Below, in pieces: positions 1 through 64,000 of a DNA stretch of 64,000 nucleotides. Origin of the DNA: Ensifer canadensis (lineage in GTDB: Bacteria > Pseudomonadota > Alphaproteobacteria > Rhizobiales > Rhizobiaceae); contig NZ_CP083370.1 of assembly GCF_017488845.2 (NCBI RefSeq), positions 992,001-1,056,000 of the forward strand. Reading direction: 5' to 3'. The notes below the pieces were generated by a model. That model was given only the letters and a program-made list of their open reading frames with translations. It had not been told where the DNA came from and did not search any database. Every line of letters begins with the position of its first letter. The stretch's first letter is position 1. The translations under genes were made by a program, and so were the position numbers.

Positions 1-921
1 GCCGAGCATGTACATGGCGACCGTCGCGCCGGCGATGGCGGTGATGTCCGCGTGGTCATAGGCAGGCGCGACTTCGACGACATCGCTTCCGACGACAGTC
101 AGGGCTCCGAGCTTGCGTAGAACCGAGAGTATCTTGGCGCTGGATGGGCCGCCGGCGACCGGAGTGCCGGTGCCGGGCGCATAGGCAGGGTCGAGGCAAT
201 CGATGTCGAAGGTCAGATAGGCTTTGCGTTCCCCGACCTGCTGAATGATGGCGTCGGCAATGTCTGAAACACTCATTTCCTCGATGTCGTAGCCATAGAG
301 AATGCGGATGCCGCAGTCTTCGGGCGCATGGGTGCGGATGCCGATCTGGATCGATGCGTCGGTATCGATCAGGCCCGCCCGCGCCGCACGGCCGACAAAC
401 GAGCCATGATCAATACGACCGCGTTCATCCGGCCAAGTGTCCTGGTGCGCGTCGAACTGGACGAGGGCGAGGGGGCCATGGATGGCCGCATGGGCTTTCA
501 GGATCGGATAGGTGATGAAGTGGTCGCCGCCAAGCGTCTGCAGATAGGCGCCGCTCTTCAGGATCTTTGCCGCTTCGCGCTCGATCGTCGCCGGCGTTTT
601 CGAGTGGTTGCCGTAGTCGAGCAGGCAGTCACCGTAATCGATGGTTGCCATTTCAGCAAAGAGGTCACGTTCGAACGGGTATTGCGGATCGTTGTCGAAG
701 ATCGCCGAGGCGCGGCGGATGGCCTGCGGCCCGAAGCGGGCGCCGGGACGATTGGAGGTTGCGGCGTCGAACGGGATGCCCCAGACGACGGCATCGACGT
801 CCTTCAGCTGCTTTGAGTATTTGCGCCGCATGAAGGAGAGAATGCCGGCATGCGTCGGGTCCGATGCCGCCGATGTGAGTGAGCGCGCCGTTAGCGCGTG
901 ATCGATCGTCCTGTTCGCCAT
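1..921 (-). CDS. speB: Agmatinase-type ureohydrolase, 3' end beyond the window
   Basis: I translated this by hand from an ATG at 921-919; 307 codons stay open to base 1, so the C-terminus is missing. The protein shows the Mn-binding signatures of the arginase/agmatinase/guanidinobutyrase family: LGGDH, then D157-A-H159-Q-D161, then FDID at 238-241 followed by CLDPAYAPGTGTP. Family members hydrolyse a guanidino group to release urea, in the cytosol. The AGGPSS segment after the last motif suits bacterial agmatinases rather than arginases, but agmatine versus 4-guanidinobutyrate cannot be decided. Usual length is about 315-320 residues, so only some ten codons should be missing. Its 5' end faces phhA across a RIME-like repeat. 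Confidence 0.85.
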   Translation of the reverse strand, partial: MANRTIDHALTARSLTSAASDPTHAGILSFMRRKYSKQLKDVDAVVWGIPFDAATSNRPGARFGPQAIRRASAIFDNDPQYPFERDLFAEMATIDYGDCLLDYGNHSKTPATIEREAAKILKSGAYLQTLGGDHFITYPILKAHAAIHGPLALVQFDAHQDTWPDERGRIDHGSFVGRAARAGLIDTDASIQIGIRTHAPEDCGIRILYGYDIEEMSVSDIADAIIQQVGERKAYLTFDIDCLDPAYAPGTGTPVAGGPSSAKILSVLRKLGALTVVGSDVVEVAPAYDHADITAIAGATVAMYMLG

Positions 922-991
922 ATCCCGTCTCCCGTGTATGGCGGAACGTTGGACAATCGTCGCCGGCAAGGCAAGTCCCTGCCGGCGAATT

Positions 992-1098
992 CTACTGCAT
1001 AGTTCCTTAAATCGATTCCGATTTAAGGATAAAAATATGTAGCAGGTTCAAAGTGTTACAGCGTCCTTCGCGCGTCATATTTGACGCGCGGCGCTGTA
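992..1098 (-). repeat. RIME-like palindromic repeat, copy A (107 bp)
   Basis: This is the reverse complement of the same element found at 20749, 52814 and (partly) 63952. It contains two hairpins: one with GCGCGTCA/TGACGCGC arms, and one with a TCCTTAAATC/GATTTAAGGA core inside longer arms. Size and two-palindrome layout fit RIME1 of rhizobia. It lies 6 bp beyond the phhA stop codon, so its RNA could act as the 3' stabilising hairpin or terminator of phhA. Confidence 0.8.
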
Positions 1099-1104
1099 AT
1101 GCTG

Positions 1105-1896
1105 TCAGGACGCCTTGGCTTCGAAGGTCGGCGCGAAGTCACCCAGCGCCTTGGCCTCGGTAATGCGCGCGCCGATGTCCTCTTCGATGATGGACTCGAG
1201 CTGCGCGAAGCTGTCGATCACGTAGTAGATCGGCTGGACGATATCGATGCGATAGGGGGTGCGCAGCACCGTCATCAGGTCGAAGGGGCGAAATTCACTC
1301 GCCGACGGCTCCATCGCCGTGCGGGTCTCGTTCGGCGACGACACGATGCCGGCACCGAAGCAGCGCCGACCTTGCGGCGTGTTGATCAGTCCGAACTCGA
1401 CAGTGAACCAGAAGATCCGGAACATATGCCAGGAATAACCCTTGCCAAGTGCGACGGCCTTTTCGCCGAAGCGGCGGACGAAGTTGGCGTAGCTCTGGTT
1501 GGTCAGGAGCGGGCAATGGCCGAAGACCTCGTGGAAAATATCAGGCTCTTCGATATAGTCGATGTGTTCGCGCCTGCGGATGAAGGTTGCGAGCGGAAAC
1601 TTGCCCTCAGACAGAAGTTCGTAGAACCGCGATGGCGGGATCAGTGCCGGTACGCCTTCGACACCGAAGCCGGTGGTTTCCTGCAGGCGGCGGTTGACGT
1701 CCTGCAACTGCGGCACGCGGTCAGGGCCAAGGCCAAGTTTGCGCGCGCCCTCCAGATATTCGTCGCAGGCCTTGTCGGCGAGCAGTGCCATCTGTCGCTG
1801 GTAAAGTTCGCCCCAGATCGCATCTTCCTCGGGCGTGTAGTGGTAGCTGCCATCGGGCTCCGGCAGTTTCGCGGTGTAGCTGCTTTCCTTGGGCAT
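1105..1896 (-). CDS. phhA: Phenylalanine-4-hydroxylase
   Basis: The 263-residue protein is the monomeric bacterial aromatic amino acid hydroxylase, which turns phenylalanine into tyrosine using O2, tetrahydropterin and non-haem iron. The iron ligands are visible: H122 and H127 in FHEVFGHCPL, and E167 in FWFTVEFGL. Length is typical of the bacterial enzyme, which lacks the regulatory ACT domain of the animal enzymes. The ATG at 1896 has a GAGGAG ribosome-binding site. An Lrp/AsnC-type gene is transcribed divergently 112 bp away and is the obvious candidate regulator. The gene ends beside a RIME-like repeat. Confidence 0.95.
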   Translation of the reverse strand: MPKESSYTAKLPEPDGSYHYTPEEDAIWGELYQRQMALLADKACDEYLEGARKLGLGPDRVPQLQDVNRRLQETTGFGVEGVPALIPPSRFYELLSEGKFPLATFIRRREHIDYIEEPDIFHEVFGHCPLLTNQSYANFVRRFGEKAVALGKGYSWHMFRIFWFTVEFGLINTPQGRRCFGAGIVSSPNETRTAMEPSASEFRPFDLMTVLRTPYRIDIVQPIYYVIDSFAQLESIIEEDIGARITEAKALGDFAPTFEAKAS

Positions 1897-2008
1897 GACG
1901 TCTCCTCATTCGTCAAAACATCCGGTTGTTGCAATTGTATCGCGAATGGAGCGAGTATTTGTTTCACAGTTGCCGGCGGAAGCCGCTGATGCGGGAGGAA
2001 ATTTCAAA

Positions 2009-2482
2009 ATGTCGTCGGATTTGAAGGAAACTTCCCAGCCATTGCGCAAGCTGCTGAGGCTGATTCAGGCCGACAGCGGCCAGTCGCTGTCGGAGCTCGC
2101 GGAAAGCGCGGGCATGTCGCAAAGCTCCGCCTGGCGCCGGCTGCAGGAACTGGAGGCCGACGGCGTGATCCGCAAGCGGGTGGCGCTGCTCGATCCGTCG
2201 AAACTGGATCTGAAACTCTGCATCATCGCCCATGTGACGCTGGAGGATCATCATGACGAGGCCATCGCCTCTTTCTCGGCGGTTGTCCGCGATCGGCCGG
2301 AGATTATGGAGTGCTATGCGCTGTCGGGAACCTTCGACTACATGCTGAAGATCCGCGCGAACGACGTCGACAGCTATGACGCCTTCATGACGCGCTATCT
2401 CATGCGCAATCCGCATGTGCGCACGGTGGTTTCAAGCTTCGTGCTGCGCGAGTTGAAGTCGACGACCGAGCTGCCGATCTGA
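2009..2482 (+). CDS. Lrp/AsnC-family transcriptional regulator
   Basis: The protein has 157 residues. An N-terminal winged helix-turn-helix (LSELAESAGMSQSSAWRRLQELEADGVI, about residues 22-50) is followed by an AsnC-type ligand-binding domain with the alternating strands and the GTFDYML segment. The start at 2009 follows GGGAGGAA at 1993-2000; an open frame continues 120 bases upstream but lacks such a site. Divergence from phhA suggests that it controls phenylalanine hydroxylation, probably in response to an aromatic amino acid; that role is inferred from context only. It converges on rpsI, with a terminator hairpin between. Confidence 0.9.
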   Translation: MSSDLKETSQPLRKLLRLIQADSGQSLSELAESAGMSQSSAWRRLQELEADGVIRKRVALLDPSKLDLKLCIIAHVTLEDHHDEAIASFSAVVRDRPEIMECYALSGTFDYMLKIRANDVDSYDAFMTRYLMRNPHVRTVVSSFVLRELKSTTELPI

Positions 2483-2490
2483 AACAAAAA

Positions 2491-2512
2491 AAGGCCGGGC
2501 GAACCCGGCCTT
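2491..2512 (-). terminator. Terminator of rplM-rpsI
   Basis: A perfect 9-bp stem (AAGGCCGGG / CCCGGCCTT, loop CGAA) lies between the convergent lrp-type gene and rpsI. Read on the minus strand it is followed by a run of Ts (the complement of the A-run at 2485-2492), so it mainly serves rpsI. Confidence 0.85.
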
Positions 2513-2536
2513 CCAAAATGCAGTGTCTTCCAGCGA

Positions 2537-3004
2537 TTAACGCTTGGAGAACTGGAACGAACGGCGGGCCTTGGCCTTACCGTACTTCTTACGTTCGACG
2601 ACACGGCTGTCGCGGGTCAGGAAGCCGCCCTTCTTCAGGACCGGACGCAGGCCCGGTTCGAAGTAGGTGAGCGCCTTGGAGATGCCGTGACGAACGGCAC
2701 CGGCCTGGCCGGAGAGACCGCCACCGGCGACCGTCGCGTCGATGTCGAACTGGCCATCACGGGCAGCTGCGACGATCGGCTGCTGCAGGATCATCTGCAG
2801 AACCGGACGAGCGAAGTAGTCGAGGTACGGCTTGCCGTTGACGGTGATCTTGCCCGAGCCGGGCTTGACCCATACGCGGGCGACAGCGTTCTTACGCTTG
2901 CCGGTCGCGTAGGAGCGGCCCTGTGCATCGACCTTCTTGACGTGAACCGGAGCTGCCGGTTCCGCAGTCGTGGCGATTTCCTTGAGAGCGGAAAGGTCGG
3001 CCAT
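2537..3004 (-). CDS. rpsI: 30S ribosomal protein S9 (uS9)
   Basis: The 155-residue protein carries the full uS9 fold, including [19 protein letters not shown] and the highly basic C-terminus ending [11 protein letters not shown], whose tail reaches the ribosomal P site. An N-terminal extension of about 28 residues before the conserved core is usual in Rhizobiales. The start ATG overlaps the rplM stop as TAATG, so the two genes are translationally coupled. The operon is transcribed from a promoter upstream of rplM and ends at the hairpin at 2491-2512. Confidence 0.98.
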
Positions 3005-3468
3005 TAGGCGCTCCTTGTGTTCTTGCTGTTCAGCTTGGCGACGTCGAGGACGGCCGGCTGCTGTGCTTCATGCGGATGGTTCGTGCCTGCGTAAACGCGC
3101 AGGTTCTTCATCTGGCGACGGCCGAGCGGGCCGCGGGGAACCATGCGCTCGACGGCCTTCTCGATGACGCGCTCCGGGAAGCGGCCTTCGATGATCTGGC
3201 GCGCGGTGCGCTCCTTGATGCCGCCGGGGTAGCCGGTGTGCCAGTAGTACTTCTTGTCGGTGTACTTCTTGCCCGTAAGCACGGCCTTCTCGGCGTTGAT
3301 CACGATGACGTTGTCGCCATCGTCAACATGCGGCGTGAAGGTGGCTTTGTGCTTGCCGCGCAGGCGGTTCGCGATGATGGAAGCGAGGCGACCGACAACG
3401 AGGCCTTCGGCATCGATGATGATCCACTTCTTCTCCACCTCTGCAGGCTTCTGAACGAAGGTTGCCAT
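3004..3468 (-). CDS. rplM: 50S ribosomal protein L13 (uL13)
   Basis: The 154-residue protein starts [20 protein letters not shown] and contains the uL13 core, including [28 protein letters not shown] and [21 protein letters not shown]13 is an early 50S assembly protein. It is the first gene of the rplM-rpsI pair and is read from a strong consensus-like promoter about 120 bp upstream. Confidence 0.98.
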
Positions 3469-3587
3469 AACAAAACTCTTTCTCTGGACCCGAACGGCGA
3501 ACCGCTGGGCGTTTCTTGTTGCTTGGTTTTGACTGAAACTCAGCCAAAAGAAGAAAGCGGCCCGAGAGGGACCGCGATCTGAGGGTG

Positions 3588-3616
3588 CTTATACCCAAGC
3601 CCTAAACCGGCGTCAA
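3588..3616 (-). promoter_or_regulatory. Sigma-70 type promoter of rplM-rpsI
   Basis: On the minus strand TTGACG (3616-3611) and TATAAG (3593-3588) are separated by exactly 17 bp. The match is close to the housekeeping consensus and is placed as expected for a ribosomal protein operon, leaving a leader of about 110 nt. Confidence 0.7.
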
Positions 3617-3693
3617 CAACGTGAATTTTGCAAGGTCGAAATAAAGTATTGCGAAAACAATGACTTAGCAATGTGGTACATTGATACCTCAAT

Positions 3694-4125
3694 TTACTGA
3701 GGCGGAATCGAATAGGTCGCTGTCGCATGCGCCACGAGATCGTCGCTGCTGACCATTGCGATAGCGGCGTCAAGAACGGCCAATCGCTTACCGAGCTTGA
3801 GGATGCGGCAGGTGCATTCGAGCGGCCGCGGCTCCGGCTTGCGCAGGAAATTGATGTTGAGATTGGTGGTGACGGCAAGCGCCACAGGTCCGATATGGGC
3901 GATCAGCGCGATATAAGCCGAAACGTCCGCAAGCGCGAAAAGTGTCGGGCCCGATACGGTGCCGCCCGGCCGGATATGACGCTCGTTCGGATCGAGTCGC
4001 ATCGTCGCAAATCCGGGGCCGGCCTCGGTGACATGGAACACTTTGCCGTCCGTGTGGACCTGAGGAAAGTCCGTGTCGAGAAACCGGTTCAGCTCCTCGA
4101 CCGTCATGATGGGCTGGATCTTCAT
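3694..4125 (-). CDS. PaaI-type hotdog thioesterase
   Basis: The product has 143 residues from the ATG at 4125, which has an AAGGAA site about 9 nt upstream. A start 16 codons further out (4173) is open but has no ribosome-binding site. The segment RPGGTVSGPTLFALADVSAYIAL is the hotdog-fold PaaI/HGG-type helix, followed by NINFLRKPEPRPLECTCRILKLGKRLAV, typical of acyl-CoA thioesterases. The substrate is unknown. It is divergent from a crotonase-fold gene, so the two may act on related acyl-CoAs, but this is inference. Confidence 0.85.
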   Translation of the reverse strand: MKIQPIMTVEELNRFLDTDFPQVHTDGKVFHVTEAGPGFATMRLDPNERHIRPGGTVSGPTLFALADVSAYIALIAHIGPVALAVTTNLNINFLRKPEPRPLECTCRILKLGKRLAVLDAAIAMVSSDDLVAHATATYSIPPQ

Positions 4126-4297
4126 CGGCAGGTATTCCTTTGCGCTAACATCGACACTTAGTGAAGCCGACATGCGTTTTTGCGCAAGGCGGAAAAAGGT
4201 CTAAGTCGCGACAGCTACCACTGACTTGAAAGGTTGCAGGAGGCGGCGTACCACGGATGCCCATTTACGGGGATAGACAGGACAGCAGGAGAAAAGC

Positions 4298-5119
4298 ATG
4301 GCGGACGTTGTTTCATTTCGGAAGGAAGAGCCGAGTGCATTGCTGGTGCGCGAGCTTTCGGGACCGGTGCTTCGGCTGACGCTCAACAACCCGCCAGCCA
4401 ATGTGCTTTCGATCGAGCTGATGGAGGCGTTGCATACGGCGCTCGATGCCGTTGCCCATTCCAAGGACATCAGAGTTGTCGTGCTGGCGGCATCCGGCAA
4501 GCTGTTCTCCGCGGGCCACGACCTCAAGGAAATGACGGCACATCGGGCCGATGCCGACGGGGGCAGGGCCTTCTTCGAAACGACGATCCGCCTTGCTGCA
4601 GATTTGATGATCAAGATCACGCGGCTGCCCCAGGCGGTCATCGCCGAGTTCGACGGCCTGGCGACGGCAGCCGGTTGCCAGCTTGTTGCCAGCTGTGATC
4701 TGGCGATCTGCACCGACAGCTCCACCTTCTGCACGCCGGGCGTCAATATCGGCCTGTTCTGCTCGACGCCGATGGTGGCGCTGTCGCGGGCAGCACATCG
4801 CAAGCAGGCGATGGAAATGCTTCTGACAGGCGAGACCATCGATGCATCGACCGCCAAGGATTTCGGCCTGGTCAATCGCATCGTGCCCCAGCAATATCTT
4901 CGCCAGGTCGTCGACAAATATGCAGCCGTCATTGCTTCGAAATCGCCGCAGGCGCTGAAGATCGGCAAGGAAGCGTTCTATCGCCAGGCGGAAATGAGCC
5001 TTCCCGAGGCTTACGATTATGCGGTCGGCGTCATGGTCGAAAATATGCTGGCAGGCGACGCCGAGAACGGCATCGGCGCCTTCCTCGGCAAGCGGATGCC
5101 GGAGTGGGATAGGGAATAA
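4298..5119 (+). CDS. Crotonase-superfamily protein (annotated type: enoyl-CoA hydratase), catalytic Glu residues absent
   Basis: The 273-residue protein has the crotonase fold: LTLNNPPANVLS near the N-terminus, the CoA/oxyanion loop LFSAGHDLKEM (68-79) and the second oxyanion segment FDGLATAAGCQLVASCDLAI (118-137). In true hydratases the latter reads GGGCELA and the next loop has a second glutamate. Here those positions are Q128 and G148, so both catalytic glutamates appear to be replaced. This resembles ECHDC3-like members, and hydration of enoyl-CoA should not be assumed. An AGGAG site precedes the ATG. It is divergent from a thioesterase and convergent with an EamA permease. Confidence 0.85.
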   Translation: MADVVSFRKEEPSALLVRELSGPVLRLTLNNPPANVLSIELMEALHTALDAVAHSKDIRVVVLAASGKLFSAGHDLKEMTAHRADADGGRAFFETTIRLAADLMIKITRLPQAVIAEFDGLATAAGCQLVASCDLAICTDSSTFCTPGVNIGLFCSTPMVALSRAAHRKQAMEMLLTGETIDASTAKDFGLVNRIVPQQYLRQVVDKYAAVIASKSPQALKIGKEAFYRQAEMSLPEAYDYAVGVMVENMLAGDAENGIGAFLGKRMPEWDRE

Positions 5120-5138
5120 TTGGGATTGGGAATAGCGG

Positions 5139-5975
5139 TCAGGCCAGTTTCAGGAGCAGGGCGCCAAGCGCGATTACGCAGGCGGCGGCGATGCGCCAGA
5201 TGCTGACGCGCTCCTTCAGAAACACCACGGAGATAACGACAGCGAACAGGATCGCGGTCTCGCGCAGCGCTGCGACGGTCGCGACCGGCGCCTTCGTCAT
5301 CGCCCACAGTGCCAGGCCGTAGGCGCCAATGGAGCCGGCGCCGCCGATGAGGCCGCGCCACCAGTTCTTGTAGACGTGGCGGGCGACCGGCTTGATGCCC
5401 CGCCGGGCAAAGGCCCAGGTAAACAGCAACACCGGCGGAAGCAGCGCCATCCACAAAGTGTAGGAGATCGCGTTGCCCGACACCCGCGCGCCGATGCCGT
5501 CGACAAAGGTATAGCATGCAATCACGCAGGCATTGAGTAGCGCCAGGATGATCGCGTGTTTGCCGCCTTTTCGCGATTCGAAGGCGAGCGTCAGCACGCC
5601 GACGCTGATGGTCAACACACCCGCCATGGCGCCGGTTGTCAGCTGCTCGCCGATGATGACGCTGCTGGTGGAGGCGACGATCAGTGGCGCGACGCCGCGC
5701 ATCAGGGGATAGACTAGCCCGATATCGCCGGCACGGTAGGAGGCAGCGACCAGCTGGAAATAGGCAAACTGGAAAAGCGCCGAAACCAGGATGAACGGCC
5801 AGGCTTCCGGCTGCGGCAATGGCAGGAACGGCAGGAAAGGAATGGCCACGACTGCCGCGCCGAGTGCGATCATTGCCGCATCGAGCGATTTCTCCGAGCC
5901 CGCCTTGACCAGCGCATTCCAGGTCGCGTGCAACAGCGCCCCGAAGAGGACGAGCGCAATGACATCAAGGGGCAA
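5139..5975 (-). CDS. EamA/DMT-family membrane transporter
   Basis: The 278-residue hydrophobic protein has about ten membrane segments in two EamA halves (for example LVYPLMRGVAPLIVASTSSV in the first and TVAALRETAILFAVVISVVF in the second). It belongs to the drug/metabolite transporter superfamily and probably exports a small metabolite; the substrate is not predictable. The start is TTG at 5975, chosen because it has a GAGG site 8 nt upstream and matches where homologues begin. It converges on the crotonase gene with a 19-bp gap and no clear terminator. Confidence 0.85.
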   Translation of the reverse strand: MPLDVIALVLFGALLHATWNALVKAGSEKSLDAAMIALGAAVVAIPFLPFLPLPQPEAWPFILVSALFQFAYFQLVAASYRAGDIGLVYPLMRGVAPLIVASTSSVIIGEQLTTGAMAGVLTISVGVLTLAFESRKGGKHAIILALLNACVIACYTFVDGIGARVSGNAISYTLWMALLPPVLLFTWAFARRGIKPVARHVYKNWWRGLIGGAGSIGAYGLALWAMTKAPVATVAALRETAILFAVVISVVFLKERVSIWRIAAACVIALGALLLKLA

Positions 5976-6111
5976 GGTGAAACCTCAGTGGAGAATGGGG
6001 CAGGCCGTTGCCAGCGTTGTCGCGCCACTGTACGGGAAAAGCAACCGGAAATTGGCGGGAGGATGCCTGTGCGGCGCTACAGCCGTTCCGCCGCCGCCAT
6101 CGGGCGCTCGA

Positions 6112-6140
6112 TTGACACCCGCCGCCACCGTGCGAACTAT
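6112..6140 (+). promoter_or_regulatory. Possible promoter of the CoA-binding protein gene
   Basis: TTGACA at 6112-6117 is followed, after 17 bp, by AACTAT at 6135-6140. The -35 is perfect but the -10 is weak. The predicted transcript would start near 6147, which favours translation from 6174 over the ATG at 6156. Confidence 0.4.
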
Positions 6141-6173
6141 ACACGCGTATAACAGATGAGTTCGGATCAGAAC

Positions 6174-6602
6174 ATGAACCACGACGCCTACCCGGATTAT
6201 TACCTCGCCGACATCCTGCGTTCGACAAAGACGATCGCCCTCGTCGGTGCATCGCCGAACGCCGAGCGGCCGAGCCATCGGGTCATGGCCTTCCTGTTGC
6301 GCAAGGGCTATCGCGTCATCCCCATCAATCCGGGTCATGTCGGCAAGACGATCCTCGATCAGCCCGTCGTCGGCAGGCTCACCGACGTCAAGGAGCCGAT
6401 CGACATGGTCGACGTCTTTCGCGCGGCCCATGCACTGCCGGCGCTCGTCGACGAGATCCTGGCGCTCGAGACCTTGCCGAAGGCGATCTGGGGCCAACTG
6501 TCGGTGAGGCACGACGCCGCTGCTGCCAAGGCGGAGGCCGCCGGTATCAAGGTCGTCATGGATCGCTGTCCGGCGATGGAGTATCCGCGTCTGATCGGCT
6601 GA
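6174..6602 (+). CDS. CoA-binding domain protein (YccU/YneT type)
   Basis: The 142-residue product (148 if the upstream ATG at 6156 is used) is a single Rossmann-like CoA_binding domain: TKTIALVGASPNAERPSHRVMAFLLRKGYRVIPINPG at the N-terminus, PIDMVDVFRAAHALP in the middle and the C-terminal VVMDRCPAMEYPRL. This family resembles the CoA-binding part of succinyl-CoA synthetase alpha, but stands alone and has no agreed function. The start at 6174 is preferred because homologues begin MNHD and the probable promoter is close. It is followed 212 bp later by a sulfhydrylase gene. Confidence 0.85.
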   Translation: MNHDAYPDYYLADILRSTKTIALVGASPNAERPSHRVMAFLLRKGYRVIPINPGHVGKTILDQPVVGRLTDVKEPIDMVDVFRAAHALPALVDEILALETLPKAIWGQLSVRHDAAAAKAEAAGIKVVMDRCPAMEYPRLIG

Positions 6603-6814
6603 CACGGCATCGGCCACAGCGATGTTTCGTGCAACCGTCAGTTTTGAAAAAATCTTTCTTTGACCACGCGTGGCGGCTCTGGGATAGTGCCGCCGCTCCA
6701 GCGCATGAAGCCGAAATCGAAGCTGTTCTTCGACGCGCACGATGCCTGGAATCAAAGGGATAGGGTGCGTTTGGCGCCTCCATGGGAGGTGCGGCGCGGT
6801 CATGGGAGGGACGA

Positions 6815-8098
6815 ATGACGAAAGACAATCCTGGTTTCAGCACGCTCGCAATCCACGCCGGAGCGCAACCAGATCCGACGACGGGCGCCCGGGCGACGCC
6901 GATCTACCAGACGACCAGCTTCGTCTTCAACGACACCGACCATGCGGCAGCACTCTTCGGCCTCCAGCAGTTCGGCAATATCTACACCCGCATCATGAAC
7001 CCGACGCAGGCGGTGCTGGAAGAGCGCCTCGCCGCATTGGAAGGCGGCACTGCGGCGCTGGCGGTTGCTTCCGGGCATGCGGCCCAGCTTCTCGTATTCC
7101 ACACGATCATGAGCCCGGGTGACAATTTCGTCGCCGCCAACCGTCTTTACGGTGGCTCGGTCAATCAGTTCGGCCATGCCTTCAAGTCCTTCGATTGGCA
7201 GGTTCGTTGGGCGGATCCGGGCGATCCTTCGAGCTTTGAGGCGAAGATCGATGCGCGCACCAAGGCGATCTTCATCGAAAGTCTCGCCAATCCGGGTGGT
7301 ACCTTCGTCGATATCGCCGCGATTGCCGAGGTCGCACACAAGCATGGCCTGCCGCTGATCGTCGACAACACGATGGCGACACCCTACCTGCTGCGTCCGC
7401 TGGAGCACGGTGCGGATATCGTCGTGCATTCGCTCACCAAGTTCATCGGCGGTCATGGTAATTCGATGGGCGGCGTCATCGTCGATGGCGGCACCTTCGA
7501 CTGGTCGAAGTCCGGCAAGTACCCAATGCTGTCGGAGCCGCGCCCGGAATATGCAGGCGTCGTGCTGCATCAGGCCTTTGGCAATTTCGCCTTTGCGATT
7601 GCTGCTCGCGTTCTCGGGCTTCGCGACTTCGGGCCGGCGATTTCGCCGTTCAACGCCTTCATGATCCTGACTGGCGTCGAGACGCTGCCGCTGCGCATGC
7701 AGCGCCATTGCGACAATGCGCTCGCCGTTGCCAAGTGGCTGAAGGGCCACGACAAGGTGTCCTGGGTCAACTATGCCGGGCTTGAGGACGATCCGAACAA
7801 TGCGCTGCAAAAGCGCTATGCACCGAAGGGTGCCGGCGCCGTCTTCACCTTCGGTCTCAAGGACGGCTACGAGGCAGGAAAGCGCTTCGTCGAGGGGCTC
7901 GAGATGTTCTCTCACCTTGCCAATATCGGTGATACCCGTTCGCTCGTCATTCACCCGGCCTCGACCACCCATCGTCAGCTGACCCCGGAGCAGCTGGTTG
8001 CGGCGGGGGCAGGTCCCGATGTCGTGCGCCTGTCTGTCGGTATCGAAGACGTTTCCGACATCATCGCCGATCTCGAGCAGTCGCTCGCAAAGATCTGA
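6815..8098 (+). CDS. metY: O-acetylhomoserine sulfhydrylase (PLP enzyme)
   Basis: The 427-residue protein belongs to the Cys/Met-metabolism PLP family. Visible landmarks are GNIYTRIMNPTQAVLEERLAALEGG, the SGHAAQ segment and the PLP lysine K209 in HSLTKFIGGHGNSMGG. Length and the VSWVNYAGLEDDPNN region point to O-acetylhomoserine aminocarboxypropyltransferase, which makes homocysteine or methionine from O-acetylhomoserine and sulfide or methanethiol. The ATG at 6815 follows GGGAGG; a frame open from 6782 adds 11 unlikely residues. The leader contains a GGCGGC/GCCGCC hairpin near 6674-6695, but I could not match it to a SAM riboswitch. A hairpin terminator follows the stop. Confidence 0.93.
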   Translation: MTKDNPGFSTLAIHAGAQPDPTTGARATPIYQTTSFVFNDTDHAAALFGLQQFGNIYTRIMNPTQAVLEERLAALEGGTAALAVASGHAAQLLVFHTIMSPGDNFVAANRLYGGSVNQFGHAFKSFDWQVRWADPGDPSSFEAKIDARTKAIFIESLANPGGTFVDIAAIAEVAHKHGLPLIVDNTMATPYLLRPLEHGADIVVHSLTKFIGGHGNSMGGVIVDGGTFDWSKSGKYPMLSEPRPEYAGVVLHQAFGNFAFAIAARVLGLRDFGPAISPFNAFMILTGVETLPLRMQRHCDNALAVAKWLKGHDKVSWVNYAGLEDDPNNALQKRYAPKGAGAVFTFGLKDGYEAGKRFVEGLEMFSHLANIGDTRSLVIHPASTTHRQLTPEQLVAAGAGPDVVRLSVGIEDVSDIIADLEQSLAKI

Positions 8099-8112
8099 TA
8101 TTGATATGAAAA

Positions 8113-8139
8113 AGAGGGGACGGACCTTCCGTCCCCTTA
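8113..8139 (+). terminator. Terminator after metY
   Basis: An 8-bp perfect stem GGGGACGG (8116-8123) pairs with CCGTCCCC (8129-8136) around the loop ACCTT, with As before and a short T-rich tail. It lies between metY and the cupin gene and could also attenuate read-through into the cupin. Confidence 0.7.
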
Positions 8140-8154
8140 TGGAGTTGGTGCGTG

Positions 8155-8499
8155 ATGGTGAAGATGCAGAAATTCGACTTGGCGGCGATCGAGCCCGAAG
8201 TCGGCGGGCCTGCGGCCGATCGGCTGATTTCCGGCACGCCTCGGTTCCGCACCTGGAACGTCGAGGAGGCCGATGGCGGGATTTATGCCGGCGTCTGGGA
8301 ATCCACGCCCGGAAAGTGGCGCATCGCCTATGACGAATGGGAGTACTTCCATATCCTGTCGGGCTACTCGGTCGTCACCGACGACGGCGGCGCAGTGGTG
8401 CACCTGCGCGCCGGCGACAGCATGATCCTCCAGCCCGGTTTCAAGGGAACGTGGGAGGTCATCGAGACGACCCGCAAGGATTACGTCATCCGCCTCTGA
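8155..8499 (+). CDS. Small cupin protein (Cupin_3 type)
   Basis: The 114-residue product is one compact cupin barrel with GGIYAGVWESTPGKWRIAYDEWEYFHILSGYSVVTDDGG, then LRAGDSMILQPGFKGTWEVIETTRKDYVI. This layout, with WE(Y/F) followed by a PGF-GTW segment, is that of the Cupin_3/ureidoglycine aminohydrolase-like family. No enzyme activity can be assigned. The start at 8155 (ATG after a GTG) has GGAG about 10 nt upstream. It lies just beyond the metY terminator and converges on the MarR gene with an 8-bp gap. Confidence 0.8.
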   Translation: MVKMQKFDLAAIEPEVGGPAADRLISGTPRFRTWNVEEADGGIYAGVWESTPGKWRIAYDEWEYFHILSGYSVVTDDGGAVVHLRAGDSMILQPGFKGTWEVIETTRKDYVIRL

Positions 8500-8507
8500 T
8501 CGACCCG

Positions 8508-8996
8508 TTATCCCTTTGCGCCCGGCTCGGTACCGTCCGATGCCCGGGTGAACGCTTCGGCAAACGAGGCTTCCGAGATTCCGTTCAGCGCCCGCCGCAA
8601 GGCTTCGGCCTCCTGTTTACCGAGAGCATTGTCGAAGCGCGCCTGCGCCTTGCGCCAGAGATCCGTCGTCTCCCGCTGCTTCTTGGCGCCGAAGGGCGTC
8701 AGCTGAACGCGCTTCACTCGCCGGTCCGACGCGTCGGGCACAAGCTCGACATAGCCGTCGCGGATGAGTGGCTTCAGCGTGTGACCAAGCGCCGACAGGT
8801 CCATCACCAACAGATCCGCGAGCGTGCGCAGCGACGCATTCTTGCTATGGGCGATCTGGCTCAGCAGCGAATACTGCGTGCCGCGCAATCCGCTTGGTGC
8901 GAGCACATCCTCATAGAGCTGTCCTAACTGTCGCGAGGCGCGCTTCAGCGCACTGTTGGTGCAGAAGTCCCAGATTCCCTTCGGCGTGTCGTCCAT
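8508..8996 (-). CDS. MarR-family transcriptional regulator
   Basis: The 162-residue protein has a MarR winged helix: GLRGTQYSLLSQIAHSKNASLRTLADLLVMDLSALGHTLKPLIRDGYVELVPDASDRRVKRVQLTPFG, where DRRVK is the wing. The start at 8996 has CGGAGGAAA upstream. It is divergent from a short-chain dehydrogenase, and a perfect inverted repeat (9079-9096) lies between the two genes, so it probably represses the dehydrogenase and itself. The ligand is unknown. Confidence 0.9.
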   Translation of the reverse strand: MDDTPKGIWDFCTNSALKRASRQLGQLYEDVLAPSGLRGTQYSLLSQIAHSKNASLRTLADLLVMDLSALGHTLKPLIRDGYVELVPDASDRRVKRVQLTPFGAKKQRETTDLWRKAQARFDNALGKQEAEALRRALNGISEASFAEAFTRASDGTEPGAKG

Positions 8997-9050
8997 CGTT
9001 TCCTCCGTCGGGAGCTGCGGCGCCCATTTTCGACTTTGGTAGCGCCACTC

Positions 9051-9078
9051 TTGCGCAGCGTCCAGTTTGCTGTATATT
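9051..9078 (+). promoter_or_regulatory. Probable promoter of the SDR gene
   Basis: TTGCGC (9051-9056) and TATATT (9073-9078) are separated by 16 bp. The -10 directly abuts the inverted repeat at 9079-9096, so a protein bound there would block transcription. Confidence 0.5.
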
Positions 9079-9096
9079 TAGTGGCATATACCACTA
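9079..9096. promoter_or_regulatory. Inverted-repeat operator between marR and SDR genes
   Basis: TAGTGG-CATATA-CCACTA is a perfect 6-bp inverted repeat with a 6-bp spacer. Its size is right for a MarR dimer, and it sits between the MarR gene and its divergent neighbour, immediately downstream of the probable -10 of the dehydrogenase. Confidence 0.65.
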
Positions 9097-9124
9097 GATT
9101 GAAATCCAAACAAGGAAACCGACA

Positions 9125-9943
9125 ATGCGTGCAGTGGAGAAAAGGGGTAAGGCGCTGGTGACGGGCGCGTCGTCGGGCATCGGCGCGACCTATGCGGACC
9201 GCTTGGCGCAACGCGGCCATGACCTGGTTCTGGTGGCACGCGATAAAAAGCGTCTCTCCGATCTTGCCGCCAAGCTGTCGGCGCAATACGGTGTGACGGT
9301 CGACGTGCTCAAGGCGGACTTGACGCTACGGGATGACGTAAGGCTGGTCGAGAAGCGCCTGCGCGAAGACGAGGCAATCGAACTCCTTGTCAACAACGCG
9401 GGGATCGGTCCGAAGGGACCGCTGCTCACTGATGACCTGGACTATCTCGAAGCCATGATCGAGCTGAACGTCGTCGCCGTGAACCGGTTGGCGATTGCCG
9501 CCGCCCAGACATTCGCGATGCGCGGCAAGGGAGCGATCATCAACATCGCCTCCGTCGTCGCGCTGGTGCCCGAGCGGTTCAACGGCACATACAATGCCTC
9601 CAAGGCGTTTGTGCTTAACCTGACGCAATCGATCAACGTGGAAGCGGCAGACAAGGGCGTCAGGGTTCAGGCGGTGCTGCCCGGGCTGACCCGCACCGAG
9701 ATCTTTGACCGGGCCGGCGGCTCGATCGACCGGCTCGACCCTTCGATGGTGATGGACGTCACCGATCTCGTCGACGCGGCACTTGCCGGTTTCGACCAGG
9801 GAGAACTGGTCACCATTCCATCGTTGCCCGACGCTGCCGACTGGCACGCCTTCACAAAGGCGCGCATGGTGCTGTCGCCCAATCTTTCGCATGACAGGCC
9901 GGCGGCGCGCTACGGTGTCGAACAGACGGCCGCCGCCGTCTAA
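9125..9943 (+). CDS. Short-chain dehydrogenase/reductase (SDR)
   Basis: The 272-residue classical SDR has the cofactor motif TGASSGIG (residues 13-20), LVARDKKRL suggesting NADP(H) preference, NNAG, and the catalytic pair Y156-x-x-x-K160 in YNASKAF with the preceding serine in INIASVVAL. The substrate is unknown. The ATG at 9125 is preceded by AAGGAAA. It is transcribed away from a MarR gene, with an operator-like inverted repeat between, so it is probably inducible. It converges on a cytochrome P450 gene. Confidence 0.9.
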   Translation: MRAVEKRGKALVTGASSGIGATYADRLAQRGHDLVLVARDKKRLSDLAAKLSAQYGVTVDVLKADLTLRDDVRLVEKRLREDEAIELLVNNAGIGPKGPLLTDDLDYLEAMIELNVVAVNRLAIAAAQTFAMRGKGAIINIASVVALVPERFNGTYNASKAFVLNLTQSINVEAADKGVRVQAVLPGLTRTEIFDRAGGSIDRLDPSMVMDVTDLVDAALAGFDQGELVTIPSLPDAADWHAFTKARMVLSPNLSHDRPAARYGVEQTAAAV

Positions 9944-9975
9944 ACCCCAACGCATTCGCCTCTGCAATTGGGATC

Positions 9976-10007
9976 AAACGGCTTCGGCGGTTGCGTCGAA
10001 GCCGTTT
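9976..10007. terminator. Bidirectional terminator between SDR and P450 genes
   Basis: An 11-bp perfect stem, AAACGGCTTCG (9976-9986) with CGAAGCCGTTT (9997-10007), has a 10-nt loop and A/T ends on both strands. It lies between two convergent genes. Confidence 0.75.
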
Positions 10008-10037
10008 GCTTTGCGCAGACCGGGCAGGGGTGTCCCT

Positions 10038-11285
10038 TCACCAAACGAGATCGAGCCGCTCCAGGCCATGGAAATGGAAACTGTCCTTCACTTCCGGCGG
10101 GTGTTTCAGCCGCATCCCGGGCAAGCGCTGGAACAGGATCGGCAGCGACAGCTTGAGTTCGAGCCGGGCGAGCGGCGCTCCGATGCAGAAGTGCAGGCCC
10201 GCACCGAACGAGACGTTGACGCCCTCGTCGCGCGCAGGCTTGAAGCGGTCAGGGTCGCTGAACTTCCGCGGATCGACATTGGCGGCACCAAGAAGCAGGC
10301 CGATCTTGTCGCCCTTGCGAAGCGCAATCCCTTCGTCGAGTTCGATATCCGACAGCGCATAGCGTTGAAAGATATGCAGCGGTGCGGCAAATCGGAGGCA
10401 CTCCTCGATCGCAAGATCGGTCGTCGCCTCCGTTGCGAACAGATCTCCCGGCGCGTGGTCCGACTGCAGGATCGTTCTGACCGCGTTGCCGATCTGATGG
10501 ACGGTCGCCTCGTGGCCGGCGTTGAGAAGCAGGGCGGCCGTCGAAACCAGCTCTGCCTCGGACAATCGCTCTCCATCTTTCTCCGACGTGATCATATGTG
10601 TCAGCAGATCGTCGGCCGGCTTGCGGCGCTTCTCGGCGATGATGGTCTTGAGGTAGTCGGCGAAGTCGGCGGAGGCCTGGTTGGCGTCGAACTCGGTCTC
10701 GTGGCTCCGATTGAAGACGTACATTCTCACCATGCGATGCGACCAATCGAGCAGGTTTGGCGCGGCGTCGACGGGAATGCCGAGCATCCTGGCGATGATC
10801 GTGACCGGGATCGTTTCGGCATAGGTCTTCAGTAGCTCGACTTCGCCGTCCTGCTCGAAACCGTCGATGATCGTATGCGAAAGCCGTTCGATGTCCGGCC
10901 GCAACTGTTCGATCTGCCGGGAGACGAAGGCGCGGTTGACGAGGGTGCGAAGCCTGGTGTGGGTCGGCGGTTCGAGCTCCAGTAGCGAATGCTCCTCAAG
11001 TGCGTCGAAATCCTTCAGATGCGGCTTCGGTGCCGGCATGCCGAGTTCTTCGCGTGTCGCCACGTGTAGGATCTGCCGGCCAAAACGCCGGTCGCGTAGC
11101 AACGCGTTCACCTGGTCGTAGCCCGCGAAATACCATTGTTCGCGCTCGCTCCAGTAAAATGCCGGGCAATGGGCGTGAATTTCCGCGTAAGCCGACAGTG
11201 GCGCACGGTAGAAATCCGGGTCGTGCACGTCGATCGAAACGCTTCGCTTGGCGCTGTCGATGATGATGGCGGGCTTGGGCGGCAT
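10038..11285 (-). CDS. Cytochrome P450
   Basis: The 415-residue soluble bacterial P450 has the I-helix LNAGHEATVHQIGNAV, the K-helix E-x-x-R in IEECLRFAAP and the haem loop FGAGLHFCIGAPLARLEL, with the axial cysteine at residue 367. P450s are haem monooxygenases that need an electron-donor chain; no ferredoxin or reductase gene is adjacent. The substrate cannot be predicted. I chose the ATG at 11285 (MPPKPAII), where P450s of this type normally begin; the frame is open 55 codons further upstream (11450), but that segment is not P450-like. No strong ribosome-binding site is visible. Confidence 0.92.
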   Translation of the reverse strand: MPPKPAIIIDSAKRSVSIDVHDPDFYRAPLSAYAEIHAHCPAFYWSEREQWYFAGYDQVNALLRDRRFGRQILHVATREELGMPAPKPHLKDFDALEEHSLLELEPPTHTRLRTLVNRAFVSRQIEQLRPDIERLSHTIIDGFEQDGEVELLKTYAETIPVTIIARMLGIPVDAAPNLLDWSHRMVRMYVFNRSHETEFDANQASADFADYLKTIIAEKRRKPADDLLTHMITSEKDGERLSEAELVSTAALLLNAGHEATVHQIGNAVRTILQSDHAPGDLFATEATTDLAIEECLRFAAPLHIFQRYALSDIELDEGIALRKGDKIGLLLGAANVDPRKFSDPDRFKPARDEGVNVSFGAGLHFCIGAPLARLELKLSLPILFQRLPGMRLKHPPEVKDSFHFHGLERLDLVW

Positions 11286-11542
11286 GATCTGGCTCTTTGC
11301 AAGGCGGGTGCGACAGCTATTTCTAAGGGCGACCGGGTTCGCCCCGCAAGAGTACAAGTTGCAGAGCCCTGACCGATCGACAGCGCGACTGAGTGGTTGT
11401 CGCAACGGGTCATCGGCTTGCGGTATCAGCGCGTTGACAAGATAGCTCACCGCGAGTCAATGTTCTGACGCTGCGTAGGGCGCATCGGTGCAAGGTCGAA
11501 AGGGCAACGCCCACCTACGGTAGATAGACCTTAGTTGCGCCC

Positions 11543-11693
11543 ATGCCGAACCTCGAAAACCTCAAGAAGCAGGCCCGACCTGGATGATCGGGAAATATTG
11601 AAGGCAGACTTCAAGCTCGCCGACGCCCAGGAACTGGTCGCACGCCAGATGGGTTTTGACGGCTGGCAGGCGCTCAAATCAGGAGCCCTGACA
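11543..11693 (+). pseudogene. Broken 5' part of the VOC gene (frameshift/deletion)
   Basis: An ATG at 11543 opens MPNLENLKKQARPG and then stops. In another frame the sequence continues DDREILKADFKLADAQELVARQMGFDGWQALKSG. In intact rhizobial relatives, as I recall, these two pieces are joined by about 25 further residues, giving a small N-terminal domain ahead of the glyoxalase domain. The missing stretch and frame change indicate a deletion. It was probably translated from 11543; now only the downstream domain has a usable start. Confidence 0.55.
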
Positions 11694-12113
11694 ATGACCA
11701 TGCAAGCAAAACAAGCAGCACCGCGCCCTGTTCTGCAATCGACTTCGGCACAATTGTTCGTCGCCGATATCAAGGCGTCTTGCGACTTCGTCACCGACAA
11801 ACTCGGTTTTGCCGTCGACTTCGTCTACGGCGATCCACCCTTCTATGGCCAGGTGAAACGCGACAATGCGCTGCTCGCATTGCGCCTGGTCTGCGAGCCT
11901 GTCTTCGTCGGCGACATCAGAGAGCGGGAGCATCTGCTTTCCGCCTCCTTGACCGTCGCCACATCGGATGAGCTCAAGCGCCTGTTCCTCGACTATCAGG
12001 CCGCCGGCGTGCGTTTTCACCAAACATTGCGGACCGAGCCTTGGGGTGCGCGGAACTTCATCGTCCTTGATCCCGACGGCAATCTGATCCTCTTTGCCGG
12101 TCCGGCGGATTGA
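11694..12113 (+). CDS. VOC/glyoxalase-fold protein (N-terminal domain lost)
   Basis: The 139-residue product from the ATG at 11694 (AGGAG 8 nt upstream) is one vicinal-oxygen-chelate module: AQLFVADIKASCDFVTDKLGFAVDFVYGDPPFYGQVKRDNALLAL and, at the end, EPWGARNFIVLDPDGNLILFAG. This resembles bleomycin-resistance/dioxygenase-type proteins. The reading frame also runs upstream to a TTG at 11535, and that stretch contains the displaced remains of an extra N-terminal domain. Whether it is translated as a shortened protein or is decaying is not known. Confidence 0.7.
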   Translation: MTMQAKQAAPRPVLQSTSAQLFVADIKASCDFVTDKLGFAVDFVYGDPPFYGQVKRDNALLALRLVCEPVFVGDIREREHLLSASLTVATSDELKRLFLDYQAAGVRFHQTLRTEPWGARNFIVLDPDGNLILFAGPAD

Positions 12114-12349
12114 AGGTCGCGTTTGCGCAACGGCGGGTGGCCCGGCGGCCGGCCGTCATTCTCCAGCCCTCAAAAATGCGGGAAACAGTCTACCTGTGCC
12201 TTGAGGTCTGAGCGGCGCCGATGACTGTGGAGCAGTTCGAAAAAGCGCCACTGCCGCCATTTCGAACGGAACAAGTTTTGGTCTGGAGCCTTTTTCAGTG
12301 GCGTCCGGCGACCTATTTGCGCATGATGCGGCAGCAAGCAGGGAGCGGC

Positions 12350-13207
12350 ATGGCAAAAAACCAGACCAGTCTATCGGCGGGCATCGTAGCGGCAATCCGC
12401 AAGCGGCGACCCACCGTCGTCAGCCGTGAGGCGGCGGTCAACCGCGGTGATATCGTCATCGCTTCCTACAACATCCACAAATGTGTCGGCACCGATGGCC
12501 GCTTTGATCCGGGCCGCACGGCCCAAGTGATCGGCGAACTCGGCGCCGATATCGTCGCCCTTCAGGAAGCCGACCAGCGGTTCGGTGAGCGGGCAGGGCT
12601 CCTCGATCTGGAACATCTGCGGCGCGAAGCGCATCTCGTATCCGTTCCGATCTCGGGCTTCTCCACCAAGGGGCATGGCTGGCACGGCAATGTGCTGCTT
12701 CTGCGTGAAGGTGCGGTTTCCGACGTACAGCAACTGAAACTTCCGGGTGTCGAGCCGCGCGGAGCGCTCGTTGTCGATCTTGACCTCAGGATGGGGCCGC
12801 TGCGCGTGATCGCCGCCCATCTCGGATTGCTTCGTCATTCCCGCGCGCAACAGGCCGAGGCGATCATCGAGGCGGCCTCCGATGCGGGCGGGCGACCCAC
12901 GCTTTTGATCGGCGACCTCAACGAGTGGCGCATGGGCAAACGGTCGTCGCTGTCCTTCCTTAGCCCCGTCTTCGACCCCTCGCATGCGACCGTCGCGAGC
13001 TTTCCCTCTCGCTTTCCGCTGTTGCCGCTCGATCGCGTTCTCGGCAACCCGCACAGCCTGGTGACATCGGTCGCAGTGCACGATTCTCCTCTGGCCCGCA
13101 TCGCTTCCGATCATTTGCCGGTCAAGGCATCGATCGATCTGAAGGTCGGCAAGCGGGAAGACCATAACAACGAACGGATTGAAGTGAGCCGGGCCGGATC
13201 GGCCTGA
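12350..13207 (+). CDS. Endonuclease/exonuclease/phosphatase family protein
   Basis: The 285-residue protein has the EEP metal-dependent fold: IASYNIHKCVGTDGRFD (asparagine ligand), DIVALQEAD (metal-binding glutamate), RVIAAHLGL, LLIGDLNEW (Asp-Asn pair) and the final IASDHLPVKASI (Asp-His pair). Such enzymes cleave phosphodiesters in nucleic acids, lipids or inositol phosphates. The ATG at 12350 has AGGGAG upstream; a frame open from 12221 adds an unlikely N-terminus. A phospholipase D-type gene starts about 20 bp after its stop, so the two form a phosphodiesterase operon, possibly for phospholipid turnover. Confidence 0.88.
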   Translation: MAKNQTSLSAGIVAAIRKRRPTVVSREAAVNRGDIVIASYNIHKCVGTDGRFDPGRTAQVIGELGADIVALQEADQRFGERAGLLDLEHLRREAHLVSVPISGFSTKGHGWHGNVLLLREGAVSDVQQLKLPGVEPRGALVVDLDLRMGPLRVIAAHLGLLRHSRAQQAEAIIEAASDAGGRPTLLIGDLNEWRMGKRSSLSFLSPVFDPSHATVASFPSRFPLLPLDRVLGNPHSLVTSVAVHDSPLARIASDHLPVKASIDLKVGKREDHNNERIEVSRAGSA

Positions 13208-13229
13208 GACACTTTCTGGCGGGCAGGTG

Positions 13230-14789
13230 ATGTTGTCCTTTGTCATTGTTGCCGTTGTCGCCATCGGCGGCGCGTTCGGTGCGGCGATTTTCTATGTCTA
13301 TGGCCGCTTCGGTCGGCGTCCCCATGGAGACCCGTCTGCTGCACTCCCTGTCGCTGACGCCGATACCGAACTCGATCGGGCCATAGGCCCGCTGCTTCGC
13401 ACCCGTTCCGGAAAGAACGGCATATCGCTGGTCTCTGACAACATCGAAGCTTTCGTCGTCAGGGCGCATGCGGCTCGCAGGGCCGGCCGCGGCCTCGACC
13501 TGCAATACTACTACTGGAAGGATGACTTGACCGGTCTCTTGCTCACGCGTGAAATCCTGACGGCTGCCGACCGCGGCGTCCACGTCCGCCTGCTGCTCGA
13601 TGATATCAACGCCGGCATCCACGACCGGATGTGCATCGCGCTTGATGCCCACGAGAACATTGAGGTCCGGCTCTTCAATCCAAGCCGTGCCCGCACCGAT
13701 CGTATCCGCCGGGGTTTCGAGATGGCCATCCGCGCTTTCAGCGCCACACGCCGCATGCACAACAAGCTGTGGGTTTCCGATGCGCGCCTGGCCATCGCCG
13801 GCGGGCGCAATATCGGCGATGCCTATTTCGACGCGGCCGAGCTTTCAAACTTTCGTGACCTCGATCTCTGGATGATCGGGCCGGTGGTCGATCAGGCAAC
13901 GGCAATGTTCGATCGCTATTGGAACAGCACGTCCGTGCTGCCGATCGCCAAACTGCGCACCCCCCGCAAGCAATATCTGCCGGCGCTGAGGGAGGCGCTC
14001 GATGCCCATGCGCGCACGCCTGCCGCCCGTTTCTATCTGGAGCGCGTGACTGACGCGATGGCCGAAGAGACGTTCTATAGCGGCTCGAGAAGGCTGTACT
14101 GGATCGACAACGTTCGCCTTGAGGCCGACCCGCCCGAGAAGGCGCTGATGCAAAAGCGGCAGAACTGGCTGCTGCGCGAACTCTTCCCGCTGATCCAGGC
14201 GGCAAAGAACGATCTGCGCATCATTTCGCCCTATTTCATTCCCGGCACGGCCGGGACGCGCGAACTGACGGCGCTTGTGAAAAAGGGCATCCGCGTCGCG
14301 GTGCTGACAAATTCACTGGCTGCGACCGACGTCGCGGCCGTTCATGGTGGCTATGTGAAGTACCGTCGAAACCTCGTTCGCGCCGGTGTCGAGCTTTTCG
14401 AACTGAAAGAGCAGGGCGATACGGTCGAGAGTCATCGTATGTCGCTGTTTGGCCGGCGCAATGCGAGCCTGCACAGCAAGGCCTTTGTGGTCGATGGTCT
14501 GAACGGCTTCGTCGGTTCGATGAATTTCGACCCGCGGTCGGCATCGCTGAACACCGAAATGGGCGTTGTGTTTGTGGATGCAGCACTTGCCGGCGAACTC
14601 GCCACGATGTTTGAGGACGAGACGGCCCCGTCCGTCAGTTATCGGCTAAGCCTTGAAGGTGCGCGGCTCGTCTGGCGTGACCGAACCAACGGGACCGAGC
14701 GGCGGCTGCGGCGCGAGCCCGACGCCAGCCTGCTGAGGCGCGTTATCGCCGGGATCATCCGTATCCTGCCGATCGAATCGCAGCTTTGA
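13230..14789 (+). CDS. Phospholipase D / cardiolipin synthase-like protein
   Basis: The 519-residue protein starts with a hydrophobic segment (FVIVAVVAIGGAFGAAIFYVYG), so it is probably anchored in the inner membrane. It carries two HKD motifs: H177-N-K in RRMHNKLWVSDARLAIAGGRN and H415-S-K in LHSKAFVVDGLNGFVGSMNFDPRS. These mark phosphatidyl-transfer enzymes such as cardiolipin synthase C or secreted phospholipases D. The length and the NTEMGVVF tail fit ClsC-like proteins. A GTG at 13227 is an alternative start. It is co-transcribed with the EEP-family gene upstream. Confidence 0.88.
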   Translation: MLSFVIVAVVAIGGAFGAAIFYVYGRFGRRPHGDPSAALPVADADTELDRAIGPLLRTRSGKNGISLVSDNIEAFVVRAHAARRAGRGLDLQYYYWKDDLTGLLLTREILTAADRGVHVRLLLDDINAGIHDRMCIALDAHENIEVRLFNPSRARTDRIRRGFEMAIRAFSATRRMHNKLWVSDARLAIAGGRNIGDAYFDAAELSNFRDLDLWMIGPVVDQATAMFDRYWNSTSVLPIAKLRTPRKQYLPALREALDAHARTPAARFYLERVTDAMAEETFYSGSRRLYWIDNVRLEADPPEKALMQKRQNWLLRELFPLIQAAKNDLRIISPYFIPGTAGTRELTALVKKGIRVAVLTNSLAATDVAAVHGGYVKYRRNLVRAGVELFELKEQGDTVESHRMSLFGRRNASLHSKAFVVDGLNGFVGSMNFDPRSASLNTEMGVVFVDAALAGELATMFEDETAPSVSYRLSLEGARLVWRDRTNGTERRLRREPDASLLRRVIAGIIRILPIESQL

Positions 14790-14979
14790 GGTCCGCCGTG
14801 GCGGGCGCGCCGTTTACCGTCCGTTTACCCAGCGGTGGCGAATGCTGTGCGGAAAGCGCAAAAGCCAGGGCGTTGGCAAAGGCGGCGGCGAAAAAATGTT
14901 CTATCAGCAATCACGTGTGGAGGACCGCTGTTCTTAGGCTGGAAGGGCGCCGCCGATTAAGGTTATCGGAGGTTGGCGA

Positions 14980-15009
14980 CTTGAAGTGAAGGGTGTTGAC
15001 ACTCTATGT
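14980..15009 (+). promoter_or_regulatory. Possible heat-shock (RpoH-type) promoter of clpP
   Basis: CTTGAAG (14980-14986) is followed after 15 bp by CTCTATGT (15002-15009), similar to alphaproteobacterial RpoH promoters. A TTGACA (14996-15001) lies inside, so a housekeeping promoter is an alternative. The rest of 14790-15080 shows no gene I would support. Confidence 0.35.
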
Positions 15010-15080
15010 AGGGGCAGAAGGCTAATCCTGTGATTCCCGGTTCGCAAAGGCATTGCGGGCCCGATTGATGAAGGTTCGAT

Positions 15081-15713
15081 ATGAGAAATCCAGTTGATAC
15101 CGCCATGGCGCTGGTGCCGATGGTTGTGGAGCAGACCAACCGCGGCGAACGTTCCTACGATATCTTTTCGCGCCTTCTGAAAGAGCGCATCATCTTCCTG
15201 ACCGGTCCGGTCGAAGATCAGATGGCAACGCTCGTCTGCGCCCAGCTTCTTTTCCTCGAGGCAGAAAACCCGAAGAAGGAAATCGCTCTCTACATCAATT
15301 CGCCGGGTGGCGTCGTTACCGCCGGTATGGCGATCTACGACACCATGCAGTTTATCAAGCCGGCGGTTTCGACGCTGTGCATCGGTCAGGCCGCCTCGAT
15401 GGGTTCGCTCCTGCTGGCTGCCGGCCACAAGGACATGCGTTTCGCCACCCCGAACTCGCGCATCATGGTGCATCAGCCGTCCGGTGGCTTCCAGGGCCAG
15501 GCCTCTGATATCGAGCGTCACGCCAAGGACATCCTCAAGATGAAGCGGCGCCTGAACGAGGTTTACGTCAAGCATTGCGGCCGGACCTACGAAGAGGTTG
15601 AACAGACGCTCGATCGCGACCATTTCATGAGTTCCGACGAAGCGCTCGACTGGGGTCTGATCGACAAGGTCATCACGTCGCGCGAAGCGATCGAGGCTGC
15701 AGAGCAGGCGTGA
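15081..15713 (+). CDS. clpP: ATP-dependent Clp protease proteolytic subunit
   Basis: The 210-residue protein is the ClpP serine peptidase that forms the tetradecameric degradation chamber. The catalytic serine is S106 in GQAASMGS and the catalytic histidine H131 in [16 protein letters not shown] is the substrate-binding loop. The first residues ([33 protein letters not shown]) are the usual propeptide and axial loop. clpX follows after 294 bp and lon after that, the standard alphaproteobacterial order. Confidence 0.98.
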
Positions 15714-15740
15714 TAACGCGCTTTTGTGTCACGATAGATG

Positions 15741-15757
15741 CAATTGTGACACAATTG
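15741..15757. promoter_or_regulatory. 17-bp perfect palindrome upstream of clpX
   Basis: CAATTGTG-A-CACAATTG has 8-bp arms about one central base, and its core overlaps a wider GTGTCAC/GTGACAC repeat (15726-15752). It lies 28 bp after clpP and 250 bp before clpX, in a stretch with no gene. It has the look of an operator; the binding protein is unknown. Confidence 0.45.
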
Positions 15758-16007
15758 TAATGGTGAAAGGGCTTTATCGAGGGGGTAAAGCCGCTAAGAT
15801 GACCCCTTAATGTTCTATTGAGCTGTGAAGACATAGGGTTCAGAGTTAGGTGGGAGAGTCGTTGCGGCCGAATCTTGGGCAAAATGCCCTGATACGGTGA
15901 GTACTCCCGGAAGCCCTCTTAATGCGGCGCAGGTCTTTGCGCGGGGCGAATTGAGTGGTCCGTGATATCTTTTCCGAAGATGTCCGGCGTGCTGGAAGGA
16001 AATGGAA

Positions 16008-17285
16008 ATGAGCAAGGTCAGCGGTAGCAACGGCGGTGACTCGAAGAATACGCTTTATTGTTCGTTTTGCGGCAAGAGCCAGCACGAAGTCCGCAAACTG
16101 ATTGCCGGACCGACGGTCTTCATCTGCGATGAATGCGTCGAGCTCTGCATGGACATCATTCGCGAAGAGAACAAGACCTCGATGGTCAAGTCCCGCGATG
16201 GCGTTCCGACCCCCCAGGAAATCATCAAGGTCCTCGACGAGTACGTCATCGGCCAGCAGCAGGCGAAGCGCATTCTTTCGGTCGCCGTGCACAACCACTA
16301 CAAGCGTCTGGCCCATGCGGCCAAGGGCAGCGATGTGGAGCTGGCGAAGTCGAACATCATGCTCGTCGGCCCGACCGGTTGCGGCAAGACCTATCTCGCA
16401 CAGACGCTTGCACGCATCATCGACGTGCCCTTCACGATGGCCGATGCGACGACGCTGACGGAAGCCGGCTATGTCGGTGAAGACGTCGAAAACATCATCC
16501 TGAAGCTGCTGCAGGCTGCCGACTACAATGTCGAGCGCGCCCAGCGCGGCATCGTCTACATTGACGAAGTCGACAAGATCTCGCGCAAATCCGACAACCC
16601 GTCGATCACCCGTGACGTTTCCGGTGAGGGCGTGCAGCAGGCGCTCTTGAAGATCATGGAAGGCACTGTTGCTTCGGTGCCGCCTCAGGGTGGCCGCAAG
16701 CATCCTCAGCAGGAATTCCTGCAGGTGGATACCACCAATATCCTGTTCATCTGCGGCGGCGCCTTCGCCGGCCTCGATAAGATCATCTCCGCCCGTGGCG
16801 AGAAGACGTCGATCGGTTTCGGCGCGACGGTTCGCTCGCCGGAAGATCGCCGCGTCGGCGAAGTTCTGCGCGAACTCGAGCCGGAAGATCTGGTTAAGTT
16901 CGGCCTGATCCCGGAATTCATCGGCCGTCTGCCGGTTCTGGCAACGCTCGAAGACCTCGATGAGGACGCGCTGATCCAGATCCTGTCCGAGCCGAAGAAC
17001 GCTCTGATCAAGCAGTACCAGCGGCTGTTCGAGATGGAGGACGTCGAACTGACCTTCCACGAGGACGCGCTGCGCGAGATCGCCCGTCGCGCCATCGTGC
17101 GCAAGACCGGCGCCCGTGGCCTGCGCTCGATCATGGAAAAGATCCTGCTCGACACGATGTTCGAGCTGCCGACGCTCGAAGGCGTTCGCGAAGTCGTGAT
17201 CTCCGACGAGGTGGTGAAGGGTGCGGCGCGGCCGCTCTACATCTATTCCGAGCGCTCGGAAGAGAAGGCGAACGTTTCGGCCTGA
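16008..17285 (+). CDS. clpX: ClpX, ATP-dependent unfoldase
   Basis: The 425-residue protein begins with the ClpX zinc-binding domain ([11 protein letters not shown]...[10 protein letters not shown]; four cysteines) and continues with the AAA+ module: Walker A GPTGCGKT, Walker [11 protein letters not shown], and the IGF loop region [11 protein letters not shown] that docks on ClpP. It selects and unfolds substrates for ClpP. The ATG at 16008 is preferred to the one two codons earlier because GGAAGGA lies 7 nt upstream. A strong terminator follows. Confidence 0.98.
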
Positions 17286-17309
17286 TCGCAGGCCCACAGA
17301 TCGGACCTG

Positions 17310-17336
17310 AAAAAGCCCGCCTCGTGCGGGCTTTTT
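17310..17336 (+). terminator. Terminator after clpX
   Basis: An 11-bp stem, AAAAAGCCCGC (17310-17320) with GCGGGCTTTTT (17326-17336), loop CTCGT, ends in a T-run. It is a textbook intrinsic terminator that separates clpX from lon. Confidence 0.9.
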
Positions 17337-17554
17337 CATGGCCTTGCACTTAGTTGTTGAGATGGCTTGCGCGGGGGACGATTTAACAATTCGGTTGTTG
17401 CTAAAGTGTCTTAACAACGCAATGATGTGACGATTCAGTAGAGGGCCTCGGCCGTTGCATATCCTTGAAGCCTCGTTTTCCGTCGCAAGGTACGCAACAG
17501 CAATAAAGCGTAGTCAGAAGGACCCGGCCACTGATGGTGGATGTTGCGGCGAGC

Positions 17555-17583
17555 CTTGAAAAGGACTCTCTAGCACTCCACTT
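17555..17583 (+). promoter_or_regulatory. Possible heat-shock promoter of lon
   Basis: CTTGAAA (17555-17561) and CTCCACTT (17576-17583) are separated by 14 bp, a fair match to RpoH promoters and sensible for a heat-shock protease. The rest of 17337-17663 has no gene. Confidence 0.4.
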
Positions 17584-17663
17584 TCATGTGGAAAATATGA
17601 CAACCGGGAGTGCCGCTGTGGCTCCCGGGAACGGGCCCGAAATCGGGACGGAAAGGAAATGAC

Positions 17664-20084
17664 ATGACGAGCAAAACGTCTCCGGCGACTGAAAGCGCGA
17701 CCTATCCGGTCTTGCCGCTTCGCGACATTGTAGTCTTCCCGCACATGATCGTGCCGCTCTTTGTCGGCCGTGAAAAGTCCATCCGTGCGCTTGAAGAAGT
17801 CATGGGGACCGACAAGCAGATCATGCTTGCCACCCAGATCAACGCGACGGACGACGATCCGGAAGCCTCGGCGATCTACCAGGTGGGCACGATTGCCAAT
17901 GTCCTGCAGCTCCTGAAGCTGCCCGACGGCACCGTCAAGGTGCTGGTCGAAGGGCGCACGCGCGCCAAGATCGACAGCTACACGCCGCGCGAAGAATTCT
18001 ACGAAGCGTCCGCACAGGCGCTCGACGAGCCGGAAGAAGATCCGGTCGAGATCGAGGCGCTCAGCCGCTCGGTCGTCTCCGAATTCGAAAGCTACGTGAA
18101 ACTCAACAAGAAGATTTCTCCGGAAGTCGTCGGCGTCGCGAGCCAGATCGAAGATTATTCGAAGCTTGCCGACACCGTCGCATCGCATCTATCGATCAAG
18201 ATCGTCGAAAAGCAGGAAATGCTGGAAACCACCAGCGTGAAGATGCGCCTGGAAAAGGCGCTCGGCTTCATGGAAGGTGAGATCTCCGTCCTGCAGGTGG
18301 AAAAGCGTATCCGTTCGCGCGTCAAGCGCCAGATGGAGAAGACCCAACGCGAGTACTACCTCAACGAACAGATGAAGGCGATCCAGAAGGAACTCGGCGA
18401 CGGTGAAGACGGCCGCGACGAGATGGCCGAAATCGAAGAGCGCATCGCCAAGACCAAGCTTTCCAAGGAAGCGCGCGAAAAGGCCGACGCCGAGCTGAAG
18501 AAGCTGCGCCAGATGAGCCCGATGTCGGCGGAAGCAACCGTCGTGCGCAACTATCTGGATTGGCTGCTTGGCATGCCGTGGGGCAAGAAGTCCAAGATCA
18601 AGACCGATCTGAACCATGCCGAGGAAGTGCTCAACGTCGATCACTTCGGCCTCGACAAGGTCAAGGAGCGCATCGTCGAATATCTCGCCGTCCAGGCCCG
18701 TTCGACGAAGATCAAAGGCCCGATCCTGTGCCTCGTCGGCCCTCCGGGCGTCGGCAAGACTTCGCTTGCCAAGTCGATCGCCAAGGCGACCGGCCGCGAA
18801 TACGTGCGCATGGCGCTGGGTGGCGTTCGTGACGAAGCCGAAATCCGCGGTCACCGCCGCACCTACATTGGCTCGATGCCCGGCAAGGTCGTCCAGTCGA
18901 TGAAGAAGGCGAAGAAGTCCAACCCGCTCTTCCTGTTCGACGAGATCGACAAGATGGGCCAGGACTTCCGTGGCGACCCGTCCTCGGCTCTGCTGGAGGT
19001 GCTGGATCCAGAACAGAACTCGACCTTCATGGATCACTACCTTGAAGTCGAATACGATCTGTCCAACGTGATGTTCATCACCACGGCGAACACGCTGAAC
19101 ATTCCGGCGCCGCTGATGGACCGCATGGAAGTGATCCGTATTGCCGGCTACACCGAAGAGGAAAAGCTGGAAATCGCCAAGCGGCACCTGCTGCCGAAGG
19201 CGATCCGCGATCACGCGCTGCAGCCGAAAGAGTTTTCGGTCACCGACGGTGCGCTGATGGCGATCATCCAGACCTACACACGCGAAGCCGGCGTTCGTAA
19301 CTTCGAGCGCGAACTGATGAAGCTCGCCCGCAAGGCGGTAACCGAGATCATCAAGGGCAAGGCCAAGGCAGTGGCAGTCACTGCCGGCAACATCCAGGAC
19401 TACCTTGGCGTACCGCGTTATCGTCACGGCGAAGCCGAACGCGACGATCAGGTCGGTGTGGTCACAGGTCTTGCCTGGACCGAGGTCGGCGGCGAACTGC
19501 TGACGATCGAAGGCGTCATGATGCCCGGCAAGGGCCGCATGACCGTCACCGGCAACCTGCGCGACGTGATGAAGGAATCGATTTCGGCGGCGGCATCCTA
19601 TGTCCGCTCGCGGGCGATCGACTTCGGCATTGAGCCGCCGCTGTTCGACAAGCGCGACATCCACGTGCACTTGCCGGAAGGCGCGACGCCCAAGGATGGC
19701 CCGTCGGCCGGTGTTGCCATGGCAACAGCGATCGTCTCTGTCATGACCGGTATTCCGATCTCCAAGGACGTGGCGATGACGGGTGAGATCACCCTTCGCG
19801 GCCGCGTGCTGCCGATCGGAGGACTGAAGGAAAAACTGCTGGCGGCCGTTCGCGGCGGCATCAAGAAGGTGCTGATCCCCGAGGAAAACGCCAAGGATCT
19901 CGCCGAGATCCCGGACAACGTGAAGAACGTGCTGGAGATCATCCCCGTTTCGCGGATGGGTGAAGTGCTCGAGCACGCTCTGGTCCGCGTCCCGGAGCCG
20001 ATCGAATGGGACCCGGCAAATGAGCCGGCAACCGTCGCCGCGGTTGATTCGCAGGACGAAGCGGGCGCTTCCATCGCCCACTGA
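17664..20084 (+). CDS. lon: Lon protease
   Basis: The 806-residue cytosolic AAA+ serine protease has the N-terminal substrate domain ([26 protein letters not shown]), a central ATPase with Walker [10 protein letters not shown] (about 359-367) and Walker [11 protein letters not shown], and a C-terminal protease domain with the Ser-Lys dyad: S681 in [14 protein letters not shown] and K724 in [10 protein letters not shown], 43 residues apart as in E. coli Lon. The ATG at 17664 has GGAAAGGAA upstream; an open frame from 17610 is not Lon-like. It lies between clpX and hup; a strong terminator follows. Confidence 0.98.
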
Positions 20085-20146
20085 TTGACAGGACCGGGCG
20101 GGTGCAATTGTGTTCCCGTCAGGCCCATTTGGCAGAAAAACAAGGA

Positions 20147-20172
20147 AGACCGGCCTCTGGCCGGTCTTTTTT
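20147..20172 (+). terminator. Terminator after lon
   Basis: AGACCGGCC (20147-20155) pairs with GGCCGGTCT (20159-20167) around a 3-nt loop and runs into six Ts. A classical intrinsic terminator. Confidence 0.9.
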
Positions 20173-20306
20173 GTTGTAAAAGCATGCTGCAAGCCTTGCA
20201 TTCCAAGGGATTAGGCGCAATTGGGAATGGCAAGACGCGGGCGATGCGCAAGCCGCCGCGGCTTAAAAACACAGTCGTTTCGAACCATTTTGAAAGGGGT
20301 GGAAAC

Positions 20307-20582
20307 ATGAACAAAAATGAGCTCGTGTCTGCCGTTGCTGAGAAGGCCGGACTTTCCAAGACCGACGCATCTTCCGCAGTTGATGCAGTTTTCGAGACCA
20401 TCCAGGCTGAACTTAAGGACGGTGGCGACATTCGCCTCGTCGGTTTCGGCAACTTCTCCGTTTCGCGTCGCGAAGCCTCCAAGGGCCGCAACCCGTCCAC
20501 GGGCGCTGAAGTTGACATCCCGGCACGCAACGTTCCGAAGTTCACGGCCGGCAAGGGCCTGAAGGATGCCGTTAACGGCTGA
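20307..20582 (+). CDS. hup: DNA-binding protein HU
   Basis: The 91-residue protein matches HU-beta from end to end: MNKNELVSAVAEKAGLSKTD, GFGNFSVSRREA, the DNA-wrapping arm GRNPSTGAEVDIPARNVPKF, and the C-terminal FTAGKGLKDAVN. It bends and compacts DNA as a dimer. The start at 20307 follows AAAGGGGTGGAAAC. In many alphaproteobacteria tRNA and nuo genes come next; here about 12 kb of other genes intervene. Confidence 0.98.
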   Translation: MNKNELVSAVAEKAGLSKTDASSAVDAVFETIQAELKDGGDIRLVGFGNFSVSRREASKGRNPSTGAEVDIPARNVPKFTAGKGLKDAVNG

Positions 20583-20630
20583 TAGGTTTGCTTGACGGCC
20601 GGATACGAGGCCGGCCGTCCAAGTCTTGAA

Positions 20631-20656
20631 GGGTTCGGTTCACGCCGGACCCTTTT
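20631..20656 (+). terminator. Terminator after hup
   Basis: GGGTTCGG (20631-20638) pairs with CCGGACCC (20645-20652) and is followed by TTTT. A second, GC-only hairpin, GACGGCCGG/CCGGCCGTC at 20594-20619, lies just before it. Confidence 0.75.
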
Positions 20657-20708
20657 GCGTTTCGGCTGCCCTTGCAGCAGCGCGGTCTTTGGTCTACGGC
20701 TCAGCCCT

Positions 20709-20953
20709 GTTCTCAGGGCGGGGTGAAACTCCCCACCGGCGGTAAGGGCTCAGCGCCGCGCGTCAAATATGACGCGCAACGGACGCTGTGACACTTGAAA
20801 GCTGCTGCATAATTTTCTCCTTAAATCGGATTGGATTTAAGGAATTATGCAGCAGGCCCAAGCCCGCGAGCACTTCAGGCGCTGTCGTGTCGGAAGGTTA
20901 GCAGATCCGGTGCGATTCCGGAGCCGACGGTCACAGTCCGGATGAAAGAGAAT
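20709..20953 (+). promoter_or_regulatory. FMN riboswitch (RFN element) interrupted by a RIME-like repeat
   Basis: The conserved RFN blocks are all present in order: AGGGCGGGGTGAAACTCCCC and ACCGGCGGTA (20715-20744), AAGCCCGCGAGC (20860-20871), GCAGATCCGGTGCGATTCCGG and AGCCGACGGT (20900-20931), and AGTCCGGATGAAAGA (20935-20949). P1 forms from GTTCTC (20709-20714) with GAGAAT (20948-20953). Between the second and third blocks, where RFN elements carry a variable hairpin, lies a 107-bp RIME-like element, flanked by GGGC (20746-20749) and GCCC (20856-20859) that can still pair. Downstream, GGGTGCGAC (20960-20968) pairs with GTCGCATCC (20985-20993) and may be the expression platform. It controls the transporter gene that follows. 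Confidence 0.9.
20749..20855 (+). repeat. RIME-like palindromic repeat, copy B, inside the FMN riboswitch
   Basis: This 107-bp copy is near identical to those at 992-1098 (inverted) and 52814-52920. Hairpin 1 uses CAGCG and GCGCGTCA against TGACGCGC and CGCTG; hairpin 2 uses CTGCTGCATAATT against AATTATGCAGCAG with the inner CCTTAAATC/GATTTAAGG. It occupies the variable stem of the riboswitch. Confidence 0.85.
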
Positions 20954-21034
20954 GATCGTGGGTGCGACGGGCGGGCGGTCCGTCGTCGCATCCTGCGCTC
21001 ATGTGTCCTGATTTGTGTAGGTCCCTGTTTGCGG

Positions 21035-21943
21035 ATGAAGGACATGAGCGAGACGACCCAAGCACTTTTCACCTCCCGTGCCATGGCCGGTGCGGCCTGG
21101 ATGATACTGGCCGGCGTCGCCTTTGCTCTCCTGAATGTCGTCACGCAATGGATGACGATGCAACTCGGCTTTTCCGCCACCTCGACTGCCTTCTGGCAAT
21201 ATGCATTTGCACTCGTCTTCTCCCTGCCGTTCCTGTTTCGCGCCGGCCTGTCGGCCATGCGCACCGATTACCCCTGGCGTCACGTCATTCGCGTTGCCTT
21301 TGCGGCGCTCGGCGTAGGGGCCTGGGTTTCGGGCCTGGCTTCTGTTCCGATCTGGCAGGCGATCGCGCTGGTGATGACATCGCCATTTTTCATCATTCTT
21401 GGTGCGCGGCTCTTCCTGGGCGAACGCGTTGGTCCGGCACGCTGGGCAGCGGCGGCAGTCGGCTTTGCCGGCGCCACGATCATCCTGCAGCCCTGGTCGG
21501 AAAGCTTCACCTGGGCAGCGCTGCTGCCGGTTTTCTCGGCGCTGCTCTGGGGGGCGGCGTCGCTGATCACCAAGAGCCTGACAGGCATCGAGCGCCCTGA
21601 GACGATAACGGTCTGGTTGCTCGTGCTTCTGACGCCGATCAATGGTGTGCTGGCGCTGTCGGCAGGGTTTGTCGTGCCGAGTGGAACTATCCTTGCGCTA
21701 TTGGTGCTGGCGGGGCTTTTGACCGTGGTGGCACAGTATCTGTTGACGCTTGCCTATACCGTCGCAGACGCAGCGTATGTGCAGCCTTTCGACGATCTCA
21801 AGCTACCGCTCAACGTTCTCGCCGGCTGGCTCGTCTTCGGTTATGCGCCGAGCGGCTATCTGTGGCTGGGGGCGGTCCTGATCCTCGGCGCCTCGCTTTT
21901 CATCATGCGCAACGAGATGAAACGCGAGCGCGCGACCGCGTAA
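21035..21943 (+). CDS. ribN: Probable riboflavin transporter RibN (EamA/DMT family)
   Basis: The roughly 302-residue protein has about ten membrane segments in two EamA repeats (for example AWMILAGVAFALLNVVTQW, VGFAGATIILQPW, YLLTLAYTVADAAYVQPFDDLKLPLNVLAGWLVFGYAP). The family alone does not give the substrate, but the FMN riboswitch directly upstream does: RibN riboflavin importers of rhizobia are DMT proteins found under such switches. It should act in the inner membrane and be shut off when FMN is plentiful. The start is uncertain: ATG at 21035 or 21044 (MSETTQ); neither has a well-spaced ribosome-binding site. The frame also runs back into the riboswitch, which is not coding. Confidence 0.85.
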   Translation: MKDMSETTQALFTSRAMAGAAWMILAGVAFALLNVVTQWMTMQLGFSATSTAFWQYAFALVFSLPFLFRAGLSAMRTDYPWRHVIRVAFAALGVGAWVSGLASVPIWQAIALVMTSPFFIILGARLFLGERVGPARWAAAAVGFAGATIILQPWSESFTWAALLPVFSALLWGAASLITKSLTGIERPETITVWLLVLLTPINGVLALSAGFVVPSGTILALLVLAGLLTVVAQYLLTLAYTVADAAYVQPFDDLKLPLNVLAGWLVFGYAPSGYLWLGAVLILGASLFIMRNEMKRERATA

Positions 21944-21971
21944 GACAACGCTGCACAACAAAGGCGCGGGA

Positions 21972-21993
21972 CTGTCATGCGCCTGTCATCGCC
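21972..21993 (+). promoter_or_regulatory. Pho box (PhoB binding site)
   Basis: Two exact CTGTCAT repeats (21972-21978 and 21983-21989) are separated by the 4-bp spacer GCGC, the 11-bp periodicity of PhoB sites. It lies about 50 bp before the start of a secreted phytase-like gene and after ribN, so it points to phosphate-starvation control of the former. Confidence 0.7.
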
Positions 21994-22041
21994 ATCCCGC
22001 AGAACCCCCTTGTTTTGAATATTCGACATGGGGGATTTTTC

Positions 22042-24237
22042 ATGACCATTTCATCATGCAGAACGGCACTTGCCGCCATACTTCTTGCGTCCGTTGCCTT
22101 TCCGGCTGCCGCCGAACCGGTGTTCAATCGTATTGCGTCCTTCGCCGTTGCCGACAATCTGCCGGAGGGCGATGCCCGCAAGGACGCGACATCCGCGGAA
22201 ATCATTACCGCCACCGAAGACGGCAATACGCTGATCTATTCCGATAGCCCGGGCAAGCGCATCGGCCTTATCGATATCACCGACGCCAAGGCGCCGAAGG
22301 CGGCCGGTATCGTGTCGTTCGATGGCGAGCCGACCTCGGTAACCGTCGCCGGTACCAAGGCCCTGATCGCGGTCAACACACGCGAAAGCTTCACCAAGCC
22401 TTCCGGCTTTCTCGCTACCGTCGACGTTGCCTCGAAGAAGGTCGAGTCGACCTGCGATCTCGGCGGCCAGCCGGACTCCGTCGCGGTCAACAAGGACCGG
22501 ACCATTGCTGCGATCGCGATCGAGAATGAGCGCGATGAAGAGGTCAACGACGGCAAGATCCCGCAGATGCCTGCCGGCGACCTGGTGATCCTGTCTCTGA
22601 AGGATGGTGGTGCCGATTGCGCGACGATCAAGCACGTGACCCTCACCGGTCTTGCCGAGGTTGCAGGCGACGACCCGGAGCCGGAATTCGTGTCCTTCAA
22701 CGGCAAGGACGAGATTGCGCTGACGCTGCAGGAGAACAACCACATCGTCATCATCGACGGCAAGTCGGCGACGGTAAAGACGCATTTCTCCGCTGGCGCG
22801 GTCGACCTTAGGGACATCGACGCCAAGCGTGACGGCGCTATCGCCTTCATGGACGAGCAACCGGGCCGCAAGCGCGAGCCTGACGCCGTCAAGTGGCTCG
22901 ACGACAATCGCATCGTCGTCGCCAACGAAGGTGACTATGAGGGCGGTTCGCGCGGCTTCACCATCTTCGATACGGCCGGTAAGGTCCTGTTCGAATCGGG
23001 TGCGAGTTTCGAACACGAGATCGCTTCGATCGGCCACTATCCCGAGAAGCGCTCGTCGGCCAAGGGCGTCGAGCCGGAAGGCCTCGAGGCTGCCAAGTTC
23101 GGCGAAGACAATCTGTTCTTCGTGCTTGCCGAACGTGCATCCGTCGTCGGCGTTTACAAGGACACCGGCGCCGAGCCGGAACTGCTGCAATTGCTGCCGT
23201 CGGGCATCTCGCCGGAGGGTGCCGTCGCGATCCCGTCGCGCAATCTGCTTGCGACCGCCAACGAGGTCGATCTCGGCGAAGACGGCGGCGCTCGCTCGCA
23301 TGTGATGATCTACGAGCGTGGCGAAGGTGAAGCCGCCTATCCGCAGATCCGTTCGGCGGACAAGGATGGTCTGCCGGTGGGCTTCGGAGCCTTGTCGGGC
23401 CTCGCAGCCGTTGCCGACAAGCCGGGCTTCCTGCGCGCAGTCAACGATTCGGTTTATGCATCGCAGCCGACCATCTTCACCATCGATGCGACGCAGAAGC
23501 CGGCGTTGATCACCGAGACGCTTCGGATCACCCGCGATGGCGCCCCGGCACAGAAGCTCGACATCGAAGGCATCGCCAATGATGGGGAAGGGGGCTTCTG
23601 GCTCGCTTCGGAAGGCAACGCCGACAAGCTCTACAGCCACGCGCTGCTGCGTGTGAACAAGAAGGGCGAGATCAAGAAGGAGATCGCCCTGCCCGAAACT
23701 CTGCGTGCAGGCGAGAGCCGCTTCGGCTTCGAGGGTGTAACGGTTGTCGGCGAAGGCGACGATCAGGTTCTCTGGATGGCCGTCCAGCGCGAATGGAAGG
23801 ACGACGAGAAGGGCTTCGTCAAGCTCGTCTCCTACAAGCCGTCGAGCGAGGAATGGGGTGCTGTGCGTTATCCGCTCGAGAAGGCGGATGGCGGCTGGGT
23901 CGGCCTGTCGGAAATCTCCGTCCACGGCGATTATGCCTATATCATCGAGCGAGACAACCTGATCGGCCAGGCAGCCAAGCTGAAGAAGCTCTACCGTGTC
24001 GCCCTTGCCGACCTGAAGCCGGCAGCCCTTGGCGGCGAGCTTCCTGTCGTCAAGAAGGAAGAGGTTCGCGACCTCCTTCCCGATCTGAGGGCCCTGAAGG
24101 GTTACGTCGTCGACAAGGTCGAAGGCTTCACCGTCGATGCCGCCGGCAACGGCTATGTCGTCACCGACAATGACGGCGTCGACGATTCCTCCGGCGAGAC
24201 ACTGTTCTTCTCCATCGGTGCCATCGACGCGATGTAA
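22042..24237 (+). CDS. Secreted esterase-like-of-phytase family protein
   Basis: The 731-residue protein begins with a clear signal peptide (MTISSCRTALAAILLASVAFPAAA, cleavage after AEP or nearby). The N-terminal half looks like a beta-propeller (repeated GTKALIAVNTRES, KDEIALTLQENNHIVIID, DNRIVVANEGDYEGG segments). The C-terminal half has the LDIEGIANDGEGGFWLASEG and RFGFEGVTVVGEGDDQVLW motifs of the esterase-like phytase domain. It is probably periplasmic or extracellular and may release phosphate from organic esters; activity is not proven. A perfect Pho box lies upstream. The ATG at 22042 has GGGGGA before it; an open frame from 21862 overlaps ribN and is not real. A terminator follows. 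Confidence 0.85.
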   Translation: MTISSCRTALAAILLASVAFPAAAEPVFNRIASFAVADNLPEGDARKDATSAEIITATEDGNTLIYSDSPGKRIGLIDITDAKAPKAAGIVSFDGEPTSVTVAGTKALIAVNTRESFTKPSGFLATVDVASKKVESTCDLGGQPDSVAVNKDRTIAAIAIENERDEEVNDGKIPQMPAGDLVILSLKDGGADCATIKHVTLTGLAEVAGDDPEPEFVSFNGKDEIALTLQENNHIVIIDGKSATVKTHFSAGAVDLRDIDAKRDGAIAFMDEQPGRKREPDAVKWLDDNRIVVANEGDYEGGSRGFTIFDTAGKVLFESGASFEHEIASIGHYPEKRSSAKGVEPEGLEAAKFGEDNLFFVLAERASVVGVYKDTGAEPELLQLLPSGISPEGAVAIPSRNLLATANEVDLGEDGGARSHVMIYERGEGEAAYPQIRSADKDGLPVGFGALSGLAAVADKPGFLRAVNDSVYASQPTIFTIDATQKPALITETLRITRDGAPAQKLDIEGIANDGEGGFWLASEGNADKLYSHALLRVNKKGEIKKEIALPETLRAGESRFGFEGVTVVGEGDDQVLWMAVQREWKDDEKGFVKLVSYKPSSEEWGAVRYPLEKADGGWVGLSEISVHGDYAYIIERDNLIGQAAKLKKLYRVALADLKPAALGGELPVVKKEEVRDLLPDLRALKGYVVDKVEGFTVDAAGNGYVVTDNDGVDDSSGETLFFSIGAIDAM

Positions 24238-24259
24238 TCGTCGGGCCAGGAGAAAAACG

Positions 24260-24293
24260 AAAGAGGCCGGGACATGACGTCCCGGCCTCTTTC
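24260..24293 (+). terminator. Terminator after the phytase-like gene
   Basis: AAAGAGGCCGGGAC (24260-24273) pairs with GTCCCGGCCTCTTT (24279-24292), with a 5-nt loop. It separates this gene from the convergent MarR gene and can serve both strands. Confidence 0.9.
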
Positions 24294-24331
24294 TGTTTCG
24301 GCTATCTGTAAAGGCTGGGGGAAGGGCGGGC

Positions 24332-24805
24332 CTAGCGAGCGACCGCAATCTGTGCTGCTTCGGCCTCATCCTTGCGCTTGCGAATTTCGTCGGTCTTGTC
24401 GACGAGTTTGCCGACGATATCGAAGAGCTGACCGAGCTCCTTGTCGTCGAGCGCGGAGAAGATCTCCTCGATCAGCTGTTTGCGCGGGTGTTCGGCTGCC
24501 TCCAGGATCACGCGTCCCGTGTCGGTGATCGAGACGATCTTGGCGCGGCGATCCTCGGGATCGGGTTTGCGCATCACCAATCGGTCGCGCTCGAGGCCGT
24601 CGATCGCTTCGGTGACGGTGCGCGGCGCAAAGTTCAGCGCGCAGGCGATATCCGTCGAGCGACAGGGGCCGAGCTTGCTCAGGAAGAACAGGAATTTGCT
24701 CCGCGCCAGCGAAACGCCTTCCTCCGTCATCGACTCGTTCACGAGCCGGTGGACGCGGTGATAAAGCTCAAACAGTCTGTCGGAAACTTCGAATGTCTTC
24801 TTCAT
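24332..24805 (-). CDS. MarR-family transcriptional regulator
   Basis: The product has about 157 residues with a MarR fold: RSKFLFFLSKLGPCRSTDIACALNFAPRTVTEAIDGLERDRLVMRKPDPEDRRAKIVSITDTGRVIL includes the recognition helix and the wing (DRRAK). The C-terminus is a charged helix, probably for dimerisation. The start is uncertain: ATG at 24805 (MKKTFEV) is used; 24811 and 24853 are in frame, and none has a good ribosome-binding site. Regulated genes are not evident: its neighbours are a convergent phytase-like gene and a chemoreceptor gene that ends upstream of it. Confidence 0.85.
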   Translation of the reverse strand: MKKTFEVSDRLFELYHRVHRLVNESMTEEGVSLARSKFLFFLSKLGPCRSTDIACALNFAPRTVTEAIDGLERDRLVMRKPDPEDRRAKIVSITDTGRVILEAAEHPRKQLIEEIFSALDDKELGQLFDIVGKLVDKTDEIRKRKDEAEAAQIAVAR

Positions 24806-24927
24806 GATCATCGTTGGAAAATTGTGAGGTGCCATGTCAAATGGCAGCAACATTATTGATAGTTACAATTGCTACATTTGTCGACTAAAACCTCTGCAAT
24901 TTCACGGTAACGACCTCCGCAAGCAAG

Positions 24928-24955
24928 AAACGGCCTCCGTTTCCGGAGGCCGTTT
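24928..24955 (-). terminator. Terminator of the chemoreceptor gene
   Basis: AAACGGCCTCCG (24928-24939) pairs perfectly with CGGAGGCCGTTT (24944-24955), loop TTTC. It lies 33 bp beyond the chemoreceptor stop codon. Confidence 0.85.
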
Positions 24956-24988
24956 CACTTGTAGTGCCAAGAATTTCACCCGTTCGGA

Positions 24989-26827
24989 CTATGCTGCCCG
25001 GCGCGATGAGCCGGTCCAAGGCGCGTAACCGTGGCCCGAATCCTGGGCCAATGTGAAGCGAGCGATCAGTTCGCGAAGACGGCCGGCCTCCTGTGCCAGC
25101 GTCGCGCTTGCGGCGTTCGCCTCTTCGACCATTGCGGCGTTCTGCTGGGTCACCTGGTCCATCTGGTTGACGGCGGTGTTGACCTCGGAAAGCCCGGCGG
25201 ACTGTTCCTGTGCCGAAACGGCGATCGCGTCCATGTGCTGGTTGATCGTGACGATAAAGCCTTCGATCGTGCGCAGAGCCTCGCCGGTTTCACGCACGAG
25301 TTTGACGCCGCTCTGCACTTCCACCGCTGAATTGCGGATCAGGTCCTTGATCTCCTTGGCGGCATTGGCCGAACGCTGTGCGAGTTCGCGCACTTCCTGG
25401 GCGACGACGGCAAATCCCTTGCCGGCATCACCGGCGCGCGCTGCTTCCACGCCGGCATTCAGCGCCAGCAGGTTGGTCTGGAAGGCGATTTCGTCGATGA
25501 CGCCGATGATGTTGGAGATTTGGCTCGACGAATGCTCGATGCGGCCCATGGCGTCGATTGCGCCGGAGACGATGGCGCCGGACTTGTGGGCGCTTTCGTT
25601 TGCCTGGCTGGCAATGGCGCGGGCTTCGTTGGTGCGCTTGGACGAGCTGCCGACATTGACCGTGATCTGGTCGAGGGCGGCTGCCGTTTCTTCCAGCGAC
25701 GCGGCCTGCTGTTCGGTGCGACGTGACAGATCGTCGGCGCTCTGGCTGACTTCGCGTGCACCGCTGTCGATGCTGCCCGAGCTGGAGGAGACGGCAGCCA
25801 GTGTATCGGCCAGCTGGGCAACGGCCTGGTTGAGGTCGTGACGCAGCTGTTCGAAATCCGGTGCGAAAGGTTCGTTGAGCTGGAAGGCGAGATCGCCGGC
25901 CGCCAGGCGGCGAAGACCGGTTGCAAGGCCGGCTGTCGCTTCCTGCAGACGGAGCTGTGCGGCCGCCTCGGCCTCTTCGGTCACGCGGTGACGCTCGGCC
26001 TCTGCCTGCGAACGCTGGACCTTGGCATCTTCCTCGAGCTGAAGATTGGAGATGGCCGCCTCGCGGAAGACCTCGACGGCGCGCGCCATCTCGCCGATCT
26101 CGTCCTTGCGCACGCCATAGGGAATGGCGGTGGCCGTATCGCCATTTGCGAGACCTGCCATCGAGCGGGTGATGATCTGGATTGGACGGGCAATGCCGCG
26201 GATTGCGTAGAAAATAGCGCCGAGGACGATGAGAGCCGCAACCGCGATGACAGCCATTTCGATCATACGGATCTGGTCGTGCGTGGTGGAGCTGTCAGCA
26301 ACGGCAGCGTCGGCGCCGGCCAGATTGAGCGCGCGCATTTCCTTGATCGCCTGGTCGACCTGCTGTTCCCTCTCGCGCATCTCGACCTTGAACACGCTTT
26401 GCGCCTTCATATTCTCGAGATTGTTGGAGAGCTTGACCATGCCGGCGGAAACCGAGAGGTAGGCCTCATAGGCGCTCTTGACCTTTTCAAGTGCTGCCTT
26501 GTCGGCGTCGTTGACCATCAGGGCGGCGTATTCGTCCGAAAGCTTGTTGAAGCCATCTACGGTTTCGCCGATGACCTTCTCGGCCGCCTTCTTCTCGAAG
26601 GGGGTCAGCGAGATCAGGTGCCGGGCAAACGACATGCGTGTGTCCGAAAGCTGGGTTTCCAGTGCGCGCGAGAGCGAGACACGCGGCAGCCACGTGGTGG
26701 CAATCTCGTTGTTGCGCTCGTTCATCATCTTGATGCCGCCAAGCGAGGCGACGGCCAGAACGGTGACGATGAGGCCAACCATCAGGAAAAGGGCAATAAG
26801 GGTGTGTGATATCTTTAGGCGCGACAT
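24989..26827 (-). CDS. Methyl-accepting chemotaxis protein
   Basis: The 612-residue transmembrane receptor has TM1 (about 8-30), a periplasmic four-helix-type sensor (about 31-188), TM2 (about 190-210), a HAMP domain with RPIQIITRSMAGLANGD and a second HAMP-like stretch, and a long cytoplasmic coiled coil. Its signalling tip contains VEAARAGDAGKGFAVVAQEVRELAQRS. It should pass a ligand signal to CheA/CheW. The C-terminus (SSRRAA) lacks the pentapeptide that tethers CheR/CheB in enteric receptors. The start at 26827 has CGGAG upstream; an open frame from 26950 is ignored. It is divergent from the nuclease genes. Confidence 0.95.
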   Translation of the reverse strand: MSRLKISHTLIALFLMVGLIVTVLAVASLGGIKMMNERNNEIATTWLPRVSLSRALETQLSDTRMSFARHLISLTPFEKKAAEKVIGETVDGFNKLSDEYAALMVNDADKAALEKVKSAYEAYLSVSAGMVKLSNNLENMKAQSVFKVEMREREQQVDQAIKEMRALNLAGADAAVADSSTTHDQIRMIEMAVIAVAALIVLGAIFYAIRGIARPIQIITRSMAGLANGDTATAIPYGVRKDEIGEMARAVEVFREAAISNLQLEEDAKVQRSQAEAERHRVTEEAEAAAQLRLQEATAGLATGLRRLAAGDLAFQLNEPFAPDFEQLRHDLNQAVAQLADTLAAVSSSSGSIDSGAREVSQSADDLSRRTEQQAASLEETAAALDQITVNVGSSSKRTNEARAIASQANESAHKSGAIVSGAIDAMGRIEHSSSQISNIIGVIDEIAFQTNLLALNAGVEAARAGDAGKGFAVVAQEVRELAQRSANAAKEIKDLIRNSAVEVQSGVKLVRETGEALRTIEGFIVTINQHMDAIAVSAQEQSAGLSEVNTAVNQMDQVTQQNAAMVEEANAASATLAQEAGRLRELIARFTLAQDSGHGYAPWTGSSRRAA

Positions 26828-27203
26828 GAATAACTCCGGAGGAACGGCGTCCGTAAAAGCTTGTGCATGAATAAGTCGTTCCGGCTCTTGATCGTCATGA
26901 CGGAGCGGATGCCGAAGCAGGGAGTCATTCCTGTGCTTGGCCGCACGCAAAATGCAGCCGAGCGGAACCTAGCCAACAAGTTCTTACAAAAGCGCTAATC
27001 GATTAAAGTGAGTATAATCTGATATTTGCACATAGGGGCGCGCGCTTTTGCGGCAGAACGTTTCAAGTCGAAACTCCAGTCATTACGTATGAGCGCTGGC
27101 TTTACTTAACTGCCCTGAAATAACGGCGAGTGACGGGCGCATCCGCGTGGATGACGGTGTCCGGCGCATTGACGGGTGCTGCTCCCACGGGCCATGGTCG
27201 GCC
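26828..27203. other. Divergent intergenic region (chemoreceptor / yhaO-like)
   Basis: This 376-bp stretch has no gene I can support. An AT-rich core at 26998-27030 includes TATAAT (27013-27018) on the plus strand and TATACT on the minus strand, so divergent promoters are likely there, but neither has a convincing -35. Confidence 0.4.
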
Positions 27204-28481
27204 ATGTCCTTCCGCTTCGTTCACACCGCCGATCTTCATCTTGATTCCCCGCTGCGCAGCCTTGCGCTTCGAAATGCCGAGCTCGCCGACATCGTGCGCG
27301 GTGCGACCAGGCAAGCGCTTGTGAGGATCGTCGATCTTTGCCTTGCCGAAGAGGTCGATGCCTTGCTGATCGCCGGCGACCTTTATGATGGCAGCCAGAC
27401 CTCGATGAACACCGCGCTGTTTCTCGCTGGCGAACTGCGCCGGCTCGACGAGGCCGGCATCCGGGTCTTCATCATCCGCGGCAATCACGATGCCCAATCG
27501 CAAGTGACGAACGAGCTGACGCTCTCGCCATCGACACACGTCTTCAAGGGCCGCGGCAAGGCAGTCCTCGCAAAGACGCTGGAGAGCGGCCGCGATGTCT
27601 ATATCCATGGTGTGAGCTTTGCGAACGCCCATGCGTCGGAAAGCTTGCTGCCGTCCTTTCAGTCACCGGTCGCCGACGCGATCAATATCGGCATGTTGCA
27701 CACGAGCCTCGCCGGCGCTGCCGGCCATGACCTCTATGCTCCCTGCAGCGTGGCGGATCTCCAGGCGCACGGCTTCGACTATTGGGCGCTCGGCCATGTC
27801 CATCAGCGTCAGGTCCATGCCAGCGAACCTTTCGTCGTCATGCCGGGCATGCCGCAGGGGCGCGACATCAACGAAGCCGACAGCAAGGGCGTGACGTTGG
27901 TGACGGTGACCGACGAAGGGCGGGTTTCGATCGAGGAGCGGGCAATCGGCCTTGCCACCTTCGAGCGGATCAGCCTTGACCTCACCGGCGTTTCCGAGTG
28001 GGGCGATATGCTTGATACGGTCGGGAACGCTTTCTTGCAGTCGCGCGAGACGACCGCTGCCGACAATGTGATCTTCCGCCTGACACTGACTGGCGCGACG
28101 CCGCTTTCCTGGCGCATGCGCCGTGATGGCGATCTGCTCCGGGCCGAGATCGACAATGTGGCTGCGGGCAACGGCGGCTGCTGGGTCGAGAAAATCGAGC
28201 TCGATTGCCGCAGTCCTGGTGCAGAGGCGGGGGCGGTTATGGCTGATCCGGTCGACGAACTGGCGGCCCTTGTCGGCAGCGATGTCCTGCCGGCCCACGG
28301 TTTCCGTCAGGAAGTGCGCTCTGCGGTCGAGGAATTGCTGCAGCAGTTACCGCCGGACCTGCGCCAGGTTCTGGCGCCGGATGAGGCGGCGGTCGAAAGA
28401 CTGGCGTTCGATGCCGGTGTCTCCGGTGCTGCGGAGGTGCTCGCACACCTTCATGGCAATGCAGGCGAGGGTTCACGCTGA
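27204..28481 (+). CDS. YhaO/SbcD-like DNA repair exonuclease (metallophosphoesterase)
   Basis: The 425-residue calcineurin-like phosphoesterase has the five family signatures: FVHTADLHLDSPL, LIAGDLYDGSQTS, FIIRGNHDAQS, INIGMLHTSL and YWALGHVHQRQV. This pattern is that of Mre11/SbcD nucleases; the length and the C-terminal domain resemble B. subtilis YhaO rather than E. coli SbcD. It probably acts on DNA ends together with the ATPase whose start codon overlaps its stop (TGATG at 28479-28483). The start MSFRFVH at 27204 is where homologues begin. Confidence 0.9.
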   Translation: MSFRFVHTADLHLDSPLRSLALRNAELADIVRGATRQALVRIVDLCLAEEVDALLIAGDLYDGSQTSMNTALFLAGELRRLDEAGIRVFIIRGNHDAQSQVTNELTLSPSTHVFKGRGKAVLAKTLESGRDVYIHGVSFANAHASESLLPSFQSPVADAINIGMLHTSLAGAAGHDLYAPCSVADLQAHGFDYWALGHVHQRQVHASEPFVVMPGMPQGRDINEADSKGVTLVTVTDEGRVSIEERAIGLATFERISLDLTGVSEWGDMLDTVGNAFLQSRETTAADNVIFRLTLTGATPLSWRMRRDGDLLRAEIDNVAAGNGGCWVEKIELDCRSPGAEAGAVMADPVDELAALVGSDVLPAHGFRQEVRSAVEELLQQLPPDLRQVLAPDEAAVERLAFDAGVSGAAEVLAHLHGNAGEGSR

Positions 28482-31400
28482 TGCGGCTGCGCGAACTCGA
28501 CCTGGTGCGGTACGGCAAGTTTACCGAGCGGCGCCTCGACTTCGGTCCGGCGATATCAGGTAGGCCAGACCTGCATATCGTTTACGGCCCGAACGAGGCC
28601 GGCAAGTCGACGCTGTTTTCGGGCTTCCTCGACCTGCTCTTCGGCATCGAGCATTACAGCTCCTACGGCTTTCTGCACGCCTATCAGACGATGCGGGTTG
28701 GCGGCACGATCGAGGCGGCCGGCCGCACCCATCAGGCCTTCCGGATAAAGCGCAAGACCAACACGCTGGTCGGTGCCGACGATCAGCCGTTGCCGGACAA
28801 TCTGTTTTCCGCCGCGCCCGGCTCGATCGACCGCGCGACCTACCGCATGATGTTCTCGCTCGACGACGACAGTATCGAGCAGGGAGGGGAGGCGATCCTG
28901 AAGAGCGAGGGCGAACTCGGCTCCCTGCTCTTTTCCGCCAGTTCAGGTCTGCCGGACAGCGCTGCGATCCTGTCTATCCTGCGCGCCGAGGCGGATGCCT
29001 TCTATCGACCCCAGGCACGCAAGCATCAGCTTTCCGAGCTGAAGGCCGAACTCGATGCGTTGAAAGTCGAGCGCAACGGGCTGGACGTCAATGCGCGTGA
29101 ATATGCATCGCTGCGCAAGACGCTTCTTGCCGCCCGCGAGCGCCACGACGCGGCCATGGCGCGGCGCGTCGAACTGCGAGTGGAGCGCGATCGCCTGCGA
29201 GCGCAGATCGATGCCTTGCCGCTCTTCCGGCGCCTGTGTGGCTTGCGCATTGATCTGGCAAAGGCGCCGGCCTTGCCGCCAGCGCCGGCCGAGTGGGCCG
29301 CAGAACTGCCCGCACTGCGACGGCGCGACATCGAAATTGCGACCAGGTTGCGTCAACTCGCGGACGAAAGTCGCCGTCGGCAGGAAGAGCTGGAGGTCCT
29401 GCCGCATGACAAGGCGGCCCTCATCCTGGTGGAACGTTTGAACGCGCTGCAGGAGACGGCGCTCGATGCGCGTTACGTCACAGCCGCGCGCGACATGCCC
29501 GCACGGATCGACGAACTGTCGCGGACAAATATCGAAATTTCTGCCTGCCTCGTTAGGCTCGGCGAGCGCGGCGACCAGGATCCGGCATCGCTGCTGTTGC
29601 CGACGGCCACAGGCGCTCGCCTGCAGGAACTCTCACGGCGGCATTCCGCGTTGCAGGAGCGTGCGGCATCGGCTCGACAGGAGGCGGATGGGGCAAAACG
29701 GATGGAGCGGGAGGCGACAGACGAGCTGGCGCGGCTGCAGGCCGAACGCAGCTCGGCCATCGATCCGAGCGCGTTTGTCGAGCGCTTGCGGCGTGTTCGG
29801 CAGGATGATTGCTCCCTGCGCCTGCAGGCCACCCGACAAGTGCTCGAACGCCTGGATGCAGAGCTTGCCGACAAGCTGGCGGCTTTGAAACCCTATTCAG
29901 GCAGCGCCGATGATCTGCTTGGCCTGACTGTGCCCGCTGCCGGCACGATCGAGACCTGGCGACGCGACACGGCGGCGCAGGACCAAAGGCGCCTGCGCCT
30001 TGCCGACCGCGTCGCGAGCGAAACTGAACAACTGGCCGGAGAGGAAGCTCGCCTCGCGGCCCTGATTGCTTCGGGCGGCGCCCTTGACGACCGGGCGTCC
30101 ATCGAGATTCGCCAGCAGCGACAACACGCCTGGGAGCGGCACAAGGTCCGGTTGGATGCGACGACTGCGGAAATCTTTGAGGACGCGTTGGGTCGCGACG
30201 ACGATGCGACGGCATTGCGGCTCGCCGAGGCAGCAAAGGTCGCGGATATGCGCTCGCTCGCTTTGTCGATCGCCGAGCGCCGGGCGCGTCTTGATGAGCT
30301 TGGGCGACAACAATGCTCGCTCGCCGAGGAGGCGTCTGCACTTGCACAGGCGGTCAAAGCAACAGCCTCTGCAAGCGGTTTACCTGACGTCACGCAGTTG
30401 ACGCAGCTGGAAGCCTGGCTCGTGTCCCGGCTCGCGGCGCTCGATGTCCGCACACAACAGCGTTCTACGCGGCTGGAGCTCGATCGCGCCCAGGCCGACG
30501 AGAATGACGCGCGCGATGTTCTGAAGGATTCACTTGCCGAGATCGGTGTGACCGAGCGTTTGCCGCAACGGCTCGACGATCTCATGGCCTTTGCCGAGAA
30601 TGCTGTCGGGCAGGCCCAGGCGGCTTTTTCTGCCGGCAAGGCGGCGCGCGAGGCGGTCCGACGTTCCAGTGACGCGCTGGAGCAGCGTAAGTCGATCTTG
30701 GCGCAAGCCGAGGACGCCCTGTGCTCCTGGCGGGAGCAATGGGACGATCTGCTCTCAACCACCTGGCTTGCCGGTCGGCCGGAACAGCTGCTGCCGGATC
30801 AAATCGCCCCCATGCTCGCGGTCTTGCAGGATCTCGACAAGCTGGTGCAGCGCAAGGCCGATCTCGATCACCGCGTCGCCGGCATGCGCAAGGATCAAGT
30901 GGCTTTTGAAGCGGCGATCGCAAATCTTGCCGGTGTGCCCGACACCGGAGATACGCTTGCGATTTTCGCCGCCATGAAGGCGCGTGCCGCAGAGGCTGAA
31001 AAGCAGGAGGATCGGCGCGCTACGCTGTTGACGGAGCTTGCCCGCCTTGAGGAGGAGAAACGCAGCGTTGCTGCCGAGCAGGATCTTCACATTGCCCGCA
31101 AACGTCTGGTCCTCGACTTCTTCGACTGCGAGACATTGGATGAAGCCGGCTTGCGGCTCGACGCTTCCCGCGAGCAGGAACGGCTGCGCCAGCGCATTGC
31201 CGAATCGGAGGCCGACCTTGCGCAGCGCCTTGGTGTCGCCCGCAGCGAAGACGCCGAGGCGTTGCTGGCTGCGCTTGACGACGAAGCGGTGCGGCTGGAA
31301 CTGGCTCGCGTCGAGGCGCTGCTTGAAGAGAGCGACCGTGATGTAAGTGAATTGCACGCCGACATGCGGACGAAGGAAGGGGCGCTCGCCAATATCGCCG

Positions 31401-31942
31401 GCGACGACGCTGTCGCAGCACTCGATCAGCGTCGCCGCACGCTGCTTCTGGAGATCGAGGCCAAGGCGCTCGGCTATCTCAAGCTGAGAGCCGGCCTGAT
31501 CGCCGCCGAGCAGGCACTCCGGCTCTTTCGCGAGCGCCATCGCAGCGGCATGATGCGGCGCGCCTCGGAAACCTTCAGCCGCATCAGCGGTGGAGAATAT
31601 TCCAGCCTGTCGGCGCAGGCCGACAAGGGTCAGGAATTCCTGATTGCCAACGCCGCAACTGGCGGGTCCAAGCTGGCGCGCGATCTTTCCAAGGGGACGC
31701 GCTTTCAGCTTTATCTGTCGCTCAGGATCGCCGGCTATCACGAGGTCGCCGCGGCGCGCGAAACCTTGCCCTTCATCGCAGACGACATCATGGAGACGTT
31801 TGACGACGGCCGCGCCGGTCGCGCCTTCGAGCTGATGGCGGATATGGCCCGCGTCGGGCAGGTGATCTACCTGACGCACCACGAGCATCTTTGCGATATT
31901 GCCCGAACGGCGTGCCCGGAAGTGACTATCCACAGGTTATGA
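28481..31942 (+). CDS. YhaN/SbcC-like AAA ATPase with long coiled coil
   Basis: The 1153-residue SMC/Rad50-type ATPase has the N-terminal half-site [21 protein letters not shown] with Walker [10 protein letters not shown] (36-44), about 900 residues of Ala/Leu/Glu/Arg-rich coiled coil, and a C-terminal half-site with [20 protein letters not shown] (signature-like) and [14 protein letters not shown] (Walker B). The [16 protein letters not shown] segment is typical of YhaN rather than SbcC. No Rad50-type CxxC zinc hook was noticed, which also fits YhaN. It is translationally coupled to the nuclease gene before it, so the two should form one Mre11-Rad50-like complex. Confidence 0.9.
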
Positions 31943-31994
31943 TGCCGACATGCCGTCGGCGAATGATCGTGACGGAAACCCGGAGGAACGGCAG

Positions 31995-32393
31995 ATGGAA
32001 ATCATACCCAGCGGATCGCGAGCGTCGACACGACCCTCGGCCGACTACTTCACCGGGACAGTCAGGCAGGATCCCGTCATCGAGGCAGCAGAGCCGGCCC
32101 GTGTGCGCGCCGTCAACGTGACCTTCGAGCCCGGCGCGCGGACCGCATGGCATACGCATCCGCTTGGGCAGACGCTGGTGGTGACATCGGGCAGAGGCCT
32201 GGCGCAGGTCTGGGGCGAGCCGGTGCGTGAGATTCGTACGGGAGACGTGGTCTGGTTTCCGCCAGGCGAAAAACATTGGCACGGTGCCGCGCCTGACACG
32301 GCCATGGTTCACCTCGCCATCCAGGAAGCGCTCGACGGCAAGGCGGTCGACTGGCTGGAGCATGTCACCGACGAACAGTATCGCGGCAGCTAG
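31995..32393 (+). CDS. Small cupin protein (hydroxynitrile lyase/carboxymuconolactone-type family)
   Basis: The 132-residue single cupin starts [17 protein letters not shown] lies upstream of the ATG at 31995, and the open frame from 31950 is not preferred. Metal-ligand motifs are visible: [25 protein letters not shown] and the second motif [26 protein letters not shown]. The sequence resembles the Mn-dependent cupins that include bacterial R-selective hydroxynitrile lyases; the natural substrate is usually unknown. It starts 52 bp after the YhaN-type gene, on the same strand. Confidence 0.8.
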
Positions 32394-32691
32394 CTGATTC
32401 TTTTGCTCGTCTGCTGCTTTGCGATTCGTGACGAATCTGTCGCCAGCGCGTTCACAGCGCACGTGGCGTAAGGATCGCTTTCAACAAATTCGGTTGCATC
32501 GCGCGAAAGGCGCAGGTCGCTCTATCGTCGAAGCCTGTGCGGGCGTTTGCCTTGGGTCACGGTACCGACAGCTCGATCTGATGAACGCCTGAACACAGGA
32601 AGCGCAGAATTTTGGCCACGGACAGTTCGACAGTGAAAACATGAACGCAAATGCGCTTGTTGAGTCGGCGGTGGAAGTTCCAAGGAAAAAA
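32394..32691. other. Intergenic region between cupin gene and tRNA-Val
   Basis: About 300 bp with no gene, repeat or strong hairpin that I can see. It should include the 3' ends of both flanking transcripts. Confidence 0.4.
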
Positions 32692-32767
32692 TGGTGGGCG
32701 ATGAGAGACTCGAACTCCCGACATCCTCGGTGTAAACGAGGCGCTCTACCAACTGAGCTAATCGCCC
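32692..32767 (-). tRNA. tRNA-Val (anticodon TAC)
   Basis: On the minus strand the cloverleaf starts GGGCGATTAGCTCAGTTGG; the anticodon stem CCTCG/CGAGG holds the loop TTTACAC, which gives anticodon TAC. The T arm contains GTTCGAGTC, the acceptor closes with ATCGCCC, and the discriminator A and CCA are encoded. Length is 76 nt. Confidence 0.97.
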
Positions 32768-32809
32768 TTCAGCGTTCGGACCGGATGTGTCCGCCGCGTC
32801 GGTGGCCGT

Positions 32810-32838
32810 GATCTAGGCGTAACCGAAAAAAACCGCAA
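32810..32838 (-). promoter_or_regulatory. Promoter of tRNA-Val
   Basis: On the minus strand TTGCGG (32838-32833) and TAGATC (32815-32810) are separated by 17 bp. It lies 43 bp before the tRNA. The rest of 32839-33142 shows no gene. Confidence 0.55.
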
Positions 32839-33142
32839 GAGCATTTCCGTCGTTTTTTTGATTTTTTTTGCACGAGGCGACAAAAGTGCAGGAGTTGCCG
32901 GGTTTTCACATTGTGGAAAAAAGCGGAGAGCGGCGACTGTGGAAAAAGGTGATTGGCCACGCGACGACTTTCATCCGAATCCATCAGTCGCTGGCATGTA
33001 TCTGTGCATTGTCTTTCCTCACGCCAGAGCCGGCTGCTGCGCAAAGGGCAGGGGCCCTCTCTCTTAAGGGGAGGTCGAGGGCGGCTTTGACATTGCCTGT
33101 GGATCAAAATTGGCTCCGTTATGGATTTGTCTCCAAACACGC

Positions 33143-33171
33143 TTGACACCCAAATGCGAACCGCTTAGTTA
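33143..33171 (+). promoter_or_regulatory. Promoter of the tRNA-Asp pair
   Basis: A perfect TTGACA (33143-33148) is followed after 17 bp by TAGTTA (33166-33171). It lies 67 bp before the first tRNA-Asp and is the strongest housekeeping promoter in this stretch. Confidence 0.75.
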
Positions 33172-33238
33172 GCCGCTCATCGAACGGGCAAGCCCGCTCG
33201 GTGCCGGGGCGGAAACGCTCCAGCCACTTCAAGATGAT

Positions 33239-33315
33239 GCGGGTGTAGCTCAGTCGGTTAGAGTGCCGGCCTGTCACGCCGGAGGTCGCGGGTTCGAGCC
33301 CCGTCACTCGCGCCA
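33239..33315 (+). tRNA. tRNA-Asp (anticodon GTC), copy 1
   Basis: The 77-nt cloverleaf starts GCGGGTGTAGCTCAGTCGG; the anticodon stem CCGGC/GCCGG holds the loop CTGTCAC (anticodon GTC). The T arm has GGTTCGAGCCC, the acceptor closes with CACTCGC, the discriminator is G, and CCA is encoded. Confidence 0.97.
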
Positions 33316-33390
33316 TTCTTGACATGGTTTGACTTGAGGCATTCTCACGAAGCGCCGATGGTGGTAATACTGACCCCTTGGGTCATATGC

Positions 33391-33467
33391 GCGGGTGTAG
33401 CTCAGTCGGTTAGAGTGCCGGCCTGTCACGCCGGAGGTCGCGGGTTCGAGCCCCGTCACTCGCGCCA
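33391..33467 (+). tRNA. tRNA-Asp (anticodon GTC), copy 2
   Basis: Identical over all 77 nt to the tRNA at 33239-33315, 75 bp downstream of it and probably on the same transcript. The pair is a recent or gene-conversion-maintained duplication. Confidence 0.97.
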
Positions 33468-33496
33468 TTTACCTCTTGATTCCTCCGATACAACGT

Positions 33497-33522
33497 CACT
33501 GCAAATTCTGTTTTTTGCAGTG
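33497..33522 (+). terminator. Hairpin after the second tRNA-Asp
   Basis: CACTGCAAA (33497-33505) pairs perfectly with TTTGCAGTG (33514-33522) around an 8-nt loop. Ts lie in the loop and arm rather than after it, so termination is plausible but not certain. Confidence 0.45.
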
Positions 33523-33645
33523 CGGCAATCTGTCCTTCTGGCGTCGCTTTTACCGTAAAGTCTGCCCGTGCCTGCAAATCAGCGCTTTGCCGCGACACGT
33601 CGTCCAATCCTGTGCCGCGAACCGGTTTAAATGGCCCTCGAAGGC

Positions 33646-33674
33646 TTGCGCGCAAGCGCGGGCTGCGCTAACCA
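33646..33674 (+). promoter_or_regulatory. Possible promoter of the nuo operon
   Basis: TTGCGC (33646-33651) and TAACCA (33669-33674) are separated by 17 bp, 89 bp before nuoA. The match is weak; I see no better one between the tRNA and nuoA. Confidence 0.3.
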
Positions 33675-33762
33675 CTCTGGCGTTGCAACATATTTTTCGG
33701 CCTGCGAGATTTGTTGTTTGGCGCTCTCCCATGCGCCCTCCCGCAGGCAGGGACGGATAACA

Positions 33763-34128
33763 ATGACTGAACTTCTCGGTTCCTATGTTCCGATCGCGAT
33801 TTTCATTGGAATCGCACTTGTGATCGGCGTGGCACTTTTGATTGCCCCCTTCGCCGTCGCGTTCAAGGCGCCTGATTCGGAAAAGCTGTCGGCCTACGAA
33901 TGCGGTTTCAATGCGTTCGACGACGCTCGAATGAAGTTCGACATTCGTTTCTATCTTGTGTCGATCCTCTTCATCATCTTCGACTTGGAAGTCGCCTTCC
34001 TCTTTCCGTGGGCCGTCTCGTTCCACCAGCTGGGCTGGTTCGGATTCTGGTCCATGATGGTCTTCCTCAGTGTGCTGACGATCGGCTTTATCTATGAATG
34101 GAAGAAGGGAGCGCTGGAATGGAACTAG
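33763..34128 (+). CDS. nuoA: NADH-quinone oxidoreductase subunit A
   Basis: The 121-residue protein has three membrane helices. The conserved loop after helix 1 reads [43 protein letters not shown], the hallmark of NuoA/ND3. It is the first gene of the complex I operon. The ATG at 33763 gives the standard length; the open frame upstream (from 33631) is not coding. Its last 10 bases overlap nuoB. Confidence 0.98.
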
Positions 34129-34697
34129 CATCCGGCACCACGCTCGTTGCGCCCAAGCCGAAGGGGATCATCGATCCCTCGACCGGCAAGCCGATCGGCA
34201 GCAATGATGCATTCTTCGGCGAGATCAACAATGAGCTCGCCGACAAGGGTTTTCTGGTTACGTCGACCGACGAGCTCATCAATTGGGCGCGCACTGGTTC
34301 GCTGATGTGGATGACCTTCGGTCTTGCCTGCTGCGCCGTCGAGATGATGCAGATGTCGATGCCGCGTTACGACGCCGAGCGCTTCGGCTTCGCGCCGCGC
34401 GCTTCACCGCGCCAGTCCGATGTGATGATCGTCGCCGGCACCCTGACCAACAAGATGGCGCCAGCGCTCCGCAAGGTCTACGACCAGATGCCGGAGCCGC
34501 GTTACGTGATCTCGATGGGCTCGTGTGCCAATGGCGGCGGCTACTATCACTATTCCTATTCCGTCGTGCGTGGCTGCGACCGTGTCGTGCCCGTTGATAT
34601 CTATGTGCCAGGCTGTCCTCCCACAGCAGAAGCGCTGCTTTACGGCGTGCTTTTGCTGCAGAAGAAGATCCGCCGGACCGGCACGATCGAACGCTAA
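34119..34697 (+). CDS. nuoB: NADH-quinone oxidoreductase subunit B
   Basis: The 192-residue peripheral-arm subunit binds the terminal [4Fe-4S] cluster N2. The ligands are visible as the tandem cysteines in [13 protein letters not shown], the cysteine in [23 protein letters not shown] and the last in [11 protein letters not shown]. Overlap with the nuoA end and an AAGGGAG site set the start at 34119. Confidence 0.98.
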
Positions 34698-34715
34698 GGG
34701 TAGGGGGTCCTTAAC

Positions 34716-35321
34716 ATGAGTGAAGCCCTGAACGAGCTTGCCTCCTATCTGCGCGAGACGCGCAGCCAGCTGATTTCGGATGCCGCCATCAACTACGGCG
34801 AACTGACGCTGACGACGACGGCTGCAAACCTGATCGAGCTCTTGACGTTCCTGCGCGACGACGTGCAGTGCGCCTTCATCAACTTCGTCGATGTTTGCGG
34901 TGTCGACTGGCCTCAGCGGCCGGACCGTTTCGATGTCGTCTACCACCTGCTGTCGCCACGCCAGAATTTCCGCGTGCGCATCAAGGTTGCGACCGGTGAA
35001 GGCGAGCCTGTGCCGTCGGCCACCAGCGTCTTTCCGGGCGCCGACTGGTTCGAACGCGAAGCCTACGACATGTATGGCATTCTGTTTACCGGCCATCCGG
35101 ACCTGCGTCGCATCCTGACGGACTACGGTTTCGAAGGGCATCCGCTGCGCAAGGACTTCCCGGTCACCGGGTTTGTCGAGGTTCGCTATGATGACGAAGC
35201 CAAGCGCGTCATCTATGAGCCCGTTGAACTGAAGCAGGAATTCCGTAACTTCGACTTCCTCTCCCCGTGGGAAGGGACGGAATACGTCCTGCCCGGCGAC
35301 GAGAAGGCGAAAGCACGGTGA
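34716..35321 (+). CDS. nuoC: NADH-quinone oxidoreductase subunit C
   Basis: The 201-residue 30-kDa-type subunit ends with the family signature [39 protein letters not shown]. It is separate from NuoD, unlike the fused NuoCD of E. coli, as usual in alphaproteobacteria. It belongs to the quinone-binding module. Confidence 0.98.
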
Positions 35322-35378
35322 GACTAAGTCGGCCCGCGGCGACCCTTTGAGGGCGCCGTCCGGCCTGGAGCAATCGGT

Positions 35379-36569
35379 ATGACCGAACATAACGTCCGCA
35401 ATTTCAACATCAACTTTGGTCCGCAGCATCCGGCGGCGCACGGCGTTCTTCGTCTGGTGCTCGAGCTTGATGGCGAAATCGTCGAGCGTGTCGACCCGCA
35501 TATCGGTCTGCTGCATCGCGGCACCGAAAAGCTGATCGAAACCAAGACCTATCTGCAGGCGATTCCCTATTTCGATCGGCTCGACTACGTCGCGCCGATG
35601 AACCAGGAGCATGCTTTTGCGCTTGCAGTGGAAAAGCTGACCGGAACCGAAGTTCCGATCCGCGGCCAGCTGATCCGCGTTCTCTATTCGGAAATCGGCC
35701 GTATCCTGTCGCATCTTCTGAACGTGACCACGCAGGCCATGGACGTCGGCGCGCTGACGCCGCCGCTCTGGGGCTTCGAGGAGCGCGAAAAGCTGATGGT
35801 GTTCTATGAGCGTGCCTGCGGCGCGCGCATGCACTCGGCCTATTTCCGTCCCGGCGGCGTGCACCAGGATCTGCCGCATGAGCTGGTCGAGGATATCGGC
35901 AAGTGGATCGACCCGTTCCTCAAGACCGTCGACGATATCGACGAGCTTCTGACTGGCAACCGCATCTTCAAGCAGCGCAACGTCGACATCGGCGTCGTCA
36001 AGCTGGAAGACGCCTGGGCCTGGGGTTTCTCGGGCGTGATGGTTCGCGGTTCCGGCGCTGCCTGGGACCTGCGCCGTTCGCAGCCCTACGAATGCTATTC
36101 GGACATGGATTTCGACATTCCGATCGGCAAGAACGGTGACTGCTTCGATCGTTACCTCATCCGCATGATCGAAATGCGCGAGTCGGCCAAGATCATGCGT
36201 CAGTGCGTGAACCGTCTGCTCGGCGATGCCAAGATTGGCCCGGTCTCGTCGATGGACGGTAAGATCGTTCCGCCAAAACGTGGTGAGATGAAGCGCTCGA
36301 TGGAAGCGCTGATCCACCACTTCAAGCTCTACACCGAAGGCTACCACGTGCCGGCCGGCGAGGTTTATACAGCCGTTGAAGCGCCCAAGGGCGAATTCGG
36401 CGTCTATCTCGTCTCCGACGGTAGCAACAAGCCCTATCGCTGCAAGATCCGTGCCCCGGGCTACGCGCATCTGCAGGCGATGGACTTCCTCTGTCGCGGA
36501 CACCAGCTTGCCGACGTGTCAGCCGTGCTGGGCTCCCTCGATATCGTGTTCGGTGAGGTGGATCGCTGA
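35379..36569 (+). CDS. nuoD: NADH-quinone oxidoreductase subunit D
   Basis: The 396-residue 49-kDa-type subunit lines the quinone site with NuoB. It starts [26 protein letters not shown] and has [13 protein letters not shown] and the C-terminal IVFGEVDR. Its stop overlaps the next small gene (TGATG), so that gene is translationally coupled to it. Confidence 0.98.
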
Positions 36570-36823
36570 TGCGTTTCGCGCCCCTGGCAATGGCAGGATT
36601 TCTTATGCTTGCGACGGCGGCATCCGCACAGGATTCCGTCAACAGCGAAGCGTCTGCCGCGATGCGTGGGGGCTCGATGGCCGATCTCGTGGCCAAGGGC
36701 TACGAGATCAAGGCGGCCGTGGCCAACGGCACGCGCTACATCGTATTTTTACAAAAAGACCAGTCAGCCTATGCCTGCGAATTCGTTTCGGTGACGAAAT
36801 CGCGGTGTGGGTCGATTAACTGA
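36569..36823 (+). CDS. Small exported protein inside the nuo operon
   Basis: The 84-residue product has a signal peptide ([21 protein letters not shown], cleavage after ASA) and a short mature part with SMADLVAKGYEIKAAVANGTRYIVFLQKDQSAYACEFVSVTKSRCGSIN. Two cysteines in the mature part could form a disulfide in the periplasm. I do not recognise a named family, but rhizobial nuo operons commonly have a small gene here. Start-stop overlap with nuoD (TGATG) and a 17-bp gap to nuoE place it firmly in the operon. It might aid assembly of complex I; this is only inference. Confidence 0.8.
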   Translation: MRFAPLAMAGFLMLATAASAQDSVNSEASAAMRGGSMADLVAKGYEIKAAVANGTRYIVFLQKDQSAYACEFVSVTKSRCGSIN

Positions 36824-36839
36824 TAAGGTGTCGTGAAGA

Positions 36840-37967
36840 ATGTCTGTTCGTCGACTAGCCGAAGACAATGTTCAGCCGGCCGCATTCGCGTTCAATCGCG
36901 AAAACGCCGCTTGGGCAAAGAAGACAATCCAGAAGTATCCGAAAGGCCGTGAGCAGTCCGCGGTCATTCCGTTGTTGATGCGGGCGCAGGAGCAGGACGG
37001 CTGGGTAACGAAGGCCGCGATCGAATCGATCGCTGACATGCTCGGCATGGCCTATATCCGCGTGCTCGAAGTTGCGACCTTCTATACCCAGTTCCAGCTG
37101 AAGCCGGTCGGAACGCGCGCTCACGTGCAGGTCTGCGGCACGACGCCGTGTATGCTGCGTGGCGCCGAAGACCTGATCCGGGTCTGCAAGAGCAAGATCG
37201 CCCACGATCCTTTCACCCTCAACGAGAGCGGCACGCTTTCCTGGGAAGAAGTGGAATGTCAGGGCGCCTGTGTGAATGCGCCGATGGTCATGATCTTCAA
37301 GGACACCTATGAAGACCTGACGCCCGAGCAGCTCGAGCAGATCATCGACCGCTTCGATGCAGGCAAGGGTGCCGAAGTCGCCACCGGTCCGCAGATCGAT
37401 CGTGTCTTCTCGGCGCCGGAAGGTGGCCCGACCACGCTCATGACGCCGGACGCGCCGGCCAGGAAGGCTCCCGCGAGCGCGAAGAAGGTCAGCGATGCGC
37501 CTGTTGTCAGCGTTCCGCCATCGAACGCTGCACGGGCAAAGACCGCTGCCAGCGAAACCAACGCCGCCGTGAAGACGCCGGCGACGGCGAAGAAGGAAGC
37601 GGCGGCAAACGCCAAGGTCGAGGGCGACACCGCCGACAAGTCGAAGCCCGCCAGGGCGGCCGACGTTTCCGGCAAGCCGTCGCTTGAAGACAAGAACCGC
37701 CCGGCAGGCATCGCTAGGCCGGCGGCTGTCGACGACCTCAAGCTGATCTCCGGCGTTGGCCCGAAGATCGAAGGCACGCTGCACGAACTCGGCATCTACA
37801 CGTTCGCGCAAGTCGCGTCGTGGAAGAAGGCCGAGCGCGAATGGGTCGACAGCTATCTCAATTTCAAGGGCCGGATCGAACGTGACGATTGGGTCAAGCA
37901 GGCCAAGGCGCTCGCCAAGGGTGGCGAAGCCGAATACATCAGAGTTTTCGGCAAGAAGCCGCGGTAA
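36840..37967 (+). CDS. nuoE: NADH-quinone oxidoreductase subunit E with C-terminal helix-hairpin-helix extension
   Basis: Residues 1 to about 200 are the thioredoxin-like 24-kDa subunit with its [2Fe-2S] ligands (VQVCGTTPCMLRG and EVECQGACVNAPM). NuoE usually has 160-240 residues; this protein has 375. A Pro/Ala/Lys-rich linker (about 200-297) leads to a module at 298-375 with DDLKLISGVGPKIEGTLHELGI, a helix-hairpin-helix motif, and a conserved RDDWVKQAKAL. The same module ends the protein encoded between nuoF and nuoG. The extension is probably for protein contacts rather than electron transfer; that is inference. Confidence 0.96.
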   Translation: MSVRRLAEDNVQPAAFAFNRENAAWAKKTIQKYPKGREQSAVIPLLMRAQEQDGWVTKAAIESIADMLGMAYIRVLEVATFYTQFQLKPVGTRAHVQVCGTTPCMLRGAEDLIRVCKSKIAHDPFTLNESGTLSWEEVECQGACVNAPMVMIFKDTYEDLTPEQLEQIIDRFDAGKGAEVATGPQIDRVFSAPEGGPTTLMTPDAPARKAPASAKKVSDAPVVSVPPSNAARAKTAASETNAAVKTPATAKKEAAANAKVEGDTADKSKPARAADVSGKPSLEDKNRPAGIARPAAVDDLKLISGVGPKIEGTLHELGIYTFAQVASWKKAEREWVDSYLNFKGRIERDDWVKQAKALAKGGEAEYIRVFGKKPR

Positions 37968-37978
37968 AGAGGTGAACC

Positions 37979-39283
37979 ATGCTCAGAGATGAAGATCGCA
38001 TCTTTACCAATATCTACGGCCTCAAGGATAAGTCTCTCAAGGGCGCGATGAGCCGCGGCCATTGGGATGGCACCAAGCAGATCCTCGAAAAGGGTCGCGA
38101 CTGGATCGTCAACGAGATGAAAGCTTCGGGTCTTCGCGGTCGTGGCGGCGCAGGCTTCCCGACCGGTCTCAAGTGGTCCTTCATGCCGAAGGAAAGCGAC
38201 GGGCGTCCGCACTATCTGGTCGTCAACGCCGACGAATCCGAACCGGGCACCTGCAAGGACCGTGACATCATGCGTCACGATCCGCACACCCTGATCGAAG
38301 GCTGCGTCATCGCCAGCTTCGCCATGGGTGCGCACACCGCATACATCTACGTGCGCGGTGAATATATCCGCGAGCGCGAGGCGCTGCAGGCTGCGATCGA
38401 CGAATGCTACGACGCCGGCCTGCTCGGCAAGAACAACAAGCTGGGCTGGGACATGGACATCTACGTCCACCACGGCGCCGGCGCCTACATCTGCGGCGAA
38501 GAAACCGCGCTGCTCGAAAGCCTTGAAGGCAAGAAGGGCCAGCCGCGCCTGAAGCCGCCGTTCCCGGCGAACATGGGTCTCTACGGCTGCCCGACGACCG
38601 TCAACAACGTCGAGTCGATCGCAGTTGCCCCGACGATCCTGCGCCGCGGCGCTGGCTGGTTCTCGTCGATCGGCCGTCCGAACAACGTCGGCACCAAGCT
38701 GTTCATGCTCTCCGGTCACGTCAACAAGCCGTGCACGGTCGAAGAAGCGATGGGCATCACCTTCCGTGAACTCGTCGACAAGCATGCCGGTGGCATTCGC
38801 GGCGGCTGGGACAACCTGCTGGCGGTCATTCCCGGCGGCGCATCGTGCCCGGTGGTCAAGGCGGAAGACATCATTGACTGCCCGATGGATTTCGACGGGC
38901 TTCGTGAAGTCAAATCGTCCTTCGGCACGGCGGCTGCCATCGTCATGGATCGCTCCACGGACATCATCAAGGCAATTGCCCGCATCTCGGCTTTCTTCAA
39001 GCACGAGAGCTGCGGCCAGTGCACGCCGTGCCGCGAAGGCACCGGCTGGATGTGGCGCGTGATGGAACGCATGGTGCAGGGCCGCGCCCAGAAGCGCGAG
39101 ATCGACATGCTGTTCGACGTCACCAAGCAGATCGAAGGTCACACGATCTGTGCTCTGGGTGATGCGGCCGCCTGGCCGATCCAGGGCCTGATCCGCAACT
39201 TCCGTCCGGAGATCGAAAAGCGCATCGACGAATACACCCGCAACGCGACGTCGCACGGCGCGGTGCTGGAAGCGGCGGAGTAA
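37979..39283 (+). CDS. nuoF: NADH-quinone oxidoreductase subunit F
   Basis: The 434-residue NADH dehydrogenase subunit binds NADH, FMN and a [4Fe-4S] cluster. Visible are the NADH loop [16 protein letters not shown], the FMN-site [19 protein letters not shown], and the cluster ligands [14 protein letters not shown] plus the later cysteine in GHTICALGD. It follows nuoE by 12 bp. Confidence 0.98.
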
Positions 39284-39289
39284 CGGGCC

Positions 39290-39964
39290 ATGGCCGGCAC
39301 ACGCAAGGATGGACAGGTGAGGGGAGAGGCCGAGAGCGGCATTCCGTCCGCACGTCCGCTTGGCAGTGATCCGGCCGATCCGTTCGGCATGGCCGAATGG
39401 ATGAAGACCATGCCCAAAGTGCCGCTGCATCCGCTGATGGCGCATCCGGCAGGCGCCGTGGCAGCTGCCACCGCGCTTGGTTTCGGTCTGTCGAGCCACA
39501 TCGCCGGCGTTATGTTCGGCGCGATGCAGGGCGCCGTCGAAGCGCTGCAGAAGGGCTCGGCCTTGGCTGGCCAGATGCAGGCAGACGCCCCGGCTGAGGT
39601 CGTTCCGACCCAAGCAGCTCCGGTTCAGGCAGAAGCAATGCCGCAAGAGACGGTGAAGCCGGTAGTCGCCAAGAAAGGCGCGGTATCAAAGCCGAAGGCT
39701 GAGAACAAGCTGGCGGAGCGCGTGAAGGCGCCGGCAGCTTCGCGGTCCAAGACCCGCACCGCCGACGACCTCAAGCGGATTTCCGGCATCGGCCCGAAGC
39801 TCGAGCAGGTCCTGAACGGCAAGGGCATTCGCCGGTTCGCCGATATCGCCGCCTGGAGTGACGCCGACATTGCCCGCTTCGACGACGAACTGGGCTTTGG
39901 CGGACGTATTCTGCGCGACGACTGGGTAAAGCAGGCAAAGGCGCTGAAAGGCGCAAAAGAATAA
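39290..39964 (+). CDS. Membrane-anchored helix-hairpin-helix protein of the nuo operon
   Basis: The 224-residue protein has a polar N-terminus, a single hydrophobic segment (about 53-78, AGAVAAATALGFGLSSHIAGVMF), an Ala/Pro/Lys-rich linker, and a C-terminal module from residue 159 with DDLKRISGIGPKLEQVLNGKGI and RDDWVKQAKAL. This module is clearly homologous to the C-terminus of NuoE in the same operon. Such domains are often labelled 5' DNA nuclease-like, but only the helix-hairpin-helix is visible, with no nuclease residues. It lies 7 bp after nuoF. A role as an accessory or assembly protein of complex I is likely from context. Confidence 0.85.
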   Translation: MAGTRKDGQVRGEAESGIPSARPLGSDPADPFGMAEWMKTMPKVPLHPLMAHPAGAVAAATALGFGLSSHIAGVMFGAMQGAVEALQKGSALAGQMQADAPAEVVPTQAAPVQAEAMPQETVKPVVAKKGAVSKPKAENKLAERVKAPAASRSKTRTADDLKRISGIGPKLEQVLNGKGIRRFADIAAWSDADIARFDDELGFGGRILRDDWVKQAKALKGAKE

Positions 39965-40067
39965 GAGGCGGTGACCGGCAGAGGTCGCCACCGGCAAGCA
40001 GCATGGCTGTGTTGGAATTGTCCGTCGCCTCAAGGTGGACGGATGGAAGACAGGATTGAGTACGAAG

Positions 40068-42140
40068 ATGGCAAAGCTGAAAGTCGACGGAAAAGAGATC
40101 GAGGTCCCGGATCATTTCACGCTGCTTCAGGCGTGCGAAGAAGCCGGCGCCGAGGTTCCGCGCTTCTGTTTCCATGAGCGGCTGTCGGTCGCCGGCAACT
40201 GCCGCATGTGTCTGATCGAGGTGAAGGGAGGGCCACCAAAGCCCGCCGCCTCCTGTGCCATGGGTGTGCGCGACCTTCGTCCGGGTCCGAACGGCGAGAC
40301 GCCGGAAGTCTTCACGACCACACCGATGGTCAAGAAGGCGCGCGAAGGCGTCATGGAATTCCTGCTGATCAACCATCCGCTCGATTGCCCGATCTGCGAC
40401 CAGGGTGGCGAATGCGACTTGCAGGACCAGGCGATGGCCTTCGGCATCGATAGTTCGCGCTACCAGGAAAACAAGCGCGCTGTCGAAGACAAGTATATCG
40501 GCCCGTTGGTCAAGACGGTGATGAACCGTTGCATCCATTGCACGCGCTGCGTCCGTTTCACCACGGAAGTGGCCGGCATTGCCGAACTCGGCCTGATCGG
40601 CCGCGGCGAAGACGCCGAGATCACTACCTATCTTGAACAGGCCATGACCTCCGAGCTTCAGGGCAATGTCGTTGACCTCTGCCCGGTCGGTGCGCTGACC
40701 TCCAAGCCGTTCGCCTTCACGGCGCGTCCGTGGGAACTGAACAAGACCGAATCGATCGACGTGATGGACGCGCTCGGTTCGGCCATCCGCGTCGATACCC
40801 GTGGCCGCGAAGTGATGCGCATCATGCCGCGCGTCAACGAGGACATCAACGAAGAGTGGATCTCCGACAAGAGCCGCTTCATCTGGGACGGCCTGAAGAC
40901 TCAGCGTCTCGACCGTCCTTATGTCAAGAAGGACGGCCGTCTGCAGGCTGCAACGTGGAGCGAAGCGTTCCAGGCGGTCAAGGCTGCCGTTGCAGCGACC
41001 TCCGGCGACAAGATCGGCGCCATCGCCGGTGACCTTGCTTCCGTAGAAGAAATGTACGCGCTGAAGGAACTGCTTGCTTCGCTCGGTTCCGAAAACGTCG
41101 ACTGCCGCCAGGATGGTGCAGCGCTCGATCCGTCGCTCGGCCGCGCCAGCTACATCTTCAACCCGACCATTCAGGGGATCGAGAGCGCCGACGCGCTGCT
41201 GATCATCGGCTCGAACCCGCGCTTCGAAGCATCCGTTCTCAACGCACGCATCCGCAAGCGTTACCGGATGGGCAATTTCCCGATCGCCGTCATCGGCGAG
41301 CGGGGTGAACTGCGCTACGAATACGAATACCTCGGTGCAGGCACCGACACGCTGGCCGAACTCGTGTCCGGCAAGGGCAAGTTCGCTGCGACCTTGAAGA
41401 AGGCGCAGCGTCCGATGATCATCATCGGCCAGGGCGCCGTTGCAGGGGAGGGCGGTGCCGCCGTTCTCGCCGCTGCCGCCAAGCTTGTCGGCGCAGTGAC
41501 GGCCGACTGGAACGGCTTTGCCGTTCTGCACACCGCAGCGTCCCGCGTCGGTGGTCTCGACCTCGGCTTCGTCCCGGGCAAGAACGGCAAGACGGCCGCC
41601 GAAATGGTTTCGGCCACTGACGTTCTCTTCCTGCTCGGCGCCGACGAGATCGATCTTGCTGGCCGCAAGTCCGGCTTCACTGTCTATATCGGTTCGCATG
41701 GCGACAATGGCGCCCACGCTGCCGACGTCATCCTGCCCGCCGCCACCTACACCGAAAAATCCGGCACCTGGGTCAACACCGAGGGCCGCGTGCAGATCGG
41801 CAACCGTGCCGGCTTCGCTCCGGGCGACGCCCGCGAGGACTGGGCGATCATCCGTGCGCTCTCCGACGTTCTCGGCAAGAAGCTGCCCTTTGATTCGCTT
41901 GGCGAATTACGCTCGAAGCTTTACGCCGCGCAGCCGCATTTCGCCGATGTCGACGCGATTGCCGTCGGCAGTGGCGACGAAATTGCCGCACTTGCTCAAA
42001 AAGCCGGTGAGATGGGCAAATCCGTGTTTGCGTCTCCGGTCAAAGACTTCTATTTGACGAACCCGATAGCGCGCGCATCCGCCGTCATGGCCGAATGCTC
42101 GGCTTTGGCACGCAACAACTTCAAAGCTGCGGCGGAATGA
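40068..42140 (+). CDS. nuoG: NADH-quinone oxidoreductase subunit G
   Basis: The 690-residue 75-kDa-type subunit has an N-terminal [2Fe-2S] ferredoxin domain (CEEAGAEVPRFCFHERLSVAGNCRMC), the His-Cys3 cluster (HPLDCPICDQGGECDLQD), a [4Fe-4S] site (CIHCTRCVRF), and a long molybdopterin-oxidoreductase-like C-terminal part without cofactor function. The start MAKLKVDGKEIEVP at 40068 is where homologues begin; no strong ribosome-binding site is visible. Confidence 0.98.
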   Translation: MAKLKVDGKEIEVPDHFTLLQACEEAGAEVPRFCFHERLSVAGNCRMCLIEVKGGPPKPAASCAMGVRDLRPGPNGETPEVFTTTPMVKKAREGVMEFLLINHPLDCPICDQGGECDLQDQAMAFGIDSSRYQENKRAVEDKYIGPLVKTVMNRCIHCTRCVRFTTEVAGIAELGLIGRGEDAEITTYLEQAMTSELQGNVVDLCPVGALTSKPFAFTARPWELNKTESIDVMDALGSAIRVDTRGREVMRIMPRVNEDINEEWISDKSRFIWDGLKTQRLDRPYVKKDGRLQAATWSEAFQAVKAAVAATSGDKIGAIAGDLASVEEMYALKELLASLGSENVDCRQDGAALDPSLGRASYIFNPTIQGIESADALLIIGSNPRFEASVLNARIRKRYRMGNFPIAVIGERGELRYEYEYLGAGTDTLAELVSGKGKFAATLKKAQRPMIIIGQGAVAGEGGAAVLAAAAKLVGAVTADWNGFAVLHTAASRVGGLDLGFVPGKNGKTAAEMVSATDVLFLLGADEIDLAGRKSGFTVYIGSHGDNGAHAADVILPAATYTEKSGTWVNTEGRVQIGNRAGFAPGDAREDWAIIRALSDVLGKKLPFDSLGELRSKLYAAQPHFADVDAIAVGSGDEIAALAQKAGEMGKSVFASPVKDFYLTNPIARASAVMAECSALARNNFKAAAE

Positions 42141-42160
42141 GCGCGAGGGAATAGAGTATC

Positions 42161-43204
42161 ATGGACGCTTTCGTTTCGACCTATGTCTGGCCTGCGATCA
42201 TCATGGTCGCCCAGTCGCTGCTGCTGCTGGTCGCGCTGCTGCTTTTCATCGCCTACGTTCTGCTGGCCGACCGCAAGATCTGGGCTGCTGTCCAGCTTCG
42301 CCGTGGTCCGAATGTGGTGGGCCCCTGGGGTCTTTTCCAGTCCTTTGCCGACCTTTTGAAGTTCGTCTTCAAGGAGCCGGTGATTCCGGCTGGCGCAAAC
42401 AAGGCAATCTTTCTGCTCGCGCCGCTCGTCTCCGTGACGCTGGCGCTCGCCGCCTGGGCGGTTATTCCGCTCAATGCCGGCTGGGTGATCGCGAATATCA
42501 ACGTCGGCATCCTCTTCGTGTTCGCCATATCTTCTCTTGAAGTTTATGGCATCATCATGGGTGGCTGGGCGTCGAACTCCAAATATCCCTTCCTCGGCGC
42601 GCTTCGTTCTGCCGCGCAGATGGTGTCTTACGAAGTCTCGATCGGCTTCGTCATCGTCACCGTCCTGTTGTGCGTGGGTTCGCTGAACCTGACTGATATC
42701 GTCAATGCGCAGAGCAACGGCATCGGTACGAACTTGGGTCTGCCCGCATCGTTCCTCGACTGGCACTGGCTCGCACTGTTCCCGATGTTCATCGTGTTCT
42801 TCATTTCGGCGCTGGCTGAAACGAACCGCCCGCCCTTCGATCTGCCGGAAGCGGAATCCGAACTCGTCGCCGGCTTCATGGTCGAATACGGCTCCACGCC
42901 TTACATGATGTTCATGCTCGGCGAGTATGCCGCCATCTGCCTGATGTGCGCGCTGACGACCATTCTCTTCCTCGGCGGCTGGCTGCCTCCGGTTGACGTC
43001 TGGTTCCTCAACTGGGTCCCGGGCATCATCTGGTTCGTTCTCAAGGCATCCTTCGTGTTCTTCATGTTCGCGATGGTGAAGGCTTTCGTTCCGCGTTACC
43101 GCTACGACCAGCTGATGCGTCTCGGCTGGAAGGTCTTCCTGCCGATTTCTCTGGCAATGGTCGTGATCACTGCATTCGTTCTCAAGCTGACGGGAGCTGC
43201 ATGA
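42161..43204 (+). CDS. nuoH: NADH-quinone oxidoreductase subunit H
   Basis: The 347-residue membrane subunit (ND1) has about eight helices and the conserved cytoplasmic loops [55 protein letters not shown] and [21 protein letters not shown]. These form the entrance of the quinone chamber. Confidence 0.98.
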
Positions 43205-43268
43205 TGCTGGCTTTCGCTCGGTTGCATACCGCTGGCCGCTCCCAGGCCGGCAAGTCTGGAGGTAAATG

Positions 43269-43760
43269 ATGGCCGGTCTTTCGCAAGCCGTCAGCTCGCT
43301 GTTCCTCAAGGAATTCGTCGGCGCGTTCTTTCTGTCGATGCGCTACTTCTTCAAGCCGAAGGCGACGTTGAACTACCCCTTCGAAAAGGGGCCGGTCAGC
43401 CCGCGCTTCCGTGGCGAACACGCCCTGCGCCGTTATCCGAACGGCGAAGAGCGCTGCATCGCCTGCAAGCTCTGCGAGGCGATCTGTCCTGCCCAGGCCA
43501 TCACCATCGAGGCCGGCCCGCGCCGCAACGACGGCACCCGCCGCACGGTGCGCTACGACATCGACATGGTGAAGTGCATCTATTGCGGTTTCTGCCAGGA
43601 AGCCTGTCCGGTCGACGCCATCGTCGAGGGACCGAACTTCGAATTCGCCACCGAGACGCGTGAAGAGCTGTACTACGACAAAGACAAGCTCCTCGCCAAT
43701 GGCGACCGTTGGGAGCGGGAAATCGCACGCAACATCGCAATGGACTCGCCCTATCGCTGA
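43269..43760 (+). CDS. nuoI: NADH-quinone oxidoreductase subunit I
   Basis: The 163-residue subunit carries two [4Fe-4S] clusters in [12 protein letters not shown] and [12 protein letters not shown], which pass electrons to NuoB. The second of two adjacent ATGs (43269) is used because GGAGG lies at the better spacing; the first is at 43266. Confidence 0.98.
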
Positions 43761-43897
43761 GGCCGATGCGTGGTGTCGCCCTTCAAGGCGGCACATGTGA
43801 AACAGTTTGGGGCAAAGGCCGGACATCAGTCCGGCTTTGCCAGTGGAGTGGGGGCTGCAAGAGCCTCACGCCGTGCAAGACGAAAAAGGCACCGATC

Positions 43898-44512
43898 ATG
43901 GGTCTGCAGGTTCTTTTTTTCTATCTCTTTGCCTTCATCGCGGTGGCATCGGCATTTATGGTCATTGCGGCCAGGAACCCCGTTTATTCGGTGCTGTTCC
44001 TGATCCTGACCTTCTTCAATTCGGCGGGCCTGTTCCTGCTGGCTGGCGCCGAGTTCCTGGCGATGATCCTGCTCGTGGTCTATGTCGGCGCGGTTGCGGT
44101 GCTCTTCCTGTTCGTCGTCATGATGCTCGATATCGATTTCGCCGAACTCAGAGCCGGCGTGCTTGAATATGCGCCCGTCGGTGCGCTGATCGGTCTGATC
44201 CTGGCTGCCGAACTGATCATCGTCGTCGGCGGCGCGACCTTCTCGCCGGAGATTGCCAAGGGCATCTCGATGCCGATCCCGGCGGTTGCCGACCGGACGA
44301 ACACCGCCGCACTCGGCGACGTGCTCTATACCCACTACGTCTACTTCTTCCAGATCGCGGGCCTTGTGCTGTTGGTCGCCATGATCGGCGCCATCGTCCT
44401 CACGCTGCGCCACCGCACGAACATCAAGCGCCAGAGCATTCCGCAGCAGGTTGCCCGCACGCCCGAGACCGCCGTCGAGGTGATCACGGTCAAGCCCGGG
44501 CAGGGCATTTAA
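43898..44512 (+). CDS. nuoJ: NADH-quinone oxidoreductase subunit J
   Basis: The 204-residue membrane subunit (ND6) starts [23 protein letters not shown] and has [54 protein letters not shown], the conserved third helix with its glutamate. The upstream open frame is not coding; an AAAAAGG site fits the start at 43898. A gap of 137 bp separates it from nuoI. Confidence 0.97.
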
Positions 44513-44540
44513 TTCGGACGCGAGGTCGAGGAACCAAAAA

Positions 44541-44849
44541 ATGGAAATCGGAATTTCCCACTATCTCACCGTCAGCGCCATCCTGTTCACGCTTGGTGTC
44601 TTCGGCATCTTCCTGAACCGGAAGAACGTCATCGTCATCCTGATGTCGGTCGAACTGATCCTGCTTGCGGTCAACATCAACATGGTCGCCTTCTCGTCGT
44701 TCCTGAACGACATCACTGGCCAGGTCTTTGCTCTGTTCATTCTGACCGTCGCGGCCGCGGAAGCCGCCATCGGGCTTGCAATTCTCGTCGTCTTCTACCG
44801 CAACCGCGGCTCGATCGCTGTTGAAGACGTCAACATGATGAAGGGCTGA
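44541..44849 (+). CDS. nuoK: NADH-quinone oxidoreductase subunit K
   Basis: The 102-residue three-helix subunit (ND4L) has the membrane glutamates in [18 protein letters not shown] and [20 protein letters not shown] that belong to the proton path. Confidence 0.98.
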
Positions 44850-44856
44850 TTGGGCT

Positions 44857-46851
44857 ATGGATACCATCATCAAGGCTATCGTCTTCCTGCCTTTGATTGG
44901 CTTTCTGGTCGCCGGCCTTTTCGGCACTTCGATCGGCGCCAAGGCTTCTGAATATGTCACCAGCGGACTGATGATCATCGCCGCCGCATTGTCGTGGTAC
45001 GTCTTCTTCGACGTCGCGATGGGCGAGCAGGAACTGATCAAGGTTTCGGTGCTGCGCTGGATCCAGTCCGGCGGCTTCGACGTCGAATGGGCGTTCCGCG
45101 TCGACACGCTGACCGCAGTCATGTTCGTGGTCGTCAACACAGTGTCGACGCTCGTGCATGTCTATTCGATCGGCTATATGCACCACGATCCGCATCGTCC
45201 GCGTTTCTTCGCCTATCTGTCGCTCTTCACCTTCGCGATGTTGATGCTGATCACGTCGGACAACCTGGTGCAGATGTTCTTCGGCTGGGAAGGCGTGGGT
45301 CTCGCATCCTACCTGCTGATCGGCTTCTGGTATAAGAAGCCGTCGGCGAACGCGGCGGCGATGAAGGCGTTCATCGTCAACCGCGTTGGCGACTTCGGTT
45401 TCTCGCTTGGCATCTTCCTCGTCTTCGTGCTGTTCGGTTCGGTCAACCTCGAAACCATCTTTGCAGCAGCCCAGACCTACCTGCCGGCCGAAGGTGCCGC
45501 AGCAGGGGAGGCGGTTGTTACGCTGTTCGGCATGCACCTCGACAAGGCAGATGCCATCACGGCCGCATGCCTGCTGCTCTTCATGGGCGCGATGGGCAAG
45601 TCGGCTCAGTTCCTGCTGCACACCTGGCTTCCGGACGCGATGGAAGGCCCGACCCCGGTTTCGGCCCTCATTCACGCCGCAACCATGGTCACCGCCGGCG
45701 TCTTCCTTGTCGCTCGCATGTCGCCGCTGTTTGAGCTGTCGCCGACTGCACTGACGGTCGTCACGCTGATCGGCGCGATCACGGCCTTCTTCGCCGCAAC
45801 CGTCGGTCTGGTCCAGAACGACATCAAGCGCGTCATCGCCTATTCGACCTGTTCGCAGCTTGGCTACATGTTCGTGGCCCTCGGCGTCGGCGCCTATGGC
45901 GCGGCCATCTTTCATCTGTTCACGCACGCCTTCTTCAAGGCTCTCCTTTTCTTGGGTGCAGGTTCGGTCATTCACGCCGTCGATGGCGAACAGGATATGC
46001 GTTACATGGGTGGCCTGCGGAAGCATATTAAGGTCACCTATTGGATGATGTTCATCGGCACGATCGCGCTCACCGGCGTCGGCATCCCCGGCACCGTCAT
46101 CGGTACGGCCGGCTTCTTCTCGAAGGATGCCATCATCGAATCGACGTTCGCTTCGCACAGCATCGTTTCGGGCTTTGCCTTTGCGATGCTGGTGATCGCC
46201 GCTCTGTTCACCAGTTTCTATTCCTGGCGCCTGACCTTCATGACCTTCCACGGCAAGCCACGCGCTTCGTCGGATGTCATGCATCACGTCCATGAATCAC
46301 CTCAGGTCATGCTGGTGCCGCTCTACATCCTGGCTGCCGGTGCTCTGCTCGCAGGCTTCCTGTTCCACGACCACTTCTTCGGCGAGGGCTATGCCGAGTT
46401 CTGGAAGGGTGCGTTGTTCACCTCGGCTGAAAACGAAATCCTCCATGAGTACCACCACGTTCCGCTGTGGGTTAAGTGGAGCCCGTTCTGCGCCATGGCG
46501 CTTGGTCTCTTCACGGCCTGGTACATGTACATCCGTCGGCCTGAGCTGCCGAAGTACCTGGCGGAACAGCATCGCGGCCTCTACCAGTTCCTGCTCAACA
46601 AGTGGTACTTCGACGAGCTATACGACTTCCTGTTCGTACGCTCGGCCAAGCGCCTCGGCGTCTTCCTGTGGAAGGAAGGCGACGGCCGGGTCATCGACGG
46701 CCTTGGCCCTAACGGAATTGCGGCACGCGTGCTTGATGTCACCGATCGTGTGGTCCGGCTGCAGACCGGTTACCTCTATCACTACGCGTTCGCCATGCTG
46801 ATCGGCATTGCTGCGCTCGTTACATGGATGATGCTCGGGAGTTCCTTCTGA
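44857..46851 (+). CDS. nuoL: NADH-quinone oxidoreductase subunit L
   Basis: The 664-residue antiporter-like subunit (ND5) includes the conserved [60 protein letters not shown] and [23 protein letters not shown], with the key lysines of the proton channel, and the long C-terminal lateral helix. Its stop codon overlaps the nuoM start (TGATG). Confidence 0.98.
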
Positions 46852-48362
46852 TGACCGATTGGCCCGTACTTTCCGCGGTCACCTTCATGCCGCTCGTCGG
46901 CGTCCTGCTTCTCTTGCTGACAAGAGAAGACAGCGCCTACGGCCGCCGCAACATCCTGAACGTATCGCTGCTGACGACGCTCTTCACGTTCGCCGTGTCG
47001 GTCTATATCTGGTACCAGTTCGATAGCTCGAACCCGGGTTTCCAGATGACCGAGAAGCACGAATGGCTCGGCACCGGGATTTCCTATCATCTCGGCGTCG
47101 ACGGCATCTCGGTGCTCTTCGTCGTTCTCTCTGCCTTCCTGATGCCGTTCTGCGTGCTCGCAAGCTGGTTCTCGGTCGAAAAGCGGCTGAAGGAATACAT
47201 GATCGCGTTCCTGATCCTGGAAACGTTCATGATCGGCGTGTTCGTGTCGCTCGACATCGTGCTGTTCTACGTGTTCTTCGAAGCCGGCCTCATTCCGATG
47301 TTCCTCATCATCGGTGTCTGGGGCGGCAAGGATCGCGTCTATGCGAGCTACAAGTTCTTCCTCTACACGCTGCTCGGCTCGGTGCTGATGTTGCTCGCCA
47401 TCATGGCGATGTACTGGCAGGCCGGTACCACCGACATCACTGAACTTCTCGCCTACAACTTCCCGCGTGAGATGCAGACGTGGTTATGGCTCGCCTTCTT
47501 CGCTTCCTTCGCGGTGAAGATGCCGATGTGGCCGGTGCACACCTGGCTTCCCGACGCGCACGTTCAGGCGCCGACGGCGGGTTCGGTCATCCTGGCCGCC
47601 ATCCTCCTGAAGCTTGGCGGTTACGGCTTCGTGCGCTTCTCGCTGCCGATGTTCCCGCTGGCGTCCGACTATTTCGCGCCCTTCGTCTTCACGCTGTCGG
47701 TCATCGCGATCATCTACACCTCGCTGGTGGCGATGATGCAGACCGACATCAAGAAACTGATCGCCTATTCGTCCGTCGCACATATGGGTTACGTGACGAT
47801 GGGTATCTTCGCGGCCAATACGCAGGGTGTTCAGGGTGCGATTTTCCAGATGCTGTCGCACGGCATCGTCTCCGGCGCGCTCTTCCTTTGCGTCGGCGTC
47901 GTCTATGACCGGCTGCACACCCGCGAGATCTCGGCCTATGGCGGCCTCGTCAACAACATGCCGAAATACGCCGTCGCCTTCATGGTGTTCACCATGGCCA
48001 ACGTCGGCCTACCCGGCACATCAGGCTTCGTCGGCGAAGTGCTGACGCTCGTCGGCGTCTTCCGCGTCAATACCTGGGTTGCGTTCTTTGCAACGAGCGG
48101 CGTTATTCTCTCGGCTGCCTACGCGCTCTGGCTCTACCGCCGAGTGATCTTCGGTGCGCTGGAAAAGGAAAGCCTGAAGGCTCTGCTCGATCTTTCGGCT
48201 CGCGAGAAGGCGATCCTTTACCCGCTGGTGATCCTGACGATCTTCTTCGGTGTCTATCCGGCGCCGATCTTCGATGCGACCGCAGCCTCCGTGGATCTGC
48301 TCGTCAACAACTACTCCGCAGCCCTGCAGGCAGCGCAAAACGTTGCGCTTTCGGTGCAATGA
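46851..48362 (+). CDS. nuoM: NADH-quinone oxidoreductase subunit M
   Basis: The 503-residue antiporter-like subunit (ND4) has [60 protein letters not shown] and [20 protein letters not shown]. The start at 46851 is coupled to the nuoL stop; an open frame from 46824 lies inside nuoL. Confidence 0.98.
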
Positions 48363-48381
48363 CCACAGGACGTGATTGGAC

Positions 48382-49827
48382 ATGACTGCTGAAATCCTCC
48401 TCGCTAGCCTGCAGCTCTCGATCCCCGAGTTGATCCTCGCGGTCGGCGCGATGGCGCTCTTGATGATCGGCGTGTTCGCCGGTGAAAAGTCGACCTCGAC
48501 CGTCACCGGCCTTGCGGTTGCCCTTCTCATCATCGCCGGCCTCTGGCTCGTCCTGAAGACGGGCGAGGGCGAAGCTTACGGCGGCGCCTTCCTGTCCGAT
48601 CCCTTCGCCAAGTTCATGAAGGTGCTGGCGCTGATCGGCTCGATCACCGCCATGGTGATGACGGTCGGCCATGCCCGTTCCGCGCAGATCGATCGTTTCG
48701 AGTTCCCGGTGCTGCTGGTGCTCGCCACCCTCGGAATGCTCCTGATGATCTCGGCCAACGACCTGATGTCGCTGTACCTGTCGCTGGAATTGCAGTCGCT
48801 GGCGCTCTACGTCGTAGCCGCCATCAACCGTGACAGCATCCGTTCGACGGAAGCCGGCCTGAAGTATTTCGTCCTCGGCGCGCTGTCTTCGGGCATGCTG
48901 CTTTATGGCATGTCGCTGGTCTACGGCTTCACCGGCCACACCGGCTTTGACGAGATTGCCGCTGCATTGACGACTACGGGCACGCCGTCGCTCGGCCTGA
49001 TCTTCGGACTGGTCTTCATCCTTGCCGGCCTTGCATTCAAGATTTCTGCCGTTCCGTTCCACATGTGGACGCCGGATGTTTATGAAGGTGCGCCGACGCC
49101 GGTCACCGCATTCTTCGCCGCGGCCCCGAAGGTTGCCGCCATGGCCATCTTCGTTCGCATCGTCATCAACGCGTTCGAGCCGGTCGTTGTCCAGTGGCAA
49201 CAGATCGTCGTCTTCATCTCGATCGCTTCGATGCTGCTCGGAGCCTTTGCGGCGATCGGCCAGAAGAACATCAAGCGCCTGATGGCCTATTCCTCCATCG
49301 GTCACATGGGCTACGCGCTCGTCGGTCTCGCCGCCGGCTCTATGGCGGGCGTTCGCGGCGTTCTGCTCTACATGCTCATCTACATGGTCATGACGCTCGG
49401 CACCTTCGCCTGCATCCTCGCCATGCGCCGCAAGGATGGCGAGAACGTCGAAAGCGTCGACGATCTCGCTGGCCTGTCGCAGACCAACCCCTTCATGGCC
49501 ACGGTCCTTACCATCCTGATGTTCTCGCTCGCCGGCATCCCGCCGATGGCAGGCTTCTTCGGGAAGTACTTCGTGTTCATGGCGGCTATCGAAGCCCATC
49601 TCTATGCGCTTGCCATCATCGGCGTGCTCGCTTCGGTCGTCGGCGCCTACTACTACCTGCGTGTCATCAAGGTGATGTGGTTCGACGATGCCAAGGGCGA
49701 GTTTGCCCGGACGGCCGGCGAGCTTCGCCTGGTTTTCGGTCTCTCGGGCCTGTTCGTGCTTGGCTACGTCCTGATCGGTGGTCCGCTCGGCAACGCCGCT
49801 GAAGTCGCGGCTCGGACCTTCTTTTGA
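48382..49827 (+). CDS. nuoN: NADH-quinone oxidoreductase subunit N
   Basis: The 481-residue third antiporter-like subunit (ND2) has [75 protein letters not shown] and [23 protein letters not shown]. It is the last nuo gene, and its TGA overlaps the TTG start of birA. Confidence 0.98.
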
Positions 49828-50591
49828 TAGGCCTTGAAGGCGGCGGCCGGGTTTCGCTCGACGATTTCCGGCACGTCGCTCTCAATGAAGTCGGTTCGAC
49901 CAACAGCGAATGCCTGGTGCGGGCGCGCGAGGGGGACAGGGGAAATCTCTGGATCACCGCCGCCCGCCAGACAGGTGGACGTGGTCGACGCGGTAGGGCC
50001 TGGTTTTCAGAGCCCGGCAATCTCTATGCTTCGCTCCTCTTGATCGAGCCGGCTCCGATCGAGCTGCTGCACTCGCTGCCGCTGGCAGTGGCAGTGGCGG
50101 TTCACAGGGCCATCCGACAGGTAATGCCGCTGGCCGGCGCTCCGGTCGAGATCAAATGGCCGAACGATATCCTCATCGACGGCAAGAAGACTTGCGGCAT
50201 CCTGCTTGAAGGCGAGAGTCTTGCAGACGGACGTCGCGCGCTGGTCATCGGCTGCGGCATCAACATCGCCGTCATGCCCGACGAGGCACTCTACCCGGTG
50301 ACTTCGCTTCGCAACGAAGGGGCGTCGGTATCGCCGGACGACTTGTTTGCCCACCTTTTCCTGACCATGGCCGAAACGCTCTCCGTTTGGGACCAGGGCA
50401 GGGGTGTGGCACACATCATAGACCAATGGCGGGCGGCAGCGCGCGGCATCGGCGAGACCATTACGGTGAACCTGCCGGATCGGTCGCTTTCCGGCCGCTT
50501 TGCCGGTATTGATCAGGACGGCCGGCTGATGCTCGATACGGGCTCGGACACGATGCAGACGATCGCCGCCGGCGACGTATTTTTCGGATAA
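49824..50591 (+). CDS. birA: Biotin-[acetyl-CoA-carboxylase] ligase, catalytic form without DNA-binding domain
   Basis: The 255-residue BirA/LplA-fold enzyme makes biotinyl-AMP and attaches biotin to carboxylase carrier proteins. The nucleotide loop is visible as [21 protein letters not shown], followed by [15 protein letters not shown] [22 protein letters not shown] and IGCGINIA. It starts at residue one with the catalytic domain, so the helix-turn-helix of E. coli BirA is missing and it cannot act as a repressor that way. The start is a TTG whose bases overlap the nuoN stop by 4 bp; no ATG is available nearby. Confidence 0.92.
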
Positions 50592-50615
50592 TCAAAACAA
50601 GGGCGCATCAAAAAC

Positions 50616-52283
50616 ATGGCGCAAGAAGAAGAACTGGTGTTCTTGCCGCTCGGCGGCGTCGGTGAAATCGGGATGAACCTCGGCCTCTATGGCTATGGCA
50701 AACCCGGTCATCGACAGTGGATAATGGTCGATTGCGGCGTCACCTTCCCGGGGCCGGAGCTGCCGGGAGTGGATCTGGTTCTGGCCGATATCAGTTTCCT
50801 GGCGGAAGAACGCCGCAATCTCAAGGGCATCATCATCACCCATGCCCACGAGGATCACTATGGTGGTCTCAACGATCTTTGGCCGGGGTTGAACGTACCG
50901 GTCTATGCCTCGCCGTTTACCGCGGGCATGCTTGAGGCGAAACGCGACTTCGAAAGGAGCCGCGGCGAAATCCCGATAACGATCTTCAAGCAGGGCGACC
51001 GCATCAATGTTGGCCCGTTCGAAATCGAAGCGGTCGGCGTCAACCACTCGATCCCCGAGCCGATGTCGCTGATCATCCGCACGCCGCTTGGCGCGATCGT
51101 TCACACCGGCGACTGGAAGATCGATCTTCAGCCGTCGCTCGGGCCCCTGACCGACGAGCAGCGCTTCCGCAAGATCGGTGACGAGGGCGTGCTGGCGCTG
51201 GTCTGCGATTCGACCAATGCGCTTCGTGACGGGGTCTCGCCGTCCGAGCAGGAGGTTTCGGCAAGCCTGACGCAGATCATCTCCAAGTCTGAAGGACGTG
51301 TGGCGATCACCACCTTCTCTTCCAATGTCGGGCGCATCCGTTCGATTGCGGAAGCTGCGGAAGAGGCGGGCCGCGAGGTGTTGCTTCTCGGCAGCTCGAT
51401 GAAGCGCGTCGTCGCCGTCGCCCGCGATCTCGGCCTGATGGAAGGCATCAAGCCTTTCCTCGCCGAAGACGAGTTCGGCTATGTGCCGCGCGACAAGGTC
51501 GTGGTGATCCTGACCGGTAGCCAGGGCGAACCCCGTGCCGCACTTGCCAAGATCGCCCGCGACGAGATGCGCAACGTCGCCTTTTCCGCCGGCGATACGG
51601 TCGTGTTTTCGTCGCGTACCATTCCCGGTAACGAGAAGGCGATCAACGACATCAAGAACGGCCTGATCGAGCAGGGCATTCACATCATCACCGACAGTGA
51701 AGCGCTGGTGCATGTGTCGGGCCACCCGCGTCGCAGCGAGCTGCAGCAGATGTACCAGTGGGTCCGTCCGCAGATCCTCGTGCCGGTGCATGGTGAGGCC
51801 GCACACCTGACGGCGCATGCCGAACTTGGCCTGCAGTCGGGTATCGCCAGCGTTCCGCGGCTTCGCAACGGCGATATGCTGCGGCTGGCGCCAGGTCCGG
51901 CCGAAGTCATCGACACTGCGCCGCATGGCCGGATCTACAAGGATGGCTCGCTGATCGGTGATTTCGAGGAAATGGGCATCGGTGAGCGGCGCAAGCTCTC
52001 CTTTGCCGGACATGTCTCAGTCAACGTCGTGCTCGACAACCGCTACGATTTCCTCGGTGATCCTGACCTCGTTGCCATCGGCTTGCCCGAGTTCGACGAC
52101 GAGGGCGAGGACATGGAAGACACGCTCTATGACGCCGTGCTCGGTGCTGTCGAAAGCATCCCGCGTGCCAAGCGCAAGGATCTGGCCATGCTGCAGGAGG
52201 CGGTGCGCCGCGCCGTGCGTAGCACCGTCAACCAGATCTGGGGCAAGAAGCCCGTGGTGACCGTGTTCGTCACCAAAGTCTGA
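50616..52283 (+). CDS. rnj: Ribonuclease J
   Basis: The 555-residue metallo-beta-lactamase/beta-CASP nuclease has the zinc motif ITHAHEDHYGG, IHTGDWKID, the beta-CASP segments (ITTFSSNVGRIRSIAEAA, LTGSQGEPRAALAKIARDE) and VHVSGHPRRSELQQMYQWVRPQILVPVHGEAAHLTAHAEL. RNase J does 5'-3' exonucleolytic RNA decay and rRNA 5' maturation in the alphaproteobacteria. It follows birA by 24 bp and may be co-transcribed with it. Confidence 0.95.
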   Translation: MAQEEELVFLPLGGVGEIGMNLGLYGYGKPGHRQWIMVDCGVTFPGPELPGVDLVLADISFLAEERRNLKGIIITHAHEDHYGGLNDLWPGLNVPVYASPFTAGMLEAKRDFERSRGEIPITIFKQGDRINVGPFEIEAVGVNHSIPEPMSLIIRTPLGAIVHTGDWKIDLQPSLGPLTDEQRFRKIGDEGVLALVCDSTNALRDGVSPSEQEVSASLTQIISKSEGRVAITTFSSNVGRIRSIAEAAEEAGREVLLLGSSMKRVVAVARDLGLMEGIKPFLAEDEFGYVPRDKVVVILTGSQGEPRAALAKIARDEMRNVAFSAGDTVVFSSRTIPGNEKAINDIKNGLIEQGIHIITDSEALVHVSGHPRRSELQQMYQWVRPQILVPVHGEAAHLTAHAELGLQSGIASVPRLRNGDMLRLAPGPAEVIDTAPHGRIYKDGSLIGDFEEMGIGERRKLSFAGHVSVNVVLDNRYDFLGDPDLVAIGLPEFDDEGEDMEDTLYDAVLGAVESIPRAKRKDLAMLQEAVRRAVRSTVNQIWGKKPVVTVFVTKV

Positions 52284-52352
52284 TTTCCTTCAGGCTCCCG
52301 GCGCTGTAGACGTCCGGGGGCTTGAAAACAGCCCGAAGGTTGGAGGATCGCG

Positions 52353-52757
52353 ATGCTTGGACGTGTAAACCATGTGGCAATCGCCGTGCCGGATCTGGCA
52401 TCCGCTGCTGAGGGCTACCGAGTGACGCTCGGCGCTTCGGTGACCGAGCCGCAAGCCTTGCCCGAGCACGGTGTCACCGTCGTTTTCGTCGCGCTTCCCA
52501 ACACCAAGGTCGAACTGCTGGAGCCGCTCGGCGATGCCTCGCCGATTGCGGCGTTTCTCGCCAAGAACCCGTCCGGCGGCATGCATCACATTTGCTACGA
52601 GGTCGAGGACATCATTGCTGCCCGTGACACGCTGAAGGCGTCCGGCGCGCGGGTTCTCGGTGACGGCGAGCCGAAGATCGGCGCTCACGGCAAGCCGGTG
52701 CTTTTTCTGCACCCGAAGGATTTTCAAGGCACGTTGATCGAGCTTGAACAGGTGTGA
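52353..52757 (+). CDS. mce: Methylmalonyl-CoA epimerase
   Basis: The 134-residue VOC-fold enzyme interconverts (R)- and (S)-methylmalonyl-CoA in propionate and branched-chain catabolism. Family features are the N-terminal MLGRVNHVAIAVPDLASAAEGYR, KVELLEPLGDASPIAAFLAKNPSGGMHHICYEVEDI and the final PVLFLHPKDFQGTLIELEQ; the His, Gln and Glu metal ligands are present. GGAGG precedes the ATG. It lies 69 bp after rnj. Confidence 0.95.
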   Translation: MLGRVNHVAIAVPDLASAAEGYRVTLGASVTEPQALPEHGVTVVFVALPNTKVELLEPLGDASPIAAFLAKNPSGGMHHICYEVEDIIAARDTLKASGARVLGDGEPKIGAHGKPVLFLHPKDFQGTLIELEQV

Positions 52758-52813
52758 CAGTTGACCGCGCGATGCCGGTTTGTGTGATCGCGCCGGTGGC
52801 GTTATAAGCGGGC

Positions 52814-52920
52814 TACAGCGCCGCGCGTCAAGTTTGACGCGCTCAGCACGCTGTAACACTTTAAACTTGCTGCATAATTTTCTCCTTAAATCGATGCCGA
52901 TTTAAGGAATTATGCAGTAG
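52814..52920 (+). repeat. RIME-like palindromic repeat, copy C (107 bp)
   Basis: Same orientation and length as copy B. Hairpin 1 has GCGCGTCA/TGACGCGC arms; hairpin 2 has CTGCATAATT/AATTATGCAG arms around CCTTAAATCG. It lies between mce and the DUF1467 gene, within what may be one transcript. Confidence 0.85.
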
Positions 52921-52989
52921 AATATCGCGAGGATCGTTCCGTTGAGGGCCAGTAGCCAGTTCGGGACAGGTCTTCATCAGGAGCCGGAA

Positions 52990-53259
52990 ATGCCGCTTTT
53001 TTCAACCTTTGCCATCTACTTCATTATCTGGTGGCTGACGCTGTTTGCAGTGCTGCCGCTTGGCGTGCGCACGCAGGCGGAGGAAAACGAGGTGGTGCCC
53101 GGCACTGTCGAAAGCGCGCCGGCGCGGTTCCGTGCCAAACGGGTCATCCTGCTGACAACTGCAATCGCGGCGGTCATCCAGCTTGCCTGGTACATTGTGT
53201 CGGTGCGGCTCGGCTACGGCATCGACAGCATTCCGCGCTTCTATCCGAAGTTCTATTGA
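52990..53259 (+). CDS. DUF1467 family membrane protein
   Basis: The 89-residue protein has two membrane helices, FSTFAIYFIIWWLTLFAVLPLGV and VILLTTAIAAVIQLAWYIVSV, with a short loop that includes TQAEENEVVPGTVESAPARFR. This is the DUF1467 family, found next to mce and proS in many alphaproteobacteria; its function is unknown. The start at 52990 has AGGAG upstream. Confidence 0.92.
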   Translation: MPLFSTFAIYFIIWWLTLFAVLPLGVRTQAEENEVVPGTVESAPARFRAKRVILLTTAIAAVIQLAWYIVSVRLGYGIDSIPRFYPKFY

Positions 53260-53354
53260 GCCAAGCATCGGCAAGCATGTGGGCGCTCGGCGTCTAGGGA
53301 TATCGAGTGATCGTGTCCGCTTCCTCACAATCCCCAGTTAAGTATTATCGATTT

Positions 53355-53522
53355 ACCGCTGCACAGGCCCGTAGAGTTCTCTCGGGTGCCTCTCTGCGCG
53401 AAACCCGGGCAATCCTACGATTGACCGCCCCGAAATTGACATAGTTCAAGAAAGCCCGGGTGCTCCGATGAGGGTTCGCTTGGCGAAAGGCAAAAAAAAA
53501 CAAGGCTAAAAGCCTTGTTTTT
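53355..53522 (+). ncRNA. Candidate trans-acting small RNA between DUF1467 and proS
   Basis: The intergenic region 53260-54039 (780 bp) is far longer than needed. TATTAT at 53343-53348 is a possible -10. CCCGGGC (53404-53410) can pair with GCCCGGG (53454-53460), and the segment ends at a strong intrinsic terminator (53496-53522) that serves neither flanking gene in an obvious way. This suggests a structured RNA of 100-170 nt. The position next to proS recalls the S. meliloti small RNA EcpR1, but I am not certain of that gene's location. The 5' end is a guess. Confidence 0.4.
53496..53522 (+). terminator. Intrinsic terminator in the DUF1467-proS intergenic region
   Basis: AAAAACAAGGCT (53496-53507) pairs with AGCCTTGTTTTT (53511-53522), loop AAA, with a T-run on both strands. 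It is about 240 bp beyond DUF1467, which makes it more likely the end of a separate small RNA. Beyond it, 53523-54039 shows TTGACA at 53722-53727, possibly the proS promoter, but no gene. Confidence 0.85.
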
Positions 53523-54039
53523 CAAGTATCGCGTGATCTTTAATCCGTTTCCGGCGGCAGCGACGAAGCGCGCCTAAGATCTTATCCTCCCAAGACTTGA
53601 CCGCGAAAGTCGGCAAGAATTTAGACTTCATGCCTGTTTTGTGAGCCGAAATTAGCCCAAACATTGGGCGATGTCACCTTATTTTTTTGCATTTTTGCTA
53701 CAGTTGGATAAAATTTCTCCGTTGACAAGCATCGTCGCAATACTGTTACTACCGTGCTCTTTTGACGCAGCTTTTGGCTTGTCGGTTCTCCTTCGAATCT
53801 CTCGATCCACTCTGTGTGGTTCCTTCTGCAAGCAGGGTTTTCATCCGGGCGCGAAGCGGCTATGAACGCAGGGCTCGGAAAGGTTCCTGCCGACTTGTCG
53901 GTGACGGAAATTTGAGAGCCGACCCCAAGAAGCAATGGTCGCCTTTGCCTGTTTTCGGCGAGACCGGCGTACCTGAGCTCAACGTCATTTCGCCCGAATC
54001 CGTCGATAGTGCGACGTTCATCAAGTTCTGGAACCCGTC

Positions 54040-55368
54040 ATGCGCCTGTCCCGCTTTTTCATGCCCATCTTGAAGGAAAATCCGAAGGAAGCGGAAATCG
54101 TTTCCCACCGTCTTATGCTCCGGACGGGCATGATCCGGCAGCAGTCCTCGGGGATCTATACCTGGCTGCCGTTCGGAAAGCGGGTTCTCGACAAGGTCAA
54201 TGCGATCGTTCGCGAAGAGCAGAACCGCACCGGCGCGAATGAGCTTTTGATGCCGACGCTGCAGTCCGCCGAGCTTTGGCAGGAGAGCGGCCGTTATGAC
54301 GCCTATGGCAAGGAAATGCTGCGCATCAAGGACCGCCAGGATCGGCCGATGCTCTATGGTCCGACCAATGAGGAAATGATCACGGATGTCTTCCGTTCCT
54401 ACGTGAAGTCCTACCGCAATCTGCCGCTCAATCTCTACCATATCCAGCTGAAGTTCCGCGACGAGATCCGTCCGCGCTTCGGCACCATGCGCTCGCGCGA
54501 GTTCCTGATGAAGGATGCCTATTCCTTCGATCTCGACCGCGAAGGTGCCGAGCACGCCTATAACAAGATGTTCGCCGCTTACCTGCGCACCTTCTCGCGC
54601 ATGGGGCTGCGTGCCATTCCGATGCGTGCCGACACCGGACCGATTGGCGGCAATCTCAGCCATGAATTCATCATTCTCGCCGAAACCGGTGAATCCGAAG
54701 TGTTCTGCCACAAGGACTTCCTCGGCTTCGATATTCCCGGCGAAGACACCAATTTCGATGATGTCGCTGGTCTGAAGACGATCTTCGACAAGTGGACCTC
54801 GCGCTACGCGGCCACGTCCGAAATGCACGACGAAGCGGCGTTCAACGAAGTCGCCGAAGGCGATCGCCTGTCGGCACGCGGCATTGAAGTCGGCCATATC
54901 TTCTACTTCGGCACCAAGTATTCCGAGGCGATGGGCGCGAAGGTTCTCGGTCCGGATGGCAAGGAACACGCGGTCCATATGGGCTCCTACGGCATCGGCC
55001 CGACACGGCTGGTTCCGGCGATCATCGAGGCGTCGCATGACGACAACGGCATCATCTGGCCGAAGTCGATCTCGCCGTTCGATGGTGTGATCATCAACAT
55101 GAAAGCGGGCGATGCCGCTTGCGACGCAGCCTGCGAGACGCTCTATTCGAAGCTCGGCGCCGCAGGATTCGATGCGCTGCTCGACGATACGGACGACCGC
55201 GCCGGCGCCAAGTTCGCCTCTGCCGATCTTATCGGCGTACCTGTCCAGATCATCGTCGGACCGCGTTCTATCGCCAACGGCGAAGTCGAGCTCAAGGATC
55301 GCAAGACCGGTGAGCGCGAGACCATGACTGTCGAGGCAGCCCTCAACAAGCTGATCGCGACGAAGTAA
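54040..55368 (+). CDS. proS: Prolyl-tRNA synthetase (short bacterial/mitochondrial-like form)
   Basis: The 442-residue class II synthetase has motif 1 near [23 protein letters not shown], motif 2 in [34 protein letters not shown], and motif 3 as [28 protein letters not shown], followed by an anticodon-binding domain. E. coli ProRS is about 570 residues because of an editing insertion; here that domain is absent, as is normal in the alphaproteobacterial type. lolC follows 20 bp downstream. Confidence 0.97.
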
Positions 55369-55388
55369 GTGAGGCAAGGGGAGGCAGG

Positions 55389-56699
55389 ATGACCGCCGTG
55401 ACGGAAGATCAGGTGCAGGCCGCTGGCCAGTCTGCAAAGTCCGCCAGCCGCCCTTTTTCCGCCTTTGAGCGCATGGTCGCCTGGCGCTATCTGCGTTCGC
55501 GGCGCAAGGAAGCCTTCATTTCGGTGATCGCCGGCTTCTCCTTCATCGGCATCATGCTCGGCGTCGCGACGCTGATCATCGTCATGGCGGTGATGAACGG
55601 TTTTCGCACCGAGCTCATCTCGCGCATCCTCGGCATCAATGGCCACATGATCGTGCAACCGATCGACGGTCCGCTCAACAATTACCCCGACCTCGCCACC
55701 CGCTTTTCCGGTGTGAAGGGTGTGACGATGGCGATCCCGCTGGTCGAAGGCCAGGTTCTGGCCCAGGGCGTCGGCGATTCTTCGACCGGTGCGCTCGTGC
55801 GCGGCATCCGCGCCGATGACCTCAGCAAGATGAAGTCGGTCTCCGACCATATTCAATCCGGCGATCTCGTCGGCTTCGCCGCCGGCACCGGCGTGGCGAT
55901 CGGTTCACGTATGGCTGAGCAGCTCGGCATTCAGGTGGGCGGCACGATCACGCTGACATCGCCGAACGGCGACGTCACGCCGATGGGCATGAACCCGCGG
56001 GTCAAGGCCTATACGGTCTCGGCAATCTTCGAGATCGGTATGTCGGAATATGATGCGTCGATCATCTTCATGCCGCTTGAGGAATCGCAGCTGTTCTTCA
56101 ATGCCGAAGGCTTGGCCCAGCAGATCGAGATCTTCGTCGAGCACCCCGATATGGTCGACGATTTGCGCAAGCCGGTCGAGGACGCTGCCGAGCGGCAGAT
56201 CTTCATCACCGATTGGCGCGACCGCAACAAGACGTTCTTCTCGGCGCTCGAGGTCGAGCGTAATGTGATGTTCATGATCCTGACGTTGATCGTTCTGGTC
56301 GCGGCGCTGAACATCATTTCCGGACTGATCATGCTGGTGAAGGACAAGGGGAGCGACATCGCCATCCTTCGCACGATGGGCGCGACCTCCGGCTCCGTCA
56401 TGCGCATCTTCTTCATGACTGGAGCTGCCATCGGTGCGGCGGGAACCGTTGCCGGCGTGCTGCTCGGTGTCGTCGTCTGCCTGAACATTGAGTCCATTCG
56501 CCAATTCTTCTCCTGGATTTCAGGCACGACGCTGTTCAGCCCCGAGCTCTATTTCCTCAGCCAGTTGCCGGCAGATATGAACGCCGACGAGACGATCCTC
56601 GTCGTCGTCATGGCCCTCAGCCTGTCGTTCCTTGCCACGATCTTTCCGGCATGGCGCGCCTCGCGCCTCGATCCCGTGCAGGCCCTGCGGTACGAATGA
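55389..56699 (+). CDS. lolC: Lipoprotein-releasing ABC transporter permease LolC/LolE type
   Basis: The 436-residue inner-membrane protein has a FtsX-type layout: helix 1 at about 40-70 (AFISVIAGFSFIGIMLGVATLIIVMAVMNGF), a large periplasmic domain, and three C-terminal helices that include VALNIISGLIMLVKDKGSDIAILRTMGAT. With LolD it extracts outer-membrane lipoproteins. Only one permease gene is present, so it likely acts as a homodimer. Confidence 0.95.
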   Translation: MTAVTEDQVQAAGQSAKSASRPFSAFERMVAWRYLRSRRKEAFISVIAGFSFIGIMLGVATLIIVMAVMNGFRTELISRILGINGHMIVQPIDGPLNNYPDLATRFSGVKGVTMAIPLVEGQVLAQGVGDSSTGALVRGIRADDLSKMKSVSDHIQSGDLVGFAAGTGVAIGSRMAEQLGIQVGGTITLTSPNGDVTPMGMNPRVKAYTVSAIFEIGMSEYDASIIFMPLEESQLFFNAEGLAQQIEIFVEHPDMVDDLRKPVEDAAERQIFITDWRDRNKTFFSALEVERNVMFMILTLIVLVAALNIISGLIMLVKDKGSDIAILRTMGATSGSVMRIFFMTGAAIGAAGTVAGVLLGVVVCLNIESIRQFFSWISGTTLFSPELYFLSQLPADMNADETILVVVMALSLSFLATIFPAWRASRLDPVQALRYE

Positions 56700-56715
56700 C
56701 AAGGACATCATCTGA

Positions 56716-57402
56716 ATGAATGCGCGCGTGGCACTGCAGCTTTCGGGCATCGAGCGTAATTACGGGCAGGGGGACACCTTCCTCTCGATCCTCAAGGGCG
56801 CGGACTTCACGCTGAAAAGCGGCGAGACCGTTGCGCTTGTGGCGCCGTCAGGCACTGGCAAGTCGACGCTTCTGCATGTTGCGGGCCTGCTGGAGCGGCC
56901 GGATGGCGGAAAGGTCGTGGTCAACGGCGTGACCTGCGACGGTCTCAACGACGACAGGCGCACCGCTATCCGTCGCAACGAGATCGGTTTCGTCTACCAG
57001 TTCCATCATCTGCTTCCGGAGTTCACCGCTCTCGAAAACATCATGATGCCGCAGCTGATCGCCGGCCTTGGCAAGGCTGAGGCCGCCGAGCGTGCGCGGG
57101 CGCTGCTCGACTACATGCGTATCGGCCACCGCGCCGATCACCGCCCGTCGGAGCTTTCAGGCGGCGAACAGCAGCGCGTGGCGATCGCCCGCGCCGTTGC
57201 CAATGCTCCCTTGGTATTGCTGGCCGATGAGCCGACCGGCAATCTCGATCCGGAAACTGCGGGATACGTCTTCGAAGCGCTCGAAGCATTGGCTCGCCAG
57301 TCCGGTCTTGCAGCCCTGATCGCCACGCACAATCACGAGCTGGCATCGCTTATGGACCGGCGGGTGACGATCGAGGACGGCAAGGTCGTCGAGCTGAAAT
57401 AA
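56716..57402 (+). CDS. lolD: Lipoprotein-releasing ABC transporter ATPase LolD
   Basis: The 228-residue ABC ATPase has Walker [10 protein letters not shown], the Q loop in [10 protein letters not shown], signature [14 protein letters not shown], Walker [14 protein letters not shown] and the switch histidine in ATHNHE. It follows lolC by 16 bp and powers the LolCD complex. Confidence 0.96.
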
Positions 57403-57465
57403 CGCTCGCGTCAAAGCCCGTTTCCAATGGAGCGCGCGATATCAATGTGATGCGAAACCTTTAGT

Positions 57466-57933
57466 TTAAGGCACGATGAGGCCACCTCGATAGTCGAGTT
57501 CGTAGGCTTCGTCGCCGTCGACAAAGATGACTTCACGTCCGGAAAAGTGCCCGGTGTCGCCGCGGCTGTTGTCGATGTAGTAGCCGTAGGCGTGGCGATA
57601 TTCCATTCCACCGAGAAAGTGCCGCTTCTCGCGATACATGGTATCGAGCGCGGCTTTGATGACGATGCCGGCGCGTTCCGCATCGATCAGATCGGGCCGG
57701 ATGACGCGGCCGAAATAATTCATGGCCCAGCGGGTGTCGTCCTCGAACCAGACGGTTTCCTGTCCTGCGAAATCGGTCCCACCGAAGTAACTGTCGAGAT
57801 ACCGCCACCGGTCGCGTTGGTAGCCGATATCGCGCGAGCCCGCGCGCGATGGCGGGCTTGTTATCCCGCCACCGACATATGTCTTCGATTTGGCTTCCAC
57901 GATGAAGTCTTTGAGCTGCTCGATGCTGGCCAT
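57466..57933 (-). CDS. DUF5680 domain protein
   Basis: The 155-residue cytosolic protein has the DUF5680 pattern: LKDFIVEAKSKTYVGGG, SRAGSRDIGYQRDRWRYLDSYFGGTDFAGQETVW, WAMNYFGRVI, and a final HFSGREVIFVDGDEAYELDYRGGLI. Its function is unknown; the many aromatic residues suggest a small ligand-binding barrel. The ATG at 57933 has AAGGTG upstream; an open frame from 57993 would run into the LexA-type site and is not used. A GAAC-N7-GAAC box lies 55 bp upstream, which suggests SOS control. Confidence 0.8.
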   Translation of the reverse strand: MASIEQLKDFIVEAKSKTYVGGGITSPPSRAGSRDIGYQRDRWRYLDSYFGGTDFAGQETVWFEDDTRWAMNYFGRVIRPDLIDAERAGIVIKAALDTMYREKRHFLGGMEYRHAYGYYIDNSRGDTGHFSGREVIFVDGDEAYELDYRGGLIVP

Positions 57934-57987
57934 GAGAACACCTTGTTTGTTCCCTGGCAGCATGCCGCGACATTCCGTCGATGTAAA

Positions 57988-58002
57988 GAACAAAAAGGGA
58001 AC
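57988..58002 (-). promoter_or_regulatory. LexA-type SOS box
   Basis: GAAC-AAAAAGG-GAAC, read on the minus strand as GTTC-N7-GTTC, is the exact spacing of the alphaproteobacterial LexA site. It lies 55 bp before the DUF5680 start, and GTTC-rich bases fall where its promoter should be. Confidence 0.6.
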
Positions 58003-58013
58003 AAATAGCTCGA

Positions 58014-58583
58014 TTAGATGCCGCAGGCGTGCTGGCCGCGGTCGTCGTTCCAGTCATCGAGAAGCACAAGCTCGCCTTTGGCGCTGACGGGCTTGTCGTT
58101 CGATTTGCCCTTGCCCGTCAGCACATTCAGGTCGCAGTGCGAGGTATTGTCGAGATTGAGCGTGTCATAGGACGAGTAGGTGTAGCCGCCGACGACAAAG
58201 TCGAAATTGCGATAGGCGATCGTCAGCTTCTGTTCCCAACGGTCACGCCCGACCGAATCGTTGTGGGTGGTAATCACCAGCGAACCATTCGGAAGCGCCG
58301 TGACGGACGGTGCCTGGCCGGCCATGCCGTATTGCCCCCAGACCTTGTTCGGAACGGCCGACTTGAGCGCCAGCGGGCCGTCTTCGCCGGCGAGATAGAT
58401 ATAGACGGCATTGTTCTCGTCTGTCCCGTCATCGGGCTTCACCAGCAGCGCCAGATCGCCAGCACCATTCTTGTCCCAGTCGCCTGTCGCGGCCGGGACA
58501 ATGCGGCCGGGATCAATCGCCTCGGCGGCAAGGGCGAGGGAAGGAAGCAGAAAAACGAGAGGCAGGGTCAGGCGTGCAGTCAT
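58014..58583 (-). CDS. Secreted protein of unknown function with a calcium-loop-like repeat
   Basis: The 189-residue product begins with a signal peptide (MTARLTLPLVFLLPSLALAAEA). The mature part opens with GDWDKNGAGDLALLVK, like one FG-GAP/VCBS or EF-hand-type DxDxNG repeat, followed by alternating strands (NAVYIYLAG, GSLVITTHND, QKLTIAYRNFDFVVGGYTYSSYDT). It ends GQHACGI, and a second cysteine lies in TSHCDLN. It is probably a periplasmic beta-rich protein. I recognise no named family. GGAG lies before the ATG. Confidence 0.75.
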   Translation of the reverse strand: MTARLTLPLVFLLPSLALAAEAIDPGRIVPAATGDWDKNGAGDLALLVKPDDGTDENNAVYIYLAGEDGPLALKSAVPNKVWGQYGMAGQAPSVTALPNGSLVITTHNDSVGRDRWEQKLTIAYRNFDFVVGGYTYSSYDTLNLDNTSHCDLNVLTGKGKSNDKPVSAKGELVLLDDWNDDRGQHACGI

Positions 58584-58779
58584 GTCGTTGTGCTCCGTGT
58601 GGTTGGTCCAGTCATAGGCGCGATGGACGGAGCGCTCAAGGTTTCGGTTAATTACCTCAAACGCTCTTTGTTGATGCGGTTAACCATGCGCGGTGGAAAG
58701 CGGGCGGTGTGCTCAACAGCGATTGACGAGAGAACAAAAAAAGAACAAAGTGGATACATAACGGAAAAGGAGCCATGTT

Positions 58780-58866
58780 ATGACTGATTTTGTTCGTGAC
58801 CTCGCCGCCTTCACATCGATGGGCCTGTTTGTCGCCAGCGTTGCCTTCATCGCTCTCGGACTTTGA
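58780..58866 (+). CDS. 28-residue putative membrane peptide
   Basis: The ORF reads MTDFVRDLAAFTSMGLFV, then ASVAFIALGL, and stops at TGA. AAGGAG at 58767-58772 lies 7 nt before the ATG, a nearly ideal ribosome-binding site. Its C-terminal two-thirds is one hydrophobic helix of 17-18 residues, and a hairpin terminator follows 25 bp later. This looks like a real single-helix small membrane protein; the function is unknown. Confidence 0.6.
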   Translation: MTDFVRDLAAFTSMGLFVASVAFIALGL

Positions 58867-58891
58867 TCCCTGGGCATACTCAAGATGCTGC

Positions 58892-58912
58892 GCGACCCCG
58901 ATGCGGGGTCGC
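58892..58912 (+). terminator. Hairpin after the small membrane peptide gene
   Basis: GCGACCCC (58892-58899) pairs perfectly with GGGGTCGC (58905-58912), loop GATGC. The tail (TCGATATT) is only moderately T-rich. Confidence 0.6.
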
Positions 58913-59043
58913 TCGATATTATCCCGGCACAGCACCCCCGACACCAGCACCGTTGAAAAGAACGCCGGCCCACGATGCAAAACTGGACATGGCGGGTGAT
59001 AAACGGGATATCCTGACACCCTGACAGGAATCAGGATGTAGAG

Positions 59044-62541
<3,498 letters not shown>

Positions 62542-62641
62542 CCGCGCTGCATGATTGCTTGAGCCGGCGGCGTATAAAGATACGGAACGTCAGGCGCGGC
62601 TGCAGCGCAGCTTTTGAGTATCGGATCGACTGCGCAGGGCA

Positions 62642-63880
62642 TCAGCCCCGCGGGGATGCGCGGGTGATTGTGATGAAATCGGTCCCGTCGCCGGTTTCGA
62701 GCCCGCTCTCCATGTCCGAAATCGACAGCGACGAACCGTCTGCAAGCAGGCCGCCGATCCGTTCGCGGACGTCGTCGGAGACCGTCAGGCGCCCGAGCGT
62801 GCGCTGGACGGCATTGAAGGCTGATGCGTCGGCGTCGGCGGCGATCCCGAGGCGCTTCTTCACCGATGACGGCAGATGGTTTTCGAGCGGTACGCCGTAC
62901 CACTTGCCTTCGCTCTTTCCCTCGTCAATCTCTTGAAATTGCAGGAAATGCGTGCCGAGCGCCTGCTCCGGCTTGTCGATCGTGACGCCTGCCTCGAAAA
63001 TCGGCTTGAAACCCTGGCGGACAAGGATCACCCCGTTGGGGGGAACGTCGCGGCCCGCTTTCCTGAAGATCGCCTCAGTCAGCTCCGGCGTCAGCTTGCC
63101 ATCGACGGTCGATCCCTCGGCAGTCTGGAACGCGTTGATGGCGGCGGTCGTGTCCGGGCCGATGTGGCCGTCCGGCACGCCGGCGACATAGCCGAGTTGG
63201 TTCAGCGCCGACTGGACTGCACGCTTGATATCGCGCTCGCCGCGTCGGGTGATCAGCATGCGGATCGGCTCGCGGTCTTCTGCTTTGATGACTGAGTTGG
63301 CGGTCGATGCCTCGGTCATCGCCACTTCGACCGGCATGGTCTCGGTCTGGCTGATCGCCGGGCGGAGGGGCACATCCGACAGCGGTGCGGGGTTCTCGCC
63401 GGGCGCCGGGTTGCGCTGGAAGAGCACGGCGCTCGACACTTCGGTGGGGCTGACCTGCCGATCGGTTATCAGGACATGCACGCCGCGCGACGTCATCTTG
63501 AAGAGGCTGGCGGCAAACTTGCTCGGCAGGCGCACGCAACCGTGCGAAGCCGGATAGGCCGGCACGTGATTGGAGCCATGCAGCGCAATGCCTGACCAGG
63601 TCAGTCGCTGCATGAAGGGCATCGGCGCATTCGAATAGATGTTGGATTTGTGGTGACGGCGTTTTTCAAGGATCGAGAAGATGCCCGTCGGTGTGGAATG
63701 GCCGGCCTTGCCGGTAGAGACTGCCGACGTTGCGATCACCGCGTCGCCGTCATAGACGACGAGGGATTGCTGGTTCTTCGAAACGATGATCTGCAGCGGT
63801 GCGTTGCTGCCGGCAAAGCCGACCGCAGGCGAAAACAAGAAGACGACGACGCTGGCCGTGAGAGCGAAACGCAATACCAT
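62642..63880 (-). CDS. L,D-transpeptidase (YkuD) with peptidoglycan-binding domain
   Basis: The 412-residue exported protein has an N-terminal hydrophobic signal (FALTASVVVFLFSPAVGFAG), then a YkuD domain with the active-site motif HGSNHVPAYPASHGCVRLPS (H113, catalytic C115), and after a linker a PGB1-type peptidoglycan-binding repeat (IKRAVQSALNQLGYVAGVPDGHIGPDTTAAINAFQ). The last 150 residues are of unclear fold. Such enzymes form 3-3 cross-links or attach proteins to peptidoglycan in the periplasm. It converges on dnaE with a 100-bp gap. Confidence 0.92.
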   Translation of the reverse strand: MVLRFALTASVVVFLFSPAVGFAGSNAPLQIIVSKNQQSLVVYDGDAVIATSAVSTGKAGHSTPTGIFSILEKRRHHKSNIYSNAPMPFMQRLTWSGIALHGSNHVPAYPASHGCVRLPSKFAASLFKMTSRGVHVLITDRQVSPTEVSSAVLFQRNPAPGENPAPLSDVPLRPAISQTETMPVEVAMTEASTANSVIKAEDREPIRMLITRRGERDIKRAVQSALNQLGYVAGVPDGHIGPDTTAAINAFQTAEGSTVDGKLTPELTEAIFRKAGRDVPPNGVILVRQGFKPIFEAGVTIDKPEQALGTHFLQFQEIDEGKSEGKWYGVPLENHLPSSVKKRLGIAADADASAFNAVQRTLGRLTVSDDVRERIGGLLADGSSLSISDMESGLETGDGTDFITITRASPRG

Positions 63881-63951
63881 ACACTCATCCCAACACGTAA
63901 ACTGGCCGACAAGCTTACGCTGAAATCTTTAAAGAATTTGTCCCGATCGAC

Positions 63952-64000
63952 CTACAGCGCCGCGCGTCTTATTAGACGCGCAAAGGTCGCTGTAGCACTT
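63952..64000 (+). repeat. RIME-like palindromic repeat, copy D, cut by the window end
   Basis: The first 49 bp of the same element: CTACAGCG, then GCGCGTC-TTATTA-GACGCGC and CGCTGTAGCACTT. The loop and inner pairs differ from the other copies but the arms still pair, which suggests that the hairpin itself is maintained. Confidence 0.75.

Follow-up and report, generated by a model that had tools for sequence, protein, structure and literature searches.

The window, a stretch of 64,000 nt from Ensifer canadensis (contig NZ_CP083370.1), contains an FMN riboswitch located ahead of a gene for an EamA-family transporter (Table 1). From its position behind the riboswitch, we take this gene to be ribN; in searches with its product, none of the NCBIfam models scored over its own cut-off and no curated ribN model was matched, and the closest named relative (from Ensifer sp. 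LC163) shows 97% identity. Upstream of the riboswitch are a Lon protease gene, over the curated cut-off, and a HU/IHF-family gene, which scores below the curated cut-offs and is presumably hupB. Downstream of the aptamer, a predicted hairpin spans the likely Shine–Dalgarno sequence (21038–21042) and the start codon (21044); because this hairpin would hide both, the predicted fold suggests that control of ribN is probably translational.

A cmscan search of the whole window placed all 138 positions of the FMN riboswitch model RF00050 in one match at 92.9 bits (gathering score, 66.2 bits), with 115 nt set against 12 model positions inside P3. The covariance model thus unites the two halves that the preliminary description had assigned to one aptamer; its expectation that a standard covariance search might score the element poorly did not hold, as the score is about 20 bits less than for an empty relative (L088, 113.7 bits) and still well over the cut-off. 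The conserved FMN blocks align, as had been stated, although P1, also described as intact, carries one non-standard pair in its outer part. An internal loop separates P3 (GCGG/CCGC) from an outer stem (GGGC/GCCC), the strands of which do pair across the insert in the minimum free energy (MFE) structure, as claimed, and the predicted fold of the insert agrees with the two self-contained hairpins proposed to stand atop that stem. The insert is indeed a repeat, with bounds that differ slightly from those first given (107 bp, 20749–20855). According to structural work, the L3 region of the FMN aptamer makes tertiary contacts, and the repeat is located beyond it. The element resembles RF00050 riboswitches in covering every model position, in scoring over the cut-off and in preceding an EamA-family transporter gene, but its outer P3 arm is a mobile repeat of 106 nt, not a tetraloop.

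Table 1. Features of the riboswitch leader and the gene behind it (positions in the window).
Feature	Position	Strand	Basis
Complete FMN aptamer (RFN element) including the insert	20705..20957	+	cmscan RF00050, 92.9 bits, model 1-138
P3, 5' strand GCGG (pairs with CCGC 20864-20867)	20739..20742	+	Consensus structure line, mapped
Outer P3 stem, 5' strand GGGC (pairs with 20856-20859)	20746..20749	+	Paired in MFE
RIME-type palindromic repeat, subfamily A, 106 nt	20750..20855	+	Repeat family, at least 41 genome copies; diagnostics and best matches
RIME hairpin 1	20751..20788	+	MFE of insert
RIME hairpin 2	20802..20855	+	MFE of insert
Outer P3 stem, 3' strand GCCC	20856..20859	+	MFE; stem comparison
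P3, 3' strand CCGC	20864..20867	+	Consensus structure, mapped
Predicted hairpin CGCTCATG-GTCC / GGACATGAGCG, candidate expression platform	20996..21050	+	Inferred from leader MFE and centroid
EamA-family transporter gene, taken as ribN by position behind the FMN riboswitch	21044..21943	+	ORF; Pfam EamA, 75.3 bits (cut-off 28.2)

The repeat is a member of a dispersed family. Within the window, a repeat finder recovered copies at 20751–20855 (+), 52816–52920 (+, 85%) and 992–1096 (−, 88%), and a partial copy at 63952–64000 is cut by the window end. RIME1 elements are about 105–110 bp long and comprise two palindromes. The insert folds as two hairpins with an MFE of −53.0 kcal/mol, and a search of the whole 8.09-Mb genome (G000) with one copy as query listed 51 matches, of which 41 are close to full length and the other 10 are short and lie antisense to copies already listed. 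These figures are minima: 40 of 272 first-look candidates were scored, and the true copy number is therefore higher than 41. Matches are present in all 16 Ensifer genomes searched. On its rhizobial host, length, paired palindromes and copy number, the repeat is of the RIME type and probably belongs to the Rhizobium-specific intergenic mosaic elements (RIMEs; Osteras et al., 1995, as cited in PMC2573895 and PMC2873474). The copy in the ribN leader differs from these in lying inside a structured regulatory RNA.

The arm was compared among relatives of the ribN product. Of 198 found, 80 were kept (69–97% identical in the best segment), and an FMN aptamer was measured near 77 of these; L021, L023 and L062 were left out of the P3 measurements, the loop of L023 being 14 nt in another reading. 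The P3 stretch is 16–20 nt in 71 of the 77 and longer in six, all titled Ensifer, at least four of which are the same genomes as G002, G008, G010 and G012 of the set of 16 Ensifer genomes. In each genome of that set, both the ribN leader and a paralogous FMN leader were read; the gene behind the latter encodes a lumazine synthase (NF009084, 249.3 bits, cut-off 160) and is named ribH2 from this model and from a Sinorhizobium meliloti listing in PMC2573895. Measured between fixed anchors, outer stem included, the ribN arm carries a near-full subfamily-A RIME in three genomes (116 nt in G000, 114 nt in G002 and 122 nt in G012), is a bare tetraloop of 14 nt in five (G003, G005, G007, G013, and G015) and is intermediate in eight (67 nt in G008, 66 in G014, 51 in G011, 46 in G004, 45 each in G001 and G009, and 29 each in G006 and G010). 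In the ribH2 leader, a full B-type RIME occupies the same loop in G005, G007, and G015 (arm of 114–115 nt), against a tetraloop arm of 16 nt in the other 13 genomes. Filled and empty alleles, the pattern expected of insertion, thus occur at ribH2, and at ribN they occur within one main clade (G000/G002/G012 vs. G005/G007/G013/G015).

The outer P3 stem is fully paired in 30 of the 32 leaders, the other two (both from G010) having one mismatch each, and the ribH2 leaders include the paired alternatives GATC/GATC, GGCC/GGCC, GGTC/GACC, and GAGG/CCTC. In related leaders, a short stem stands in place of the repeat on this same outer stem (e.g., GGGC-TTCG-GCTC), and none of the six leaders that carry a near-full RIME (three ribN and three ribH2) has a mismatch in the outer stem, in keeping with the proposal that the repeat extends a stem tolerant of length change. 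The observation in the preliminary description is confirmed and its interpretation supported, and the case is richer than first stated. In a tree of the 16 genomes built from five gene segments (3,587 aligned columns), the G000/G002/G012 clade has a support of 81, and the genomes with intermediate arms all belong to a single nine-member clade (support 100), which consists of these eight genomes and G003 (GGGC-GCAA-GCCC) and has partly low inner support (44–70). The series of arm lengths in the clade of nine fits insertion followed by erosion. One member, G006, has a ribN aptamer without its 3' half (L112, G006:C1:1017077-1017221; 29.3 bits) ahead of an open ribN frame, a natural riboswitch loss.

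The recurrence of RIMEs in P3 might reflect a general preference of the element for hairpin loops, a possibility that we consider doubtful. It receives some encouragement from two other structures: the loop of an intrinsic terminator is RIME-filled in G008, G001, and G009 (L279, L282, and L284) and short in the other 13 genomes, and an 11-bp hairpin has a RIME-filled loop in G008 and a short loop in G010. A loose energy test likewise ranked 9 of 132 RIME sites at 99% or higher against 1.3 expected (2–6 of 132 at eight sets of pseudo-sites; pooled Fisher p = 0.03), but orthologous sites were retained in this test, and two of the pseudo-site sets (z = −3.3 and −3.9) matched the mean effect at the RIME sites (z = −3.3). 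When likely orthologues were removed in a strict test, perfect stems of at least 7 were found at 3 of 128 sites vs. 45 of 4864 local pseudo-sites (p = 0.12). Nor did other riboswitches reveal the element: across the 16 genomes, 118 cobalamin and 62 TPP riboswitch matches yielded one long candidate, the remaining matches being judged by span alone in searches that very long inserts might escape. This candidate, a 406-nt cobalamin match in G004 (L264, G004:C34:465637-466042), was rejected as a RIME-bearing riboswitch, having no RIME inside; its span is about twice the usual, and its insert is something other than a RIME. Rfam scans of 40 RIME loci chosen from more than 60 placed none inside a known RNA family, and the same was true of four more (L203, L229, L250, and L257). 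A general preference of RIMEs for hairpin loops is thus at best weak.

The sequence of the aptamer core is conserved beside the insert. The three RIME-A leaders all score 92.9–94.2 bits, and they differ from one another at 3–5 of 84 core positions, compared with 2–4 of 84 among four empty sisters. Their arms have diverged by 6–12%, with small indels, against 12–25% at third codon positions of ribN and 3–9% in the nearby leader; measured against the third codon positions, this divergence indicates that the insert has persisted alongside a conserved core for as long as these species have been diverging. The modeled cost of forcing the core to form is 13.5 kcal/mol with the RIME, 12.0 kcal/mol with the short loop of a relative, and 13.3 kcal/mol with a reversed RIME, whereas it averages 15.9 kcal/mol for 300 shuffled inserts and 17.8 kcal/mol for 300 random stretches of the window. 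Of the shuffled inserts 21%, of the random ones 9%, and the reversed RIME as well cost no more than the RIME itself. In these models, therefore, the RIME appears to disturb the core little, yet it is not exceptional among inserts. When the full leader is folded without constraints, its MFE structure lacks part of the native core, and the predicted cost of 12–13.5 kcal/mol, with or without the insert, would have to be paid by tertiary contacts and ligand.

We propose that a mobile RIME took the place of the apical loop of the length-variable outer P3 arm in a common ancestor of G000, G002, and G012, and that the RIME would lengthen a peripheral arm rather than invade the core. The core could still form because the intact outer P3 stem holds the RIME and the RIME closes as two strong hairpins; on the simplest reading, a length-tolerant arm and a self-folding insert suffice. 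FMN binding and regulation would then still operate, with the insert neutral or nearly so. That the window holds a genuine FMN riboswitch ahead of a ribN-type gene, its loop replaced by a tolerated RIME in that ancestor, is in our judgment very probable.

Alternatively, selection might maintain the arm for a function, for example in slowing folding or as a site for an RNase or a protein. This is unlikely, although the arms persist across species and have diverged less than third codon positions in five of six pairs (G002–G012 being equal), and G015 contains two RIME matches at E 1e-12, one of which is its ribH2 arm (the query was itself a ribH2 copy). Such a role would sit poorly with arms that are short or gone in the relatives G003, G006, and G010, with the 13 ribH2 leaders that score over the cut-off without the arm, and with divergence that exceeds that of the nearby untranslated leader in four of six pairs. 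A second alternative is that the riboswitch is decaying, the insertion having inactivated or weakened it, and that the core is intact only for want of time. The half-aptamer of G006, in the other main clade, stands ahead of an open ribN frame and so indicates that ribN can do without a riboswitch, and the core differences are slightly higher in the RIME leaders than in the empty ones. We nevertheless regard decay as quite improbable, given that the RIME-A leaders have retained their scores across the species-level divergence seen at third codon positions, and that G006, the sole broken aptamer seen, is without a full RIME.

To assess the number of landings from sequence, 132 other RIMEs of these genomes were compared with ten arms, seven from ribN leaders and three from ribH2 leaders. 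For the A-type ribN arms (G000, G002, and G012), the 12 best matches are all A or of undetermined type. For the ribN arms of G008, G014, G011, and G001 and for the three ribH2 arms, the 12 best matches are B or undetermined, apart from one mixed copy in four of the seven lists; the B matches are weak for G011 (29 nt at 86%) and G001 (37 nt at 84%). Outside this comparison, the arms of G004 and G009 resemble that of G001 by eye, and we treat the arms of 29 nt in G006 and G010 as probable RIME remnants. The changes GTGAC and GAAAG are common to the three A-type arms and were not seen, by eye, in the other G000 copies listed. Because the ribN arms are of two types and ribH2 is a separate leader, the matches suggest at least three RIME landings in Ensifer FMN P3 loops: one of ribN-A, one of ribN-B and one of ribH2-B. 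As a back-of-envelope estimate rather than a test, a few thousand landings across the genus in nearly 1 million intergenic bases would by chance hit two loops of a few bases far less than once.

It is very unlikely that the ribN P3 loop was filled only once, in an Ensifer ancestor, with the A/B difference arising through gene conversion or divergence: the arm does exceed a tetraloop in 11 of 16 ribN leaders, the B-type remnants are partly weak and the 29-nt arms carry no type assignment, but A and B arms keep to separate best matches (at most one mixed copy per best 12), each main clade includes empty ribN leaders, outgroup loops are short, and the ribH2 leader is distinct from that of ribN and has another stem. 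Separate A and B landings at ribN, besides at least one at ribH2, remain our preferred reading. The ribH2 copies are 92–94% alike and lie in the same place, and their absence from G013, G000, G002, and G012 implies loss, recombination or more than one insertion. A single ribH2 insertion argued from shared private changes was rejected, as one of the changes also occurs in other B copies; there may have been one insertion or more. G013 is the sister of G005 (support 85), and its ribH2 leader has an intact GAAA loop (L111, L107, and L108 vs. L099).

In a family-wide survey, 199 genomes were searched and FMN matches were obtained in 113 under stricter filters. Outside Ensifer, four FMN spans exceed 190 nt. 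In one of these genomes, G087, which belongs to another genus, the P3 loop holds a palindrome (L146, G087:C12:53580-53782) that matches 10 further places among the matches listed (78–96% over 23–49 nt, E 8e-6 to 0.05), two of them being opposite strands of one spot; because the palindrome recurs elsewhere in its genome, the loop is probably filled by a repeat of another family. The FMN match in G168, which belongs to the genus of G087, is of ordinary span. G024 and G127 have long P3 loops (about 90–100 nt by eye), and the long stretch in G183 belongs to an arm other than P3. Tentatively, and with the balance of probability somewhat against so broad a claim, the outer P3 arm of FMN riboswitches in the rhizobia considered here may be a recurrent landing site for different repeat families, at which arms are extended and then trimmed; repeat invasion and erosion might then be a main source of the long, variable peripheral arms that count as neutral variation in riboswitch models, some of them perhaps in use.

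Palindromic repeats in structured RNA have a precedent in the Rickettsia palindromic elements of tmRNA and M1 RNA genes (Ogata et al., 2002, as retold in PMC2229807), which are likewise mobile and tolerated. The Ensifer case differs in three respects: the RNA that hosts the repeat is a riboswitch that senses a ligand, two paralogous leaders have each received insertions, and the series of arm lengths resembles shrinkage. PMC10969869 speculates that miniature elements (MITEs) might form riboswitches and mentions T-box-like motifs in BOX elements; there too a mobile repeat and a riboswitch are joined in one RNA, but the motif is proposed to arrive with the repeat, whereas the Ensifer repeat sits inside an older riboswitch. 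In the open-access literature searched, we recognized no account of a riboswitch that contains a RIME or a comparable repeat. The riboswitch host, the recurrence and the probable erosion across species would be what this case adds. The origin of variable arms in structured RNAs is rarely visible, and here a single genus displays the arm in bare, near-full and shortened form, with two paralogous riboswitches involved, as natural alleles with which the tolerance of riboswitches to large peripheral inserts becomes testable. There is also a caution for annotation: in at least one survey of rhizobial RNAs (PMC2573895), annotated RIMEs were removed from intergenic regions before prediction, and such removal could split RIME-bearing riboswitch leaders.

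Across several Ensifer genomes, RIMEs begin with TAC in 120 of 132 copies and end with GCAGTA in 91 of 132, mostly with C before and G after, a pattern that may hint at a TA target duplication or at palindromic ends. The whole-window Rfam scan gave five matches, the FMN riboswitch among them, and the alphaproteobacterial sRNA ar9 lies at 53492–53642 (−, 136.9 bits), about 570 bases from the RIME copy at 52814–52922. The window also contains two identical tRNA genes (33239–33312 and 33391–33464), whose starts are 152 bases apart and whose identity extends over 79 bases.
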